64,000 nt of DNA from Methanobacteriota archaeon (GCA_020348345.1 CP070748.1:1360247-1424246), one strand, 5' to 3'; counted from the first letter of the stretch, positions 1 to 64,000 are shown. Numbers and translations: made by a program. The notes: a model not told the origin generated them from the letters alone.

Positions 1-1056
1 CCGGAGGAGAACTTCACCATAGTGATCACAGCGACGAACGTCCTACCTCCCGAGGACTATGTCTACGATGTCAAGGTCAACAACGTTTCCGCGCATTTCT
101 CGTGGATGGCGCCGAAAGAGCACTGCTGGTGCGACGTTTCGAACGAATCGTCATGGCTGGACTCGAGCGGATTGGCGTCGGAGACCTACGAGCTGAACAT
201 GACCGTGCCTGCGGACGCCGTCTCCACGACCTACAGCTATTGCCTGAAGGTTGAATACCAGTGTAGGGGGGCATGGGGCGTTCTTCCGCCTGAGTATTGG
301 GGCGTTGGCATAACCTACAGGGATTTCGTGGTCGCCTCGGAGACGAGCGCCGACATCGAAGGGACCGGTGCCGATATCGCACCGTATCTCGTGTTCATCG
401 CCGTCGTGCTCTCAGCGGGCGCCATAGCCGCGGTGGCCTTCCAGAGGTACGCCAGAAGACCAGCGGGGTCGATGAGGTACGGAGCCAACGCCTATCCGAG
501 CAGCGCGGAGATGTATCCGGTTATAGGCCCCGCGCCGGGAGAGCACTTCCCGGTGGAGGTCGGCTTCCTGTACCTCGTCAAGGAAAAGCGCCCCAGAGTG
601 GCGTTCGACATGTTCAACGAGGCCGTGAGGCACGGCGCCATCGGCATGTTGATAGCGAGGGAGCATCCCAACAGGCTCAAACACTCGCACCAGTTCGAGG
701 CGGAGAAGATACTCTGGCTCACGCGAAGGACGGGCGTGGACCACATCGACCCGACCGAGCTGAGCCTGCTGAATCTCAAGATCACGAAATTCGTCGAGAG
801 CGCCGAGAAGGCCGTCGTGCTCATGGAGGGACTCGAGTACACAATCACTCAGAACGACTTCGAGAGCGTCCTCAGGTTCGTAAACCACCTGCACGACTTC
901 GTTCTCATCCACGACTGCGCCGTCATCATGGTGATCGACCCCAGAGTGCTTACGACGAGACAGCTCGCGCTTCTCGAGCGCGCTGCGAAGATAATCGAGC
1001 CGTACGAGGGTCCGGAACAGCCTTCAGAGGAATCGAAGGACGAGGGCCTCGTGTGA
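1..1056 (+). CDS. Membrane protein with C-terminal DUF835 domain (5' partial)
   Basis: The reading frame is open from the first base, so the N-terminus lies outside the window; the first GTG at 22 is unlikely to be the true start. The visible part begins with an extracytoplasmic beta-rich stretch containing N-x-S/T sites. A single transmembrane helix follows at about nt 376-445, then a basic stop-transfer stretch. From about nt 555 to 1010 there is a DUF835 domain, recognisable by its GFLYLV start, the IAREHP and ILWLT segments and the VLMEGLEYT core. DUF835 is a cytoplasmic domain of unknown function common in Thermoplasmata and related archaea and often attached to sensor-like proteins. The topology fits an outside ligand-binding region coupled to DUF835 inside, but no partner is encoded nearby. 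Confidence 0.8.
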   Translation, partial: PEENFTIVITATNVLPPEDYVYDVKVNNVSAHFSWMAPKEHCWCDVSNESSWLDSSGLASETYELNMTVPADAVSTTYSYCLKVEYQCRGAWGVLPPEYWGVGITYRDFVVASETSADIEGTGADIAPYLVFIAVVLSAGAIAAVAFQRYARRPAGSMRYGANAYPSSAEMYPVIGPAPGEHFPVEVGFLYLVKEKRPRVAFDMFNEAVRHGAIGMLIAREHPNRLKHSHQFEAEKILWLTRRTGVDHIDPTELSLLNLKITKFVESAEKAVVLMEGLEYTITQNDFESVLRFVNHLHDFVLIHDCAVIMVIDPRVLTTRQLALLERAAKIIEPYEGPEQPSEESKDEGLV

Positions 1057-1281
1057 CCGCGCGCAAGCGGGTAGTCAGTACAGTCAGTATCCGGAAAATT
1101 CTAAATCGGCGGAGGACCTTCCCGGACGTCGCAGAGGCGACGCTCGCCTTATGCTATGAGAAACCCCTCTGAAGCAAGCATATCGGCTCGGGGCGTTGCG
1201 ACCTTCACAGGCCATGCGCCCACGACCGAGCCGACACAGCCCGGGGTTCGAACGCGTCGCCGTACGGGGGAGGAGAGATCA

Positions 1282-2733
1282 GTGGAGGCGCTCACGGCGT
1301 CCGCTATTCGCAGGGCGGATCGCACATCGGCTGCAATCGTCGCAGCCATGTTGCTCAGCGTGGGCGGCATTGGAGGCTCTCTGGTCCTCATCGGTCAGGC
1401 GAGCGCCGACGACGCCTCGTGGTCTCCTTATCCTTCGATGATGCTCCCGAGAGCATGGCCCGAAACCGTGGTTCTGCCCGATGGCGACATCCTCGTCGTC
1501 GGCGGAGTTTCCATATCGGGTCCGACCGCCTCGACGGAGGTGTTCGACGTCGACGAGGAGTCATGGAAACCGGGGCCTGCCATGGCTGAAAAGAGAGTGG
1601 GCCATACAGTGACTCTTCTTGACGACGGTACAGTGCTCGTTGCCGGAGGTGAGACTGGAAGCGGCGTGACGGACAGCGCGGAGATCATCGATGTCGACCA
1701 TGGAGCGTGCTATTCTCTCCCCGATATGAGCTTCTCACGGTCCGGCCATGCCGCAGTGAGGCTGCAGGAAAGCGGGGTTCTTGTTACTGGAGGGACGGAT
1801 TGGAGCAGTGGCGTGTGGTCCCAGGCTGAGATGTATGACCCAGACTCGCATTCGTGGTCTCCTGCAGGAACGATGGCTCACGCGCGAGTGTTTCTGTCGA
1901 TGCAACTGCTTGAGAGTGGCAAGGCCATCGCCATAGGGGGAGATGACGAAGGCACAAGCGAACTCTACGACCCGGCAACGGGAGAATGGCATGGCGAGGC
2001 GTCGATGTTGGCCAGCAGGCGACATTCGGCGTCGGTCGTGACATCGTCCGGCAGTGTCCTTGTCGCAGGAGGCGTTGGATCTGGCGAGGCTCTGGCGTCG
2101 TCCGAGATGTACGACTCGAATGCTGGTATCTGGCTCCCGGCAGGTGACATGAACGCTCCCAGAGCGCACTTCACGATGTCGCTCATTCCTGATGGCAGGG
2201 TCCTTGCAGCCGGCTCGTGGATGAACGGTGAGGGATCGTTGAAGGCGGCTGAGCTGTTCTGTCAGTGCACGATGACGTGGAATCCCACGACGGCCATGAT
2301 AGAGGCCAGAGGGGCGCATGGCGCGGCAGAGCTACCGAACGGACACCTTCTGATGATCGGAGGACGAGACGGCGATGTTATCATCGCGTCGACCGAGGAG
2401 TACACCCCACCTACCACTGGCCCTGAGCCTCCGCCTTTACCTCCGCCGCCGTACTGCCAGCCCAAGGACATACTGCCATTCATACTCGCGGTGGCGCCGC
2501 AAATGCCGGGGAGCTCGTACAATGGGCTCGTCGCGAAGGTACTGGTCGCACAGGTGTATTACGAGGAGGGGCTCATTGAAGACTGTCTGCACATCCTCGA
2601 TGCGTTCTACAACGAGATTCGGGCCTTCCTCCTCAACGGACATGTCGACGAGGAAGGCAGCTCATCGCTCTATCTCGCGTACGCCTCTGTCGTTGAATGC
2701 CTCGGAGGAGCGCCCCTTCCGGAGATTCCGTGA
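1282..2733 (+). CDS. Secreted kelch-repeat beta-propeller protein
   Basis: The GTG at 1282 is preferred over the upstream in-frame ATG at 1156 because a strong GGGGAGGAG ribosome-binding site lies at 1267-1275. The 483-residue product starts with a hydrophobic signal or anchor segment (about residues 17-38) ending near QASA. At least six kelch units follow, each with the paired-glycine VAGG/IGG signature and a later tryptophan, enough for a propeller. After a proline-rich linker comes a helical C-terminal domain of about 80 residues that I do not recognise. Kelch propellers bind proteins or glycans; the ligand here is unknown. It probably acts outside the cell. There is no obvious operon partner. 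Confidence 0.82.
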   Translation: MEALTASAIRRADRTSAAIVAAMLLSVGGIGGSLVLIGQASADDASWSPYPSMMLPRAWPETVVLPDGDILVVGGVSISGPTASTEVFDVDEESWKPGPAMAEKRVGHTVTLLDDGTVLVAGGETGSGVTDSAEIIDVDHGACYSLPDMSFSRSGHAAVRLQESGVLVTGGTDWSSGVWSQAEMYDPDSHSWSPAGTMAHARVFLSMQLLESGKAIAIGGDDEGTSELYDPATGEWHGEASMLASRRHSASVVTSSGSVLVAGGVGSGEALASSEMYDSNAGIWLPAGDMNAPRAHFTMSLIPDGRVLAAGSWMNGEGSLKAAELFCQCTMTWNPTTAMIEARGAHGAAELPNGHLLMIGGRDGDVIIASTEEYTPPTTGPEPPPLPPPPYCQPKDILPFILAVAPQMPGSSYNGLVAKVLVAQVYYEEGLIEDCLHILDAFYNEIRAFLLNGHVDEEGSSSLYLAYASVVECLGGAPLPEIP

Positions 2734-2752
2734 TACATACGAGTATGTATCA
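2731..2752. repeat. Perfect 22-bp palindrome at the kelch stop codon
   Basis: TGATACATAC, a GA spacer, then GTATGTATCA: two perfect 10-base arms. The first three bases are the kelch gene's stop codon. There is no T-run after it on the plus strand, so it is as likely an operator as a terminator. It lies about 130 bases before the next gene. Confidence 0.6.
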
Positions 2753-2883
2753 TGCCCGCAAAAACGGCTCGAGAATGGGCGTGAAATCGGCTTTGAAAAA
2801 GGCCTCTGTCTGACGATTTCTCGAAGAGCCAGCAACGCCGTGTCTGACGAAATCTTTGAAATAGTAGGTAGTGCATATAGTGT

Positions 2884-3492
2884 GTGCTCGCTAGGGATGC
2901 CGAGCAGGATAGAGGAGGTGAGCGGATCAGGCTAAACAAGCGTGTCTTAGCCACGGCTGCTGCCGCCGCTGTGCTTATCATGAGCATCGCGCTGGTGGTG
3001 TCGTTGATTGGCGGTGATGACAAGCCAGATATCACGACGGATCTGCCGGACGAGCAGCAACCGGACTCAAATCCTGACGACGGTGGTGTCGACGACGGTT
3101 CTGGCGACGACGGGACCGGAGATGACGACCAGTCCAGCGACGACGGCGATGAGGACACCGGCGACGAGGACGAGGGCGATGACGACAAGGAAGAGCCGGC
3201 CGATGAGGAAGAGCAGGCACCGCCCTACAGACACAGGACCGCCAACCAGGACGGAGACACATTGAGGGTGGGCGCTCCTCTCGACAGGTGCTCTCAACAG
3301 CAGGACGAGGTTCAGAGGGTCGCCGATGATATCGGCGACGGAGATCCCAACGGTGACAAGATGGGCTCCGGTGCGGACGGCCCTGCTGACGATATGGACG
3401 CCGACGACGAAGGACAGGCGGAAGGACAACACCAAGACGATCAGGAATCTGCGTCGCAGGCTAATGGCAACACGAACAAGAATAGCCAGTGA
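2884..3492 (+). CDS. Membrane-anchored Asp/Gly-rich acidic protein
   Basis: The product has a short N-terminal part, one hydrophobic helix (about residues 21-43) and then a long low-complexity tail dominated by Asp, Gly and Glu, turning Gln/Asn/Asp-rich near the end. Such tails may bind divalent cations or act as surface spacers; no family is recognisable. The start is uncertain. GTG 2884 opens the frame, but the best ribosome-binding site (GGAGGTGA, about 2913-2920) lies inside it with no canonical in-frame start after it before the membrane helix. It is preceded by about 150 bases carrying the 22-bp palindrome. Confidence 0.6.
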   Translation: MLARDAEQDRGGERIRLNKRVLATAAAAAVLIMSIALVVSLIGGDDKPDITTDLPDEQQPDSNPDDGGVDDGSGDDGTGDDDQSSDDGDEDTGDEDEGDDDKEEPADEEEQAPPYRHRTANQDGDTLRVGAPLDRCSQQQDEVQRVADDIGDGDPNGDKMGSGADGPADDMDADDEGQAEGQHQDDQESASQANGNTNKNSQ

Positions 3493-3737
3493 AGATGCGT
3501 GTTTGAAGACAGAGAAGAAATGAACGATGATAGGCGTCGAGGCAGAGGATCGCGCTCGCCCCCTATGTGATCGCGAACGGTCATCTGTCAAGACTTTCGA
3601 GAACTATCTGGATGCCTTGCGCCCTTAAGCGTCCACGTAGGCTCTGTCGCTCAGGCGCTCTTTCCAAACCTCTTCCCGTTCTCGTATTTTCCCACGGACC
3701 TTCGACGAATAGAAGCTATTCTCGCCATTCTGAAGAA

Positions 3738-5936
3738 TCATCCTGGAGGTGGAGAAGCTCCTCCACGCTCCCCAGGCGCCTGAGGGGGGCGGTCGGATGG
3801 CGGTTTGAGAGGTTGCACCACTACCTTCGCGCTCTTCCAGTGCCCGGTGACGTAGTATTCGTAAGTGCCGGCCCTGTGGAATGTCACGCTCCAATAGTCG
3901 CCTGGTGCGACCAGCAGACCGCTCGCGAATAGTCCGTTGGGGCGCTCGCCTGTTGTGTCGAAATGCCCACTCTTGACTGCGATGCCTGGCGGGGGCGACC
4001 AGGTGCGGTTAACCCATACGACCTTCGTGCCCTCGACCACCGTGACCACTGGAGGGACTATCTTGTCGCCGACGAGATCCACGTAGCTCTCGTATCGAGG
4101 CGGAGGTGGAGGCGGTGGCGGCAGATACGCAGCGCCGTGTGCCTGCTGGTACTGATTCAGACTCCCATGGGTCCTGGGCGGCGGTCTCGCAGTCGGCGTC
4201 TGCACTGAAGCGCTTCGAACGCGTCGTCGCTTCGGACGCGCTGCTACGATTATGACAGGGATGGCGATCAGAATTCCCGCCAGGATGAGGAAGTTGATCA
4301 GCCCCATATCATCCATTATGAAATCCTGAATGTCCTCAAGGAATTGCAGGAAGATGTTGTCGGGCGGAGCTTCATGCACTGGAAGTGACTCGACCTCGGA
4401 TTCGTAGTCAAGGCCGTCCACGATGGCGAATGCTTGGAGATATATCGTGCCGTTCTGCGTCAGCGACGGCAGGTTCTCGACGGTGAAGACCTGCCACGTC
4501 TGGCCCGAGAAGGTCTCGGTGGGGTTCTCGATAGCGCCTACTGAAACACCCCACATCAACGTCGTGTTCTCGATGATGCCCGGATTGCCACCGCTGACCA
4601 TCCAGGCTATGGAGTATGTTGAGTTGGGCTCCACGAACTCAGGCATTTCTGTTATCTTCACTCTCGGCATCGACACCTGCTCGACGGCGTCGAACGCATT
4701 GACGATGCCCCATCCGGTAGTAGGATCGTATCCGGTCTGGGATATGTCCCTCGCGGTGGAATTGATGGTCGCGCCCACCTCCTCAGGAGTGAGTGCTGGA
4801 TTGACGGACAGCATCAAAGCCGCCACGCCCGCGACATGCGGCGCAGCCGCGGAAGTGCCTGAGAGATACTGATAGCTGTCGCCAGCCTGTGTGGAGTAGA
4901 TCGATACACCTGGTGCCATCACATCGAGGCCGGATCCGTAGTTGCTGAAGGACGCTCTCCGCTCGCTCGAGTCTATTGCCCCTACCGCGATGACAGAGCC
5001 GTATGCAGCAGGGTAGCTCACAACGCTCATGCCCTCGTTTCCCGACGCCGCCACCATGACGACTCCGGCCTGGCTCGCATCGTTCACTTCCCTGCGGAGA
5101 GACGTCGACTCGCCGTCAACCCCGAGGCTCATGACTATGACGTCTGCGTCGGCCTCCTCCACCGCCCATTGTATGCCGCTGGCGACCATCGCATCGGTGC
5201 CCTCGCCGCTCTCATTCATCACCTTCACGGCAACGAGGCGAATCTGAGCGAGGCCCGCCATGCCCTCAGCGTTATTAGCCACCGCTCCCACGATGCCGGC
5301 GACGTGAGTGCCGTGGTATGTGTACGTGTTCGGCCTCCATTCGTCATCGTCGTAACCGTGGATGTTGTCGTCCATCGGGTAGTTGTTGTCATCGATGAAG
5401 TTGTAACCGTAATAGCCCTCACTGCTTGTCCACATGTTTGCGGCGAGATCGGGATGCTCCCAGTCTATCCCGGTGTCGAGAACCGCGACCACGACTTCCC
5501 TCGTCCCCTGAGAGATGTCCCAGGCGTCAAATGCGTTGACCGTATCCAAACCCCACTGATACGAAATACCAGGGTCGTTCGGAGTCATCAATGCGCGTAC
5601 TTTCTTCTCGGATGATACGCTGAGCACGCCTTTGAGCTCGGCCACTTCCAAGGCCAGTGATTCGGCGTCGCCATCAGTATCGAGCGTGGCTATGCCGGCG
5701 CTCTTGCTCGAGAACGGCACGGAAACGCCTCTTCCTGCGGCGAATGCGAGAAGCGAATCGTATGAATCGGCGTCGGCGACCTCGATGACGAGGTTTGAGG
5801 AGTTGTCGCTGACGGACATCATCGGACGGTTCGGCTCATCCGGCGGCCTTGCCTCTGCTCCAGAAGCCTCGTTGACGAGCGGTAGCAGGCAAAGGACCAT
5901 TGCGAGCGCCACGATGAACGCGGCTCCAACCCGCAA
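3738..5936 (-). CDS. Membrane-anchored subtilisin-like serine protease with a cupredoxin-like C-terminal domain
   Basis: Residues 1-27 form a signal peptide and about 45-115 an inhibitor-I9-like propeptide. The S8 catalytic domain spans about 125-420 with Asp154 (VLDTGID), His208 (YHGTHVAG), oxyanion Asn300 (AASGN) and Ser362 (GTSAAAPHVAG). An Ig-like region follows, then a transmembrane helix at about 548-566 and a basic RPKRRR stop-transfer stretch. A Pro-rich linker leads to a terminal domain (about 620-710) that reads like a cupredoxin, but the copper-binding Cys-x-x-His segment is YVTGHW, with no cysteine. By this topology the terminal domain faces the cytoplasm. TTG 5936 is taken as the start; a CTG seven codons upstream lies closer to the GAGGTGA ribosome-binding site and may be the real one. 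It stands alone. Confidence 0.88.
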   Translation of the reverse strand: MRVGAAFIVALAMVLCLLPLVNEASGAEARPPDEPNRPMMSVSDNSSNLVIEVADADSYDSLLAFAAGRGVSVPFSSKSAGIATLDTDGDAESLALEVAELKGVLSVSSEKKVRALMTPNDPGISYQWGLDTVNAFDAWDISQGTREVVVAVLDTGIDWEHPDLAANMWTSSEGYYGYNFIDDNNYPMDDNIHGYDDDEWRPNTYTYHGTHVAGIVGAVANNAEGMAGLAQIRLVAVKVMNESGEGTDAMVASGIQWAVEEADADVIVMSLGVDGESTSLRREVNDASQAGVVMVAASGNEGMSVVSYPAAYGSVIAVGAIDSSERRASFSNYGSGLDVMAPGVSIYSTQAGDSYQYLSGTSAAAPHVAGVAALMLSVNPALTPEEVGATINSTARDISQTGYDPTTGWGIVNAFDAVEQVSMPRVKITEMPEFVEPNSTYSIAWMVSGGNPGIIENTTLMWGVSVGAIENPTETFSGQTWQVFTVENLPSLTQNGTIYLQAFAIVDGLDYESEVESLPVHEAPPDNIFLQFLEDIQDFIMDDMGLINFLILAGILIAIPVIIVAARPKRRRVRSASVQTPTARPPPRTHGSLNQYQQAHGAAYLPPPPPPPPRYESYVDLVGDKIVPPVVTVVEGTKVVWVNRTWSPPPGIAVKSGHFDTTGERPNGLFASGLLVAPGDYWSVTFHRAGTYEYYVTGHWKSAKVVVQPLKPPSDRPPQAPGERGGASPPPG

Positions 5937-6153
5937 CAGAGCGTAGTCTTCTTTCAGCGAATCACCTCAAGGCGGTGTAGCAGACATCACTGCTCCAAAT
6001 GCATCAGTGTATAGCCGAACACATCCCGGGAAACGAACAAGTCGGTCCCGCCGATAAATACATTTCCCAATCATTATCTGTTTCGATAGGGACGCGGCCG
6101 CAATGTCTCCGGTCACACAACGTTCATAACGGCCAAAGCATCTCGGGCTGCTG

Positions 6154-6945
6154 ATGGACATCGCGGAGGCGCTGCTGCTAGGGGTCGTCCAAGGGTTGAC
6201 GGAATGGCTTCCGGTTTCGAGCTCCGGGCATCTTGTGATCGCCCAGGAGCTGCTGGGTCTATCGGCAGAGAAGCATCTCCTCTTCGATCTGATGGTGCAC
6301 CTGGGGACCGTGCTGGCTGTCTGCGTCTACTTCCGCAGGGAACTCCTGGGCATTGTCAAAGCGATGCTCTCGACACGAGGACACGGCGACAGAGACGAGA
6401 AGCTCAGAATGCTCGGGTTCATGATTCTGCTGGGGACGATTCCTATCGCTGTCGTCGGGCTGACTTTGTCTGAAAACATCGAAGAAGCGTTCACGGTAAG
6501 AATGGTCGGCATCGCTCTCATAGTGAATGCGATTGTACTCGTCGTTGCGGAGAGGATGGCCTCCGCCGGCGCCAAGAGAGCGATCAGACCTGTGGATGCG
6601 CTCATCGTCGGCCTCTTTCAGGCAGCCGCTATCATACCAGGGATATCAAGAAGCGGCTTCAGCATCTCCGGCGGGTTGTTCCGAGGTATCGAAAGAGAGG
6701 TCGCCGCGACGTTCGCGTTCCTGTTGTCGGCCCCATCGCTGCTGGGCGCTTTCGCGTATGGAGCGATTACCCTCGATGCCCACGACACGGACTTCGGGAT
6801 GATGATGATCGGGCTCGTTTCAGCCTTTGCAGTCGGCATCGTCGCGATAGACTTCCTCCTGAAAGCCATAAGGGCGGGCAAGCTGTGGATCTTCGGTGTA
6901 TACTGTCTGGCGCTCGGGGCTTTGGCGCTCGCAATGACGCTCTGA
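6154..6945 (+). CDS. uppP: Undecaprenyl-diphosphatase family protein (UppP/BacA)
   Basis: An integral membrane phosphatase of 263 residues, the usual length, with about eight helices. The family signature GVVQGLTEWLPVSSSGHL is at residues 9-26 and the second motif, IPGISRSGFSISGG, is in the middle; together they supply the catalytic Glu, Ser and Arg. Bacterial members dephosphorylate undecaprenyl diphosphate. In archaea, which use dolichol-type carriers, the likely role is recycling of polyprenyl diphosphate for glycan assembly, which fits the nucleotide-sugar genes at 13.6-16.8 kb. It converges with the PKD-domain gene, with only 10 bases between the stops. Confidence 0.9.
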   Translation: MDIAEALLLGVVQGLTEWLPVSSSGHLVIAQELLGLSAEKHLLFDLMVHLGTVLAVCVYFRRELLGIVKAMLSTRGHGDRDEKLRMLGFMILLGTIPIAVVGLTLSENIEEAFTVRMVGIALIVNAIVLVVAERMASAGAKRAIRPVDALIVGLFQAAAIIPGISRSGFSISGGLFRGIEREVAATFAFLLSAPSLLGAFAYGAITLDAHDTDFGMMMIGLVSAFAVGIVAIDFLLKAIRAGKLWIFGVYCLALGALALAMTL

Positions 6946-6955
6946 ACGCCGTCGC

Positions 6956-7699
6956 TCACTCCTCGTCCAGCGCCTTCTGGATCTCGATCGCGTACTCGAT
7001 CTTCCTGCGTTCTTCATCTCTGCGCTTCCGCCTCTGACGCAGGTAGACCAGAGATATCGACACTGCAGCAATGACGATGAGTGCCAACGCCAACTCCCAC
7101 CAATAACGCTCGAGAACTCCATCGTCCGAGTCCGCGACCATGGGGTTGGTGTGCTGATTGAATTCGTCCAAGTTCGGTAGACCATCTCCATCTGGGTCGC
7201 TCGCGCCCGTTTGCGAAAGACTGTCGAAGTATCTTGTCTCCCACCAATCGGGAAGAGCGTCGTCGTCGACGTCGGCAACCGCATACACCGCTGTGAAGTC
7301 CATGCCGACGTTGCCATCCTCGTCAGTCACGGTGAGCTTTATCGTGTACAGGCCGAGCGCTTTGACCTGATAGTGCACGACAGCACCCGTCAGGGTGACT
7401 ACTGAGCCGTCGTGCTCCAGCTCCCAGACATATGATGTGATATTCCCGTCCGGATCATAGGAACCGTTGCCTATGAGCTCCAGTGTGGTGCTGCAGTTCG
7501 AGACGACGTCAGGCATCTCGTCTATCTCCGCCACAGGCGCTTCGCCGACCTGGCAAACGGTCGATGGCAGCTCTGATGTCGATCCATCGGTGAGGGTGAA
7601 GGAAACGCATGCCGCAATCGCAACGGCAATGGCGGACAAGGTGCCCGCTGCAGACGGCAATGGACTTCGTGTGCGCATAAACGTCATATCTAAACTCAT
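6956..7699 (-). CDS. Secreted PKD-domain protein with calcium-binding-type Asp repeats and a C-terminal anchor
   Basis: An N-terminal hydrophobic signal is followed by a PKD domain (NGSYDPDGNITSYVWELE is typical). A short segment with two thrombospondin type 3-like calcium motifs (DVDDDALPDWWE and DPDGDGLPNLDEF) comes next, then a transmembrane helix and a charged cytoplasmic tail rich in Arg, Lys and Glu. The arrangement is that of archaeal cell-surface proteins; the ligand is unknown. Three ATGs lie close together (7699, 7687, 7678) with no decisive ribosome-binding site, so the N-terminus is approximate. Confidence 0.78.
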   Translation of the reverse strand: MSLDMTFMRTRSPLPSAAGTLSAIAVAIAACVSFTLTDGSTSELPSTVCQVGEAPVAEIDEMPDVVSNCSTTLELIGNGSYDPDGNITSYVWELEHDGSVVTLTGAVVHYQVKALGLYTIKLTVTDEDGNVGMDFTAVYAVADVDDDALPDWWETRYFDSLSQTGASDPDGDGLPNLDEFNQHTNPMVADSDDGVLERYWWELALALIVIAAVSISLVYLRQRRKRRDEERRKIEYAIEIQKALDEE

Positions 7700-7905
7700 C
7701 CCTGTATCGCTGGATAGACACAAACCGCTGCAACGGGCAGCGGAACAACCGATTTTGAGCGGCGTTCATCAGAACGCCTGAATCGGATATAGCTCTTGCC
7801 ATCGCTATACCGTTACAGAAAGAACTAAGATGGAAAAATCACATGTAAAAAACCAGAGCGGTCGAGCGTTACTGACTGATGAAATGATCGGAACGGTCTT
7901 TGAAT

Positions 7906-8718
7906 ATGGCATCGGACAGTAAGAAGTTGTTTGGGTGCCCTTCCTGCGGGTTCAGAGTGGCTGGCACAGAGGACTCGTGCCCCAGATGCGGGTCCAAGTT
8001 CGAAGAGGAGTCGCAGTTCGAGTGCCCTTTCTGCGGAGAGCCCGCCGACCCATCGTCAAATGAATGCCCGTCATGTCACATCGCCTTCAAGGACTTCGCG
8101 TCAAGGGTGGAGAAGAGAGCGACTGACGAGAGCATCGACAGCCTCCTGACGGAGATCATCGAGAGGGAATCGAGACAGGTCAAAGAGGAGGCGAAGAAGC
8201 TCAGCTGCCCCAAGTGCAGCTGGATGGTTCACAGGACCGAGGAGAGGTGCCCGAAATGCGGGACTGTGTTCTCCGAGGCGGTAGCCTATCAATGTCCTGT
8301 ATGCGCCGCCCTCTTGCCTTCCGATGCTGAGACTTGCGAGGATTGCGGCGCGGTGTTCGTCACGGCTGAGGACGAGACACCGAAGCGGGAAGAGGTGCCG
8401 AAGGAAGCGCCGGCGGAGCAGGAGGGCGCGGTGTCAGAGGCGGAGCTTACAAAGGAAAAGGCCAAGGTCGAACTCGAACCTGCGTCCGAGAAGATCGAGA
8501 CGCTCGTGCCTGGCGGTCCTGAGGAAGATGCGTCAGCCCCTGAGGAGCCGCATGAAACGAAGCCGGAGACTGTCGAGAAGCCGAAGATCGTCGAGAAGCC
8601 GAAGATCGTCGAGAAGCCGAAGATCGTCGAGAAGCCAGAGCCAAAAGCACCGTCCGCCCCAGCGGCTCCCAAGAAGAGAGTCAGGAGAAGGAAGCTCAAG
8701 CCCAAACCGAAGAGTTGA
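7906..8718 (+). CDS. Multi-zinc-ribbon protein with an acidic and KP-rich tail
   Basis: The 270-residue soluble protein carries four zinc-ribbon units in its first 150 residues: CPSCG...CPRCG, CPFCG...CPSC, CPKCS...CPKCG and CPVCA...CEDCG. A helical segment separates the second and third. The C-terminal half is low-complexity, Glu/Pro/Lys-rich, contains perfect repeats of an EKPKIV unit, and ends in a strongly basic RRRKLKPKPK stretch. Zinc ribbons of this kind bind nucleic acid or proteins; the basic tail suggests nucleic-acid contact, but this is inference. ATG 7906 is preferred to the TTG two codons earlier. Confidence 0.72.
   Translation: MASDSKKLFGCPSCGFRVAGTEDSCPRCGSKFEEESQFECPFCGEPADPSSNECPSCHIAFKDFASRVEKRATDESIDSLLTEIIERESRQVKEEAKKLSCPKCSWMVHRTEERCPKCGTVFSEAVAYQCPVCAALLPSDAETCEDCGAVFVTAEDETPKREEVPKEAPAEQEGAVSEAELTKEKAKVELEPASEKIETLVPGGPEEDASAPEEPHETKPETVEKPKIVEKPKIVEKPKIVEKPEPKAPSAPAAPKKRVRRRKLKPKPKS
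8572..8643 (+). repeat. 18-bp in-frame tandem repeat, three perfect copies plus one diverged
   Basis: The unit GTCGAGAAGCCGAAGATC occurs at 8572-8589, 8590-8607 and 8608-8625, then a changed copy to 8643. It encodes VEKPKI repeats within the zinc-ribbon protein. Identity at the DNA level indicates recent slippage or unequal exchange. Confidence 0.9.
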
Positions 8719-8882
8719 AAGGGCCGTTTGCAAAGAAGGCGTGGTCGAGCTGACGAACGACAACATGCCCCGAACGTGCCGGAAAGCGCAGGCGCAATTG
8801 TTATCAGCAATAGTAGCGATAGGTAACACTGTTAATCTGACATGGGTCGTCTGTCCGGGATAACCCCCCAGGAGAAGTTGAC

Positions 8883-9137
8883 ATGCCAGAACGAGGCGAC
8901 AGGTTCCCCCGACCCACCAAATCCCTCGATTGTCTGGGGCTTTTCTGCCCTGAACCGGTGTTCAGGACCCGGGAGGAGATCTCCGGTGTCCCCATCGGAC
9001 AGATCCTGGAGGTCCTGGCGGACGACCCTGCTTCCGAATCGGATATTCGCAGCTGGGCGAGGCATGCGGGGCACGACATCCTCGAGGTTGAGGAGGTCGA
9101 CGGCGGCAAGAGATTTCTTATAAGACGTGGAGCGTAG
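8883..9137 (+). CDS. tusA: TusA/SirA-family sulfur carrier protein
   Basis: An 84-residue protein with the TusA signature: Cys22 in the CPEP motif, preceded by Cys17 in DCLGLFCPEP. TusA proteins carry persulfide sulfur from a cysteine desulfurase or rhodanese to acceptors for tRNA thiolation, molybdopterin synthesis or sulfur oxidation and reduction. An AGGAG site lies just upstream of ATG 8883. It is the first gene of an apparent operon with a DsrE-like protein (23 bases on) and an IscS homologue, so it is probably the small carrier of a sulfur relay. Confidence 0.88.
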   Translation: MPERGDRFPRPTKSLDCLGLFCPEPVFRTREEISGVPIGQILEVLADDPASESDIRSWARHAGHDILEVEEVDGGKRFLIRRGA

Positions 9138-9160
9138 CGTCTGAGGAGGATGTGGCGGAA

Positions 9161-9529
9161 ATGGCGAAGAAGATAATGTATGTGCAGACTTCCGGACCGG
9201 ACAGCCCAGAAAGATTGTATTCTCCATTCGTGTTGGCTACGACTGCCAGGGCGATGGACATCGAGGCGACCGTGTACTTCCTCGGGAAGGGCATTCTCGC
9301 GATGATGAAGGGGGAGCCGCAAAAGGTTCAAGTTGGCAGCTTTCCGACACTCAAGGAGGTCATGGACCAGGCGGTCTCGAGCGGTGTCAAAATCAAGATC
9401 TGCGCCCAGAGCGCCCAGCTGTTCGGCACAAAGGCGTCTCCTGAGGAGTTCGAGCAGCCCTCGGAGATAGTTGGCGCGGCGACTCTCAACGATCTCGCGC
9501 TGGAATGCGATGCGGTGCTAACCTTTTAG
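9161..9529 (+). CDS. DsrE-family sulfur-relay protein
   Basis: A 122-residue protein with the DsrE/DsrF/DsrH fold pattern: an N-terminal strand with QTSGPDSPER, a conserved central region and a single well-placed cysteine in KIKICAQSAQ that matches the sulfur-carrying cysteine of the family. ATG 9161 is chosen because the GAGGAGGA site at 9143-9150 is about ten bases away; GTG 9152 would sit on top of it. It lies between TusA and the IscS homologue, 33 bases before the latter, which supports a role in handing persulfide sulfur from one protein to another. Confidence 0.85.
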   Translation: MAKKIMYVQTSGPDSPERLYSPFVLATTARAMDIEATVYFLGKGILAMMKGEPQKVQVGSFPTLKEVMDQAVSSGVKIKICAQSAQLFGTKASPEEFEQPSEIVGAATLNDLALECDAVLTF

Positions 9530-9562
9530 CCGCTGAGACGAATCACGCATCGAGGGCGAATC

Positions 9563-10804
9563 ATGGGTGCGAATTCGAACTCCACTCAGAAGAGAATCTA
9601 CATGGATTACGCCGCTGGCTCTCCCGTCGATGCCAGGGCCCTCGAGGCGATGATGCCGTACTTCTCAGATCGTTTCGGCAACCCGTCGTCGATGCACTCC
9701 TCTGGAAGAGAGCCCAGAAAGGCAGTGGACGATGCAAGGGCGAAGGTCGCGGAACTCGTAAACGCCTCTCGCAAAGAAGAGATCATATTCACCGCAGGCG
9801 GCACGGAGGGCAACAACCTAGCTGTCAAAGGCGCTGCTATGCGTGCCCGCAAGAAGGGCAAGCACATCGTCACATCGGCGATAGAGCATATCACAATCAT
9901 AAACGTCATGAAGGCGCTGCAGAAGGACGGTTTCGAGGTGACGACCGTTCCTGTCAACGAGGACGGGATTGTCGAAGTTGGAACGGTGGAGGAGGCACTG
10001 CGAGAGGACACGACAGTCGTCTCGATAATGTATGCGAATAACGAGATAGGCACGCTTCAGCCGATTGACGAGATCGGCTCCCTGCTGTCCGATAGGAGTG
10101 CGGTGTTCCATGTTGATGCCGTGGCCGCTGCAGGCAAGGTGCCGATAAACGTCCGGCAATCGAAGATAGACCTATTGACCGTCTCATCAAACGATCTATA
10201 CGGGCCCAAAGGGGTTGGTGCGGTCTTCGCTCGGGATGGCGTTCCCCTCGAAGCTGTGGTTCAGGGTGGAGGGCAGGAGAGGGGCCTTCGCTCGGGCTCG
10301 GAGAACACGCCTGGGATAGTCGGTTTTGGCGTCGCCGCCGAGGCGGCCAAAGCCGAGATGGGCGCCGAATCGAAACGGCTCTCAGAGCTGAGGGACAAAC
10401 TCATCGGAGGAATCCTCGATGGAGTGGACGACGCCTTCCTCAACGGTCATCGCACGAAGCGCCTGCCCAACAACGCGAACTTCAGGTTCAGATACGTCGA
10501 GGGCGAGTCGATGCTGTTGAACCTCGATATGATGGGCGTCTCCGTTTCGTCGAGTTCCCCATGCACTTCCAAGAGCCTTCAGCCTTCGCACGTGCTGCTT
10601 GCATGCGGAGTGCCGACGGAGGAGGCGCAGAGCGCGATTCAGCTCACTCTCGGCAAGGCCAACGCCGAGGATGACGTCGATCGCGTGATTGAGATCTTGC
10701 CGCCAATAGTGCGAAAGCTGAGGGAGATGTCCCCCTTCAATCCGGAGAACCTCGACGAGATGAGGTCGAGCGCGGGCCATCGTGAAAGGCATCACGATCA
10801 CTGA
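9563..10804 (+). CDS. IscS/NifS-type cysteine desulfurase homologue lacking the PLP lysine
   Basis: 413 residues with the class V aminotransferase fold of IscS/NifS: FGNPSSMHSSG, the TEGNN loop, His109 in IEHI, VDAVAAAGK and RSGSENTPGIVG. The mobile-loop cysteine is present as Cys334 (SSPCTSKSLQPS). The PLP-binding signature, normally S-x-H-K before the conserved YGPKG, reads SSND here (Asn210, Asp211), so the Schiff-base lysine is an aspartate and its neighbouring histidine an asparagine. The glutamine of the VDATQ loop is also missing. Classical PLP-dependent desulfuration therefore looks impossible. I recall an Archaeoglobus fulgidus IscS with the same Lys-to-Asp change that lacks PLP. A role as a sulfide- or cluster-assembly scaffold is plausible. 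Third gene of the TusA-DsrE operon. Confidence 0.88.
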   Translation: MGANSNSTQKRIYMDYAAGSPVDARALEAMMPYFSDRFGNPSSMHSSGREPRKAVDDARAKVAELVNASRKEEIIFTAGGTEGNNLAVKGAAMRARKKGKHIVTSAIEHITIINVMKALQKDGFEVTTVPVNEDGIVEVGTVEEALREDTTVVSIMYANNEIGTLQPIDEIGSLLSDRSAVFHVDAVAAAGKVPINVRQSKIDLLTVSSNDLYGPKGVGAVFARDGVPLEAVVQGGGQERGLRSGSENTPGIVGFGVAAEAAKAEMGAESKRLSELRDKLIGGILDGVDDAFLNGHRTKRLPNNANFRFRYVEGESMLLNLDMMGVSVSSSSPCTSKSLQPSHVLLACGVPTEEAQSAIQLTLGKANAEDDVDRVIEILPPIVRKLREMSPFNPENLDEMRSSAGHRERHHDH

Positions 10805-10891
10805 TTCTGCTACCAGTAGATATCAGCCTCTGGTTTGCCTACGTCAACATGATACTGGCACGTTATCAACGAGACGCACGCGCGCGCCCAT

Positions 10892-10913
10892 GCGCTTATA
10901 AAGGATAAGGCGC
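10892..10913 (+). terminator. Hairpin after the sulfur operon, possible terminator
   Basis: GCGCTTAT at 10892-10899 pairs with ATAAGGCGC at 10905-10913, with one bulged G. A TTTTT tract follows at 10923-10927. It lies 90 bases after the IscS-like stop. The loop also reads TTATAAAGG, which resembles a TATA box, so a promoter role is an alternative. Confidence 0.45.
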
Positions 10914-10929
10914 TTTCAGCGGTTTTTCA

Positions 10930-10945
10930 CGAAACTTATATATAT
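10930..10945 (+). promoter_or_regulatory. BRE/TATA promoter for the surface-protein gene
   Basis: A purine-rich CGAAAC followed by TTATATATAC (10936-10945) is a textbook archaeal BRE plus TATA box. The expected transcript start is near 10966, which excludes the ATG at 10959 and supports the ATG at 10980. Confidence 0.75.
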
Positions 10946-10979
10946 ACTCTAATAAATAATGCCCTGGGATGGGACGCCT

Positions 10980-13448
10980 ATGAAAGATAGGATTCTAAGT
11001 GTAGCGATTGCGCTGAGCCTGATTGCTGTGATGTTCGTGGTAGCTCCGTCGTCGACGGAAGCCGCGATATCCTACACAGGTGAAGTGCAAACGACGGACG
11101 ATACAGGAGACCCCATTGACTCGTGCTTCCGAGGAGACGATCTCTACGTGCTCGTTGAGACCTACTATCGGGGCAACGCGACCAACATGTCATTCCTTGT
11201 AGAGCTGCGAACACAGACCGGTAACCTGAGAGACTCATTCACAGATGTCACCGGCGACCCCGATACGGGCGTATTCGAGAGCTGGGCGGCGATACCGGAA
11301 GTGGCTTTGTGGACGGGCTCCTGGTTCGAAGGGGAGCTGACGGTATACGATGTGATTCTCTATGTGGATGACGGCGGCTGGATCGAAGTGGACAGAACGC
11401 AGATAATCGTGAGAAACACAGGAACCTTCCTGGATCCCGACACAGGAATGTACTACCCTGGCCAGGAGGTATCGCTGACGATTGTGACCACCAACACGGA
11501 TGATTTCTACGTCCAGGTTGTAAATGAAACATGGGTTGATGTCATGAACAGGTCGAACATCGAGGTTAACGAGAGCGTCGACTGGACATGGCACTACACT
11601 TGGCTCATCCCGCCTGGAACTCCGGATGGAACCTACACGCTCAACGTAAGATTTGAAGACAACAATGGGATATGGCCAATAGCGATCTATACAAAGACCT
11701 TCAACATCAATAAGTACGTTCTATTGGTGGACAGTCAATCGGAGTACGTCCTGCCAGGGCAAACGGTGTCGATGCTCTATGACGTTTTGGACTTCGCCAC
11801 ACTCACCCATTACGCGGGCGCGGCTATCGAATGGAGCGCCACTTGGACCGATGTTGATGACGAGATCGTTAACGAGAGCGGCATGCTGGAAGGCTCCTCA
11901 GGAGTGTTCGACTACGTAGTCGATACAGATATCGCACTGTACTCTGACATTGAAATGACGTTCTGGGCCAATGAGAGCGACGACAGAAGCGCGGAGGACT
12001 ACGTGGAATTGTCCGTCGGAACCATGTGGGTAGATGTGGATATCAGTGATGATACCTTCACCCCTGGTGAAATCGTCGGAGTCGCAGTCTCTGTCATGGT
12101 CGGCCTGGACCCCTCGGATCCCTGGATGGTGGAATCGCTTCCGGGAGCAGATATCGACATCGTAGTCACCAAGGACGGGGCGGTGCTCGCGGACTATGGC
12201 AAGGCCGGCATGGTGACCGACGTGACTGGCATGGTTGAATATGAGTTCACCCTCGACGACAATGCCACGAGAGGCACTTACGTCATTGCGGCCACGATAT
12301 CCTACCTTGATTACGAGATCGAGCGGATGGTCGTATTCAATGTCGAATGGTGGGGCTATATGGTGGTCGAGTTCAACAAGGACTACTACTACAGCGGCCA
12401 GATAGCCATGATAGACTTCAAGGTGGTTTGGAACGGCGCGGAGATCAACGGAACGCCAGTGTACTACATTATCGAAGGTGAGGATGGAGTGCTGGCGACC
12501 GGCAACTCTACTGACGGAAGCGCGTGGTATCAGATCCTCGGAAGCTACGTCGGCGACATCGAGGTAACGGCCATCACAATGGTCGAAGGATACTATTTCG
12601 AGGACTGGGACATGGCGGAAGTGCGCCTGGCAGACCTTGCGCTGTATCCGGTGGCGGAGTACTTCCGTGCGGGAGACACCGTCACATGGATGTACAAGCT
12701 CTCGAGTGAGATGAGCAACGGGACCATCACCTACTATGTCGTCGATGGGGACGGGCTGAAGGTGGACTCAGGGACTATCATGTTCGCCAAATCTGGCTCG
12801 TTCGAGTTCGTAGTGCCAGAAGACCCCTCTGACATGTACACCGCCACTTTGACGGTCGATGACAACCGAGGTCACATCGTGAGTGCGGACTCGACCATAT
12901 GGCTGTGGGCGAATTACGAGTTGCACATATGGTTGGAATCCGGTGCGGGCTACACGTCAAGGGCTTACGAGCCCGGATCGACGCTGGTGTTCGGATACTC
13001 GATAATGGCGGTGGGTACTGAGCATCTCGATGCCTACAGGATTTCGTTCTACGCCACAGACGAGTACCTTGACGGCAATGTCCTCGTCACCGAGACGACT
13101 GGAACATTCGAATACAAGCTCCAGGACAGCGTGGCAGACGGCGAGTACACGATGAATGCATGGCTCGCAGATCCGTCCGAACCCGGGTGGCTGTCGTTCG
13201 ACTCCGTCAGCTTCGATGTCAAGACTGGCCAGTCGCTGTGGGACAAGAGCGTCGGCGGACTCAGCCTGTTCGAGACAGTCGTCCTTCTGCTGCTGTTGAT
13301 CATGGTCATCCTGCTGGTGCTCGTGCCCATGATCAAGGCGAGGATGGAGGCCAAGCCAAAGGGACCGGAAACATCGATGCCGGTGGAGCTGGACGAGCCG
13401 CCACCACCCGCGGAAGAGGTTGGATCGGAAGAGAAGCCACCGTCCTGA
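10980..13448 (+). CDS. Large membrane-anchored surface protein with repeated beta-sandwich domains
   Basis: The start is ATG 10980, because the TATA box predicts a transcript beginning after the earlier ATG 10959. The 822-residue product has a signal peptide ending near STEAA and five to seven beta-sandwich units of roughly 100 residues. Each unit has phrases of the type YxPGQxVxxxY, resembling the macroglobulin (MG2) or Ig-like domains of archaeal surface proteins. There are several N-x-S/T glycosylation sites, a C-terminal helix at about 762-785 and a short cytoplasmic Pro/Glu-rich tail. It has almost no cysteine. It may be an S-layer or adhesion protein; the function is not known. It is monocistronic with a strong promoter. 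Confidence 0.78.
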   Translation: MKDRILSVAIALSLIAVMFVVAPSSTEAAISYTGEVQTTDDTGDPIDSCFRGDDLYVLVETYYRGNATNMSFLVELRTQTGNLRDSFTDVTGDPDTGVFESWAAIPEVALWTGSWFEGELTVYDVILYVDDGGWIEVDRTQIIVRNTGTFLDPDTGMYYPGQEVSLTIVTTNTDDFYVQVVNETWVDVMNRSNIEVNESVDWTWHYTWLIPPGTPDGTYTLNVRFEDNNGIWPIAIYTKTFNINKYVLLVDSQSEYVLPGQTVSMLYDVLDFATLTHYAGAAIEWSATWTDVDDEIVNESGMLEGSSGVFDYVVDTDIALYSDIEMTFWANESDDRSAEDYVELSVGTMWVDVDISDDTFTPGEIVGVAVSVMVGLDPSDPWMVESLPGADIDIVVTKDGAVLADYGKAGMVTDVTGMVEYEFTLDDNATRGTYVIAATISYLDYEIERMVVFNVEWWGYMVVEFNKDYYYSGQIAMIDFKVVWNGAEINGTPVYYIIEGEDGVLATGNSTDGSAWYQILGSYVGDIEVTAITMVEGYYFEDWDMAEVRLADLALYPVAEYFRAGDTVTWMYKLSSEMSNGTITYYVVDGDGLKVDSGTIMFAKSGSFEFVVPEDPSDMYTATLTVDDNRGHIVSADSTIWLWANYELHIWLESGAGYTSRAYEPGSTLVFGYSIMAVGTEHLDAYRISFYATDEYLDGNVLVTETTGTFEYKLQDSVADGEYTMNAWLADPSEPGWLSFDSVSFDVKTGQSLWDKSVGGLSLFETVVLLLLLIMVILLVLVPMIKARMEAKPKGPETSMPVELDEPPPPAEEVGSEEKPPS

Positions 13449-13595
13449 GCAGCCTTCGAGACGACGACTGGGCGATGTCAAACCCCTTCTTAGAAACCCT
13501 TTCTTCTTCTATCTCCAACTCGTGCGTACAGTCCATAGAACACGACAGGCCAGCCTGGCAAAGGATTATACTGCATTCGCTCCATCCCTCAGGCG

Positions 13596-14900
13596 ATGGT
13601 CCAACAAGAGAAGGTTGCCATCGTCGGACTGGGCTACGTGGGGATCCCGCTGGCGACGGTGCTCGCCGACAAGGGTTACGATGTCCATGGCATCGACGTC
13701 GACGCGAAACGCGTGGCGGATGTCAACGACGGTGTGTTTCCACTGAAGGGTGTCGAGCCCGATCTGCCGGACATGATGGTCGATGCCGTCGAGAAGGGGC
13801 GTCTGAGGGCGTCCACGGCATTCGATGGATGCGGTGAGGCGAGGACGGTGTTCGTGTGCGTCGACACGCCAGTGGGCGCTGATAGAAAGCCGGACAACGA
13901 GCGCCTTGTGTCCGCAGCGGAACACATTGGTCAAAACATCGTCAAAGGCGCCCTGATAATCGTTGAATCGACCATCGCCCCGGGAACCATGCTGGGCGTG
14001 GTAGCGCCCGCGATAGAAGGTGCTGCTGGAATGCGGCTCGGAGAGGATTTCAAGCTCGCTCATTGCCCCGAACGGGTAATGCCCGGCAGACTGCTTCACA
14101 ACCTCACCCATTACAGCCGGGTCATCGGCGCCCTGGATGACGAGAGCGCCGAGAGGGCGGTCGAGATATACTCGAAGATGACCAAGGGGGAACTGCACAG
14201 AACGGACCTGACCACCGCGGAGATAGTGAAGACAGCGGAGAACACCTACAGGGACGTCCAGATAGCGTTCGCGAACGAGGTGGGCCTCATCTGTGAGAAG
14301 CTCGGCGTGGACGCGTTCGAAGTAAGACGATTGGTGAACACCTGCCCTTTCAGAGACATGCACCTGCCAGGCGCCGGCGTGGGTGGACATTGCCTCCCCA
14401 AGGATCCCTGGCTTTTAGTGCATGGGGGATGTGAGGCAGACCCTGTCCTGATACCAACAGCCCGGGAAGTGAACGATGGCATGCCGTCCCACATGGCCGA
14501 TCTGGTCGGCGACACTCTCACGGAACTGAAGGTTGGCAGATCAGACGCTGTCGTAGCGGTCTTCGGAGCATCGTTCCTGGAAAATAGCGGAGATGCCAGG
14601 AACTCCCCTACCCAATCGCTGTTGACGCACCTCGAGAATGTCGGAGAGCTGCGTGTGCACGACCCATACCTGGAGGACATCGGAGGCGTCGCCGTGACGC
14701 GAACACTAGCCGACGCCTTGAAAGGAGCGGATGTGGCCATCTTCATGGTCGCTCATAGCGACTATGATTCCATCACCCCGTCAACATTTAAGGAGCTGAT
14801 GAGGAGGCCGGGAGTCGTCGACGGAAGGAACATCTTCTCCGGAGAGAAGATGAAGGACGCAGGCATAGTCTACAGAGGCGTTGGCAAAGGAGTCACCTGA
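13596..14900 (+). CDS. wecC: UDP-N-acetyl-D-mannosaminuronate dehydrogenase-type nucleotide-sugar dehydrogenase
   Basis: 434 residues, with an N-terminal Rossmann motif IVGLGYVG (9-16), the ESTIAPGT and CPERVMPG segments, and the catalytic cysteine Cys266 in GVGGHCLPKDP. The family oxidises the C6 hydroxyl of a UDP-sugar to a carboxylate in two NAD-dependent steps. The ENTYRDVQIAFANE helix and the GGHCLPKDP form are typical of the UDP-ManNAc/UDP-GlcNAc branch rather than UDP-glucose dehydrogenase. The product would feed surface glycan or N-glycan synthesis. It converges with the epimerase gene, overlapping by eight bases, in a nucleotide-sugar cluster. Confidence 0.88.
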   Translation: MVQQEKVAIVGLGYVGIPLATVLADKGYDVHGIDVDAKRVADVNDGVFPLKGVEPDLPDMMVDAVEKGRLRASTAFDGCGEARTVFVCVDTPVGADRKPDNERLVSAAEHIGQNIVKGALIIVESTIAPGTMLGVVAPAIEGAAGMRLGEDFKLAHCPERVMPGRLLHNLTHYSRVIGALDDESAERAVEIYSKMTKGELHRTDLTTAEIVKTAENTYRDVQIAFANEVGLICEKLGVDAFEVRRLVNTCPFRDMHLPGAGVGGHCLPKDPWLLVHGGCEADPVLIPTAREVNDGMPSHMADLVGDTLTELKVGRSDAVVAVFGASFLENSGDARNSPTQSLLTHLENVGELRVHDPYLEDIGGVAVTRTLADALKGADVAIFMVAHSDYDSITPSTFKELMRRPGVVDGRNIFSGEKMKDAGIVYRGVGKGVT

Positions 14901-15780
14901 GCATCTCGCTCAGACCCTTCTCGAGCGTCGTCGCAGTGGAGAAGCCGAGGATGCGAGTGCTCTTCGTCATATCGGCAAGACTGTCGCGGATATCGCCCTT
15001 CCTCGGTGGTGCGTACTCGGGCTCCAGGTCAAGCCTCTTGAGTCTGATCACCAGCTTCGCAAGCTCCAGCACGCTGGTCGATACGCCGCTGCCACAGTTG
15101 AGAACCTCGCCGGAGATGCCCGCTTTCTCCGCGACTATGTCTATGAACGCGGCGACGTCGCTGGCGTGTATGAAATCCCTTGTCTGCTTGCCGTCGCCTT
15201 CGATGATCGGCGCTCTGCCTTTCTTCACCCGCTCAGTGAATCTCGTTATGACGCCGGAATACGGGCTCGACGGGTCGGCGCGGGGCGAGTAGAAGTTGAA
15301 CGGCCTCACCGCAACGACCTCCACGTCGTGAGAATGACCATAAGCGAGGGCGAAGCGCTCTCCGGCCAGCTTGCTGGCACCATAGTTGCTAGTGGGCTCG
15401 GTCGAGTGCAGCTCATCCAACGGAACATACTTGGGATTCCCAAGGACGGCCGCACTGGACACGTAGACGAATCTGGCTACATCGGCCTCCGCGCTCTCAT
15501 GCAACATGTTTATGGTTCCGAGAATGTTCGTTTCCGCGTCGCCAATGGGATCGATCATAGAGCGTTCGACGCTCACCTGGGCGGCGCAGTGTACGACGAC
15601 ATCGGCACCAGCCACTGCGCCTCGCACATCCTCCCGCTTCCTGATATCGCCTACAATGGCCTCCATCCCCGCGATCGTCGGCTCCTTCAGATCGAGTCCG
15701 CGCACATCATGTCTGTCTCTGAGGCGCTCACACACGTACGAGCCCAGTTGGCCGGAACTCCCGGTAACAAGGACCTTCAT
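14893..15780 (-). CDS. NAD-dependent UDP-sugar epimerase/dehydratase (extended SDR)
   Basis: 295 residues of the extended short-chain dehydrogenase family. It has the TGSSGQLG NAD motif (6-13), Ser109, and the catalytic Tyr133-x-x-x-Lys137 (SNYGASKLAGE). The NFYSPRADPSSPYSGVI segment resembles GalE/WbpP-type UDP-sugar 4-epimerases. The likely reaction is 4-epimerisation of UDP-glucose, UDP-GlcNAc or the uronate made by the neighbouring dehydrogenase; the substrate cannot be fixed from sequence. It lies 47 bases downstream of the Gfo/Idh/MocA oxidoreductase gene on the same strand, so the two are probably co-transcribed. Confidence 0.85.
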   Translation of the reverse strand: MKVLVTGSSGQLGSYVCERLRDRHDVRGLDLKEPTIAGMEAIVGDIRKREDVRGAVAGADVVVHCAAQVSVERSMIDPIGDAETNILGTINMLHESAEADVARFVYVSSAAVLGNPKYVPLDELHSTEPTSNYGASKLAGERFALAYGHSHDVEVVAVRPFNFYSPRADPSSPYSGVITRFTERVKKGRAPIIEGDGKQTRDFIHASDVAAFIDIVAEKAGISGEVLNCGSGVSTSVLELAKLVIRLKRLDLEPEYAPPRKGDIRDSLADMTKSTRILGFSTATTLEKGLSEMLR

Positions 15781-15827
15781 GACCTATCATCACCTGACAA
15801 ACCACAGGACACATCAGAGGCGGCGGG

Positions 15828-16805
15828 TCATTTGACGACCTGCTTCCGGCCTGTTCCCATCGAGCGCAGCGCGGCCTCCGCTATCTTCAACGTCGTCAAT
15901 GCGCTGGAACCCGTGACCAGCGGCGCAGAGTCGCCCTCTACGGCGTTCAGGAAGTCCCTTATCTCGCGCTTCAACGGCTCCTCCTTCTTCAACGCGATGC
16001 TTCGCAGGTCGAACTCTATGGGGACCTCGTACAGATTGCCGGCCTCCAGCTGTCTGTACGTCGACGAGCAGACCAGTGCGCTCTGGTTCATGTAATCCAC
16101 TTCGACGAAGTTCTTGCTGCATGTAAGCGCGAGCTTGCGCACCTTCATAGGAGTGAGCCAGTTCACCTCCGCGTATCCCGTTCCCCCGCCCTCGAAATCC
16201 ACCAGGACGCTTGCATGATCCTCGTATCCCTTCCCGCGGCTCCGACCGCCGAGAGCGTAGACCGATTTGGGCGCTTTGGCGATGATGTGCTGCAGCACAT
16301 CGAGGTCGTGTATGCCAAGATCCATCACCACGCCCACGTCCTTAACGCGGGTGGGCATTGATGATACACGGCGCGTAGCGGCGGTTATCAGCTCGCCATA
16401 GATCTTGGATTGCACGCTCCTTCTGGCGAAGTCGACGGCTGGGTTGTGCCTTTCCGTGAAGCCGCCCGCGAGCACAACATTGCCACGATCGGCCGATGAC
16501 ACCAGCGTCCTGAGGTCGGTCGAGCTGCCTGTCATGGGCTTCTCCAGCAGGACATGCTTTCCTCGGGCGATCGCGTCGGAAGCGATCTTCCTGTGGGTGT
16601 TCGTGGGGGTGACTATCGTTACGGCGTCAAAGTCGCGCTTCAGCAACTCCCGGTAATCCGTGAAATGCTCGACGGAAAACCTCTTGCCGACGGACTTTGC
16701 GACCGCCGGTGCGACGTCTGCAACGCCCTCGAGAACGCCCATCTCGGATAGTATACGGGCATGGTTCTGGCCCATGGAGCCCACGCCGACAACGCCGACC
16801 TTCAT
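15828..16805 (-). CDS. Gfo/Idh/MocA-family sugar oxidoreductase
   Basis: 325 residues with the GVGSMGQNH nucleotide motif at residues 7-15 and the family's Lys89 in the EKP motif (GKHVLLEKP). A DLGIHDLDVL segment holds the usual histidine, and a C-terminal alpha/beta substrate domain follows. Archaeal relatives include UDP-GlcNAc 3-dehydrogenases used to make 3-amino sugars for glycans. With the neighbouring epimerase and uronate dehydrogenase, the set suggests synthesis of a modified UDP-HexNAc uronic acid. No aminotransferase or acetyltransferase for that pathway is adjacent. Confidence 0.83.
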   Translation of the reverse strand: MKVGVVGVGSMGQNHARILSEMGVLEGVADVAPAVAKSVGKRFSVEHFTDYRELLKRDFDAVTIVTPTNTHRKIASDAIARGKHVLLEKPMTGSSTDLRTLVSSADRGNVVLAGGFTERHNPAVDFARRSVQSKIYGELITAATRRVSSMPTRVKDVGVVMDLGIHDLDVLQHIIAKAPKSVYALGGRSRGKGYEDHASVLVDFEGGGTGYAEVNWLTPMKVRKLALTCSKNFVEVDYMNQSALVCSSTYRQLEAGNLYEVPIEFDLRSIALKKEEPLKREIRDFLNAVEGDSAPLVTGSSALTTLKIAEAALRSMGTGRKQVVK

Positions 16806-16905
16806 GCCGATGCAATCACCGTGGACGCTAATAACCCTTGGGTCCCCTCACATACTGGGAAGCATAAAATAGAAGGGTCGAGTTATCTTGAACCGGGTCT
16901 TCGAA

Positions 16906-17094
16906 ATGAAGAAGAAGCTCATGGACATCCTGGCGTGCCCCGTATGCAAGCACCATCCTCTGGAATTGAATGTGACGAAGGAGGATGCCAAGGAGGTGTT
17001 GGAGGGTACGATCAGGTGTGAGAAGTGCAATGTCGACTACCCGATAGAGGAAGGCATACCCAACATGCTCCCCCCTGAGAGCAGGGGTCAGTGA
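16906..17094 (+). CDS. Trm112-family protein
   Basis: A 62-residue zinc-binding protein with CPVCKHHPLEL and RCEKCNVDYPIEEGIPNMLP, the full Trm112 pattern. Trm112 is the small activating partner of several class I methyltransferases acting on tRNA, rRNA and release factor. ATG 16906 is chosen because a TATA-like CATAAAATAG at 16863-16872 predicts a transcript start near 16893, after the alternative TTG at 16888. Archaeal Trm112 serves several enzymes, so no single partner is implied. Confidence 0.88.
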   Translation: MKKKLMDILACPVCKHHPLELNVTKEDAKEVLEGTIRCEKCNVDYPIEEGIPNMLPPESRGQ

Positions 17095-17108
17095 TTAGAG
17101 CCTTGCCC

Positions 17109-17552
17109 CTACGGTTGATTCTCAAGCACCCACTTCAGCAACTCCATGCTCCTGCAAGCAGACGATTGGAGGTCCTTCTCCAGAGCCTCCTTCTGGTCGG
17201 CTCGGAAAGCGAGCCCGGGCGGAAGGTCGTAATCGAACGAAAAGGTGATCATGCATCGCTCTCCCAGGTCCTTGAACTCCCACAGCGCCCGCAGCCTCAC
17301 ACCCTTTGATGCCTTGACCAGGATACGCTGGTTCTTCACGAACTCCGTCACTTCCAGCGTGGTCCGCATCTCCACCTTGCCCAGAGCGAGAGTGGTGTCC
17401 AGCGATGTGCCGACACCATACTGCACGAGGCTGGTCGCATCGAATCGCGAAAACATAGGCATGAAACCCTGGTAATTGCGCCAATTGGCCACATACTCGA
17501 AGGCATCCTCTACGCGAGCATTGACCGCTACACGGCGCTGACAGGATATCAT
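17109..17552 (-). CDS. SRPBCC (START-like) lipid-binding family protein
   Basis: 147 residues with the helix-grip pattern of the polyketide cyclase/SRPBCC superfamily: AVNARVEDAFEYVANW at the start, a run of beta strands (TTLEVTEF, RALWEFKDLG, MITFSFDYDLP) and a long C-terminal helix. The fold binds hydrophobic ligands; the ligand is unknown here. ATG 17552 is chosen for an AGGAG site ten bases upstream and a TATA box (GCTATATACA on this strand, about 17581-17590) about 25 bases before the expected transcript start. It converges with Trm112, with 14 bases between. Confidence 0.8.
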   Translation of the reverse strand: MISCQRRVAVNARVEDAFEYVANWRNYQGFMPMFSRFDATSLVQYGVGTSLDTTLALGKVEMRTTLEVTEFVKNQRILVKASKGVRLRALWEFKDLGERCMITFSFDYDLPPGLAFRADQKEALEKDLQSSACRSMELLKWVLENQP

Positions 17553-17977
17553 CCCGAACAGACTCCTGAACACGAAGACCTGTATATAGCGATTGCTGAG
17601 CCGCGCCCGCCTTGTCCTCCTGGCAGGAGGGTGAGCCGAGACGGCGAGACGTCGGTGGGATATTTATGAGCGGCAATCCGTTTTCCCCCTAGTCCGATAT
17701 CAGGGGTGGTGCAGAATAAGCGCTGCGAGGCGAACCCGGACCGCGGCAATCCTTGCTGACTGGCGTACGACCGACTTCGACGGCTCAGCAGGAGCGTGGC
17801 CACGCAAGGACGACGACGCGACTAGGGCCCCGCATGTCAATCCACTCCTTCTTGACAGTGATATGGTTCTCTTTGGATTCAACTGCGTCACCATCAGCTG
17901 CAGCTTGAACGATCCGCCGGCTGACTCATCGTCGAGATGTCCCGCAATGATCTGTGGTTGCAGGGGTGTGGCATTTC
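17553..17977. other. Intergenic stretch of 425 bases between divergent genes
   Basis: The part next to 17553 holds the TATA box of the SRPBCC gene and, at 17616-17630, a perfect small palindrome (CCTCCTG, G, CAGGAGG). A second TATA-like GATATTTATG is at 17659-17668. From 17690 to 17977 I see no supported gene, RNA or repeat. Confidence 0.5.
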
Positions 17978-18703
17978 ATGGATAGAATGGACTTCCACAT
18001 ACACTCTGAATACTCCGACGACGGGTCGGCGTCTCTCGAGGATATCGTGATAGAGGCGCTAAGGGGAGGGCTGGTGGCCATCGGCGTGGTGGATCATGCA
18101 AGACAGGATGAGGGCTGGCTCGACGAGAGGGAGAAGGAGCTATCCGCGCTTCGAAGGGAGTACAGCCAGGATATCGATCTGTTCTCGGGCGTCGAGATCA
18201 GTGCGACCGAGGATCAAGCATCTCCCGAGCTCGATGGAGACGCTCTCAACACAGTTGATTACATTGTAGCTTCGTTTGACCAAACTCCAGCCAGCATCGA
18301 ATCCAAGATGGCGCTTGAAGGCGATGCAGCGCTCGTGGATTGGTGGAGCGAATCCATGCAGAAGCTTCTGGAGGGCGCGACCGGAGCGACTGTCATAGGA
18401 AAACCCGATAGGATATTGACTGCGAAGAAGGTCGCCGTTGACTCACATCGGATGGACGGGCTGATGGAGGCTGCCCTCGGGTCCCAGATGTTCGTCGAGT
18501 GGAATCCGGCCACTTCGTATCCCTTGCAGCCGTTCGCGAACGATCTCGGCGGAAGGGGTGCTGGACGCCTGATCTATGCCAGCGACGCCCGCTCCGTGGA
18601 GGAGCTGGCGGAAGCCATCAAGGGGTTCACCAGCTTCGAGGCGGGCATCGTTGAGCGAGGGAACGCGTCATTCCTTGAGATTCTCAGAAGGAGAAAGCAA
18701 TGA
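17978..18703 (+). CDS. PHP-domain metal-dependent phosphoesterase
   Basis: 241 residues. The N-terminus has the PHP signature DFHIHSEYSDDG, followed by GVVDHA and the SGVEISA segment, then ASDAR near the C-terminus; these supply the His and Asp ligands for a trinuclear metal site. PHP enzymes hydrolyse phosphate esters, for example histidinol phosphate or short nucleic acids. The sequence does not show which. ATG 17978 is preferred to the upstream TTG/GTG starts because it lies next to the first conserved motif. Confidence 0.83.
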   Translation: MDRMDFHIHSEYSDDGSASLEDIVIEALRGGLVAIGVVDHARQDEGWLDEREKELSALRREYSQDIDLFSGVEISATEDQASPELDGDALNTVDYIVASFDQTPASIESKMALEGDAALVDWWSESMQKLLEGATGATVIGKPDRILTAKKVAVDSHRMDGLMEAALGSQMFVEWNPATSYPLQPFANDLGGRGAGRLIYASDARSVEELAEAIKGFTSFEAGIVERGNASFLEILRRRKQ

Positions 18704-18839
18704 CCGTGCCTGACTGGTGATGACAAGGCACACAATCGGACATCGGCGGGCTGAAGAGGGCAACACATTGATATCATGGTAGCCTCTGTTTGGGTCTTAC
18801 TCGGCCGACGCCCTAAGCAACGGCCGCGGAGTGATGGAG

Positions 18840-20408
18840 ATGAAGGTCCTCGTCGCAGACGAGATATCCAAGAGCGGCTTGGAGATGCTGAGAGCCGAAG
18901 GCTATGAAGTCGATGTCAAGACAGGCTTGGACGAGGCTGAGCTCTCCTCCGTGATAGACGATTACGAAGTCCTCATAGTCAGAAGCGCCACCAAAGCAAC
19001 CCGCAAGGTGATCGAGAGCTCGCGCCTCAGGGTGATAGGACGCGCGGGAATAGGAGTTGACAACATCGATGTCGCTGCCGCCACCGAGCGGGGCATCCTG
19101 GTGATGAACGCCCCGTCGGGCAACGTGGTATCCACGGCAGAACTGACGATAGGGGTTATCTTCGCCCTCGCGAGACGCATAGCTGAGGCTGATGCGTCGA
19201 TGAGGAGAGGCGAGTGGAAGCGCAAGGAGTTCAAGGGAACGCAGGTGGCAGGCAAGACGCTTGGTATCGTAGGCCTTGGAAGAGTGGGCGCAGAGGTGGC
19301 GAAGAGAGCAGCAGCTCTGGGTACGACAGTCATAGCCTACGATCCGCTTGTGTCGCCGGAGGTGGGCGTCAAGCTGCACGTGAGGCTTGTCAGCCTCGAG
19401 CGGCTACTGCAGGAATCTGATTTCGTATCGATGCACACTCCCCTCACGCCGCAGACCAAGGACCTTATTGGCAGAAATGAACTGGCGAAGATGAAGAAGA
19501 CCGCTGTGATCATCAACTGCGCGCGCGGAGGGGTGGTCAATGAGGACGCGCTGTTCGAGGCGCTCTCGCAGAAGGCCATCGCTGGCGCGGCGCTCGACGT
19601 ATACATCAAAGAGCCTCCCAAGGACTCGCCGCTGCTGACACTGCCCAACATAGTCCTCACGCCGCACCTCGGCGCGACCACTCTCGAGGCGCAGGAGGAA
19701 GTGGGCGCGGAGATAGCCGAGCAGATCATAGCATACCTGAAGGACAACGTCATCAAGAATGCGATCAACCTGCCGGCTGAACTGGATCCGGAGATCGTGC
19801 CGTACATGCCCATTGCGGAGAAACTTGGAACGCTGACGAGCCAGCTCGGGCAATGCTCTGCCGGCAAGATAGAAGTCTCCTGCAGGGGTGAACTGGCACA
19901 GAAGGACATCCGGATCATAACCGCGTCGGTGATGACTGGAATGCTCAAGGCGATGTCCGAAGAGCACAACGTCAATTACATCAACGCCGTCGAGCTTGCG
20001 AAAGATCGCGGGATAGAGGTTGTATCATCGACGTCCGACGAGGCGGGTCAATACAAGAATCTCATTCGTGTGCTGCTGAACGCGAACGGCGAGACGACGT
20101 CCGCTGCAGGAACGTTGTATCTTGACAAGGGCCCGAGGATCGTGGAGATCAACGGCAGCATCGTCGACATCGAACCCGAGGGTAACTTCCTGCTCATAGG
20201 ACACGAGGACAAGCCAGGGATGATCGGCAGCGTGGGCACTGTCCTTGGCAGCAACGACGTCAACATCGCGAGCATGGAGGTCGCCCGAAAGAAGGCGCGA
20301 GGGCCTGCCACGATGATATTGCATATCGATGAGGAGCTATCGCCCGAGACGCTGGAGAAGGTCAGGGCTATCCCCAATCTTAAGAGCGCAACGTACATCA
20401 GACTATAG
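18840..20408 (+). CDS. serA: D-3-phosphoglycerate dehydrogenase
   Basis: 522 residues, the long form. It has a Rossmann NAD motif GLGRVG, catalytic Arg229 (NCARGGVVN), Glu258 (KEPP) and His276 (TPHLGATT). An intervening allosteric domain (about 310-445) and a C-terminal ACT domain (GHEDKPGMIGSVGTVLGS) follow. It oxidises 3-phosphoglycerate to 3-phosphohydroxypyruvate, the first step of serine synthesis; the ACT domain usually senses serine. ATG 18840 has a GGAGTGA site six to nine bases upstream. Serine is a C1 donor to tetrahydrofolate, which would be relevant to the methyl-THF-using AcsE at 34 kb. Confidence 0.94.
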   Translation: MKVLVADEISKSGLEMLRAEGYEVDVKTGLDEAELSSVIDDYEVLIVRSATKATRKVIESSRLRVIGRAGIGVDNIDVAAATERGILVMNAPSGNVVSTAELTIGVIFALARRIAEADASMRRGEWKRKEFKGTQVAGKTLGIVGLGRVGAEVAKRAAALGTTVIAYDPLVSPEVGVKLHVRLVSLERLLQESDFVSMHTPLTPQTKDLIGRNELAKMKKTAVIINCARGGVVNEDALFEALSQKAIAGAALDVYIKEPPKDSPLLTLPNIVLTPHLGATTLEAQEEVGAEIAEQIIAYLKDNVIKNAINLPAELDPEIVPYMPIAEKLGTLTSQLGQCSAGKIEVSCRGELAQKDIRIITASVMTGMLKAMSEEHNVNYINAVELAKDRGIEVVSSTSDEAGQYKNLIRVLLNANGETTSAAGTLYLDKGPRIVEINGSIVDIEPEGNFLLIGHEDKPGMIGSVGTVLGSNDVNIASMEVARKKARGPATMILHIDEELSPETLEKVRAIPNLKSATYIRL

Positions 20409-20453
20409 GGCGTTCATGTGTCCAGCAGCTGGGACTGACGGACGCTGAGATTG

Positions 20454-21041
20454 ATGGTTGCCTCCAAGAAGATCGAAGAACCTCGACGAGTACATATAGG
20501 GATACGCGACGGCACAGAGGAGGACCTCGAGCGCGTTGTCGACCTTTGGGAGGAGCTTGTGAAGCATCACAGCGCCTACTCGGACCATTTCACGCTGGCA
20601 CGGGATGGGCGCAAGAAATGGGCAAAATATCTGAATGAGAAGTTCTCGGAGCCGAGCACGAGGCTCATCGTCGCCGAGGAGAACGACGACCTTGTCGGGT
20701 TCATGCTATGCCTTCTGAATCCCGGCAAACCCATCTTCAAGGAGAAGGCGGTCGGGGTCATATCTGACGCCTATGTCGTCAAGCATCGTCGCAGGAAGGG
20801 CATCATGAAGGAGATGCTGTCAGTCGCCCTTAGATGGTTCAGCAAGAACAGGATACGAGCCGTGGAGGTCAGCGTCTCCATCGCTAACCAGGAAGCGCGA
20901 GACGCGTGGAATCAGCTCGGGTTTAGGCCGTTCATGGAACGGAAGCGGTTGCAGCTCGATGACGGCTCGGCGATTGCATTGATGGACGGCGATCATGCTG
21001 GCTCGCGAAGAAAGGTCGTGCGCAGGAGAAGGCGCGGATGA
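20454..21041 (+). CDS. GNAT-family N-acetyltransferase
   Basis: 195 residues with the GNAT fold. IRDGTEEDLERVVDLWEEL is the first strand and helix, the acetyl-CoA loop reads VVKHRRRKGIMKEML, and NQEARDAWNQLGF is motif B. A strongly basic tail (RRKVVRRRRRG) follows the domain. The acceptor, protein, amino acid or antibiotic-like amine, is unknown. It starts 45 bases after serA and may be co-transcribed with it. Confidence 0.83.
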   Translation: MVASKKIEEPRRVHIGIRDGTEEDLERVVDLWEELVKHHSAYSDHFTLARDGRKKWAKYLNEKFSEPSTRLIVAEENDDLVGFMLCLLNPGKPIFKEKAVGVISDAYVVKHRRRKGIMKEMLSVALRWFSKNRIRAVEVSVSIANQEARDAWNQLGFRPFMERKRLQLDDGSAIALMDGDHAGSRRKVVRRRRRG

Positions 21042-21092
21042 TATCGGCAACCTGTCGAACGTCCCGGCTGGCTCCCGTCTACGATTCAAACG

Positions 21093-22244
21093 TCATCCGA
21101 GCGCAGCCTTGACCCTCTCCAGCCCTGTCTTGATGTTCTCCTTGCTGGTCGCGTAAGATATCCTCAGATGGCCTTCGCCAGAGGCGCCGAACGCCGATCC
21201 CCCTGTCATGGCGACCTCCGCCTTTTCCATGAGATGCAGCGCCATCTGCTCGGAGTTCATCGTGCCGTCGAACTTCGGGAAGGCGTAGAACGCGCCTTTT
21301 GGCACGTCGCAGTGCAGCTGTGGTATCTCCCCAAGGAGTTCCATAACGAGGTTCCTCCTCTCTTCGAACTCCTTGACCATCATGTTCACCGGCTCCTGCG
21401 ACTCCACCATTGCAGCGAGAGCCCCGTACTGAGCGAAGGTTGTGACATGCGTAATCGAATGCTGCTGCACCTTGCTGATCGCCTTGAAGATAGGCTTAGG
21501 GGCGATGAGCCAGCCTGTCCTCCATCCGGTCATTGCATAGGTCTTTGAGAAACCACTGATCGTCACGGTTCTCTCGAGCATATCTGGCTCGGCAGCGATG
21601 GAATGGTGTTTGTTACCGTCGAACACTATCTTCTCGTAAACCTCGTCCGAAAGGACGACGAGGTTGTGATCCTTGGCGAGGTCGGCGATTCCCTCGATGT
21701 CCTCCTTCGTCGCGATCGAGCCACATGGGTTCGACGGAGAGTTGAGCAGGATCATCTTCGTCTTGGGTGTGATGAGCTCGGCAACTGCATCTGGCAACAC
21801 GCGCCACTCATTTTCCGCAGTCGTCTTCACCGGGACAGCGCGCCCTCCAGCGAGAGCTGTCGCGGGCTCATATGACACCCACGCGGGATCGGGCATTATG
21901 ACTTCCTCCCCCTCGTTGACCGTCGCCATGATGGTCTCGAACATGGCATGCTTCGAGGGCGTCACTATCACATTGGAGGAGTCGCAAGGTATGGCGTTCT
22001 CTGCCTTGCTGGCGTTCGCGATGGCTTCACGCAGCTCGGGAAGGCCGGCCGCGTTCAGGTATCTTGTCTTGCCCTCATCAAGAGCCTTCTTCGCCGCTTC
22101 GACTATGTGCTTCGGCGTGTCGAAATCCGGTTCTCCTACGGTGAACGATATTATCTTCTTTCCCTCGGCCTTCTTCTGGCCAGCCAGCTCCTTCATCTTC
22201 ATCGTTCCCGATTCTTTGACACGCGCTATGCGTTCGGCAATCAT
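21093..22244 (-). CDS. Class I/II PLP-dependent aminotransferase (aspartate aminotransferase-like)
   Basis: 383 residues. Family hallmarks are FTVGEPDFDTP near the N-terminus, NSPSNPCG, DEVYEKIVFD, the PLP lysine in SGFSKTYAMTGWR, and the C-terminal LRISYA arginine. This is the archaeal/bacterial aspartate aminotransferase Igamma group; the usual reaction is Asp plus 2-oxoglutarate to oxaloacetate plus Glu, though aromatic substrates are possible. ATG 22244 has TCCTCC (GGAGGA on the coding strand) at 22249-22254, and a TATA box at 22278-22288 gives a leader of about 13 bases. Confidence 0.92.
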   Translation of the reverse strand: MIAERIARVKESGTMKMKELAGQKKAEGKKIISFTVGEPDFDTPKHIVEAAKKALDEGKTRYLNAAGLPELREAIANASKAENAIPCDSSNVIVTPSKHAMFETIMATVNEGEEVIMPDPAWVSYEPATALAGGRAVPVKTTAENEWRVLPDAVAELITPKTKMILLNSPSNPCGSIATKEDIEGIADLAKDHNLVVLSDEVYEKIVFDGNKHHSIAAEPDMLERTVTISGFSKTYAMTGWRTGWLIAPKPIFKAISKVQQHSITHVTTFAQYGALAAMVESQEPVNMMVKEFEERRNLVMELLGEIPQLHCDVPKGAFYAFPKFDGTMNSEQMALHLMEKAEVAMTGGSAFGASGEGHLRISYATSKENIKTGLERVKAALG

Positions 22245-22370
22245 CCTATCCTCCGTTCCAGGGCAAGCATTGTCATCGATATAAAGCATTAGTGCTCAAC
22301 CCTCGACACCCTGACTTCGTGGCGTCGCGATAGAAAACGCTATTATCCCTTCACTGCTTTGGACGATGCG

Positions 22371-23372
22371 ATGGCGCTGAAAACTGGCAAGCTACCACCT
22401 AAGCTATTGGCAAAGAGCATCCGACACACAGGTGCGAAGGATGCCAGCGTCGTCCTCGGGCCGAAGCTCGGAGAGGACGCCGCCGTGGTCAGGCTGGGAC
22501 GGGACATGCTGGTTCTCAAGACGGACCCCGTCACCTACGCATCAGACATGATAGGATGGTATGCGGTGCACATCAACGCCAATGACGTTGCAACAAGAGG
22601 TGCCAGACCCGCGTGGTTCCAGGCGACGGTGCTGCTTCCCGAGGGAGCGGATGAGAGACTGTCTGAAAAGATCGCACGGCAGATATCGTCCGCGTGTGAG
22701 GAGCTGGGGATTGCGGTCACTGGAGGTCATACGGAAGTCACCCCCGGCATCTCCAATCCGATAGTCGTCGGCGACATGCATGGCATCCTCCTTCGCCGCG
22801 GAAGGCCGGTCCTCACCTCGGGTGCGAGAGTTGGAAATGACATCGTTCTCACCAAAGGGGCAGCAATAGAGGGCACGGCCACAATCGCTCGCATGAAGAA
22901 ACGGGAGCTGATGGACGAGTTCGGTGCGAGACTGGTTGAAAGGGCGTCAGAGTTTCTCTTCGACCCCGGGCTGTCCGTCGTTCCCGAGGCGAGGGAGGCG
23001 CTGTCGTTCGACGTGACAGCGATGCACGACCCTACCGAGGGGGGAGTGTTGATGGGCGTATACGAGCTGGCGTCTGCGTGTGGAAGGTCAATCGAGTTCA
23101 GGGCAGACGACGTGTTGGTCAGAGACGAGACGGAAACGATATGCAGACGATATGGCCTGGACCCTCTCGGGCTGTTGGGCTCTGGAGCGTTGCTGGCAAC
23201 ATTCAAACCGGCGGATGCGCGACGGTACATCGACTCGTTGAGGGACATGGGCGTGCGCGCATCAATAGTGGGTCGGATCGCTTCCAGCAAGAAAAGGTCA
23301 ATGATGATAAGGGACGGACGAACCAGTACTATGTCTCCTTGCGAGCGCGACGAGCTCCTGAAGCTCCTTTAG
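22371..23372 (+). CDS. AIR synthase-related protein (PurM/HypE-like)
   Basis: 333 residues of the PurM/ThiL/HypE/SelD superfamily. GPKLGEDAAVV supplies the N-terminal metal/ATP motif. TDPVTYASD, NANDVATRGARP and TGGHTEVT follow, and MHDPTEGGVLMGVYE lies in the C-terminal lobe. It lacks the C-terminal cysteine that HypE carbamoylates, so hydrogenase maturation is unlikely. These archaeal homologues have no settled function. Its 3' end overlaps that of the convergent Nep1 gene by 44 bases. Confidence 0.8.
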   Translation: MALKTGKLPPKLLAKSIRHTGAKDASVVLGPKLGEDAAVVRLGRDMLVLKTDPVTYASDMIGWYAVHINANDVATRGARPAWFQATVLLPEGADERLSEKIARQISSACEELGIAVTGGHTEVTPGISNPIVVGDMHGILLRRGRPVLTSGARVGNDIVLTKGAAIEGTATIARMKKRELMDEFGARLVERASEFLFDPGLSVVPEAREALSFDVTAMHDPTEGGVLMGVYELASACGRSIEFRADDVLVRDETETICRRYGLDPLGLLGSGALLATFKPADARRYIDSLRDMGVRASIVGRIASSKKRSMMIRDGRTSTMSPCERDELLKLL

Positions 23373-24123
23373 CCTTCGCCGTCTTCTTTCTAGGCTTTCT
23401 CTCGGGCTCACCGCGAACAGCATCGGTGGTTTCGGCTGATGTCGACTGCGATTCGATGGCCTCAATCGACCGCAAGGCCTTTGACGCCACGGTCCAAGCC
23501 TTCATCGAACGGGCTCCGAGCGAGATACGCCTTGGCTTGAGCTTGCGAAGATCGGATTTGAATGTGCCCTTGGGGAATCCGCCTATGATGACAGCCAACC
23601 TCTGCGCTTCCGAGGACGATATCGCCCCGTCCAACAACACACGTTCGCCCTCAGGATCGAGTACAATCACCTCATCGACCTTGAGCGCATCGACGAGCAT
23701 GTCGAGCGGCACCTTCTGGCGGAGTTCGAGGAGGGCGTTCTCACGCGACGGCACAACCTGCTGCTCGAAGAGCTGCTCTATCAATCCAACGAACCTTATG
23801 AAGTTCGCCGGAAGCCTTGTCTCTGGTTTGACTGCAATTACGTCATCGTTGCGCGTATGCACGAACACCTTGAGCCTCCCCTGAGAGCTGAGGTCGCTGT
23901 CGAGCAGAAGCAGAAGGGAGAAGTGTACGATGTCAGGCCGACCTCTGCGATCGCCGTCCGGGAGCTTGCCGAAGGCGGGGTGATGGTGAGACGCGTCGAG
24001 TAGCATCCTGTCAGGGCTCTTGTTGCGCGCTCTTGCGCTGTTCAGCACGCACCGCTCCCTGAGTATCCTGTCAGGGATGGGCTCGAGCTCGGCATCGGCA
24101 ATGATGAACACGTACTCCCTCAT
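23329..24123 (-). CDS. nep1: 16S rRNA pseudouridine N1-methyltransferase Nep1 with a basic C-terminal extension
   Basis: The first about 205 residues match Nep1/EMG1 of the SPOUT superfamily: SPDRMLLDASHHHPAF, GDRRGRPDIVHFSLLLLLDS, the FVHTRNDDVIAV strand and LPANFIRFVGLIEQL. Nep1 methylates a pseudouridine in helix 35 of small-subunit rRNA and assists 30S assembly. An extra tail of about 60 residues ends in a Lys/Arg-rich stretch (RKPRKKTAKAKGASGARRAR), unusual for archaeal Nep1 and likely an RNA-binding extension. Its start codon overlaps the purP stop by four bases, so the two are translationally coupled. Confidence 0.9.
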   Translation of the reverse strand: MREYVFIIADAELEPIPDRILRERCVLNSARARNKSPDRMLLDASHHHPAFGKLPDGDRRGRPDIVHFSLLLLLDSDLSSQGRLKVFVHTRNDDVIAVKPETRLPANFIRFVGLIEQLFEQQVVPSRENALLELRQKVPLDMLVDALKVDEVIVLDPEGERVLLDGAISSSEAQRLAVIIGGFPKGTFKSDLRKLKPRRISLGARSMKAWTVASKALRSIEAIESQSTSAETTDAVRGEPERKPRKKTAKAKGASGARRARKET

Positions 24124-25190
24124 GTCAACACCTCCTTCAGCTGACCGCTCTTTCTGGCGAAGTCCATCTCCTGGGCGATTCGACGTCCAGTGGACAGCCC
24201 TGGCTCAACGAGATCGGAGTATGGCGACCCGGAGATGAACGGGTTCGTGCCTGCCACAATGCGAGACGATATCTCGAACACCTTGATCTTCATGTCATCG
24301 GTCACGATGCATTCTAAACAGAACGGTCCGAGCATACCACCGAACAGCTCGATGGATCTCTCCACGACCTTCTCGCCTAAATCGAGCAGCTTCGGCAGAA
24401 TAGACTCCCTGACCACGACGGGTATATTGCCCGTGACAACGAATGTGGGGAAGAATCCGAGCTTCTTCAACTCCTCCTGAGCGCCGAGCTTGTACATCTC
24501 ATCGATGTTCGACTCGTCCCTGCGGTCGATGCTAAGCAGCTCCAGAACACCCTTCGTAAGCCTGTAACCCTCCTGGCGCACAGGGGAATAGAAGAAGTGG
24601 ACGTAGTAACGAGTGCCGAGTATGTACTCCTGAATCGAGAACTTCTGGGAGTGGTCTATGCCCAGCTTGAAGTCGGGATAGTCCTTCGCGATGAAGAACC
24701 CACGACCACCCTTCGCGCCGTCGTACTTGACGAGAACCGGCCGGTCGATCATCTTCGGGTCGTCTATCCTCTTCGGCATCTCAATGCCTGCGGACGTGAG
24801 CCAGACGCGCTGCTTCTCGCGGTCGCTCTCCCACTCCAGCACGCGCCTGTTGCCGAAGGTCGGCACCTCCAACGCCTCAAAGCTCTTAGGTGTCATGTAC
24901 TCGACGAACGAGCCATGCGGCACGATCACAACGTTTCTAGCAGCTAGGTCGGCCGCGCGGTCATGCAACTCCTCGTATGTGTCGACCTTGAAGAATTCAT
25001 CCGGCTTGCCCCGAGGAAAGGCCTCGTAGAACTTCGTGCTCTGCCCGATCGTTATTCCAAGGGTTTTGAAGCCCTCTCGGCGAGCGCCATCGAAGATTTG
25101 AAGCGACGTGTGCGAACATGCCGTCGCGATGGTCAGCTTGTCGGCGTCGTAGCTTTCGATGATCTTGTCCACTCTTTCCTTTGGGACCAT
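24120..25190 (-). CDS. purP: PurP, formate-dependent FAICAR synthetase
   Basis: 356 residues of the archaeal purine enzyme that formylates AICAR with formate and ATP, replacing the folate-dependent PurH step. Characteristic parts are ATACSHTSLQIFDGA, the VPHGSFVEY segment, VKYDGAKGGRGFF in the ATP-grasp core, SIQEYILG and FEISSRIVAGTNPF. ATG 25190 follows a TATA box at 25213-25222 by about 25 bases, so the mRNA is probably leaderless. Use of free formate for purines is of interest beside a Wood-Ljungdahl locus. First gene of a two-gene unit with nep1. Confidence 0.94.
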   Translation of the reverse strand: MVPKERVDKIIESYDADKLTIATACSHTSLQIFDGARREGFKTLGITIGQSTKFYEAFPRGKPDEFFKVDTYEELHDRAADLAARNVVIVPHGSFVEYMTPKSFEALEVPTFGNRRVLEWESDREKQRVWLTSAGIEMPKRIDDPKMIDRPVLVKYDGAKGGRGFFIAKDYPDFKLGIDHSQKFSIQEYILGTRYYVHFFYSPVRQEGYRLTKGVLELLSIDRRDESNIDEMYKLGAQEELKKLGFFPTFVVTGNIPVVVRESILPKLLDLGEKVVERSIELFGGMLGPFCLECIVTDDMKIKVFEISSRIVAGTNPFISGSPYSDLVEPGLSTGRRIAQEMDFARKSGQLKEVLT

Positions 25191-25212
25191 TAGCCGATGT
25201 ATCCAACCACCT

Positions 25213-25222
25213 GATATATAAA
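25213..25222 (-). promoter_or_regulatory. TATA box of purP-nep1
   Basis: TTTATATATC on the minus strand. Its distance to ATG 25190 predicts a transcript start within a few bases of the start codon, meaning a leaderless mRNA. Confidence 0.7.
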
Positions 25223-25450
25223 TTACCATCCATTCGTTGGCCGTGGTAGCTGTCGGCGGATAGATTGCCAGTCACGCGCCATTCGCTGGCCAGGATGACG
25301 CAAGGCACTCCCATCACAAATTAAGCTAATGGTCAATCTATTAATAAGAGAGTAACATAGTCTTATGCGCAAAACTCGCCCCAAGTGCAGATAGTTGATT
25401 GGGCAAATGCCTTGGGAGATCAACCGACGATTGAGTGGGGGGATTGTCTC

Positions 25451-26569
25451 GTGCCCGGAAGTAGTGTAGACGAAGAGAGGAAGCCCGCATTCGCCGTCCT
25501 TGGTGCGGGACATGGAGGCCTAGCCATGGCCGGCCATCTTGCTCTCATGGGGTTCCCCACGCGCCTCTGGAACAGGTCCAAGGAGAAGATTGACCACGTT
25601 GAGGACCGTGGAGGCATCGACGTGATGGGCGTGGTCGACGGCTTCGGACGGCTCGAATGCGCTACCTCGGACATCAAGGAAGCGCTCGACGGTGCGAACA
25701 TCATCATGGTCGTCGTGCCCGCTTCAGGGCACAGATTCGTTGCAGAGCATTGCGCGAAGCACCTCAAGCCTGAGCAGAGAGTCGTCCTCAACCCAGGCAG
25801 AACCTTCGGCGCCATGGAGTTCCAACAGACAATCGTCGAGCAAGGCGTCCGCAAGCTGCCGACGATATCGGAGGCGCAGACTTTCATCTACGTCTCAAGG
25901 CACACTGACTTCGCCAGCTCGCACATCATGCAGATCAAGAACTCAGTCGCGCTCGCCGCCATACCAGCTCACAGAACGCCGGAGGTTCTGAGGGAGATCA
26001 ACAGAGCCTTCCCCCAGTTCGTTCCAGCGAGCAATGTGCTCGAGACCAGCCTGGACAATGTTGGCGCCGTCTTCCATCCGACGCTGACGCTTCTCAACGC
26101 GACTCGTATAGAGTCATCCCACGGAGACTTCGAATACTACCTTGAAGGAGTGACTCCCTCGACTGCGAGAGTCCTCGAGCAGGCCGATGCCGAGAGGGTC
26201 GCAGTGGGAAACGCGCTTGGCGTGAGAGTCCACACGGCTCGTGAGTGGCTATATCTCTCATATGATTCGCCAGGGAAGACCCTGTACGAGGCGATCCAAG
26301 CGACGCCAGGGTACAAGGGTGTTAGGGCGCCCGCGACCCTCACTCACAGGTACATCCTGGAGGATGTCCCCATGAGCATGATACCTATCGTCTCTGTCGG
26401 CAAGTTGCTCGACGTGCCCACTCCCACCATCACTTCGCTCGTTCACGTGGCTTCGCTCCTGCACTCGACCGACTTCTGGAATGAGGGTAGAACTGCGGAG
26501 CGCGTGGGACTCGCTGGCAAGACCGTCAAGGAGATCAGAAGGCTTGCAACCGAGGGGGTGCGCCCTTGA
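25451..26569 (+). CDS. Opine dehydrogenase-family NAD(P)-dependent oxidoreductase
   Basis: 372 residues: a Rossmann domain with AVLGAGHGGLAMAGHLA and VVVPASGH, then an all-helical domain with the family's NVGAVFHPTLTLLNATRIE and a later segment around SYDSPGKTLYEAI. Opine dehydrogenases reductively join an amino acid amine to an alpha-keto acid. GTG 25451 is preferred because a GGGGGG run sits about nine bases upstream; GTG 25385 is an alternative. Its stop overlaps the start of the B12-binding gene by four bases. That coupling suggests the two act on the same, unknown, amino acid-like metabolite. Confidence 0.8.
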   Translation: MPGSSVDEERKPAFAVLGAGHGGLAMAGHLALMGFPTRLWNRSKEKIDHVEDRGGIDVMGVVDGFGRLECATSDIKEALDGANIIMVVVPASGHRFVAEHCAKHLKPEQRVVLNPGRTFGAMEFQQTIVEQGVRKLPTISEAQTFIYVSRHTDFASSHIMQIKNSVALAAIPAHRTPEVLREINRAFPQFVPASNVLETSLDNVGAVFHPTLTLLNATRIESSHGDFEYYLEGVTPSTARVLEQADAERVAVGNALGVRVHTAREWLYLSYDSPGKTLYEAIQATPGYKGVRAPATLTHRYILEDVPMSMIPIVSVGKLLDVPTPTITSLVHVASLLHSTDFWNEGRTAERVGLAGKTVKEIRRLATEGVRP

Positions 26570-28224
26570 AGGTTCTAGCAGCTGCGGTCGGCAACTGCGT
26601 CCATGTCGCTGGCGTGCAGGCGTTCCTCGACGTCGCAAGGTCAGCAGGCTACGAAACGATCTTCCTCGGGCCAGCACTTCCGATCAACAAGCTCGCGGGT
26701 GCGATCAGGGAGTACGAGCCTGATGTTGTCGCGCTCAGTTATCGCCTCAGCCCCGACAGCGCACGGACCGTGTTTGGCGACCTGGGAAGTATACTTTCAG
26801 AAGAGCCCGAGCTCGCCCACAGGAGATTTCTTTTCGGCGGCACACCACCAGTCGCAAAACTCGCCAGAAAGACGGGTATCTTCGAGATGGCTTTCGACGG
26901 AAGCGAGCCGTTGGAGGTCGCCATATCAGTATTGAAGGGCGATTCCGTGAGAATGAAAGATCAGGTCGTCGGAGATACGCTTGTGACGCGCATCAAATCC
27001 AGCCATCCCTACCCGCTCATGAGGCATCACTTCGGCCTCCCTGACATGAAAGCGACGGTCGAAGGCGTCAGAAAGATCGCAGCCAGCGGAGCTTTGGATA
27101 TTCTATCCATCGCACCGGACCAAAACGCTCAGGAATCCTTCTTCCGCCCTGATGAGTTGGACGCCGCCCAGGACGGAGCTGGCGGCGCACCCATAAGATC
27201 TGAAAGCGATCTGAGGGAGATATTCGATGCCTCCCGATGCGGCAACAGACCGCTTCTGCGCTGCTACAGCGGTACGAGGGACCTCGTGAAATGGGGTAAT
27301 ATGCTCAACAAGACGGTCAACATCGCTTGGGGGGCAGTTCCTCTGACATGGTACAGCGAGCTCGACGGCCGCTCAAGCAGGCCGCTTCTGGAGGCTGTCA
27401 AGGAGAACCAGAAAGCCATCAAGTGGTACGCCAAGAACGGCATTCCCATAGAGGTCAACGAGTCGCATCAATGGGCGCTTCGAAGGTCAGGAGACACGAT
27501 CGAACTCGCGGCTGCGTACATCGCAGCCTACAACGCCAAGGCGCTCGGCGTGAAGGACTACGTGTGCCAGTTCATGTTTGACACTCCTAGAGGGGTCTCG
27601 GCCACTATGGACCTCGCGAAGATGTTCGCCAAGCTCGACCTCGTGGAGTCGCTCGCTGATGTGAACTTCAATGTCATAAGGATGGTCCGTTCAGGACTGT
27701 CTTCTCTGCCCCCATCCCCTAATCTGGCTAAGGGCCAGCTGGCAGCATCGATCTTCACAGCCATGGCGCTGAGGCCGCACATAGTACATGTGGTGGGCTT
27801 CAGCGAGGCCGATCACGCGGCAACGGCCGACGACATCATAGAAAGCTGCGAGCTGGCGAAGGGCGTCGTGAGAAAGGCTCTGCTGGGAACGCCCCAGTGC
27901 GATGCCGACCCCGATATCTCACACAGGCGGGATGAGCTGACGGCAGAGGCGCGTTTCCTCATAGATGCAATCAAGAGACTCGACCAAACGAATTCTCACG
28001 ATCCACTCATCAGTCCAGACACCATCGTTGCGGCCGTCGCCGAGGGACTGCTCGACGCCGCTGACCTTCGCGGCAGCAACATCGCTAAGGGAAGAATAAC
28101 GACGGCGATAGTAAACGGCGCATGTGTGGCCGTTGATCCGACCACGGGCCGTCCGCTGTCAGAGAAGGAGCGAATCGATGCGTTCGCCATTGGTGAGAGA
28201 GACCTCGACATGGTAGAGATTTGA
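26566..28224 (+). CDS. Cobalamin-binding-domain protein, mutase-like
   Basis: 552 residues. The N-terminal about 130 residues read as a B12-binding Rossmann domain: the D-x-H-x-x-G signature appears as CVHVAG (His13 and Gly16 kept, Asp replaced by Cys11), followed by an S-x-L element (ALSYRLS) and the FLFGGTPP loop. The rest (about 150-552) looks like a TIM-barrel substrate domain, with some resemblance to glutamate mutase or other adenosylcobalamin mutase large chains, but I cannot assign it. It is translationally coupled to the opine-dehydrogenase gene and followed 29 bases later by an asparagine-synthetase-like gene. The context implies rearrangement or modification of an amino acid; the reaction is unknown. 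Confidence 0.65.
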   Translation: MKVLAAAVGNCVHVAGVQAFLDVARSAGYETIFLGPALPINKLAGAIREYEPDVVALSYRLSPDSARTVFGDLGSILSEEPELAHRRFLFGGTPPVAKLARKTGIFEMAFDGSEPLEVAISVLKGDSVRMKDQVVGDTLVTRIKSSHPYPLMRHHFGLPDMKATVEGVRKIAASGALDILSIAPDQNAQESFFRPDELDAAQDGAGGAPIRSESDLREIFDASRCGNRPLLRCYSGTRDLVKWGNMLNKTVNIAWGAVPLTWYSELDGRSSRPLLEAVKENQKAIKWYAKNGIPIEVNESHQWALRRSGDTIELAAAYIAAYNAKALGVKDYVCQFMFDTPRGVSATMDLAKMFAKLDLVESLADVNFNVIRMVRSGLSSLPPSPNLAKGQLAASIFTAMALRPHIVHVVGFSEADHAATADDIIESCELAKGVVRKALLGTPQCDADPDISHRRDELTAEARFLIDAIKRLDQTNSHDPLISPDTIVAAVAEGLLDAADLRGSNIAKGRITTAIVNGACVAVDPTTGRPLSEKERIDAFAIGERDLDMVEI

Positions 28225-28253
28225 CGCGAGGACTGGCTGGAGCGTAGTAGGAT

Positions 28254-29729
28254 ATGCAAGGTGTATCAGGCACATTCGGTGCGGAGGACAAAGAGCTCAT
28301 TATGAGAATGCTAGAAAGACTGCGGCACAGGGGGCCAGACGGAAGTTCGGTTCACGCAGCAAATGATACGGTTCTGGGAGCGGTCTGCAAGACACCGAGC
28401 TCGGGAAGAATCGTCGACGCCATCGCCGAGAAGGACGGCGTGGCCGTAGCTAGTGACTCGTACATCTTCAACAAGCCGGAGCTTGTCCGAGCATTCGCCT
28501 CTGATAGCGACCTGAACATATCCGACCAGGAATTGCTGCTGGCAATGTATTCTGAGCTGGGTGCGAACATGTTCGGATACATTGACGGCGCCTATGCGAC
28601 CGCGATCGTTGACGGCAAGAGCACGATTCTCGCACGGGATGGCTACGGTCTGAAGCCTCTCTACCTCTCCGGAGACGAAATGAGTGGCGTCTTCTCTTCG
28701 GAGATCAAGTCACAGATGGTCGCGAGTGACAGGTTCATTCCATTTCCGCCAGGGACTGTGATGGTGAAGGACCATGGCATGGAGGCTATCCACCCTATAA
28801 ACCTGTCCGCTGAGGGTGGCGGCAGCAAGGGAGGAGGCGTGGAGGAGCTCAGGCAGATGCTGGTCGACAGCACCCGCAAGTCGCTTGATGGTGGTGATGG
28901 TTTCAACATACTGCTCAGCGGTGGCGTGGACAGCACTGCAATCGCGGCCGCGGCGTCCCAGATCACTGACGACCTCGAGACCGTCTGTGTCGGATTTGAG
29001 GGAGGCGCCGATGCGGGCATGGCGCAGAAGGTTGCGGACGATCTGGGAACTGATCATCACGAGAAGTCGTATGACGCGGACGAGATGCTCGATGTACTCG
29101 ACGACGTCATCTATGCGGCCGAGACCTTCGACTTCCCGCTTGTCAGGAGCTGCATACCCAATTACATCGCAACCCACCAGTTCGGAGACAAGAGCAGGAT
29201 TACGCTGTGTGGCGAGGGGGGCGACGAGGTGTTTGCCGGGTATGACTACATGCGCGACATAGAAAGCGATGAAGCGCTGAGGCGCGAGAGAATCAACCTT
29301 CTGAAAGGAGGATACCTCACTGGATTCCAGAGGGTCGATAGGATGACCTCGTCTGCGTCGCTCGACGGTAGAATGCCCATCATGAGCAAAGGTGTGGTGA
29401 ATCTCGGCCTGGGCATGAGCAGACAAGCGGTGCTTGGCAGGAGCATCACCGAGAGCAAGCTCGCACTGAGGAAAGCGTTCTCGTATATGCTTCCGGAGGA
29501 GGTAGTGTGGAGGAAGAAGATGCGTTTCAGCGACGGCGCCGGCTCGTTGAAGGCGTTGGTTGATGTCGCGAACAAGGCGATATCCGACGAGGAGTTCGAA
29601 AGGGAGCGTAGAGCGGTTCCTGGCGACAGGATCAGAACGAAGGAGGAGCTGCTGTACTACAGGTCGTTCATCAAGCATTTCGATTCTGAGAGCGCCGTCA
29701 AAGCAGTGGGTTTCACGCCGAGGCCGTAG
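28254..29729 (+). CDS. Asparagine synthetase B-like amidotransferase without the glutaminase cysteine
   Basis: 491 residues. The C-terminal synthetase domain is complete in its signature parts: SGGVDS at 222-227, CGEGGDEVFAGYDY and a later basic segment. The N-terminal glutaminase domain keeps RHRGPDG and ILARDGYGLKPLY, but the start reads MQGVSGTFG where active enzymes have Met-Cys-Gly. The nucleophile Cys2 is therefore Gln2, and the NGEIYN loop is SDSYIFN. Glutamine hydrolysis should be lost, so it would use free ammonia, ammonia from another protein, or another amine. AMP activation of a carboxylate is still expected. It is the third gene of the unit with the opine-dehydrogenase-like and B12-binding genes. 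Confidence 0.83.
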   Translation: MQGVSGTFGAEDKELIMRMLERLRHRGPDGSSVHAANDTVLGAVCKTPSSGRIVDAIAEKDGVAVASDSYIFNKPELVRAFASDSDLNISDQELLLAMYSELGANMFGYIDGAYATAIVDGKSTILARDGYGLKPLYLSGDEMSGVFSSEIKSQMVASDRFIPFPPGTVMVKDHGMEAIHPINLSAEGGGSKGGGVEELRQMLVDSTRKSLDGGDGFNILLSGGVDSTAIAAAASQITDDLETVCVGFEGGADAGMAQKVADDLGTDHHEKSYDADEMLDVLDDVIYAAETFDFPLVRSCIPNYIATHQFGDKSRITLCGEGGDEVFAGYDYMRDIESDEALRRERINLLKGGYLTGFQRVDRMTSSASLDGRMPIMSKGVVNLGLGMSRQAVLGRSITESKLALRKAFSYMLPEEVVWRKKMRFSDGAGSLKALVDVANKAISDEEFERERRAVPGDRIRTKEELLYYRSFIKHFDSESAVKAVGFTPRP

Positions 29730-29818
29730 ATCGGCCCTATATCGATATATGCATGGGCAGCGCCTGATTCGAGCAAGGAGCCGCTGCTCCTCCTATTTCA
29801 TCCCTGGGACATACCTAC

Positions 29819-30784
29819 ATGAAGGATTCGGCTGATTTCGGCGCGACAGAAGAGGCCGAGCCGTTGAAGATATCCAAGAACATCGCATACGCTCTGATGG
29901 CAATCGCTGCAGTCGCCTGGGCGACATCCGGCACTCTTACCGTGCTGGCGATAGACGAGGGAGCGACCGCCAATATCATCGCACTGTGGTCCGAGATCTT
30001 CAGCGCCGCAATCTTCTTCACAATCATCTGCCTCTTGGATAGGCCCTCGCTTCTGATAAGGCGCGATGACCTCCTGCCGTTCCTCCTCTTCAGCACGATT
30101 ACCGGGGCGCTCTTCTCCGTGGCATGGTACCACTGCATTGACCTGACATCCATCACGACGGCGGTCATACTGCTGTGCTCTTACCCGAGCATCGTGACGG
30201 TCGCGTCGATATTTCTGCTGGGCGAGAAGATGACGGCCGCCAAGGCTGTGGCGTTACCGATCACTTTTATAGGCTGCGTGTTAGTCTCGGAGGCGTACGA
30301 TCTGAGTGCCGTCAAGCTCAATGCGCTGGGCATAGTCCTTGGAGTCTTCACCGCTTTCGGCGCTGCTGCATATTACATATTCGGCAAGAAGTTCCTCAAG
30401 CGCTATACACCAAACACGGTGGCGCTGTACTTCTCGGCGTTGATGTTGCCGACGCTGCTTGTCATCACTGATCCGGGAAAATCACTCCTGCCGTCGCTCT
30501 CACCGACCGCATGGTTCATAGTGCTGCTCATCGCGCTCATACCGTGCACGTTCGGTTTCTTCATCTCAATGGTTGCGCTCAAACGAATCGAGGCGAGCAA
30601 GGCGAGCATCGTCGCCAGCATAGAACCAGCCGCCGCGGTCGCTCTGGCTGTCGTCATCGTCTCCGAGGCGATCGCGGGCCTTCAGCTGGTTGGTGTGGCG
30701 CTGGTCATAGGCGGCGTGATGATACTCAGGGTGGTCAGACGCGAGGATAGGGATGCGCCCGTCGAAGCGCCAGTCAAACGATAG
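29819..30784 (+). CDS. EamA-family (DMT superfamily) transporter
   Basis: 321 residues with ten hydrophobic helices in two EamA repeats; the second repeat begins near NALGIVLGVFTAFGAAAYY and ends with the family-typical ALKRIEASKASIVASIEPAAAV. Both termini are probably cytoplasmic. EamA proteins mostly export amino acids or related metabolites. It sits 89 bases after the asparagine-synthetase-like gene on the same strand, so it could export the product of the preceding three genes, but this is inference. Confidence 0.85.
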   Translation: MKDSADFGATEEAEPLKISKNIAYALMAIAAVAWATSGTLTVLAIDEGATANIIALWSEIFSAAIFFTIICLLDRPSLLIRRDDLLPFLLFSTITGALFSVAWYHCIDLTSITTAVILLCSYPSIVTVASIFLLGEKMTAAKAVALPITFIGCVLVSEAYDLSAVKLNALGIVLGVFTAFGAAAYYIFGKKFLKRYTPNTVALYFSALMLPTLLVITDPGKSLLPSLSPTAWFIVLLIALIPCTFGFFISMVALKRIEASKASIVASIEPAAAVALAVVIVSEAIAGLQLVGVALVIGGVMILRVVRREDRDAPVEAPVKR

Positions 30785-30856
30785 CCCTATCCGCGCGGCC
30801 GGAACTGCCATGAAAAACGGCAAATACGCACGGATGCATCATGGAATGAGCCCCCC

Positions 30857-31609
30857 ATGATAGTAACGCGCGTTCCCAGCGGCGTCCCGGGCCTGGATGC
30901 GGTCCTCCAAGGGGGCATCCCCACGAACTCCTCGCTCGCCCTCAGAACCGAGTCGTCGAATTTCGCGGAGGCTTTTCAGCAGCAGTTCATCGCCGAGGGA
31001 TTGAAGCTCGGATTCCCCGCACTGTACTGCTGCCTGACGCGTTCTGCGGCGAGCGTGATCAACAACATGAAGCACCAGGGATTCGACATTGCGGAGCACG
31101 TGGCCAACGACAATTTGGTATTCCTGGACTGCTACTCGGCTCACAAGCGCACGTCGACTATCGGCGTTGACAAGGAAATCCAGGACAGGATAGTAAGCGT
31201 GGCGGACATCGACGACGAGAAAATCCTTCAGGACGGGCTAGCAACCGCAGTCGAGCGCGTCTCCGATATCAAAGGGCTCAGAGCCGTGTGTGAGAACGTC
31301 GCAGGTACGCTCACGAGCCGGAGCCCTGTTGAGATGATGAGATGGGGGAGGAGGGCGTTCGGCGACCTAAGGGCGTTCCAGACAGTCGTTCTGCACACCT
31401 TTCCGATAGGCATGAGGATGCAACTGTTCAACGTCATGGCGCCTGACTTCGACGGCGTCTTCGAGCTGAGGATCGAGCGTGGCACCGATCGCGTGAGGCA
31501 TTTCCTCGGCATCCAGAAGATGAGGATGACGATCGTGCCGCCGAAGATGCACGAACTCGATATGGCCAATGGGATTGTTACCTTGAAGACAATCCAGAAG
31601 ATAACGTGA
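30857..31609 (+). CDS. KaiC/RadA-like protein without a P-loop
   Basis: 250 residues whose start, RVPSGVPGLDAVLQGGIP, is the typical opening of KaiC/RadA-like ATPases. Later parts also follow the fold, such as FPALYCCLTRSAASVI and LVFLDCYS. At the Walker A position the sequence is LALRTESSNFAEAF, with no GxxGxGKT, so nucleotide hydrolysis is not expected. Archaea have many such degenerate RecA-fold proteins, thought to be regulatory partners. There is no clear operon partner. Confidence 0.72.
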   Translation: MIVTRVPSGVPGLDAVLQGGIPTNSSLALRTESSNFAEAFQQQFIAEGLKLGFPALYCCLTRSAASVINNMKHQGFDIAEHVANDNLVFLDCYSAHKRTSTIGVDKEIQDRIVSVADIDDEKILQDGLATAVERVSDIKGLRAVCENVAGTLTSRSPVEMMRWGRRAFGDLRAFQTVVLHTFPIGMRMQLFNVMAPDFDGVFELRIERGTDRVRHFLGIQKMRMTIVPPKMHELDMANGIVTLKTIQKIT

Positions 31610-31621
31610 TAGGCTGGAGAC

Positions 31622-31987
31622 TCACCCGAGATCGTTGAGCCAGCGGGTCACCAGTTCCTCGTATTCCTCGATCGGGCCAGGTATGAGATCGCATGAAACG
31701 AACTGCTTGACCGGCACCGAGTAGTTGAGCTGGGTGCCGTTTCTGAACACCTTGAAGGTTATCTCCTCATCCGTCTTCTTACAGCGTATCCTAAGGAGCG
31801 CGCCGTCCTTGAGCTCGTACTCCAGCTCGAAGTGGCCATCGACTGTGGTGACCCGCTGCGAATCGAGCAGAAACTTCGCGGAGACGAACCTCGCGCCGTG
31901 TGACCTCACGAGAACCTGATTTATCGTCACTACGAGCACGGTATCGCGGTCGACCGGGAGCCCCGCCTCCGGACATCCAATATCCAT
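31622..31987 (-). CDS. Hypothetical protein, 121 residues
   Basis: I do not recognise this family. The product is soluble and looks beta-rich, with alternating strands (TVLVVTINQVLVRS, FELEYELKDGALLRIRCKK) and a helical C-terminus (GPIEEYEELVTRWLNDLG). Codon use and the absence of a competing frame support coding. ATG 31987 is used; an in-frame TTG precedes it directly. It converges with the KaiC-like gene, with 12 bases between. Confidence 0.55.
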   Translation of the reverse strand: MDIGCPEAGLPVDRDTVLVVTINQVLVRSHGARFVSAKFLLDSQRVTTVDGHFELEYELKDGALLRIRCKKTDEEITFKVFRNGTQLNYSVPVKQFVSCDLIPGPIEEYEELVTRWLNDLG

Positions 31988-32077
31988 CAACCCACCCTGC
32001 AGGAGGCTGAAACTATGTTGTTAGACCTCTTTAATGCTTTCTGGCGCATTCTCGCGTGATGAGGCTGTCAGTAACCG

Positions 32078-32602
32078 TCAGAACCACTCCCACCCGAATG
32101 CAGTGAACAGCGCATAAATCAGAAATGCGCGGGTAACCCCTGCGAGTATATTGACCAGGACGAAGTACCTGAGAGTCATCAGCTGCCCCTCCTGGTTCAG
32201 TATCGAGAAAATGTACAACGGGATGGTATCGACCATCCCGGGCACGGACATGATAGCATACATAGCGACATAGCCGTACTTACGCACGAGCTTCTCGCTC
32301 CTGACGAGCAGCCAATTGTACCATCTCCACTTCTTCGCATACTGCCCAACCGTCTCGTCTATCTTCCTCCCTATAAAGAACACGGCGAGCGCACCAGTCC
32401 CCTTTCCCAGGCCCATGACGGCCGCCTTCAAGGCGATGTGTATGCTCGGGTTGACCACGAGCGCTATCTCAACTGGGATCGGCAGTATGACCGCCGCGGC
32501 AACGCAGAATATGAAGAAGATGAGCAGGTAGGTGGCCGGATCAGCCTCGTGTGTCGACAGATATTCCGTGAGTTCGTTGAACATCTCAGGTATGGTCGTC
32601 AT
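32078..32602 (-). CDS. Small integral membrane protein, VTT/DedA-like
   Basis: 174 residues with about four or five helices. The central GLGKGTGALAVFFIGRKIDE segment and the RKYGYVAMYAIMSVPGMVDT stretch resemble the VTT (SNARE-associated/DedA) fold, whose members move lipids or small solutes. It is shorter than typical DedA proteins and the match is partial. It is divergent from the gene at 32772, with an inverted repeat in the space between. Confidence 0.62.
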   Translation of the reverse strand: MTTIPEMFNELTEYLSTHEADPATYLLIFFIFCVAAAVILPIPVEIALVVNPSIHIALKAAVMGLGKGTGALAVFFIGRKIDETVGQYAKKWRWYNWLLVRSEKLVRKYGYVAMYAIMSVPGMVDTIPLYIFSILNQEGQLMTLRYFVLVNILAGVTRAFLIYALFTAFGWEWF

Positions 32603-32655
32603 GACTGCTTCAGCAAACGCTTGCTTTTACTTCTACGTTGCTGTGGAGTCCCGAC

Positions 32656-32683
32656 AATCACACTGCGTTCAAACAGCGTGATT
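32656..32683. repeat. Imperfect inverted repeat between divergent genes
   Basis: AATCACACTG (32656-32665) and CAGCGTGATT (32674-32683) are 10-base arms with one mismatch and an eight-base spacer. The position between two divergent genes fits an operator for either. Confidence 0.45.
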
Positions 32684-32771
32684 AGAGGGGTAGCCAGAAA
32701 AATAAAAGACGGGATGAATAAATGCCAAATGCTTATATGCACGTAACATCATCACCACATTGGGATGTACA

Positions 32772-33377
32772 ATGGCCAAGGCCGAAAGCAAGGATGCTGA
32801 CTGGTTCGCTGCGCTTGACGAGGAACTCGAGAAGAAGACTCTTGAGATCAGCGATAACATCGTCGAGCAGAACAATCAAAGAGTCGTAATCAACAGGAAC
32901 CTCCTAGAGGATTTCTTCAAGATATGGTTCAGGTTCAACAAGATCAACGTGCACCTCAGCCTTGCCCCCGAGAGTTCCACGTTCGCGCAGTTCGTTGTGT
33001 ACCCTGAGCAGTGGAGCTTCAAGACCGATTTCGATTTCCTGGGCGTGGACAACGTCTCGCTGACCGACAGGACCCAGGGGAGGGTCGGTGACTCCGTCAA
33101 GTCGTGGTACTACAGCGTCGACAGCAAGATTCATTTCAGGATGGTGTTCGAGTTCTGCGAGGGGGAGCACTACTACAAGTACGCCGGATGGAAGAGGATA
33201 TTCAGCCAGTACGTGCTGCTTGACGTGCCGGTCACGAAGTTCGACATAAAGAAGTACCACGAGATGCTCGCGGACACCGTCAAGACCTGGTACGAGTCGC
33301 ACATACGTCGCGACAGGGACATAATACTCAAGCACCTGAGGGAGAAGTACGATAAGGGGGACACGTTCACCCAGTAA
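32772..33377 (+). CDS. Hypothetical protein, 201 residues
   Basis: I do not recognise a family. The soluble product starts with a helical, charged segment. An aromatic-rich, mixed alpha/beta region follows (FFKIWFRFNKINVHLSL, SWYYSVDSKIHFRMVFEF), and the end is a helical basic stretch (HIRRDRDIILKHLREKYDKG). A TATA box TTATATGC at 32733-32740 predicts a transcript start near 32762, so ATG 32772 is preferred to TTG 32760, with a very short leader. A dedicated promoter and clean coding statistics make it a real gene. Confidence 0.65.
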   Translation: MAKAESKDADWFAALDEELEKKTLEISDNIVEQNNQRVVINRNLLEDFFKIWFRFNKINVHLSLAPESSTFAQFVVYPEQWSFKTDFDFLGVDNVSLTDRTQGRVGDSVKSWYYSVDSKIHFRMVFEFCEGEHYYKYAGWKRIFSQYVLLDVPVTKFDIKKYHEMLADTVKTWYESHIRRDRDIILKHLREKYDKGDTFTQ

Positions 33378-33422
33378 GTTCTCCTGGATTACCTTCCGAT
33401 GACATCGCGTATGAGCGTCTGC

Positions 33423-34058
33423 TCATTTGCGTGCATTCTTGATGAGCGTCCTTGAGAGGACGCCACCGACGACTGTGACATCCTCCGTGGACAGTATCCG
33501 GGCGGCACTGGCGTCGAAGAGGATATTGGCCGATGCGGAAACCTCGATGTCCCCCAGCCAGAGTACGACCGATACAGGCAGCTTCTCGAAGAACGCGAAC
33601 CTGAATCCAACGGATCCGACGCTCAACGGCTCTCCGCCCATGGCCGTCGCGACGCGACGAAGGAGCTCTGGCTTATAACCGAACTCTCTCACCAGGGGAG
33701 TGATAGCCCTAGCCTTGAAGGCTGGGTAGTACATCGCGCCACCCTCGAACTCCCTGAACGATATCAATCGCTCCGTAAGCTGGGATCTCCCAACACCAGC
33801 GAGGTAGTGCAGCACCAGCACCTGCAGATACCGCGAGACGTCTGCACCGTCGGGACGGTCGTACTTCACGGTCTTCGCCCTGACATCGGCCACGATGGGA
33901 TCGCCGAGGAGGCTGAGACGCACGACACCGTCGGCGCCATCTCCACCTGTTGATAGGTCCTTAGCGAGTGTTGCGAAATCGAGGGCGGACACTGTCCCCC
34001 AGGCGCGCTCGAGTGCGTCCTGGTGAGAATCTCTATCGCTCCGCGGCTTGACGATCAT
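33423..34058 (-). CDS. DUF3786-domain protein coupled to AcsE
   Basis: 211 residues matching DUF3786: LARDLS-like opening (LAKDLST), VRLSLLGDPIVADV, VLVLHYLAGVG, FREFEGGAMYYPAFKARA and VVLWLGDIEVSASANILFDASA. Its start overlaps the acsE stop by four bases (ATGA). The family is of unknown function but is known to me from CODH/ACS and other corrinoid gene neighbourhoods in anaerobes. Coupling to acsE suggests a role in methyl transfer or maturation of the methyltransferase or corrinoid protein. Confidence 0.8.
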   Translation of the reverse strand: MIVKPRSDRDSHQDALERAWGTVSALDFATLAKDLSTGGDGADGVVRLSLLGDPIVADVRAKTVKYDRPDGADVSRYLQVLVLHYLAGVGRSQLTERLISFREFEGGAMYYPAFKARAITPLVREFGYKPELLRRVATAMGGEPLSVGSVGFRFAFFEKLPVSVVLWLGDIEVSASANILFDASAARILSTEDVTVVGGVLSRTLIKNARK

Positions 34059-34831
34059 GCTCTCAGGAATGAGGGTGCGTATAGCTTCCTGTTCATGAGC
34101 ACTTCGGCAGCCTTAACCGCGTTCATAAGATCGACGTCGTTGGGATCGACTATAGCGGCATCCAGACCCCGCCCCAGCAGCATCGCGAGATAGGTTCTGT
34201 TCAGCAGCGGGCGCTCCTCTGCGCCGCTGGAGACGTTGCTGAGGCCGACGATGGTCTTCGGAGCGGGTGTGTTCAGCATACGAAACGCCGTTATGGCATC
34301 GCATACGCCCAGAAGTTGGTTCTGAGCGGCTGCGATCGGAAGCACAACCGGGTCGAGGTATACCTTCTCTGGTGATATGCCCTGATCCATAGCGGTCGCG
34401 AGCAACAGCATAGCCAGCTCTGTCCTCCCGTCAGTGGAATTCGGTATTCCCTTCTCGTCGATTGTTAGGCACACTATCTCCGCGTTGTGCTCAGCAGCTA
34501 GCGGGAAGAACTTCTCCATCCTCTTCGCTTCGGCCGTCGTTGAGTTTATCATCGGTTCCTTGTTGCAGGCCGCTAGGCCTGCGTTCTGCACCTTCAGACC
34601 GGGCGAGTCTATGCACAGCCTGGCATCGACGGCATCCTGGACCGTCTTCACGAGCCATGTGGCGGCCTCCGGAGCGTCGTCCCTCCCGGGTCCGGTGTTG
34701 ATGTCCAGCAAATGCGCGCCCCCCGACACCTGTTCGAGCGCGAGATCCTGGATGTACTTCGAGTCGCGAGCGTCTATCGCCTTTGCCACCTGAGGAAACT
34801 GACCGTTAATCCTCTCTCCTACTACGATCAA
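34055..34831 (-). CDS. acsE: Methyltetrahydrofolate:corrinoid/iron-sulfur protein methyltransferase
   Basis: 258 residues, close to the 262 of Moorella AcsE, and aligning along the whole length: VVGERINGQF, DINTGPG, CIDSP, MINSTTAE, YLDPVVLP and GLSNVSSG. These hold the pterin-binding Asp and Asn residues of the TIM barrel (near Asp75, Asn96, Asp160 and Asn199 of the bacterial enzyme). It moves the methyl group of methyl-tetrahydrofolate onto the cobalt of AcsC. This is the bacterial enzyme; methanogens use tetrahydromethanopterin and a membrane Mtr or Cdh system. The start is TTG. It is divergent from the RACo-type gene, with 114 bases between. Confidence 0.92.
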   Translation of the reverse strand: MIVVGERINGQFPQVAKAIDARDSKYIQDLALEQVSGGAHLLDINTGPGRDDAPEAATWLVKTVQDAVDARLCIDSPGLKVQNAGLAACNKEPMINSTTAEAKRMEKFFPLAAEHNAEIVCLTIDEKGIPNSTDGRTELAMLLLATAMDQGISPEKVYLDPVVLPIAAAQNQLLGVCDAITAFRMLNTPAPKTIVGLSNVSSGAEERPLLNRTYLAMLLGRGLDAAIVDPNDVDLMNAVKAAEVLMNRKLYAPSFLRA

Positions 34832-34905
34832 TAGCTAACCCCTGCAGACAAACCTGCACTGCGGTACTTGCATAGTCAGATATCAATCATTCGGCCATAG
34901 AACAA

Positions 34906-34913
34906 TTTATACT
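34906..34913 (+). promoter_or_regulatory. TATA box of the RACo-type gene
   Basis: TTTATACT preceded by a purine-rich AACAA. The predicted transcript start, near 34935, leaves a leader of about 11 bases to ATG 34946. The same 114-base space must also carry the acsE promoter, so the two units are probably controlled together. Confidence 0.6.
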
Positions 34914-34945
34914 CATGCGTGCAGTTCGTACCTGGCTGGTCTTGG

Positions 34946-36853
34946 ATGACTGCAAAGAGCGGAGACTCCTGCGAAGTCGCGTTCTCGCCCGACGGCGTCA
35001 CTGTGACAGTGTCGAAAGGCGCGACGATTCTGGAAGCGTGTCGAGAAGCTGGAATAGCCATCGATGCCGTTTGTGGCGGTGAAGGCAAGTGCGGTCGATG
35101 CAGGGTCAGACCTGATGGCGAATTCATTGCGAACCGTGGCGACGTCCTATGTGAAGAGGATGCTGAGGCCGGCGTCGTACTGGCGTGCAAGGCTACGGTC
35201 CAGGGCGATCTCAAGGTGGAGATACTACCCAAGTCCAGGATCAGAGAACATCAGATACTCACTAGGTCCGCCGAAAGAGCAGTACCCACCCTGACCCCTT
35301 GGCTCTGCAAGACCCTCGTCGAGATGCCGGAGGCTAATGTCTACGACAACACCGCCGACCTAGAGCGGCTATTGAGAACTCTGGGCGACAGACATCTGAT
35401 CATGCCCGTAGAGACCTTGCGCAGGCTGCCGCATATCATCAGGGAGGGCGATTGGACGGTTACTGCCACCATCTCAAGCCTTGAGCATCCGCCGGAGATA
35501 ACGCGCCTGGAAAGCGGCGATCGCCGCACCCGAATGCTGGGCCTGGCTGTCGACGTCGGTACGACGACAATCGTAGGCCAGCTGGTCGACCTGCTCAGCG
35601 GGGAGGTCGTTGCGACCTCGTCGGAGTACAACAGACAAGTCTCGAAGGGGGAGGACGTCATCGCCCGTATGATGTACAGCGAGGAGATGGGCGTGGAAGA
35701 ACTGACGACACTCGCCAGAGATACGGTCAACTCCGTCATATCCAGCCTTCTGAGGACTTCCTCAGAGAGATTCGGCGACGAGATCACAACGATGGATGTT
35801 GTCGGGGCCTCCGTCTCCGGCAACACCATCATGACGCACTTCTTCGTCGGCCTCGACACCTCTCACATACGTCTCGAACCGTATGTCCCAGTGGCTCATC
35901 ATATGCCACCGAGAAGTGGGCACGACCTCGGCATGAACATCCATCCTTCCAGCCGGGTGCTGCTGTTCCCGTCCAGGGCGGGATACCTCGGTGGCGACGT
36001 CGTGGCGGATGTCCTGGCCAGCGGCATGCACACATCCGAGAACCTCACGCTGCTCATTGACGTGGGAACGAACGGCGAGATCGTTCTCGGATGCAGCGAG
36101 TGGCTCGTGTCATGCGCGTGCTCCGCGGGCCCCGCGTTCGAAGGGGGCGAGGTCTCATGCGGCATGCGGGCGATGCATGGCGCGATCGACAGCATCCGAA
36201 TCAACGACGATCTTGGCACGTCATATCACGTCCTCGGCGATGAGAAGCCGAATGGCATCTGCGGTTCAGGGCTCATAGACCTTATCGCTGAGATGTATTC
36301 GAACGCGATAATAGATCGGAAGGCGAGGATACAGGAGCTGGCAATTGAGCGCATCAGACAGGGCGAGGAAGGGATGGAGTATGTCGTCGAATGGAATAAG
36401 CGGCTTGGAGACGGCTCCGTCGGGGATCTCGTGATAACGGATGCCGATCTCCAGAACGTGCTCAGAACGAAGGCGGCCATATACGGCGCCGCAACGGTTC
36501 TTCTGAAGAAGATGGAGGAGGACCTCGATGACATATCGGAGGTGGTCATCGCTGGAGGCTTCGGCAACCATCTCGATATCGACAGAGCCATATCCATCGG
36601 CATGTTCCCTGACATCCCAAGGGACAGATACAGATTCATCGGCAACGGATCCCTCGGAGGAGCACGTCTAGCACTTCTGTCCAAGGACATGAGGCGAGAG
36701 ATGGTGGAGATATTCGAGGAGATGACGTACATAGAGCTGAGCGTTGACAGCGATTTCTACGACGAGTTCTCGTCCTCGCTGTTCCTGCCACATACGGACA
36801 TAGCCAAGTTTCCAAGCCTGTCAGTCACCGAATCGAGAGGGGGTGACCATTAA
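34946..36853 (+). CDS. acsV: RACo-type reductive activator of the corrinoid iron-sulfur protein
   Basis: 635 residues. An N-terminal plant-type [2Fe-2S] ferredoxin domain has Cys43, Cys49, Cys52 and Cys81 (AVCGGEGKCGRCRV then LACKA). A linker leads to an ASKHA-type ATPase (DUF4445) with AVDVGTTTIVGQLVD, a TLLIDVGTNGEIVLG core and VVIAGGFGNHLDID near the end. RACo proteins use ATP to drive an electron from the ferredoxin cluster to cobalt(II), rescuing corrinoid that has been oxidised. The location between acsE and acsC fits exactly. Its stop codon overlaps the proposed ACG start of the following CooC gene, so the pair is coupled. Confidence 0.9.
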   Translation: MTAKSGDSCEVAFSPDGVTVTVSKGATILEACREAGIAIDAVCGGEGKCGRCRVRPDGEFIANRGDVLCEEDAEAGVVLACKATVQGDLKVEILPKSRIREHQILTRSAERAVPTLTPWLCKTLVEMPEANVYDNTADLERLLRTLGDRHLIMPVETLRRLPHIIREGDWTVTATISSLEHPPEITRLESGDRRTRMLGLAVDVGTTTIVGQLVDLLSGEVVATSSEYNRQVSKGEDVIARMMYSEEMGVEELTTLARDTVNSVISSLLRTSSERFGDEITTMDVVGASVSGNTIMTHFFVGLDTSHIRLEPYVPVAHHMPPRSGHDLGMNIHPSSRVLLFPSRAGYLGGDVVADVLASGMHTSENLTLLIDVGTNGEIVLGCSEWLVSCACSAGPAFEGGEVSCGMRAMHGAIDSIRINDDLGTSYHVLGDEKPNGICGSGLIDLIAEMYSNAIIDRKARIQELAIERIRQGEEGMEYVVEWNKRLGDGSVGDLVITDADLQNVLRTKAAIYGAATVLLKKMEEDLDDISEVVIAGGFGNHLDIDRAISIGMFPDIPRDRYRFIGNGSLGGARLALLSKDMRREMVEIFEEMTYIELSVDSDFYDEFSSSLFLPHTDIAKFPSLSVTESRGGDH

Positions 36854-37617
36854 CGACCTTCACCGCCGCAGTCGCGGGCAAGGGTGGCGTCGGCAAGACC
36901 ACATTCGCCGCACTGGCGATAAGACACTTGCACGAGACATCGACGGAGATCGTCCTTGCGGTGGACGCCGATCCGAACGCGAATCTGCACGCGAAGCTCG
37001 GAATCCCTGGGGGCAGGACAATAGGAGATCTCAGGGAGGAACTCGTGGCCAATGTGGACAACCTCCCCGCCGCGATATCGAAGCAGGAGCACATCGAGTA
37101 CAGCATACGCCTCGCCCTTGCAGAGGGCGACGGCTTTGACATCCTGACCATGGGAAGGCAGGAGGGAGCCGGATGCTACTGCTACATCAACAATATCCTC
37201 CGAACCTTCATAGACTCGCTATCAGAGAAGTACTCATATGTCGTAATGGACAACGAAGCTGGAATGGAACACCTGAGCAGAAGAACGACAAGATCGACCG
37301 ATACGCTGTTCGTAATGGCCGATATGTCGAAGGCTGCGACGGAGGCTGCGAAGAGGATCGCCTCTCTCGCGCGAGAGATGGACCTGTCGATCAAGAGAAC
37401 GGTTCTGGTTCAGAACCTGATGCCTCCGGGCGAGAAGCCCTTGCCTGTCCAGAACATCGACGGATTCGACGCGGTCTACGGCGTCAGACGCTCTGCTGCA
37501 ATCCAGGAGGGCAGCAGGACGTCGGAGTCTGTGATGGGGATCCCATCCGCAGATCCCGCGTTCTCCGACATCGCAGATGCCGTCGGCGCCGAACGGAGAT
37601 CTGCGCCGACGAGGTAG
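36853..37617 (+). CDS. cooC: CooC-type nickel-insertion ATPase with no canonical start codon
   Basis: 254 residues if translation begins at ACG 36853. The P-loop AGKGGVGKTT (8-17) is intact, followed by DADPNANLH and the metal-binding Cys-x-Cys (Cys108, Cys110 in GCYCYINN). No ATG, GTG or TTG lies in frame between the upstream TGA (36844) and the P-loop. The first in-frame TTG, at 36928, would remove the P-loop. The ACG overlaps the preceding gene's TAA as TAACG, exactly where a TAATG overlap would be expected, and GAGGGGGTGA sits about eight bases before it. CooC dimers load nickel into the CODH C-cluster or ACS A-cluster. Second gene of the RACo unit; it converges with acsC. Confidence 0.83.
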   Translation, partial: TTFTAAVAGKGGVGKTTFAALAIRHLHETSTEIVLAVDADPNANLHAKLGIPGGRTIGDLREELVANVDNLPAAISKQEHIEYSIRLALAEGDGFDILTMGRQEGAGCYCYINNILRTFIDSLSEKYSYVVMDNEAGMEHLSRRTTRSTDTLFVMADMSKAATEAAKRIASLAREMDLSIKRTVLVQNLMPPGEKPLPVQNIDGFDAVYGVRRSAAIQEGSRTSESVMGIPSADPAFSDIADAVGAERRSAPTR

Positions 37618-37643
37618 CCGGATCCCCGGTCCGGATCGATTCA

Positions 37644-38969
37644 TCACGAAGAGAGGGTCTTCATCATCTTTGGCAATCCAGAGGACTCCCTCGGGCCGAC
37701 AGTGACCTTCATATCCGTGAGCTCGGCCAGCTTCCCGCTCATCCTGCTGACCATGCCCGGTATGATTATCTCGTTTCTCGAGCTCTTCTCCTTCACCTGG
37801 AAGTCGTCGATGGACTTCGCCACAGACTCGGGCGTGAGCTTCCCAGCGGCGAACGCGGTCATCACCGACTGTCCCTCGGTGTCGACCACCAGCATCCACG
37901 CAGGGATCTTGCTCTTCTCGATGTCCGCCCTCACGGTGAAATACGTGAGCGAGAAGTTGGTTGTGAACATCACGGGCGACTTGTCCGTCGGTTCTCCGAC
38001 AGAGTACAGCCCGGCCTTCACCTGTATCGGCACCTGCGGGTCCGTGAATATGTTCTGTCTGAGAGCAAGCAACGGATACACCATCTCACGTGGCATATCA
38101 TCCATCAGCAAGGCCGAGGAATACTTCATTACGCCCATCGCAGCCTTCATGTGATTCATCATGTCCGGGCCCAGAATTGCTATGGTGGGGAAACCAAGAG
38201 GTCTGAACTTGTTCTTCACCGCAGCCCTTCTGATTGCGGTCATCTTGACTAACATATCCGCCAGGGACTCCGTGCCAGGCTCCAGCACGAGGTCGTTGAG
38301 GCCAGCTTTCTTCGCCTTGTCTGCCAGCTCCGTCAGCTCCTCCAGCGTAGATGCGCCCACGACGAGCGGCAGCGACTTCTCCTTTGCGACCGCCACCATC
38401 GCGTCGAAGTTGGACGCGGTCGCACGATAGAGCAGGGGCTTCCTGTCAGAGCACGCATCAGCCGCCTTCGCAGCGAGGCCTGCATCATCGCACATGATTA
38501 CGACCGGGAGCTCCCTGCCCGCAGCTGTCTTCACAGCCTCCACGAAGTCGTCGACGCTGCCGGTGGAGTGTCTCAGGGCGACAGAATCGACCCTCATGAT
38601 CTGGCCTACGCGTTCGAAGGACATGGCATGAGCCTCCTCTATCTTCGCCTTCATCGCATCGAGTCCGTCGGCATCGTCGGCCACCAATCCCAGCACGGTC
38701 GGATTGTAGAACGTCTTGTCGTGTCGGAACAACTGGGTCTCGTCGCCCATCTTGACCGCGAGATCGCCCGAGCCGAAGGAGACCAACCGAATCGGTGGAG
38801 CACCGCTCTCCTCCAATGCCGCCTTGGCTTCGGGGCTAACATGGGGGCACGCGTCGAGCGCTACCTTTTGGTTGGCCAGCTGCATCGCAAAGGCGAGGCA
38901 GGTCGGAAACTTGCATTCGCCGCAGTTCGTCTTCGGCAGCAACTTGTAGATCTCCATTGCAGTCGGCAC
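37644..38969 (-). CDS. acsC: Corrinoid/iron-sulfur protein large subunit
   Basis: 441 residues. The N-terminal [4Fe-4S] domain has Cys16, Cys19, Cys24 and Cys41, spaced C-x2-C-x4-C-x16-C, as in Moorella AcsC. A TIM barrel and a C-terminal corrinoid domain follow. The start is GTG 38969: it gives VPTAMEIYKLLPKTNCGEC, which lines up with the bacterial N-terminus, and it follows GGGAGGTG by seven bases. The upstream acsD stop is one base away (TGAaGTG), so translation is coupled. AcsC carries the methyl group on cobalt between AcsE and the ACS A-cluster and is the substrate of RACo. Confidence 0.93.
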   Translation of the reverse strand: MPTAMEIYKLLPKTNCGECKFPTCLAFAMQLANQKVALDACPHVSPEAKAALEESGAPPIRLVSFGSGDLAVKMGDETQLFRHDKTFYNPTVLGLVADDADGLDAMKAKIEEAHAMSFERVGQIMRVDSVALRHSTGSVDDFVEAVKTAAGRELPVVIMCDDAGLAAKAADACSDRKPLLYRATASNFDAMVAVAKEKSLPLVVGASTLEELTELADKAKKAGLNDLVLEPGTESLADMLVKMTAIRRAAVKNKFRPLGFPTIAILGPDMMNHMKAAMGVMKYSSALLMDDMPREMVYPLLALRQNIFTDPQVPIQVKAGLYSVGEPTDKSPVMFTTNFSLTYFTVRADIEKSKIPAWMLVVDTEGQSVMTAFAAGKLTPESVAKSIDDFQVKEKSSRNEIIIPGMVSRMSGKLAELTDMKVTVGPRESSGLPKMMKTLSS

Positions 38970-38970
38970 T

Positions 38971-39924
38971 TCAAGCACCTCCCGCAAGGGCTTTGATAGA
39001 ATTCCTGAATGTCGTCACCGATCTCGGATGACGCATGATCACGACATCCGCTCCAGCGACGGCGGCCGCCAGGGCAGTCATCGCCTCCCAATAGACGCCC
39101 CTCAACTCAGGGTCGCCGCGCTCAGGGTTCTCCTCGAGCGCCTCAGGCACGGTCCACGCGCACGAACAGTCGCATATCATCGGCATCTGCAGCACAGGAT
39201 CGCCCGATAACGCGCCCAACCTAAGGCGCTCTATGTTGGAGTACGAGTACTCGAGCCCCATTCCCAGAGGAGCCATCAGAGGATCCATCAGTATGTTCTC
39301 CGGTTTCATGCCGAAATCCAACAGGAGTATGTTCATCTGTTTCGCCAGGTTTATGTCGAGGTTGGAGAATGCGACGATGCCGTGCCCGTTTGCCATCGAT
39401 GCCGCGGCGATCGACTTGTACGCCTTCTCCTCGGCGAGGCCTAGGAACAGTCTTTCGCCTTTCGCGGCATTGGACACCTTTTCCATCACCTTAGCGTCCT
39501 TCTCTTCGAATCCGCATCCGTACACGACCATCGGAATGCCTGTGCTCTGCAGCGTCTTCTGCACTAGCGCTTCCAACTCCTCGGCGGGCCTGTCCTCTTC
39601 CTCGGGGTTGGCGGACTGCAGCTTGAGGACGCAGAGATCAGCGCCCCACTCCCCCTCGCACTTCTTGGCCCATTCAACCGGGTCCTTGACAGCCGCGCCC
39701 ATCGACTCCTGCAGCTGTTCCGGAACCATGCGGACAGTGTCCACGACGTCCATCGCCACGAGCGGTGGGTGTGGCATCTCGCTCTCGAACGGCAAGAACG
39801 GCAATCCGTTCGAGCCACCAGCTATCAGACGGGCGGTCCTCGTGCCGCCCTGGTCCTTCGTCGCACCTATTGCGACCTCCTTTATCCTTCCACTGTACTT
39901 CTCCGTCGGCATCTCAAATCCCAA
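38971..39924 (-). CDS. acsD: Corrinoid/iron-sulfur protein small subunit
   Basis: 317 residues, TIM-barrel small subunit of the CFeSP heterodimer. The match to bacterial AcsD is clear along the length: IGATKDQGGTRT, DLCVLKLQSANPE, VYGCGFEEKDAKV, LDINLAKQMNILL, DPLMAPLGMGLEYSYSNIER and VIMRHPRSV. It helps present the corrinoid of AcsC. TTG 39924 is preferred to ATG 39912 because a GAGGGGG site lies eight bases upstream and the N-terminal length matches the bacterial protein. It starts 21 bases after the CODH-ACS stop. Confidence 0.92.
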   Translation of the reverse strand: MGFEMPTEKYSGRIKEVAIGATKDQGGTRTARLIAGGSNGLPFLPFESEMPHPPLVAMDVVDTVRMVPEQLQESMGAAVKDPVEWAKKCEGEWGADLCVLKLQSANPEEEDRPAEELEALVQKTLQSTGIPMVVYGCGFEEKDAKVMEKVSNAAKGERLFLGLAEEKAYKSIAAASMANGHGIVAFSNLDINLAKQMNILLLDFGMKPENILMDPLMAPLGMGLEYSYSNIERLRLGALSGDPVLQMPMICDCSCAWTVPEALEENPERGDPELRGVYWEAMTALAAAVAGADVVIMRHPRSVTTFRNSIKALAGGA

Positions 39925-39945
39925 ATCAGAGTCCCCCTCTTAGCG

Positions 39946-42900
39946 TCAGTTGATCATCGGCGGCATCTTGGCGGCGGGATGGTCAACCTTGGCCAGCCAT
40001 TCCGCCAACTCCTCCGGTGTGCGGGCTACTGTCTCGTCTGCGATCTTATCGATGAAGTCGGGCTCGCCCACCTCTTCGGCACGCTTCACCAACTCATCCC
40101 TCATGGCCTCCTTGAGGTCCTTGGGCATCCACACAATCCTGAGGAATCCTCCGTCTGCTGTGATGAACTTCCTGCTCGTGAGATACTTGCGACCGACTCC
40201 AATGAACCCGGGCGTCTGGATGCCACCGCCCACTGAGCCCGCAAGCGTCGAGAATGTCATGCCTATCGGGGTCATGCCGGCGTACTCTCTGTTGACGACG
40301 ACTACTCCCTGAAGGTCGGCGGATACAGCGACGATGCATTCGAAACAGCCACACGAGGTCATCGGATCGTCCATCATCGTGTAGGCGCTGAACTTCTGAA
40401 GCTTTCCCATCGTCTTCTCGGTCACGGCCTCGTTCACGCCGACCCACTGCCCCTTGACCTCGTCGATTATATCCTTCTTAGGCACAGGGCTGTTGGGCCC
40501 GGTAGGCGCTATCTGATGCGACGCTTTGGCGTCGAGCCAGTTTATGGCACCGCACAGTCCCAGCCTCTCAGGCGTAACAATACAAACATGGCCCGGGGCG
40601 AAGCTCTGGCACAATGTGCATGTGTAGAAAGTATCGACCTTCTCGTCCGTCAGGTCGGCTATGCGAGCATCCCTGGCGGCGTAGGATGCCGTCGCCTCGT
40701 CCAGGTGCTTCCTCAGCTCTGCCTCGTCTGTAACGATCGTCACCTCCACCTTCGACACAATCGCTCCGAACTCCTCCTTGAGTTTGGTGACCAGTATGTC
40801 TCCGATGTGTTTGAGTCTCAAACCCGCGGCGACTGAGGTTTTGCTCAGGCGAACCCATAGGAGGTTTCTCTGGCCTGTGTGCCACGCGCCCTCGGCGAAG
40901 TTGACGAATTGGTGTATCCGTCGCTCGAGCACCGATTCGAAATCCTCCTGCATATTCTTGCCGTAGACATTGACCAGTATGCCCAGATGTGTCGCCGATC
41001 CCTCGGGCATCTCATCGACGTCCTTGCCTATCAGAGTCACCTGGCCGTCCTTGACCTCCTCCGACTGTCTCATCTTGAGCAGCTCATAGGCGAGTGTCTT
41101 TGACGGGCCGCCGGCCTCGATGTGCATCTCGGGCCTGCGTATCGTCTCCCCCTCGAACGCAGGGCCGTACGGAACCGGGAGATCTATGGCTCCCAGCTTT
41201 ATCCTGCATCCCCTCACTTCGATGGCGGTGGTGATCATCTCGTCGAGGTTCTTCTGAACGACATACTTGTCCGGGATGGGCTCTACATCCTGATCTGTGA
41301 TGGTCGGTGAGCCGTTGAACATCACGGCAAACTCCGCCGCTACTTTGATGTAGTCCAGAGGGCCCATCTGCAGCACGAAGACCTTCGGACGTTTCGACAG
41401 ATAGTTGTATAGCCCTTCGCGATCGCCACTCTGGATACCGCCGAAGGACAACGCCGCCCGAATGGCGAAATTGAGACCGTGTATTGCCTGCGTGAACTCG
41501 CCGACCGGATACAACATCCGGTCGAGGCCCATCGCTATCTTCTGATCCTTCAGCTGCTTGATGATGTCATAAGTGACGATGATCAGCATACCCTTGTTCT
41601 GGCAGTCGCGAATCATAGCGGAGAGCTTCTTGGGGTCGCTGCACTTCCCCACGAACACCGCCGCCCCAGGTATGGTATCGTCGACGAACGCGATGCCCAG
41701 CTGTCGGAGTATCCTGTCCGGCACGAAGCCGCAGTAGAGCGAGCCTTCGTAGGGGGTCGGCGTCTCGATGTACTTCAACGCCTCCACGATCTCCGCGGCG
41801 ATCATCGTTGTCTCACCCGATGCGATCGCTGCCTCGAGTGTGGGCTCCTCGACTATCTTCCCCCTCGCCTCGCCGAGGAGCACGGGCAGGTCGCCGAGTC
41901 GGGTGCAATCGCGGCCCAGCCACGCAAACAGGCTGGGAAGCTGGTATCCGGTCTCAGGAAACTCTATGGTCTGGTCTGGACCGTACTTGCGCAGCGCACG
42001 GTTCAGCAGGAAATCGGCGTATCCAGCGGCGATGATGGATCCTTCGATCGCCATCTTGAAAAGCTGCTCGTTGGAGATCGTGCCCTTGTCGGGCACGCAG
42101 GCTGCGCTCTGCTCGACCTCGGGATCTGTAAGATCGAGTTTCCAGCGACGGTATTCGATCGCGCTGTACAAGCGCTTCGCTGCGATGACTGGATCCTTCT
42201 CGAAGATGAAGTATCCGCCATATACATCTCTCGCGGTGTTTTCCAGCACCTCAGTCACGAGGGTGCTGCCGTAGAGGTAGTTTATGGTGCCTACATGAAC
42301 AGGGAATCCCATCGTGACAGCCCAAGTGCCAATTGAAACCGCCTTTTCGTGCATGGCCTCTGGCGCGGCGGCTACGAACGGAGTCTGATGAATGTCTACG
42401 CCCAGGCGGTTTGCGACCTCAGTTGCGAGATTCGAGTATCTCGGGTTGTCGACGCACGATCCTATATGCCACACACACGGAAGTCCGTCCACCTCCGCTG
42501 CCTCGCTCAGCTCGGAGAGGAACGAGCGCAATCCCTCTCCCGCGATCTCCTCGACCTTCGCAGGATCCATGAAGCCGGCCTTTGCGAGTTCAATCGCGTT
42601 GCATCCTGTGGCGAGGACGAGCACATCGCGCTTGACCAGCTCGCGAACCATGATCAGGACGTCCTCGTCCATCTCTGTCCTGGTGTTCTTGCATCCGGCG
42701 AAGAGCGCCAGCCCTCGAATCCGGCCGCTCATTATGTTGCTGACGAGATACTGGAACGGGTCGTCAGGATTCTTCTTCGAGAACAACTCGCGCATCTGTT
42801 CGACGCTGAAACCCGCAACCACTTTGGAAGGCGTCACACTGGGCAGCCTTTTCATTTCGCCACGCTGCTTGTACGCCTCGAGCGCCAGCAACAGCACCTG

Positions 42901-44082
42901 CTTCGCCGACTCGCGTGCCCTGTCTGGCGTGAATTCTATGTGGGTGTCGCCAACGAGCCTTGCGGCCGCCTCGGTGCTGATCATCCTTGTGTGCGAGCAC
43001 TTCGCCAGGGTTGCCAGCGAAGGCATGAAGCATTGGTAATCGAGTATCATCGCGTCCAAGAGGCCGCTGAGCAGTACCAGCTCCTGGGCTGCGACGTTAG
43101 ACGCCAGTGGCACGCCCTTGCGCATCAGTATCTCGTTGCCGGTGCAGCACACGCCAACGATGTTGAATCCTTCCGCGCCCTCCTTCTTCGCATCATCCTT
43201 CATCTCCCGGGCCACATCCACGAGGATGTCGCTCAGGAGCGGGTTATGGCCATGAACGGCGACGTTGATGCTCCTCTCGTCCAGCACGCCTATATTCGCC
43301 TCGCTGAGGACGATCTTCGGAGTGCCAAAGAGCACGTCGCTCAGGTCGGAGGATATCTGTGCGCCCGTGTAATCCGCGAGCGAGCATCGGACGCCGGCAA
43401 AGAGCAACGGTATGGGATCGGCGTCGACGCCCATGGATGTTCTGTGCATGACGTCGCTGATGACAGATTCGATGTTCCACGGGAGCACGCCGTGAGTGTC
43501 CCAGAGATGCATCCGCTTCTTCGTGACTGACGCCTTTAGGAATGATAGCGGCTCATGGGAATAGCGTGAGTAGTCCTCAAGAGCCGCCAAAGCGACCTTG
43601 TTGACCAATGTGTCCGGGTCGACTCCGTCGGCCGATATCCCCAGTTTTCGCGCGATGGATTCCAGCTTCGAGGGGTCGGTCACAGAGTAGTTGTCGGTCT
43701 TCTTTTCGGAAACCAACAGGAGCACCTCGGCGATCTCCTTGCCGTGGTACGAGTGCGAGGCCGTGCCACCGACGATCATCCTGTCGATGTTCCTGGCTAC
43801 GATCGTGTAGTCGCGAGCGCCGCATATGCCTGTCGTGGGCTCCTTGCCCATTGGGTTGATCCTGCACGGACCTTGAAGACATATCTTGCAGCAGAGGCCG
43901 AGCTTGCCGAAACGGCACTGTGCTCCCTGGTTGTCGACCCTTTCGTAAAGCGTGCATGCGTCGGAACCGCGAAGGCCTGTGAACATCTCGGAACAGCTCT
44001 GGTCCCACAATCCGGCCACGAGGTCCTTCTTCTCCGACTTGGCGGCCCCTTTGGGTCGCTCGTTTTCGGTCTTGTCCGTCAC
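39946..44082 (-). CDS. CO dehydrogenase-acetyl-CoA synthase fusion protein (CooS/AcsA + AcsB)
   Basis: 1378 residues in one uninterrupted frame. Residues 1 to about 645 are a bacterial-type CODH. D/B-cluster cysteines are 56, 64, 65, 68, 73 and 87. C-cluster ligands are His278, a Cys of the CCTGNE motif (312/313), Cys351, Cys464, Cys494 and Cys543, with catalytic Lys580 in MHEKAV. After about 25 linking residues, AcsB begins at LFKMAIEGS (about 674) and runs to the end. A-cluster cysteines are 1155, 1158, 1167 and 1177, plus the CGC pair 1244/1246, with exactly the spacing of Moorella ACS. It should make CO from CO2 and join it with methyl and CoA. The start is GTG 44082, after GGAGTGAT; TTG 44112 is possible. 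First gene before acsD and acsC. All known relatives I recall are separate subunits. Confidence 0.95.
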   Translation of the reverse strand: MTDKTENERPKGAAKSEKKDLVAGLWDQSCSEMFTGLRGSDACTLYERVDNQGAQCRFGKLGLCCKICLQGPCRINPMGKEPTTGICGARDYTIVARNIDRMIVGGTASHSYHGKEIAEVLLLVSEKKTDNYSVTDPSKLESIARKLGISADGVDPDTLVNKVALAALEDYSRYSHEPLSFLKASVTKKRMHLWDTHGVLPWNIESVISDVMHRTSMGVDADPIPLLFAGVRCSLADYTGAQISSDLSDVLFGTPKIVLSEANIGVLDERSINVAVHGHNPLLSDILVDVAREMKDDAKKEGAEGFNIVGVCCTGNEILMRKGVPLASNVAAQELVLLSGLLDAMILDYQCFMPSLATLAKCSHTRMISTEAAARLVGDTHIEFTPDRARESAKQVLLLALEAYKQRGEMKRLPSVTPSKVVAGFSVEQMRELFSKKNPDDPFQYLVSNIMSGRIRGLALFAGCKNTRTEMDEDVLIMVRELVKRDVLVLATGCNAIELAKAGFMDPAKVEEIAGEGLRSFLSELSEAAEVDGLPCVWHIGSCVDNPRYSNLATEVANRLGVDIHQTPFVAAAPEAMHEKAVSIGTWAVTMGFPVHVGTINYLYGSTLVTEVLENTARDVYGGYFIFEKDPVIAAKRLYSAIEYRRWKLDLTDPEVEQSAACVPDKGTISNEQLFKMAIEGSIIAAGYADFLLNRALRKYGPDQTIEFPETGYQLPSLFAWLGRDCTRLGDLPVLLGEARGKIVEEPTLEAAIASGETTMIAAEIVEALKYIETPTPYEGSLYCGFVPDRILRQLGIAFVDDTIPGAAVFVGKCSDPKKLSAMIRDCQNKGMLIIVTYDIIKQLKDQKIAMGLDRMLYPVGEFTQAIHGLNFAIRAALSFGGIQSGDREGLYNYLSKRPKVFVLQMGPLDYIKVAAEFAVMFNGSPTITDQDVEPIPDKYVVQKNLDEMITTAIEVRGCRIKLGAIDLPVPYGPAFEGETIRRPEMHIEAGGPSKTLAYELLKMRQSEEVKDGQVTLIGKDVDEMPEGSATHLGILVNVYGKNMQEDFESVLERRIHQFVNFAEGAWHTGQRNLLWVRLSKTSVAAGLRLKHIGDILVTKLKEEFGAIVSKVEVTIVTDEAELRKHLDEATASYAARDARIADLTDEKVDTFYTCTLCQSFAPGHVCIVTPERLGLCGAINWLDAKASHQIAPTGPNSPVPKKDIIDEVKGQWVGVNEAVTEKTMGKLQKFSAYTMMDDPMTSCGCFECIVAVSADLQGVVVVNREYAGMTPIGMTFSTLAGSVGGGIQTPGFIGVGRKYLTSRKFITADGGFLRIVWMPKDLKEAMRDELVKRAEEVGEPDFIDKIADETVARTPEELAEWLAKVDHPAAKMPPMIN

Positions 44083-44446
44083 GCGATCATCACTCCAGCG
44101 CAGCCGTGTCAAGCTGAATTTCGTGTTCGTGCGCGAATTCTCAGCTAACCTTCGCCACCCATGTGACGGGCATCGTTGGCATCCTTCGAACAGTGTTCAG
44201 CGATGCGATGGCGGGGGTGAGACAGATGCGCGAGTACGCTCCGTGAGCAAAGGTTGCACTCCTGCATCTGGCTTCAAACTCCCAATCGGCAAACACTAGC
44301 AGTCCTCACTGAACGAGTGCCTGGCTCAGGCCAACTCTGACAACGGCGCTCGGCATTCGACGAATACATATGTTGCTACTAATACGTTTTCGTCTCACCG
44401 ACTTCGACCTATGCCGATGGCCACAACGCGCCCGTGAGCGACGGTG
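44083..44446. other. 364-base gap between the CooC gene and the CODH-ACS gene
   Basis: No gene is supported here on either strand. On the minus strand, CGAAAACGTATTAG (around 44380-44395) is the best promoter-like string, but it is weak and far from GTG 44082. The length suggests that the fusion gene has its own control region rather than simple read-through from cooC. Confidence 0.4.
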
Positions 44447-45250
44447 TTATTCCAGCAGACTTCGGATATCTTCCGAAAGCCGCTTGACGGATCGCATCCA
44501 ATCCTCGTTCCCGTCGATCTCGAAGACCGATTTGCCCAGCATGTCCGCACGCGCCACCGCCTCAGAGTATGGGAGAGAAGAGAACAGGGAGAGAGTATGT
44601 CGAGAGAGCATCGAGCGAATCAGATCCTCCTCTTCGGAGTTCCTGACACCGTTGGCCAAGATGGCGAAACGTCGCACCCCCATTTCCTTGGCCAACGCTG
44701 CAATGCGCTGACCGGTGTCGACAGCGCGCGCTCCTGGCTCGACCACGATCAACAACAAATCCACACCCCTGCACGTCGACCTGCCGAACTGTTCCAGTCC
44801 CGCCTCCATGTCCACCAGCACAGCCTCATCCCTTTCGAGGATAACGTGGTCGATAAGTCCCCTGAGGACTGCGTTCTCGGGACAGAAACAGCCGGTCCCT
44901 GCCGACCGTATCGTCCCCAGCACCATCAGCCTGACTCCGTCCGCACCGACCGCTGAATAGCCTTCGGGGATGTCGTCCACCCTCGGGTTGAGCTTGTAGA
45001 AGGGTCCAGTCTCCGCACCGGGACGCGCCCCTGTGCGCTCCTCGATCAGGTCGAGCTCCGCCGATATGGGTTTTGGAACGCGATCTGCAGGAACCTCCAG
45101 AATGGAATGCAGATGCGATGCGGGATCCGCGTCCACCGCGAGCACTTTGACGCCGTCCCTCGCCCAGATGCGGGCGATCGAGCCTACGACGGTGGTCTTG
45201 CCGACCCCGCCCTTGCCAGCCACCGCTATCTTGAATCCCAAAGCGCTCAC
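44447..45250 (-). CDS. cooC: CooC/AcsF-type nickel-insertion ATPase
   Basis: 267 residues. The P-loop AGKGGVGKTT is at 11-20, DADPASHLH follows, and the metal-binding Cys-x-Cys is Cys121/Cys123 in GTGCFCPENAVLRG. This is the CooC family, which inserts nickel into CODH or ACS with ATP. GTG 45250 directly abuts the cooT stop (TGAGTG), preceded by CGGAGGAAC. With the copy at 36853 the locus has two CooC proteins, perhaps one for each half of the fusion enzyme. Confidence 0.92.
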   Translation of the reverse strand: MSALGFKIAVAGKGGVGKTTVVGSIARIWARDGVKVLAVDADPASHLHSILEVPADRVPKPISAELDLIEERTGARPGAETGPFYKLNPRVDDIPEGYSAVGADGVRLMVLGTIRSAGTGCFCPENAVLRGLIDHVILERDEAVLVDMEAGLEQFGRSTCRGVDLLLIVVEPGARAVDTGQRIAALAKEMGVRRFAILANGVRNSEEEDLIRSMLSRHTLSLFSSLPYSEAVARADMLGKSVFEIDGNEDWMRSVKRLSEDIRSLLE

Positions 45251-45448
45251 TCAGTTCCTCCGACGCCTCAGAAGGATCTCGTGCTTGATAAGATTAGCCT
45301 CGTGCAGCTCCGCACCCTCGACCACCCGACGCTCTCCGAGGGTGTCGACGCAGACTACACCCTCTTCGGTGATGAGTACTCTCGCTGCCTCGGGCATGAT
45401 CATAGTGCGTTCCTCCCCGTCCAGCAGGAAGACCGTGGACTCACACAT
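45251..45448 (-). CDS. cooT: CooT-family nickel-binding protein
   Basis: A 65-residue protein beginning MCESTVFL and continuing through a small beta-barrel (VLITEEGVVCVDTLGERRVVEGAELHEANLIKHEILL), the CooT pattern. In Rhodospirillum CooT, Cys2 binds nickel in a dimer and helps CODH maturation; Cys2 is present here. A GGAGGT site precedes ATG 45448. It ends immediately at the cooC start, so the two are translated together. Confidence 0.88.
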   Translation of the reverse strand: MCESTVFLLDGEERTMIMPEAARVLITEEGVVCVDTLGERRVVEGAELHEANLIKHEILLRRRRN

Positions 45449-45486
45449 CGAACAACCTCCGCTGCAACTCCCAGCGCCAGCACGAA

Positions 45487-45891
45487 CTAGTCGACCGAGT
45501 ACTCGGCTATCTGACCGATCACTCGCTTCGCTCCCTCGTAGTCGTCAACGCCGAAGACGAACCGAAGCCTGTCGTCCTCCTGGCCGCTGAGGTAGCTGGT
45601 TTCGAGGCAGACGCCGGCAGCGACGAGCGCACGAGCGGCCTTCATCCATTGTCCCGGCTTGTTATACATCTCGACAACCAGAACCTTCCTCTCGGCGAAC
45701 GGCAGGTCCGCCTTAATGAAGGTCCGTCGACACTCCTCCTCGCATCCAGTGAGGAACTTGATCACATACCTGTCATCCACCTTGGCGGTCGCGATCGTGT
45801 CAAGGTTCACTTGGTGGTCGGCTAGCAGGTTGAAGGCGATCAGCAGATCCTCGCTTGATCCGTTGACGGACAGCTCGAATTCAGTCGTCAT
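45487..45891 (-). CDS. ACT-domain protein in the CODH/ACS locus
   Basis: 134 residues with two ACT-like halves: FELSVNGSSEDLLIAFNLLADHQ with a following RYVIKFLTG strand, then KVLVVEMYNKPGQWMKAARALVAAG with RLRFVFGVDD. ATG 45891 has GGGGAGTT upstream; the frame is open further up, but the coding signal ends there. ACT pairs bind amino acids or other small ligands and regulate enzymes. It is the first gene of the ACT-cooT-cooC group, 38 bases before cooT, and may sense a metabolite for the acetyl-CoA pathway. Confidence 0.8.
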   Translation of the reverse strand: MTTEFELSVNGSSEDLLIAFNLLADHQVNLDTIATAKVDDRYVIKFLTGCEEECRRTFIKADLPFAERKVLVVEMYNKPGQWMKAARALVAAGVCLETSYLSGQEDDRLRFVFGVDDYEGAKRVIGQIAEYSVD

Positions 45892-46092
45892 TGAGAACTC
45901 CCCCTGATAGTGGTGCGACTGTAATACGATTCTATCTATTTTACTGTGTACCCATCCATATGATAAGCAGGGCGGTAGCGGATTCCAAATCTCATACGCA
46001 CGCGTCGCCTCGTTCAAATAGACGAGAACCCGACCACAACTCAGATTACGAGCTGCTACAATGACCTCACTTGACAGGACGAGGGATCACCG

Positions 46093-46854
46093 GTGCCGGC
46101 ATCGTTCGACAGGATAGCCGACCGCTACGATGAAACACGGGCTCTTGACGAGAGCGTATTGCAGCGCATAGCGGAGGAGCTGGAACGCGAGCTGACGACG
46201 AGCAGTCGCATACTCGAGACGGGCGTGGGAACGGGAAGGATCGCAGCGCCTCTTCAGAGGTGTGGGTTCGATATTGTGGGCCTGGACATCTCGAGGAAGA
46301 TGCTTTCGAGAGCTATCGAGAAGGATGTTTCGACCGTCCTGCTCGCGGACATCACCGCGCTTCCGTTCATGGACGACTCATTCGATCATGTGCTGAGCGT
46401 CCACGTGACCCATCTCATAGGGGATTGGATTGCAGCGTTGCAGGAGATGTCGAGAGTGGCGTCGAACAGATTCGTGGCCGTAGTGAGCGACAGAGAAGGC
46501 TGCGACGTGAGAGCTATGGGGCGAGTCTATGAGGATAGATGCGCGGAGATGGGCTTCGAGGTGGCGCATCCCGGGATCGAGGAGCAGGACATAGCAGATG
46601 TCGCGGCCCCGTTCCGAACAGTTCATGTCGCTGATGTCGAAGATGGGATGAGCTCTGCTGAGGCCATCGAGAGGTACAGATCAAGAACCTACTCGGATCA
46701 ATGGAACGTTCCAGACGACGTCCATGAATACGCCGTCGACGGTCTTCTCGAGCTGTTCGAGCATGGCTCCGATCTCAAACGCAGAGAGCAGATCTCCATG
46801 ATGGTTTGGCACGTGGAGGACATCCGAAAGGGCCTTCTGGAGCTGAGGCGCTGA
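46093..46854 (+). CDS. Class I SAM-dependent methyltransferase
   Basis: 253 residues: FDRIADRYDETR at the start, motif I as ILETGVGTGRIAAPL, VGLDISRKML, and DITALPFMDDSFDHVLSVHV as motif II/III. The C-terminal part resembles UbiE-like small-molecule methyltransferases, but the substrate is not evident. The start is GTG 46093, with GAGGGATCACC upstream. It is divergent from the ACT-domain gene. Confidence 0.83.
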   Translation: MPASFDRIADRYDETRALDESVLQRIAEELERELTTSSRILETGVGTGRIAAPLQRCGFDIVGLDISRKMLSRAIEKDVSTVLLADITALPFMDDSFDHVLSVHVTHLIGDWIAALQEMSRVASNRFVAVVSDREGCDVRAMGRVYEDRCAEMGFEVAHPGIEEQDIADVAAPFRTVHVADVEDGMSSAEAIERYRSRTYSDQWNVPDDVHEYAVDGLLELFEHGSDLKRREQISMMVWHVEDIRKGLLELRR

Positions 46855-46895
46855 GGATCAAGGCAAACCACTTTCGCCTGCCCGTAGCGAATCGG

Positions 46896-46903
46896 TTTAT
46901 ATG
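46896..46903 (+). promoter_or_regulatory. TATA box of the RPA operon
   Basis: TTTATATG in CGGTTTATATGCGC, 69 bases before ATG 46972. It predicts a transcript start near 46925 and a leader of about 47 bases that contains the AAGGGGG ribosome-binding site. Confidence 0.55.
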
Positions 46904-46971
46904 CGCGGACCATGTTTGACATCTAGCGGCAGAGGTATCAAACGGCCGCTCGAAAGACAAGGGGGTTTGAC

Positions 46972-48291
46972 ATGGAAGAGAACAAGCTAGCGCCCCACGT
47001 TCAGGAAATCAACAGGGCGCTCGGAAACAAGTTATCGGAGAAGGACATAGAAGAGGAGCTGCAGCACTACATAGAGGTGTACAAGCTCAGCGTCCCAATG
47101 GCCAAGAAGACCATCGTCAAGAAGCACGGCGGAGATGCAAGCAGCTTCTCCACCGGATTCCAGAGGAAGCTGGCAGAATTGAGACCAAACGAGCCGAACG
47201 TCGACTTCCTCGCGAGAGTACTCACCGCGAACGACAAAACGATAGAGGTGAAGGGAGAGAAGAAGAACATAGTGTACGGCCTTCTGGGCGACGAATCGAC
47301 GACATTGCCGTACACAGTCTGGGAGCCTCAGGGGCTGGAGTTTTCGAAGGGCGATGTCGTCTCGGTAAAGGGAGCATACACTCGGGAATATCGTGGCAGA
47401 GTCGAGGTGCACTTCGGGAACAGGGTGACTGTCAAGAAAGAGGATTCGTCCACCATCGAGGCCGAGGAGGTCGCTCAGGGGCCTCCCAGGATCGCCACCG
47501 TTGGCCAGATAAGAGATGGCATGGGGTACGTGGAGACCAAGGGCCGCCTGCTCTCCGTTGAGGAGAGGGATGTCAACGTCCAGGGAGAGAAGAAGACCAT
47601 CTACTCTGGCGCCATAGCGGATGCGACGGGCAAGATACAGTACACCGCATGGTCGGACTTCAAGCTAAAGCAGGGGGAACTACTGAAGATATCCAAGGCT
47701 ACGGTGAGGAGCTGGAGGGGCATTCCGCAGCTCAACTTCGACGACCGAGCGGATGTCACCAGGATCAGCGGAGATTTCCCCACGGTAGAAGAGCTCAGCA
47801 AGACTGGCATCACACCAATATCTGACATAGCGTCCCGGGGAGGAGCGGCCGACGTATCCATCAGAGGTACCATCATAGAGGTACGGGACGGCTCCGGACT
47901 GATAATGCGCTGTCCGGAGTGCAAGCGAGCGCTCCAGAAGGGCACGTGCAAAGTCCACGGCCGCATAGAAGGGTTCCCCGACCTCAGAATCAAAGCGATC
48001 ATCGATGATGGCTCTGGCTCCGTCAGCGCGATTCTGGGACGGGAGCTGACCGAGAAGCTCTCAGGCTTCACACTTGAGGAGTGCATGGAGAAGGCGCAGA
48101 AATCGATGTCGTTCGATTCGATCAAGGATGCGATGGACGACATGCTCGCCTTCAAGGTCGTCGATGCTGTTGGCAACGTGACCGCCGACGCTTACGGCCT
48201 GTCCATGATAGTGAAGGAGGCTGACCTCAAGACCCCGGAAGTGAGGGAGGAAGTCGAGAGGCTTCTCGTGGAGCTGGAGGGAGGACGATGA
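46972..48291 (+). CDS. rpa: Replication protein A (single-stranded DNA-binding protein)
   Basis: 439 residues. A helical N-terminal region (about 1-70) is followed by OB folds at about 75-160, 175-265 and 285-370. The last contains a zinc finger, CPECKRALQKGTCKVHG (C-x2-C-x8-C-x2-H), typical of euryarchaeal RPA41-like proteins. It coats single-stranded DNA in replication and repair. The next gene overlaps its stop by four bases and encodes the usual RPA-associated partner. Confidence 0.92.
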   Translation: MEENKLAPHVQEINRALGNKLSEKDIEEELQHYIEVYKLSVPMAKKTIVKKHGGDASSFSTGFQRKLAELRPNEPNVDFLARVLTANDKTIEVKGEKKNIVYGLLGDESTTLPYTVWEPQGLEFSKGDVVSVKGAYTREYRGRVEVHFGNRVTVKKEDSSTIEAEEVAQGPPRIATVGQIRDGMGYVETKGRLLSVEERDVNVQGEKKTIYSGAIADATGKIQYTAWSDFKLKQGELLKISKATVRSWRGIPQLNFDDRADVTRISGDFPTVEELSKTGITPISDIASRGGAADVSIRGTIIEVRDGSGLIMRCPECKRALQKGTCKVHGRIEGFPDLRIKAIIDDGSGSVSAILGRELTEKLSGFTLEECMEKAQKSMSFDSIKDAMDDMLAFKVVDAVGNVTADAYGLSMIVKEADLKTPEVREEVERLLVELEGGR

Positions 48292-49232
48292 ACGCCCGCG
48301 AGGTCTCGTGGCGCGTCTTCGCCGAGGAGTTCGCTTCCTCAACTATGGAACATTCGGGGGAGGGCGAGAAGCCTGTGTCCTACATCGTCACGCCGTTGGG
48401 CGCGCGGATCAACAGGATGCTCGTTGTCGGCGTTGCCACCGAGGTCGAGGATGTAGGAGAGGAGGGCAAGCCGCGGTATCGCGCGCGAATCGCGGATCAG
48501 ACCGGCGAGTTCTACGTCTCCGCCGGCGAGTACCAACCCGAAGCGGCGGCAGCGCTCTCGAAGATAGCGCCACCCGCCTTCGTGGCGGTCGTCGGCAAGA
48601 GCAGGGCGTATTCGCCCGAGGAGGGCGTGACATATCTGAGCATACGCCCCGAACGGATATCGGAGGTGGATGCCAGCGCTCGCGACCACTGGTTGCTGGA
48701 GACTGCAAAGAGCACTGCCATGAGGATAGAGGCTATGCAGGAAGCGCTCAACATGTCGCAGCCCACTGCTGGGGAGCTTATGAGGCTCGGATATCCCGAG
48801 AATCTCGCCGAGGGAGCCGTATTGGCTGTCGATCATTACCGCGATGTCGACCTCGATCGTTTCAGGGATGTCGTGAAGGATGCCCTCAGGAGCATACTTC
48901 CGGAGAGTGAAACGAGAATCACAGAAGTAGGAGCGTCGGTCCCGCAGCCTGCTGGTAAACCGCACTTGCCGAACGGCGCTGCGGACAAGAAGGAGGCGCT
49001 CCCCGCAGACGATGAGTTGCAGGAGCTAGAGGTCGGGGCGGACGAGGAGGAGACCGTTCTGAGCATCATAGATGCTGTGGACGGCGGCTCGAAGGGCGCA
49101 CAATGGGACAGGATAGTCGAGGAGGCGGCGAAAAAGAACATCGACAAGGTGAGGCTCGAGGAGATAATCTCCAACCTCCTGGACAAGGGAGAGGTCTACG
49201 AGCCCGAGCTCGGCCTGATGAAGAGAATATAG
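48288..49232 (+). CDS. RPA-associated protein (COG3390)
   Basis: 314 residues beginning NAREVSWRVFAEEF, with an OB fold at about 30-120 (YIVTPLGARINRMLVVGVAT and the YLSIRPERI strand), as in the euryarchaeal RPA-associated protein encoded with RPA. The C-terminal part after about 195 is acidic and ends in a winged-helix-like segment (KVRLEEIISNLLDKGEVYEPELG). It forms complexes with RPA in haloarchaea and others. It is translationally coupled to rpa by a four-base overlap. Confidence 0.88.
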   Translation: MNAREVSWRVFAEEFASSTMEHSGEGEKPVSYIVTPLGARINRMLVVGVATEVEDVGEEGKPRYRARIADQTGEFYVSAGEYQPEAAAALSKIAPPAFVAVVGKSRAYSPEEGVTYLSIRPERISEVDASARDHWLLETAKSTAMRIEAMQEALNMSQPTAGELMRLGYPENLAEGAVLAVDHYRDVDLDRFRDVVKDALRSILPESETRITEVGASVPQPAGKPHLPNGAADKKEALPADDELQELEVGADEEETVLSIIDAVDGGSKGAQWDRIVEEAAKKNIDKVRLEEIISNLLDKGEVYEPELGLMKRI

Positions 49233-49281
49233 AAAATCGGCGCAAAGGGGTTTCTGCGGTCGAATTCCTCAACCGCATGCC

Positions 49282-49728
49282 TCAGCTGCTGAACTCGTCC
49301 TTGGACACCGCCACGAGTATAAGGCCGATCAGACCTAGTATCGACGGTATCGTCAGGATTCCCGCCAGCAACGCCAAGACGAAGCTCTTCTTCTGAATGG
49401 CGTATACGCCGCCGAGCAGCGCCAGAATTCCCAGAACCAATAGGATGGCTCCGCAGACGACCGCGATTGCGCCTTCGCCGACGTCAAACCAGGAACCCAC
49501 AGCTCCGCCGGCGACCAGGAGTCCTCCGCCGACAAAGTATCCTATGCTGGCGAGGATTATCAGTATACCGCCGACCAGCGGCATTGCGCTATCCTTCTTC
49601 TGAGCCTGAGCTGGAGCCATTACGGTTCTGAAGTCGTGTCCGCAGTATGGGCATACGTTGGCATCCCATGCTATCGATCGCCCGCAAGACACACAATTCC
49701 TGGGCTGCTGGGCTTGCGCCTCAGACAT
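49282..49728 (-). CDS. Zinc-ribbon membrane protein (paralogue 1)
   Basis: 148 residues. The N-terminal zinc ribbon CVSCGRSIAWDANVCPYCGHDF is followed by a short linker and four hydrophobic helices (from SAMPLVGGILIILASI to ILTIPSILGLIGLILVAV). It ends in SKDEFSS. It is a clear paralogue of the next gene on this strand, with the same ribbon, linker and last helix. The function is unknown; the ribbon would lie in the cytoplasm. Confidence 0.75.
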   Translation of the reverse strand: MSEAQAQQPRNCVSCGRSIAWDANVCPYCGHDFRTVMAPAQAQKKDSAMPLVGGILIILASIGYFVGGGLLVAGGAVGSWFDVGEGAIAVVCGAILLVLGILALLGGVYAIQKKSFVLALLAGILTIPSILGLIGLILVAVSKDEFSS

Positions 49729-49860
49729 AGTTCACCTTCCCTTTTCTCGAGCGAAGCTCTCGAGGCCATCGCTCTATCCCCGAAAGGACTCTGGGCGTTA
49801 TAAAACGATTGCCGTTACTCTGAGTCATCTGGCACCAGTCGCCATGCTATCCAAGGCGAG

Positions 49861-50376
49861 TCACTCGAAATCCTTTTTCGATATGATGATCAAGATCAGG
49901 CCCACCAATCCGAGAATCCCGCCGATGAGATAGCCCATTCCTATGAATCCGAAGACGCCACCGACGACGGAAATGGCGAACTGCTTGCGCATCAGCGCAA
50001 AAGCACCTCCGATGACGGCAATCGCGCCGAACACTATGCCGATGAAGCCGCAGGCTTCGAGGATGCCTTCCAAGTCGGCAGGCGTGAAGTCGGTGTCGCT
50101 CATCCCGGGGTAGTCCAGACGCTCGATATCAGAGGGTTCTATCAGGATGAACGTCACAGCCATGATCACCGCCAGAACGCCCGCTATGATCACGAGCACT
50201 CCACCGATAACAGGCATGCTGGACTTCTTCTTTACTGGTTGAGGTTGAATGAATCTGTAATCGTGTCCGCAATAGGGGCAAACGTTCGAATCCCAACTCA
50301 ATTCCCGACCACATGACACACAGCTCCGCGATGAAGAAGGCGCTTCAGCAGGAGGTGGCCAATCTGATGTAGGCAA
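49861..50376 (-). CDS. Zinc-ribbon membrane protein (paralogue 2)
   Basis: 171 residues with the zinc ribbon CVSCGRELSWDSNVCPYCGHDY, a KKKSSMPVIGG linker and four helices ending in SKKDFE. It differs from its neighbour by an acidic insertion of about 30 residues between helices one and two (EPSDIERLDYPGMSDTDF). The tandem arrangement shows a local duplication. The acidic loop would be outside the cell if the ribbon is inside. Confidence 0.75.
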   Translation of the reverse strand: MPTSDWPPPAEAPSSSRSCVSCGRELSWDSNVCPYCGHDYRFIQPQPVKKKSSMPVIGGVLVIIAGVLAVIMAVTFILIEPSDIERLDYPGMSDTDFTPADLEGILEACGFIGIVFGAIAVIGGAFALMRKQFAISVVGGVFGFIGMGYLIGGILGLVGLILIIISKKDFE

Positions 50377-50447
50377 TCACTTCACCCTCTTGATTTAGAC
50401 GCGTTGGAGGCGCGCCGCGCCTTTTGAATGGCAGCGGCGGTATATCA

Positions 50448-51014
50448 TCATTTGCCGCTAGGCTCGTCGTCACCTTCAACTTCGTGTGCATCACCCGGAG
50501 CAGATTCCTCAGTCTTGAACGCCAGTAGGAACTGTGCGAGAAGGAGGGCGAGGGCACCGCCCGCGCAAATCCCGGTCGCGAGCCTGAGAGCATTAACAGA
50601 CTCGTATGAGGATATCAGCTGCAAACCCCCGTCGACGCCAAGAGGCACCAACCCTATGAGCAGCAAGAATGGGTTTATCGTAAGCCTGAAGAAGAGAGCG
50701 AAGACCGATGCAAAAGCAAGACCGACAAACAATCCTAGGTCCCTTGCACAGAAGGGCATCTGGTTGTCGTTCAGGAAGTAACTCCTGTCGGCGAGCTGGT
50801 GGCATTGTGCATCACCTATACGGTACACTGCGCGAGGTAGGATGTCCATCTCTGAGATGACCTCCGCGTTGTCGATATAACCAACTCTCCCGGACAGGTC
50901 TGTAATAGTCCCGCTGGGCACCAAGAACGGTGAAACCATAACGAGCGCCAACCACGAAACAGTCAGGGCGGACATCACGAGGATTGCGAGTGATGTGATT
51001 CTCGGAAAACGCAT
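50448..51014 (-). CDS. DUF2085-family membrane protein
   Basis: 188 residues with about four helices. The DUF2085 signature is present: AQCHQLADRSYF followed by NQMPFCARDLGLFVGL, with its conserved Cys-His-Gln and Cys-Ala-Arg-Asp. A first helix (SLAILVMSALTVSWLALVMV) and an Asp/Glu-rich tail flank the domain. The two Cys motifs lie in a loop and could bind metal or heme; the family's function is unknown. It is followed upstream on this strand by the Memo gene, 36 bases away. Confidence 0.8.
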   Translation of the reverse strand: MRFPRITSLAILVMSALTVSWLALVMVSPFLVPSGTITDLSGRVGYIDNAEVISEMDILPRAVYRIGDAQCHQLADRSYFLNDNQMPFCARDLGLFVGLAFASVFALFFRLTINPFLLLIGLVPLGVDGGLQLISSYESVNALRLATGICAGGALALLLAQFLLAFKTEESAPGDAHEVEGDDEPSGK

Positions 51015-51050
51015 CGGTCCACCCTACTGATTCTTCTTCGCGTCGAGCAT

Positions 51051-51872
51051 TCATGACTTCTTCTCGACCACCAGAGAGGCGTAGCCGACAACGTCATTCA
51101 TCGGCCTAACATCGCCAGATGTGGCGTATTTCAGCATGCGAACTCCTCCACCCTTGCATGCGGTGATCATGGCCATCACGGGGCCGTAGCCACACATCGA
51201 TATGTTCTCGTCGAGGACGACCTCATAGAGCGCCTTCGCGTCCATGCGCTCGATGGCGTCCAGGGCCATGTGATCCTTCGTCTTGGCAGTCTCGGGCGTC
51301 ACATAGTGAGACATGTCGGAGGACGCTATAACCACTGCATCGCGCCCTCTAATGGCCTCCCGAACCGTTTCGCCGACGGAAAAAGCAGCGTCGAAGTCCT
51401 GTAGTGCCATGGTAATCGGCACGAACTTGAAATCGCTCGACAAGTACTGAAGAAACGGCAGTTGTACCTCGATTGAATGCTCGTAGAAGTGAGCTTGTGG
51501 GTCAACATCTATGAGATCTTTCCTGAGCGCCTCAGCGAGCTCGGCATCGACCTTTGCCACACCCATTGGCGTCTCGAAGTCTTCCAGTGTGAGAGCGATT
51601 CCAGATCCTGCTCCTGTGTGGTTGGGCCCGATCATCACGAATGTCTCAGGGAAGCCGTCTGCCGCGATCGAACTGAACAGATGCGCAGCGACCGGGCCGG
51701 AGAACATGTAACCGGCGTGAGGAGACATCGCGCCGATTATCCCCCTAGGCCCATCCTGAACCTTCGGGATCGCCTGCGGTCCCAGAGGGCTTTTGAAACA
51801 CTCCTCTATCTGCGCCACGAGGTCTTTTCGGCTGCCGGCATAGAACTGCCCAGCGACAGCGGGACTTCTCAT
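51051..51872 (-). CDS. Memo-family protein (AmmeMemoRadiSam system protein B)
   Basis: 273 residues starting MRSPAVAGQFYAGS, with the metal-site motifs SPHAGYMFSGPVAAH, GPNHTG and SSDMSHY and the EHSIEVQLPFLQ segment. Memo has the fold of class III extradiol dioxygenases with bound metal; the archaeal role is unknown. It stands 72 bases after rps2, in the arrangement rpoK-rps2-memo that is common in archaea. Confidence 0.92.
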   Translation of the reverse strand: MRSPAVAGQFYAGSRKDLVAQIEECFKSPLGPQAIPKVQDGPRGIIGAMSPHAGYMFSGPVAAHLFSSIAADGFPETFVMIGPNHTGAGSGIALTLEDFETPMGVAKVDAELAEALRKDLIDVDPQAHFYEHSIEVQLPFLQYLSSDFKFVPITMALQDFDAAFSVGETVREAIRGRDAVVIASSDMSHYVTPETAKTKDHMALDAIERMDAKALYEVVLDENISMCGYGPVMAMITACKGGGVRMLKYATSGDVRPMNDVVGYASLVVEKKS

Positions 51873-51944
51873 CGATACCTCCCCTTCCAGAGACTGAAAT
51901 GGCTCAGGCTGTGTAATAGGTTTTCCCAGAAATGTCCTGTATCT

Positions 51945-52586
51945 CTACAGAGCCGCTTCGAATTCCTCGACAGGAGTCTTGAAGTCCTCGTCAGCCTGAA
52001 TGGCACCTTTGGCCTTGAGAACTTCTCTCGTCAGAAGCCAGTATACCGTCGCGAGCGCGCGTCTGCCTTTGTTGTTGGACGGCACGACGAGATCGACGTT
52101 CCTCGTCTCGTTGTTTGCATCGCATACGGCAACTATCGGTATTCCTATGCTCAGCGCCTCGGACAGGGCCTGATCGTCTGCCGCGGGATCCGTCACGACC
52201 ACGACCTCAGGCTCCACGAACGCAGGCAGTATGGGGTTGGTCAGGGACCCAGGAACGAACCTGCCAGCGACAACCATCGTCCCTACAGCCTTCGCGAAGG
52301 TCTTGGCGGGCTTCTGGCCGTACTGTCTCGCGGAAACGACCAACACGCGCTCGGGAGGGTATCTCGCCAGGAATCTTGCGGCGACACGAATCCTCTCGTC
52401 GGTCTTCTTCACATCGAGTACATAAAGGCCATCGGACCGAACCTTGAATATGAAATCCTTCATGTCGGCGCTCTTCTGTTGAGTGCCGATGTGTACTCCG
52501 GAGGTGAGGTAAACATCCTCTGGTATGAGAAGGTGAGATCCCAGCTCCTCCGCCCCGTTTGTCTCAGTAACAGCTTGCTCCTCCAT
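51945..52586 (-). CDS. rps2: Small-subunit ribosomal protein S2 (uS2)
   Basis: 213 residues of archaeal uS2: [69 protein letters not shown] and [21 protein letters not shown] 52586 has GGAGATC upstream and lies ten bases after the rpoK stop, so the two genes are one operon. Confidence 0.95.
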
Positions 52587-52595
52587 CTGATCTCC

Positions 52596-52769
52596 TCAAC
52601 CTTCTCTTTTGACGGTCATGGGGATGACGTCCTCATTATACTCCATGATTGATATCTCGATGGGGTCGATTAGATCATCAGGCACATCGACAAGTATCGG
52701 TGCGCCCATGCTTATCTGCAAGGCCCGGGCGCCGACAATCCGCGCCCTCTCAAACCGAGTATACCTCAC
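52596..52769 (-). CDS. rpoK: RNA polymerase subunit K (Rpo6/RpoK)
   Basis: A 57-residue protein, short but unmistakable: [20 protein letters not shown] then the APILVDVP segment and VIPMTVKR at the end. This is the omega/Rpb6-like subunit that clamps the largest polymerase subunit during assembly. The start is GTG 52769, with GAGAGGT upstream. Position before rps2 and memo is the conserved archaeal order. Confidence 0.93.
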
Positions 52770-52811
52770 GGTGACAACCTCTCTGTGGAGTTATCCCCTA
52801 AAATATGACCC

Positions 52812-52822
52812 CTTTATATACG
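52812..52822 (-). promoter_or_regulatory. TATA box of the rpoK-rps2-memo operon
   Basis: CGTATATAAAG on the minus strand. The expected transcript start near 52791 gives a leader of about 22 bases that contains the ribosome-binding site. Confidence 0.7.
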
Positions 52823-53032
52823 TTTGGGGAGTTTGGATTTCGACGGTCGGTCGGAATCGCTGAATTACGAGCTCTCCCGGTGAGCACGTCACCGCCGACT
52901 TGTGCCGAGGCCATTACGGTAATCGTATCCTCATGTTCGAATTCGGCAGGTTCTGGCCGGTTCCTTGCGAAGGACCGCCGCAATCGATTTATCAAGCATG
53001 TGCTTACAGTTCAAACAAGGAAAGGGATTCTG

Positions 53033-54376
53033 ATGGCGAATGTTCCGGATATCAAGGTGGAGCCTCCAGGCCCGGAGGCGAAGAAAGCAGTTGCCAAGGA
53101 CGACGAGTGGCTCGTGAAAGCGACTAAGTCATGGCCATTGGTGTTCAAGAAGGCGGAAGGATCGGTCATCGAGGACGTCGACGGGAACAAGTACATTGAT
53201 TTCTACGCGGGCGTCGGCGTTCTTAACGTAGGAGCGAGGCATCCGAGTGTAGTCGCAGCTGTCAAGGACCAGGTCGACAAGTACACCCATGTCGCAGGGA
53301 CTGACTTCTATTGTCAGCTTCAGAACGAAGTTGCGGAGCGACTCGCCAAGTCCGCTCCTGGAGACAATAAGAAGATGGTCTTCTTCTCGAACACCGGCTC
53401 TGAGTCGTACGAGTCCGCGATCAAGATTGCGAAGTCAGCAACGAAGAAGCAGGTCATCATGGATTTCCTCGGAGCGTTCCACGGTAGAACGGTGGGCTCG
53501 ATGTCGATGACCGCTAGCAAGTGGGTTCAGCGAGAGGGGTACACGGCGACGCTCATGCCCGGCGTGTATCACGTTCCGTACGCGTACTGCTACAGATGCA
53601 TGTACAATCTGGAGTATCCCAGCTGCAACATGCACTGCGTCACTGCGATAGAAGAGATATACTTCGAGAACCAGATTCCGCCCAACGACCTCGCGGCAAT
53701 CAGCATGGAAGTCGTGCAGGGCGAGGGAGGCTATGTTGTTCCGCCAAAGGAATTCGTCAAGGGCGTGTTCAACCTCACGAGGAAGTACGGCTGCCTGCTC
53801 ATCGACGATGAGGTCCAATCTGGCATGGGCAGGACCGGAAAGATGTGGGCATGTGAGCATTTCGACATCGCTCCCGACATCATCTGCAGTGCCAAGTCTC
53901 TCGGAGGCGGGTTGCCTTTGGGCGCCACGATCATCGACGCCAAGCTGGCTTTTGACAGATACGGGAGGCACTCCAACACCTTCGGCGGCGCCTCTCTGTC
54001 GCATGCAGCCTCGATCGCAACACTGGACGTCATAGAAGAGGAGAAGCTGCTGGAGCGAGGCTCGAAGCTTGGGGAGAAGACGAAGAAGAGGCTTCAGGAG
54101 ATGCAGGACCAATACGAGATCATCGGCGACACGCGCGGTGTCGGCATGATGCTCGCTCACGAGTTCGTCCAGGACAGGAAGACGAAGAAGCACGCGTCGA
54201 AGAGCAGAGACAAGATCACCGAGCTGGCGTTCAAGAAGGGTGTGATGCTGCTTCCGTGCGGCAGATCCGTGGTGAGATACATTCCGCCCCTGAACATACC
54301 CGAGGAGCTTCTGGACAAGGGCTTCGACATAGTCGAGGAGTGCATCAAAATAGTAGACAAGGACCGGGCGGATTGA
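53033..54376 (+). CDS. Class III PLP-dependent aminotransferase
   Basis: 447 residues of the acetylornithine/4-aminobutyrate aminotransferase family: DVDGNKYIDFYAGVGVLNVG, FSNTGSESYESAIKIAK, AFHGRTVGSMSMTAS, DDEVQSGMGRTG and the PLP lysine Lys288 in SAKSLGGGLPLGA. A cysteine-rich insertion (Cys186, Cys189, Cys198, Cys202) is typical of an archaeal branch and could hold a metal. The amino donor is uncertain. ATG 53033 has GGAAAGGGA upstream, and TTTATC at about 52988 is a TATA box at a suitable distance. The much longer upstream frame is not coding. Confidence 0.88.
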   Translation: MANVPDIKVEPPGPEAKKAVAKDDEWLVKATKSWPLVFKKAEGSVIEDVDGNKYIDFYAGVGVLNVGARHPSVVAAVKDQVDKYTHVAGTDFYCQLQNEVAERLAKSAPGDNKKMVFFSNTGSESYESAIKIAKSATKKQVIMDFLGAFHGRTVGSMSMTASKWVQREGYTATLMPGVYHVPYAYCYRCMYNLEYPSCNMHCVTAIEEIYFENQIPPNDLAAISMEVVQGEGGYVVPPKEFVKGVFNLTRKYGCLLIDDEVQSGMGRTGKMWACEHFDIAPDIICSAKSLGGGLPLGATIIDAKLAFDRYGRHSNTFGGASLSHAASIATLDVIEEEKLLERGSKLGEKTKKRLQEMQDQYEIIGDTRGVGMMLAHEFVQDRKTKKHASKSRDKITELAFKKGVMLLPCGRSVVRYIPPLNIPEELLDKGFDIVEECIKIVDKDRAD

Positions 54377-54498
54377 TCATTCCGTCGCTGACCCGGATGA
54401 CAAACCTTTTCCCCAGCCATAAGGGAGGGCTTGCAGGATCTCCCTCGATTTTCCTTTATACCAAGTCAGTGCTACGTCTCTCGGGAGGCTCGAATCGA

Positions 54499-54720
54499 AT
54501 GCCAAGAGAGGATCTGTACGCGCAGATGTACCGCGTCGATGTAGACAAGGTCCGGGCGGTAAAGAGGGCTCTGACAGGAAAGACCACCTGTCCAAATTGT
54601 GGCAAAGTCAATCCCGCAGATAAGAGGATATGCAAGGCGTGCGGAATGAGACTGTACCCGGTCGAGGAGGAGAACGACCGCATGTATCTCCTTGAGAAGC
54701 TGAAGGGCAAGGATGAATGA
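54499..54720 (+). CDS. Small zinc-ribbon protein
   Basis: 73 residues with one treble-clef-type ribbon, CPNCGKVNPADKRICKACG, after a basic helical start (KVRAVKRALTGKT) and before a charged C-terminal helix. ATG 54499 has GGGAGG ten bases upstream, and a TATA-like CTTTATACC is near 54453. The size and make-up suggest a nucleic-acid- or ribosome-associated protein; the function is unknown. Confidence 0.75.
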   Translation: MPREDLYAQMYRVDVDKVRAVKRALTGKTTCPNCGKVNPADKRICKACGMRLYPVEEENDRMYLLEKLKGKDE

Positions 54721-54837
54721 GCGGCTAACGATGCAAATCGTTAAAGTCATGAACAGCGCGTTCGTATCTAAGCTGACTACTGGTACGATCCTTGCGGACA
54801 TGCGGGAAGAAGCACTCGAGGGTGATGCGCAAGAGGG

Positions 54838-57762
54838 GTGGAGGAATTGCGAAGAACATCACGCAATATGTGGATTGCGGCATTAGTTCTGGGAATTGCG
54901 ACAATACTTACTGTATCAACCGTGCCGGTCAGACCTGTTAGGGCTGCCGTTCCCACGTTACAGACGATCGACATCTACGCTCAACAGGACACCTATGTGA
55001 ACGATGAGATCGGATTCAAGGACTGGAACTACGGAGGAGACCTCCAACTCAAAGGAGGATACTACGTCATCTTCGAGATGGATTACGGCCACCGATGTAT
55101 CATGATTCAATTCGACATGTCGATTCTCCCTCCTGATGCCGACATAACCTCTGCGAGCCTTCGGCTCACACTAGAATCCGGAGGGGGAGAGGACCTCAAT
55201 TTGATGCGGATCGCCTCCGCATGGGATGAGAGGACTGTCACCTGGAACTCAAAGCCAGGAACTGTCACGGACTCCTTAGTACCGACATTGCACGTTGGCA
55301 CGTCGACTCTCACCGAGTATTCTGTCTCCGTGACCTCTTGGGCCAGAGGCTGGTTCGATGAAAGTCTCGACAACTATGGGCTGTGGCTCCAGCCAGAGCC
55401 GTACGACGTACTCGGTGATCCCTGCTACTTCTACAGCTACAACGGTGCATGGATCGAGTCGGATCCGGCCATCAGCGCGCTGAAGCACCCCAAGCTGAGG
55501 GTGACTTTCGAGTCCTCGACGACTGTGGAGCAGCCGCCGCCACCTGATCCGCCCCCCTGGCTGGATGATTTCACTCCTCCAATGGTAGACATCAGCCTGA
55601 ACCCTGCGGAGGACATTACGCCAGACGAGGAAGTCACCATTACAGTTGTGGCCGCCGACGATGTGTGCCTCGACCAGGTAACGCTGACCGTAGATCATGT
55701 GATCGTCAATCAGACGCTGATTGACTTCACCGTGCTAGATGCGACTGAGGTAACGATAGAACACACTACAACCCTTGACTTCGGAGACCATCACATACAG
55801 GCCATAGCCATTGACCGAATGTATCTCACGAACGGTTCGTACCTGTTGAAGCATGTCGGTTCCAGAACGCCCCCTTCCCTCATGGTTAGCTGTGAACCTG
55901 GACAAGTGCTTCCGGAGGACGGCACAGAGATCGAGATCACAGTCACGGCGGAGGACGCGGAGGGACTGAAGCGGCTTGTAGTGGGACTCGAGGAAGCGGT
56001 GTGGGACCCGGATACTTACCCAGACCAATCGGAGGTCTTCGTATTCACCGAACCATATCCGAAGTCATTCACCACAACAGTCACGCTAGCGAACATCGAT
56101 GTCCCGAGATACGGGACGCCCGCAATCAACGCAACTGGAGTCGAGTGTTTTGCGTATGCGCGCGACATCGAGGAACTCTACTCCGTGGCGAGCGACAATG
56201 TGACGGTGGTAAGGCCGTACCAGTGGGAATACGGCATCGCCTATTCGAATCCACACGGCACATTGTCGTGGCAACGCTATGAAGACGCTTTCGGCCACGG
56301 CGAACTATGGGGTCCTTGGGGTTGGGACTGGTGGAAGACGGCTGTCGCCCGTTTCTGGTGGCCTATATACCGCATCATGGCGCAGAACGGCGAGTGCTTC
56401 GGTATGAGCATGTACAGCCTATGGCACCATGAGCATGACATTCCGGTGCCCGATACGCTGACCGAGCACATAGGAGACGAGCTGCCACCGTACCTTCCAG
56501 GATACAACGAGCAGGACTACGCCAAACGTACCATAGAACGATGGCAGGGGGCTCAGATATCTCAGGAGATCCTCAGCAAGTACATCGACCAGGTCGGCGA
56601 CCAGTTGGACGCGTCAAGAGCCATAAGACCGTTCCTCGCAGGCCCGTTCCAACGGCTCATGGAGGACCTCGAAGCAGGAGAGCCAGGCGTTCTATACATG
56701 GCGGAATACCGTGGCCTCGATGGCGGAGTCACGGAATGCGTTGGGGCGCATGCGGTTGTGCCTTGGCTCGTAGTGGAGACGGCGCCGAATGTCTGGCGCA
56801 TCTACGTCTACGACTCCAACAGGCCGTATGCAAGCACCCATTACTCCACCGAGTACGATAACTTCGACCATTATCCCTATGTCGAGGTTACAGAGGATCG
56901 CTATACATGGAATATGGGAGGAGGCGAAGTATGGAACGACTACATCTGGTATGTTTCCTACGATAGCGTCAAACGCAACGACTATGACCTGATGGACGGA
57001 TGGCTCGTGGCCGCGACGGTGTTGTTGATGATCGTCATCGTGGCAACCGCGCTTGCCATAGCCGGAGGTGTGCTGGTAACGGTCCAGGCGTTGCTTCCGA
57101 TTCCGCTACCACTCCCCATGGGAGCTCCCGGGGCACAAGGCATCGCTCTGCCACTTGGGCAGGAGTACGATGTCGAGATCAAGGGTCAGGTGGACGCGGA
57201 GTACTCGTGGGCGATGGCTGCGAATCACTCCACCTATTCGATCAATAACAAAACCTGCACCAACGGGAGCGTCGATGGCCTTGGACTGGAGATAGACCCC
57301 GAATTCACTGGATACTCTATGAGATTCGACTCTGGAGTGGCAGATGACGACTTCGGAATCGGCATGTCGCATCGAGTAGGCGTAGAGGAAAGGGAGTACC
57401 TCATGGAGAACATCTCCATGGGCGATGATGGCGACTTGCAGACCTACGCCACAGGAGACGGGGACAACCTGGTCATTGCCAACCACGGACCAGAGACGGT
57501 CGACCTCAAGGTACTCTTCAGGAGTAACCGATCGAACGGGGAAGCGACCGATGAGGTGAGCGTTCCCTCCGGAAAGATGGTGACAATCACCGTCAACTGG
57601 GATGATCTGGCCAATTCGACCGTTGACGTTGAGACCGAGGATATCGGCGACGGAGAATTCCCGCTGTACGTGATTGTGCTCGCGGTTGGCCTGGTGATCC
57701 TAGTAATTGCTGGAGTTGCGTATGCGTCGTTGAGAAGGAAGCGAACGGGTGACGTCAAATGA
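54838..57762 (+). CDS. Secreted DNRLRE-domain protein with a papain-like peptidase domain
   Basis: 974 residues. A signal sequence at about 11-36 is followed by a DNRLRE/CBM96-like domain at about 42-225 (QQDTYVNDEIGFKDWNYGG, TWNSKPGT, VTSWARGW). Two Ig-like domains come next, then a domain with the papain-like pattern Cys520 (GECFGMSM), His638 (GAHAVVPW) and Asp659 (VYDSNRP). A hydrophobic stretch is at about 722-753, a further beta-rich domain follows, and a C-terminal anchor is at about 943-965. The three residues are in the order and context of a cysteine peptidase, but the family is not one I can name. The start is uncertain among GTG 54838, TTG 54847 and ATG 54868. The following gene overlaps by four bases. 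Confidence 0.75.
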   Translation: MEELRRTSRNMWIAALVLGIATILTVSTVPVRPVRAAVPTLQTIDIYAQQDTYVNDEIGFKDWNYGGDLQLKGGYYVIFEMDYGHRCIMIQFDMSILPPDADITSASLRLTLESGGGEDLNLMRIASAWDERTVTWNSKPGTVTDSLVPTLHVGTSTLTEYSVSVTSWARGWFDESLDNYGLWLQPEPYDVLGDPCYFYSYNGAWIESDPAISALKHPKLRVTFESSTTVEQPPPPDPPPWLDDFTPPMVDISLNPAEDITPDEEVTITVVAADDVCLDQVTLTVDHVIVNQTLIDFTVLDATEVTIEHTTTLDFGDHHIQAIAIDRMYLTNGSYLLKHVGSRTPPSLMVSCEPGQVLPEDGTEIEITVTAEDAEGLKRLVVGLEEAVWDPDTYPDQSEVFVFTEPYPKSFTTTVTLANIDVPRYGTPAINATGVECFAYARDIEELYSVASDNVTVVRPYQWEYGIAYSNPHGTLSWQRYEDAFGHGELWGPWGWDWWKTAVARFWWPIYRIMAQNGECFGMSMYSLWHHEHDIPVPDTLTEHIGDELPPYLPGYNEQDYAKRTIERWQGAQISQEILSKYIDQVGDQLDASRAIRPFLAGPFQRLMEDLEAGEPGVLYMAEYRGLDGGVTECVGAHAVVPWLVVETAPNVWRIYVYDSNRPYASTHYSTEYDNFDHYPYVEVTEDRYTWNMGGGEVWNDYIWYVSYDSVKRNDYDLMDGWLVAATVLLMIVIVATALAIAGGVLVTVQALLPIPLPLPMGAPGAQGIALPLGQEYDVEIKGQVDAEYSWAMAANHSTYSINNKTCTNGSVDGLGLEIDPEFTGYSMRFDSGVADDDFGIGMSHRVGVEEREYLMENISMGDDGDLQTYATGDGDNLVIANHGPETVDLKVLFRSNRSNGEATDEVSVPSGKMVTITVNWDDLANSTVDVETEDIGDGEFPLYVIVLAVGLVILVIAGVAYASLRRKRTGDVK

Positions 57763-59357
57763 TCAAGAACCGACTATTTGCGGCGGTTGCTGCAGCCATG
57801 ATGACCATCGGCTCCCTGGCGATCATCGCACCACCAGCCGAATCCGAAGCATACAATCTCATACTGTTTGAAGGATTCGACGGAAGCTGGGATTCTGGAT
57901 GGCACGTCACGGATCATAATACCGATTCTGGAGATGACTACTGGGGAGTATCCAGCCACAAGAAACTCGTTGGGACAGGCAGCGCGTGGTGCGCTCAGAA
58001 CGGCTCCAGCAGCGTGAACGCCCAGCCAAACAGCGACAACCACTACTACGATCAGGATATGCAAGCGGTTATGCAGATAACGTTGCCAGATGCGTCAGGC
58101 TATCAATCGGTGACCTTGGGATTCTACTACTGGGCCGAGACAGGCACCATCGCCCTGAACGACTACCTTGAGGTGCGTGTCTGGAATGGGTGGTTCTGGC
58201 AGCATCTGTGGAAGCAGCCGGAAGTAGACACTGGCGGAAGCTGGGATCTGGTCGTCCTCGACATACCGTTGAACTCCGTCTGGCTCAGCTTCTCCTTCGT
58301 CAGCGACGATTCCGTTGGAGCAGGACCTTATGAGGGCGTCTACGTCGACGGCGTCAGCGTCTACGGATTGGATGATACCCCTCCGACATCATCGATAGCC
58401 GATCTCGATGACTATTACTCCAGCGAGATGGTCTACATCATCTACACAGCTGTTGACAGGGGTGGCAGCGGCGTTGAGCACGTCGAGCTGTACTACAGAA
58501 AACATGGCTCCGCCAACTATGAGATGTACACGACGCTGGACAATCCGAATGGAACATGGACTGACGGTATGATACCATTCAATTGCAGCCTTGCTGCCGG
58601 TTTTGGTGGCTACGACTTCTACACCTTAGCAGAAGACGTGACGGCTAATCGCGAAGTGCCGACCGTCGTCCCACAGGCATCGACGATGTTCGACGCCGCC
58701 GCTCCATCGACGGAGGCGCTCGTGGTCGGCGGTTCTCTGCCCGATGGATGGATTAATGGTTCGATTTCGATTGAGCTCAGTGCCTCGGACGATCTCAGCG
58801 GGGTATTCCAGACCTTGTGCTGCGTTGACTCCGGCACGTGGGAGGAGTACGATAGCGCAATCAATATCTCAAGCGACGGAGAGCACGCCATCACCTTCTA
58901 CTCCGAAGACAACGCGGGCAATAAGGAGGGAGTGAAAGCCGTTGAGTTTGCGATCGACACGGCACTGCCCGTCGCAGGACTTTCTCCGTCGGAGGATACC
59001 ACGGCCTTCATCGAGCCGACGGTCGAGTTCTCGTGGGAAAGCACGGACGAACTGAGCGGCATCGACTACTGCCTATTCAGAATCGATGATCGCGCCTTCG
59101 AGTTCCTTAGCGAATCGAACGGAATGATTGAAGCGATTCATCTGCAGAATGGGGAGCATACGGCCACTCTGAGAGCATATGATTGCGCAGGGAACTACGT
59201 TGAGGTGTCCTATGATTTCAGTGTCGACTTGGGTGCAGAGGTCGAGACTGAGACCGATATCGAACTGCTAGGATGGACTGCAGCGATTGCAGTGCTGTTG
59301 ATTGCAATCGCAGCATTGGTGTTGTTGGTCCTATCGCACCGAAAGAGACCGTCGTGA
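57759..59357 (+). CDS. Secreted multi-Ig (OmpL47-like) anchored protein
   Basis: 532 residues: a signal peptide to about residue 31 and a jelly-roll-like first domain (about 35-205) resembling lectin or MAM-type folds. Ig-like domains with the DDLSGV...SDGEHAITFYSEDNAGN pattern follow, as seen in OmpL47-type repeats, then a C-terminal helix and RKRPS. Its ATG overlaps the stop of the peptidase-like gene by four bases, so the two are made together and may form one cell-surface complex. Confidence 0.78.
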   Translation: MIKNRLFAAVAAAMMTIGSLAIIAPPAESEAYNLILFEGFDGSWDSGWHVTDHNTDSGDDYWGVSSHKKLVGTGSAWCAQNGSSSVNAQPNSDNHYYDQDMQAVMQITLPDASGYQSVTLGFYYWAETGTIALNDYLEVRVWNGWFWQHLWKQPEVDTGGSWDLVVLDIPLNSVWLSFSFVSDDSVGAGPYEGVYVDGVSVYGLDDTPPTSSIADLDDYYSSEMVYIIYTAVDRGGSGVEHVELYYRKHGSANYEMYTTLDNPNGTWTDGMIPFNCSLAAGFGGYDFYTLAEDVTANREVPTVVPQASTMFDAAAPSTEALVVGGSLPDGWINGSISIELSASDDLSGVFQTLCCVDSGTWEEYDSAINISSDGEHAITFYSEDNAGNKEGVKAVEFAIDTALPVAGLSPSEDTTAFIEPTVEFSWESTDELSGIDYCLFRIDDRAFEFLSESNGMIEAIHLQNGEHTATLRAYDCAGNYVEVSYDFSVDLGAEVETETDIELLGWTAAIAVLLIAIAALVLLVLSHRKRPS

Positions 59358-59362
59358 TCTCC

Positions 59363-60550
59363 TCAGATACCACACAAGCGTCGCACTATTGAAGTATAGA
59401 CCTCGACAGCGGTTGCCAGCTGAGAGGTTTCGATGCTCTCTTCCGGCTGATGATATCGAGCCGTCTCGCCCGATTCCCCCGGGCCGACGCATATCACCGG
59501 CAGCCCCAGCTCCTGTGCAATCAAGTTGTCATCCGCCTCAGAGACTCCGCAGACGAGCACGGGCTCGCTTCCAACATGCTCATCTAAAGAAGCGACAGCG
59601 GCTTTCACCAAAGGTTCGCTCGGGTTGGTCAGATAGGGCAGATACAGATTTCCTGGTTCGCCTTTGAATTCTATCTTCACGACGCACACAAGGGAAAGGT
59701 CTGCAACCATCGACTCGAGTTCTGTCTGGAGATCGGTTCTTCCGCCAGGAATCGTGCACCTTACGAAACGTACCCTGCAGCGCTCTGGCACGCTCAGGCT
59801 GTCACCGCCGCCCGAGATCTGAAGAATCGTCTGAGTCTCGCGCAGCAGCTCATATGCATCCGATTTGAGTGTCTCTGATACTGCAAGCTCGGATTCCTCC
59901 AACGCACATATGATCTTCGATGCGTCCACAACGGCGTTCTTGCCCAAGTGCGGCATGGCGCCATGGGCGGATTGCCCCATGACCTCGAAATCGTAGTATG
60001 CTCCTCCTCGGCGGCCGTTTGTGACTGCGCCAAGTCCCCCAAAGCCTTCGCCAACGATGACTGCTTCAGCTCCCTCGAACGATCCCTCCTTGATCAGCGT
60101 CCTCGTCCCTGAGCCGTCAAGCTCCTCACCGGGCACTGCTTGGAACACAAGTCTTCTGCGCTTCGTGCACTCGCTGTCGAAGAGATTCCTGAATGCGATC
60201 ATCATCGCAGCAAGCCCTGATTTCATGTCGAGGGAGCCGAGGCCGAATAATCTGCCATCTTCGATCTCTGCACCGAACGGGTCGTGCTCCCATCCCGCCA
60301 TGACCTCGACGGTGTCCATGTGGCCATTCAGAACCACGGATGGCGCGCCCTCAGCGCCCGATTCTGCGACGATGCACGGGCCATGATTCTCCACTGGAAC
60401 ACGTCTCGGAGACAAACCCCATTCGTCCAGCCGAGCGTATATGAAGTTGGATATTTCCGCCTCTTGCATGTAGACGCTCGGGATCTTGACGAGCTCCCTG
60501 GCGAGTTCGATCACCTCGTTGACGTCCGCATTGACATCGGTCAAAGGCAT
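59363..60550 (-). CDS. M20-family metallopeptidase (ArgE/DapE-like)
   Basis: 395 residues. Zinc-site motifs in order are LNGHMDTVEV, GLGSLDMKSG, the catalytic pair in AVPGEELDGSGT, VGEGFG and the C-terminal YHQPEESI histidine. A lid domain with GQSAHGAMPHLG lies between. The family removes acyl groups from amino acids or cleaves small peptides (acetylornithine, succinyl-diaminopimelate). The substrate is not fixed, since no arginine or lysine genes are adjacent. It converges with the Ig-protein gene. Confidence 0.87.
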   Translation of the reverse strand: MPLTDVNADVNEVIELARELVKIPSVYMQEAEISNFIYARLDEWGLSPRRVPVENHGPCIVAESGAEGAPSVVLNGHMDTVEVMAGWEHDPFGAEIEDGRLFGLGSLDMKSGLAAMMIAFRNLFDSECTKRRRLVFQAVPGEELDGSGTRTLIKEGSFEGAEAVIVGEGFGGLGAVTNGRRGGAYYDFEVMGQSAHGAMPHLGKNAVVDASKIICALEESELAVSETLKSDAYELLRETQTILQISGGGDSLSVPERCRVRFVRCTIPGGRTDLQTELESMVADLSLVCVVKIEFKGEPGNLYLPYLTNPSEPLVKAAVASLDEHVGSEPVLVCGVSEADDNLIAQELGLPVICVGPGESGETARYHQPEESIETSQLATAVEVYTSIVRRLCGI

Positions 60551-60718
60551 TTCATCAGACCTCGATTCTCAATCACTTCTAAGCTCAGATCCTCTCGCTA
60601 TTGCAGTTCCGTATCGGGCAGGTTCAGTATGAACCCTTGCCGGAGCTATCTCCATACCCGCCGGCTTCGCGGTTCTGAGCTTCAGAAACCCGCCAACCTG
60701 GAGCGAGGGAGCGAGGCC

Positions 60719-62143
60719 TCACACGGCCTCTGTGACCTTCTTGTTGCTGAAGAACAGCGTCAAGAAGGCTCCAACTGCAAGGAAGGCCGCGCCCATCTTG
60801 AACACCGTGCCGTAGGCATCCATGTTCGCCTGGTCGGATATCAGAACGGTCGCGACCGCCGGCCCGACGACCGCGCCGCAAGTTCGAACGATGATGTTGA
60901 CGCCGGTCACGATGCCTGTCTCCTCCTTGGGTGTCGAAATGATGATCAAGTTGATCATGCCGACCATGGCGCACACGATTCCAGATCCCATGATGACAAT
61001 CCCCACGACGAGCTGCAGCTCGCTCGCGTGGAATCGATCGAGCGCGATGAATCCGACTATCGCCAAGCACATGCCGAAAGTAGTGGGCCACTTGGGACCC
61101 ACCTTTGACACGACCACCCCCGCGATTGGCCCGAGAATAAACATCATAACGGACATGGGGAGGTTCAACATACCAATTTTTAGCGGCCCCAACCCGAATT
61201 CATAGCTCGCAATCGCGGTGATCGTCAACGACACCATCAGCATCCCGAATCCTATCATGAAGCCTATCGCATTCGCCAGAGCTATGTCTCTGACCTTCAT
61301 GAGGGACGGGCGAATCAGGGGATCCTTCGCCCTCATTTGCCAATACACGAAGAGCATTAGCCCTATTGAGGACACGGCGAAGAGCGCCAGCACGAACGAA
61401 TCCGTCCAGCCAAGGTTTCTGGCTTCTGTGGCGCCAATCAGGAACGCAACGAGAGTCAGCGCGAGGAGTGCTCCGCCGAGGATGTCCACCCTGGACTCCA
61501 GCCTGAAGCGCGAGGGGCGAACCTTCCACGCGACCACAGCAGTGGCAAGGATGGAGAACGGAATGACGGTGTGGTATGTCCACTGCCATCCCCATTCCTC
61601 CGTAACGTACCCGCCCACGACAAGTCCGAAAGCATTCCCCACGCCAAACATCGCGGAGATGACGCCCTGAGCCACGGCCAGCTTCTCGTTCGGGAACTCA
61701 TCCCTTATTATCGCAAAGGCCAATGGGAACGCCGACATTCCCAGGCCCTGTATCGCCCTGAACCCGATCATGAGATATATCGAATCCGACAGTTCCCTGG
61801 AGAATCCGGTCAACGTGACTGCGACCGTGTAGATGGACATCGCGATCAGCAGCATCTTCTTCTTGCCATAGATATCCCCCAACTTCCCGAATATCGCAAT
61901 CGCAACCGCCGCGACGACCAGGTATATCGTGACAATCCACGAGCCAAGTGCATAGTCCTCTTGCCCCAGACCGAAGTCTGCCATGACCCAGGGCAAAGCA
62001 GGTATGGCCATCGCCTCGACATACATCACCATGACTGCGATCGCACCGAGCAGAAGAAGGAGGAAGGTCGTGTATCGGTTGCCGAACCCTCCGCTCGAAG
62101 CGGCAGGGTTCGAGTCTGTGGTCTCTGTTCCTGAGGCGCTCAT
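60719..62143 (-). CDS. MFS transporter, DHA2 (EmrB/QacA) drug-efflux type
   Basis: 474 residues with about fourteen helices. The loop between helices two and three reads GKLGDIYGKKKMLL, the MFS motif A. The early VMYVEAMAIPALPWVMADFG segment matches the DHA2 start (usually D-x-T-I-V-N-V-A-L-P). Members export drugs or metabolites with proton exchange. ATG 62143 is used. It is divergent from a Bat-type regulator 92 bases away, which is therefore a candidate controller. Confidence 0.87.
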   Translation of the reverse strand: MSASGTETTDSNPAASSGGFGNRYTTFLLLLLGAIAVMVMYVEAMAIPALPWVMADFGLGQEDYALGSWIVTIYLVVAAVAIAIFGKLGDIYGKKKMLLIAMSIYTVAVTLTGFSRELSDSIYLMIGFRAIQGLGMSAFPLAFAIIRDEFPNEKLAVAQGVISAMFGVGNAFGLVVGGYVTEEWGWQWTYHTVIPFSILATAVVAWKVRPSRFRLESRVDILGGALLALTLVAFLIGATEARNLGWTDSFVLALFAVSSIGLMLFVYWQMRAKDPLIRPSLMKVRDIALANAIGFMIGFGMLMVSLTITAIASYEFGLGPLKIGMLNLPMSVMMFILGPIAGVVVSKVGPKWPTTFGMCLAIVGFIALDRFHASELQLVVGIVIMGSGIVCAMVGMINLIIISTPKEETGIVTGVNIIVRTCGAVVGPAVATVLISDQANMDAYGTVFKMGAAFLAVGAFLTLFFSNKKVTEAV

Positions 62144-62210
62144 GCAAATCACTTTGGTCTACTCTTATTGCATTTGAATACTCATTTCTGCTGCCGCTCA
62201 TATCTGGCAG

Positions 62211-62220
62211 TTTATATACT
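62211..62220 (+). promoter_or_regulatory. TATA box of the Bat-type regulator gene
   Basis: TTTATATACT. The predicted transcript start falls at about 62241, the position of a second in-frame ATG, so the mRNA may be leaderless from 62241 rather than starting at ATG 62235. Confidence 0.65.
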
Positions 62221-62234
62221 ACGAGGGCGATTCG

Positions 62235-62891
62235 ATGCCAATGAAGAAGATGATAATCAGGTGCAGACCCCGCTCCGAGATGATAGGCTCGTATCAGGGC
62301 GTCCTGGACAAGCTAGAGTCCTTCGAACTGCTCGATCTGCTCAAGATCGATTTCGAGAAGGGCGAGAAGATGGGATTGATAGAGATCGAGCTCAAAGAGG
62401 GACTGAAACTGGAGGACCTGGATTTTCCCGCCAGCTACGAGATCCTGTCGGTGCTCAAACAGGAAGGGCAACGCTATGTGCTCCTCGGAAAGGTCAAGTC
62501 GCCAAAGGAGATGATGCCGCTGTTCAGGAAGCTTGACCTTGACCTCGTCTGGACGGCTCCTATGAAGAGGACAAGGGACGAGATGGTCATGGGCGTCATC
62601 GGAAGTGAGGAGAACTTGAGGATACTGCTGGATGTGCTTCCGGAGGTCTGCGATATCGTGGATGTCGGCTTCCAGAACCCGACGGTCGATTCATACGACT
62701 CACTATCTTGCCTGACTCCAAGGCAGAAAGAGATCCTGACGGCTGCGCGAGAGAACGGCTACTACGATCACCCACGCAAGATCAATGCGGAAGAGCTGGC
62801 AGGGTTGATTGGCATCAGCAAGGCGACGACGCTCGAGCATCTCAGAAAAGCGGAATCCCGGCTGATGGGGGCGATATTCTCAGGGCACTAG
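62235..62891 (+). CDS. Bat-type (HTH_10) transcriptional regulator
   Basis: 218 residues. The C-terminal about 55 form the bacterio-opsin-activator helix-turn-helix: LTPRQKEILTAARENGYYDH, then ELAGLIGISKATTLEHLRKA. The N-terminal part is an alpha/beta sensor region (MIIRCRPRSEMIGSYQGVL), common in archaeal members. It probably regulates the divergent MFS transporter and itself; the signal is unknown. Confidence 0.88.
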   Translation: MPMKKMIIRCRPRSEMIGSYQGVLDKLESFELLDLLKIDFEKGEKMGLIEIELKEGLKLEDLDFPASYEILSVLKQEGQRYVLLGKVKSPKEMMPLFRKLDLDLVWTAPMKRTRDEMVMGVIGSEENLRILLDVLPEVCDIVDVGFQNPTVDSYDSLSCLTPRQKEILTAARENGYYDHPRKINAEELAGLIGISKATTLEHLRKAESRLMGAIFSGH

Positions 62892-62910
62892 AATTCGTCC
62901 TCCGAAGCGC

Positions 62911-63120
62911 TCAGTAACGAACCAGCGCGGCTCGGCAGCCACGACACCGGAACGCTTCCAACCAGTTGCGCTCGCTGTATTCCGACAACGGCACCCCTGC
63001 CATTGAAGAAAATCGGGGTGGGCTATCTGACCATTCGATCCGGGCCATCGCGTTGAGCGATGAGCCGCTTGCTGCCATGTATCCCCTTTGCATGACCTCA
63101 CCGCAGAATGGGCATTTCAT
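62911..63120 (-). CDS. Small two-CxxC zinc-binding protein
   Basis: 69 residues. MKCPFCGEVMQRGYM at the start and AFRCRGCRAALVRY at the end give two C-x2-C pairs, with ARIEWSD between. This is the small PF20097-like family of unknown function. It converges with the Bat-type regulator, with 19 bases between the stops. Confidence 0.72.
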   Translation of the reverse strand: MKCPFCGEVMQRGYMAASGSSLNAMARIEWSDSPPRFSSMAGVPLSEYSERNWLEAFRCRGCRAALVRY

Positions 63121-63256
63121 CCGCCAGACCTCTATGGTGAATGGTGTCGAACATTGTCAATCCTTTCGCTCCGTGGAGCCCAATGAGCCGTTCTGCCTCA
63201 CACCATTTCTAAAATATCTGAACCCAATCTCGGCATGAAGCTAGGGATGTAAGGAA

Positions 63257-64000
63257 ATGACATCGGATGTCTACTCGAGACTCTCCAAGGCGTATATGGA
63301 TGGAATGGAATCAGCATTTCTGCCAGAGATCCTGGAGCTGTTCCTCTCGGAACCCGAAGCGCGATTCCTGCTCTCGCTCCCGGGGACTATCGATGATGTG
63401 GCGAGTAAGTTGGGCGAGGAGCGGGCTGCGGTCACAAAGACTCTTGAGGAGTTCTACAAAAGAGGTTTCGTTCTCAGGAAGGAATCTACGGACGGCATGG
63501 TATATGCTCTGGTGAATGATCTCCTCGACTTTCTGCTGCACGACAAGCTCGTGTTCGACAGGCTGTCTGATGCGGGCCTCAAAAACCACTTCCTGGATCT
63601 GTGCAACGAACTATTCGAGAAGGAGCTGTCCCAACACCCAAGCTTGTCGGAGCTAGCGGTGCCAAGGGCGAGGGTGATACCTGTCGAGAAGATGATCCCG
63701 ATGAAATGGGGGGAGGTGCTGCCCCTCGAGAAGATCTCCACCGTTCTCGAATCGGCAACAGTAATCGCTCAAACTGAATGCACCTGCAGAGTCATGGCAC
63801 GCAACTGTGACAACCCGACCGATGTCTGCATAATCTTCAATGACTTCGCCAACATATTCATCGATAGAGGGGTGGCCCAGAAAATCACCAAAGAGGAAGC
63901 GATTTCTATCCTCGAAAAGTGTGAAGAACTCGGTCTGGTGCACAGCCTGAACAACTCGGATTCCACAGGGCTTGAGTTCCTGTGCAACTGCTGCACTTGC
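63257..64000 (+). CDS. HTH/iron-sulfur-cluster protein (3' partial)
   Basis: 248 residues are visible and the frame is still open at the window edge. The N-terminal half looks like a winged helix (SLPGTIDDVASKLGEERAAVTKTLEEFYKRGF). Then ECTCRVMARNCDNPTDVCI and the final CNCCTC give cysteine groupings of the kind that bind [4Fe-4S] clusters, as in ferredoxin-like oxidoreductase partners of anaerobes. ATG 63257 has AAGGA just upstream. Without the C-terminus no function can be given. Confidence 0.75.
   Translation, partial: MTSDVYSRLSKAYMDGMESAFLPEILELFLSEPEARFLLSLPGTIDDVASKLGEERAAVTKTLEEFYKRGFVLRKESTDGMVYALVNDLLDFLLHDKLVFDRLSDAGLKNHFLDLCNELFEKELSQHPSLSELAVPRARVIPVEKMIPMKWGEVLPLEKISTVLESATVIAQTECTCRVMARNCDNPTDVCIIFNDFANIFIDRGVAQKITKEEAISILEKCEELGLVHSLNNSDSTGLEFLCNCCTC

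Follow-up and report, generated by a model that had tools for sequence, protein, structure and literature searches.

Carbon monoxide dehydrogenase and acetyl-CoA synthase are encoded as one covalent chain in Thermoplasmatota archaea

The window, a 64,000-nucleotide stretch of an archaeal genome (GCA_020348345.1, CP070748.1:1360247-1424246), carries on its minus strand a frame (39946..44112) of 1388 codons without an internal stop. This acsA-acsB fusion gene, starting with TTG at 44112 or GTG at 44082, encodes a 1388-residue protein in which a bacterial-type nickel carbon monoxide dehydrogenase (Ni-CODH) is joined to an acetyl-CoA synthase (ACS). The same strand encodes the corrinoid protein subunit CdhD/AcsD (38971..39924; NF003376, 356 bits, cut-off 280), the corrinoid Fe-S protein subunit CdhE/AcsC (37644..38987; NF003195, 542 bits, cut-off 306), and an AcsE-like, pterin-binding methyltransferase (34055..34831; PF00809, 70.5 bits). 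It also encodes a conserved neighbour with CbiA/NifH-type P-loop matches (44447..45250), named by inference a CooC-like nickel-insertion ATPase, and an ACT-like small protein (45487..46017) that is a conserved upstream neighbour in the window's family. On the plus strand lie a second ATPase, termed CooC/AcsF-like by inference (36928..37617; weak AAA_31 match, conserved position), and an AcsV/RACo-type corrinoid reactivation protein (34919..36853) with three RACo Pfam domains and an NF040756 match of 605 bits, below the cut-off of 800. A syntenic DUF3786 protein (33423..34058, minus strand; PF12654, 140 bits) adjoins the AcsE-like methyltransferase in the window's family and may be an as yet unnamed accessory protein of this pathway. 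The core order ACS, CdhD, CdhE, CooC2 is common to most of the fused, unfused, and decayed relatives examined, and the fusion gene sits in a conserved Wood-Ljungdahl operon. The window's genome is a single contig of 1.70 Mb (87% complete). McrA was not found in it, and because of this absence at the given completeness, the archaeon is probably not a methanogen.

Both halves of the protein matched their profiles nearly over the full length. The CODH domain (residues 37-660, 42133..44004, minus strand) scored 659 bits against TIGR01702, the anaerobic CODH catalytic subunit (cut-off 478). The ACS domain (residues 682-1388, 39949..42069, minus strand) was matched by NF040764 at residues 690-1387 with 951 bits (cut-off 800) and includes the N-terminal domain that contacts CODH (PF18537 at 703-782). 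The Pfam domains follow one another in the order Prismane, CODH_A_N, CdhC, and ACS_CODH_B_C. These matches, both above their cut-offs, bear out the claim of a sequence-only reading of this DNA that a complete CODH and a complete AcsB share one frame without a stop. That reading had also placed the join near 42075-42150 with about 25 linking residues, in agreement with the linker of 24 residues found here (residues 658-681, 42070..42141, minus strand). Since a single frame encodes both, CODH and ACS are synthesised 1:1, so the proposed fixed stoichiometry holds for synthesis. The further proposal that the join replaces the first ~20 residues of AcsB did not stand. Residue 682 onward aligns to 7zkj_B from residue 18, and the unfused ACS proteins of Clostridium autoethanogenum (6ytt_A), Carboxydocella, Sporomusaceae, and the archaeal sisters start 3-10 residues before the point where the linker meets ACS. 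Because many unfused ACS proteins start near the same point, no essential part of AcsB is replaced.

The metal ligands were mapped by alignment to CODH-II and ACS of Carboxydothermus hydrogenoformans. On the minus strand, Cys66 and Cys74 of the D-cluster and Cys75, 78, 83, and 97 of the B-cluster are encoded at 43822..43917, the C-cluster ligands His289 and Cys323, 361, 474, 504, and 553 at 42454..43248, and the A-cluster ligands Cys1165, 1168, 1177, 1187, 1254, and 1256 at 40345..40620. The D-, B-, and C-cluster ligands recognised in the sequence-only reading each align with their CODH-II counterparts, and the A-cluster cysteines have exactly the spacing of Moorella ACS that it described (3, 9, 10, 67, 2). 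The acid-base pair is present as His120/Lys590. The CO-alcove residues reported for Moorella (G145, I146, V149, F229, and F512; PMC11321310) correspond in the alignment to G806, I807, V810, F890, and F1171 of the fusion. In all, the fusion retains 14 of 14 CODH cluster and acid-base residues, 6 of 6 A-cluster cysteines, and 5 of 5 alcove residues, and the CODH and A-cluster ligands are retained in nearly every fused homologue.

We searched for the fusion in other genomes. The same fused frame is present in ~30 independently assembled genomes of uncultured Thermoplasmatota from at least five families (51-91% identity), a total that combines family and class searches with a scan of named genomes covering the best 80 of 288 relatives. 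Within the window's family (f1), the join lies in an open frame in 14 of 19 genomes, the window included, at 77-91% identity; the remaining five are MAGs that are 65-88% complete. Families f16, f20, f30, and f32 of the same class also have the fused frame. Among the best 80 of 288 relatives, it was found, among others, in SG225.bin14, ETNP2_MAG_1, the SPRUCE/bog/fen MAGs, PtaU1.Bin124, OWC_0013, bin41 (CP070732.1), and Methanomassiliicoccales bin396 (CP070739.1), the last two being single-contig records. Linker length is constant by group: 24 residues in f1, 27-29 in f16/bog, and 18-20 in f20/f30/f32. Pairwise dN/dS, with dS near saturation, was 0.06-0.15 for CODH, 0.03-0.07 for ACS, and 0.16-0.33 for the linker where computable. 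Of the whole frame, the linker is under the weakest constraint; in the window's family, ACS evolves more slowly than CODH. These values indicate that the whole fused frame is under purifying selection.

By contrast, no fusion was found in bacteria among ~65 opened loci, nearly all from Bacillota and each with two genes; ~45 came from the named-genome scan (best 80 of 288 relatives) and 20 were opened from 300 Bacillota genomes. "Open frames" of at least 1400 aa in Bacillota were rejected as fusions: the frame lengths of that genome search read through stops, and in the 20 opened loci, the two genes are parted by a stop codon or lie in different frames. In-frame TGA or TAG codons in some separate CODHs were, judging from the match ends, attributed to alignments that run past the normal stop. 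From CODH stop to ACS start, most bacteria examined have 13-79 nt, and in 4 of 5 named loci of unfused archaeal sisters, a 4-nt ATGA is shared by the end of CODH and the beginning of ACS. In many Bacillota (L054-L057, L060, L072, L075, and L168-L182), one stop codon separates acsA from acsB within a common frame, which would make fusion easy in bacteria. By the same token, one assembly or frameshift error could in principle join two genes that are separate in the cell. For the archaeal frame, however, we regard such an error as extremely improbable: the genomes stem from different projects, the linkers have family-specific constant lengths, and selection acts over the whole frame. Chance and artefact are practically excluded because ~30 other genomes share the open join. 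These results confirm that CODH and ACS are encoded as one covalent chain.

The encoded chain might still give rise to an ordinary two-subunit complex, if the precursor were cut after translation or if ACS were also made from an internal start. The weaker constraint on the linker and an in-frame ATG just inside ACS in some members are compatible with this. However, the join lacks a conserved start codon, and 4 of 15 fused genes have neither ATG nor GTG across the 42 codons around it. The linker, moreover, is modelled as ordered. The AlphaFold2 prediction, which covers a monomer of CODH and A1 (residues 37-1000: CODH, linker, and first ACS domain), gave a pLDDT of 86.3 and a pTM of 0.89, with 85-93 pLDDT in the linker; the position of the first ACS domain relative to CODH is therefore confidently predicted. 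The modelled CODH part superimposes on CODH-II with a TM score of 0.97 and an rmsd of 1.4 Å. We consider two separate subunits unlikely, and the covalent fusion proposed from the sequence agrees with the conservation, the intact ligands, the operon context, and this single-body model (pTM 0.89).

Taken together, the product of the gene is very probably a functional single-chain enzyme that acts both as CO dehydrogenase and as acetyl-CoA synthase. By analogy, the fusion most likely works like the Moorella enzyme, with CODH and ACS tethered. Two chains would pair via their CODH halves around the D-cluster. CO2 would be reduced to CO at the C-cluster, and CO would be led through a tunnel inside the protein to the A-cluster of the attached ACS, where it would be joined with a methyl group from CdhDE and with CoA to give acetyl-CoA. 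The retained alcove residues and the confident CODH-A1 packing lend such channelling indirect support. The tether would maintain the CO-delivering contact and 1:1 synthesis, and the outer ACS domains would still be able to open for methyl transfer. Catalysis could proceed in either direction.

In some relatives, the CODH half has degenerated. All CODH ligands are retained in the examined fused proteins except two, both of f20. In one (L037/L152, G199), the acid-base Lys is replaced by Arg and, by inspection, one of the paired Cys by Gly; in the other (L038/L151, G300; one undetermined residue in the L038 sequence), some of the C-cluster ligands are lost together with those of the D- and B-clusters. 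L037 and L038 represent intermediate stages in the decay of the CODH half. In g33 (f20), f33, and f6/g59, ACS carries instead an N-terminal domain of ~250-330 aa without cluster ligands (L020/L138 of G054, L133-L137, and L139-L145). In hhalign comparisons, this domain is related to CODH with 97.5% probability (E 7e-12) for g33 and 96.5% for f33 and f6 together, which identifies it as a CODH relic. The domain possibly serves as a scaffold, and in g33 it is still constrained (dN/dS ~0.2). An AlphaFold2 model of a g33 remnant protein gave a confident relic fold; the ACS part was poor (pTM 0.56), so the packing is uninformative and the relic call uses only sequence-profile homology. ACS stands alone in f29, three f20 genomes, and much of f6, with CdhD and CdhE adjoining where examined, and no CODH relic was detected upstream of these genes. 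ACS with an intact A-cluster and adjoining CdhDE was seen in L021/L149 (G024) and L146-L148; in G024, which is 99% complete, ACS was found and CODH was not at an E value of 0.001. The A-cluster cysteines are retained in all decayed and lone forms, and these forms nest within the fused clade in the ACS tree. This pattern suggests that, on the Methanomassiliicoccales side, the cluster ligands were lost first, leaving a ~300-aa remnant and then a lone ACS at the same locus.

Many genomes with decayed or lone ACS hold a separate CODH of ~40% identity. In four such CODHs (L159-L162), the second D-cluster Cys is Ser and the other tested ligands are retained. A divergent ACS paralogue (L150, G062; 34-36% identity) has 6 of 6 A-cluster cysteines, altered alcove residues, and an AcsV/CooC-like context, with related matches in G076, G108, G267, and G273. 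Two frames, one fused (L053, 7866-11582) and one of a lone ACS (L158), are broken within ACS, probably through draft-assembly errors.

The decay in these relatives raises the question of whether the CODH half in the window is likewise a structural relic beside an ACS that works alone. The ligand loss in G300, the ~300-aa remnants in many relatives, and the faster evolution of CODH in the window's family would fit such a reading. Against it, neither the window nor any member of its family has lost a CODH ligand or a residue of the acid-base pair. When the window's genome was searched with the fusion as query, moreover, the fused gene was the sole match, with no second CODH-like one. A relic here is thus very improbable, and an active CODH half remains the preferred reading.

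We then examined the origin of the fusion. In the ACS tree, the archaeal sequences all group in a single clade separate from the bacteria (support 100), in which the unfused CSMAG_327 is basal, followed by the unfused RS/f19 group and then by the fused forms. In the tree of concatenated CODH and ACS, the unfused RS group instead stands beside the f16/bog fused group (96/93), and an AU test did not reject a single fused clade (p = 0.143). These phylogenies are compatible with two fusions as well as with a single fusion and a later fission. In PMC9287336, cdhDE in Gimiplasmatales and Methanomassiliicoccales are ascribed to a single acquisition, which agrees with the history of the locus in the present genomes; a term search of the paper gave no mention of a fusion. 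The ancestor of the fused enzyme would be a bacterial-type acsA-acsB pair. In the closest unfused archaeal sisters, the two genes mostly have four bases (ATGA) in common; the step from there to fusion would be short, and a brief in-frame change could complete it. We give about even chances to a full scenario in which a bacterial pair entered Thermoplasmatota, overlapped, and fused, and in which the CODH half in Methanomassiliicoccales then became a clusterless structural domain of an ACS that has no attached CODH tunnel and is supplied with CO by a separate CODH or from outside.

CODH/ACS holds a central place in the Wood-Ljungdahl pathway and serves as a model of how a toxic gas is channelled from one active site to another. 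Elsewhere, CODH and ACS are known as separate proteins, which reduce CO2 to CO and then form acetyl-CoA. A natural single-chain CODH/ACS with a fixed 1:1 ratio offers a construct for the study of the CO tunnel and for engineering. The syntenic series of two genes, overlapping genes, fused gene, dead CODH half, remnant, and lone ACS amounts to a natural experiment that asks if ACS depends on an attached CODH, and has a direct bearing on acetyl-CoA formation in Methanomassiliicoccales methanogens and related archaea. No paper naming a CODH-ACS fusion was found in the literature searched, a search incomplete for key sources; the earlier reading's remark that it knew of no described example holds within that scope.

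Among known systems, AcsA/AcsB of Moorella thermoacetica and C. hydrogenoformans (1MJG, 1OAO, 2Z8Y, and 7ZKJ) share with the fusion the domains, the D-, B-, C-, and A-cluster ligands, the alcove, and the operon partners, but consist of two polypeptides, whereas the archaeal fusion is one. None of 55 distinct matching PDB sequences covers both halves. The C. autoethanogenum structure 6YUA is, by its entry title, a complex of CODH with the first ACS domain, and this is the contact that is tethered in the fusion; there, however, the chains are separate and ACS is truncated. The unfused Thermoplasmata sisters (RS_9_17, RS_17_1, RS_14_3, RS_5_45, and CSMAG_327) share the locus and its neighbours but have two genes; among the best 80 of 288 relatives, the RS MAGs are 66-68% identical to the fusion in ACS and 50-53% in CODH. 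Archaeal ACDS (CdhA, CdhB, and CdhC) has the overall reaction in common with the fusion, and the C-terminal part of ACS has a homologue in CdhC. The CdhA model TIGR00314, however, scores only 53.6 bits on the fusion against a cut-off of 781, and upstream of residue 977, where the CdhC-model match starts, the fusion carries the N-terminal domain of bacterial ACS. The fusion is a variant of the bacterial-type enzyme and not an ordinary member, because its CODH and ACS share a single frame rather than forming separate subunits.
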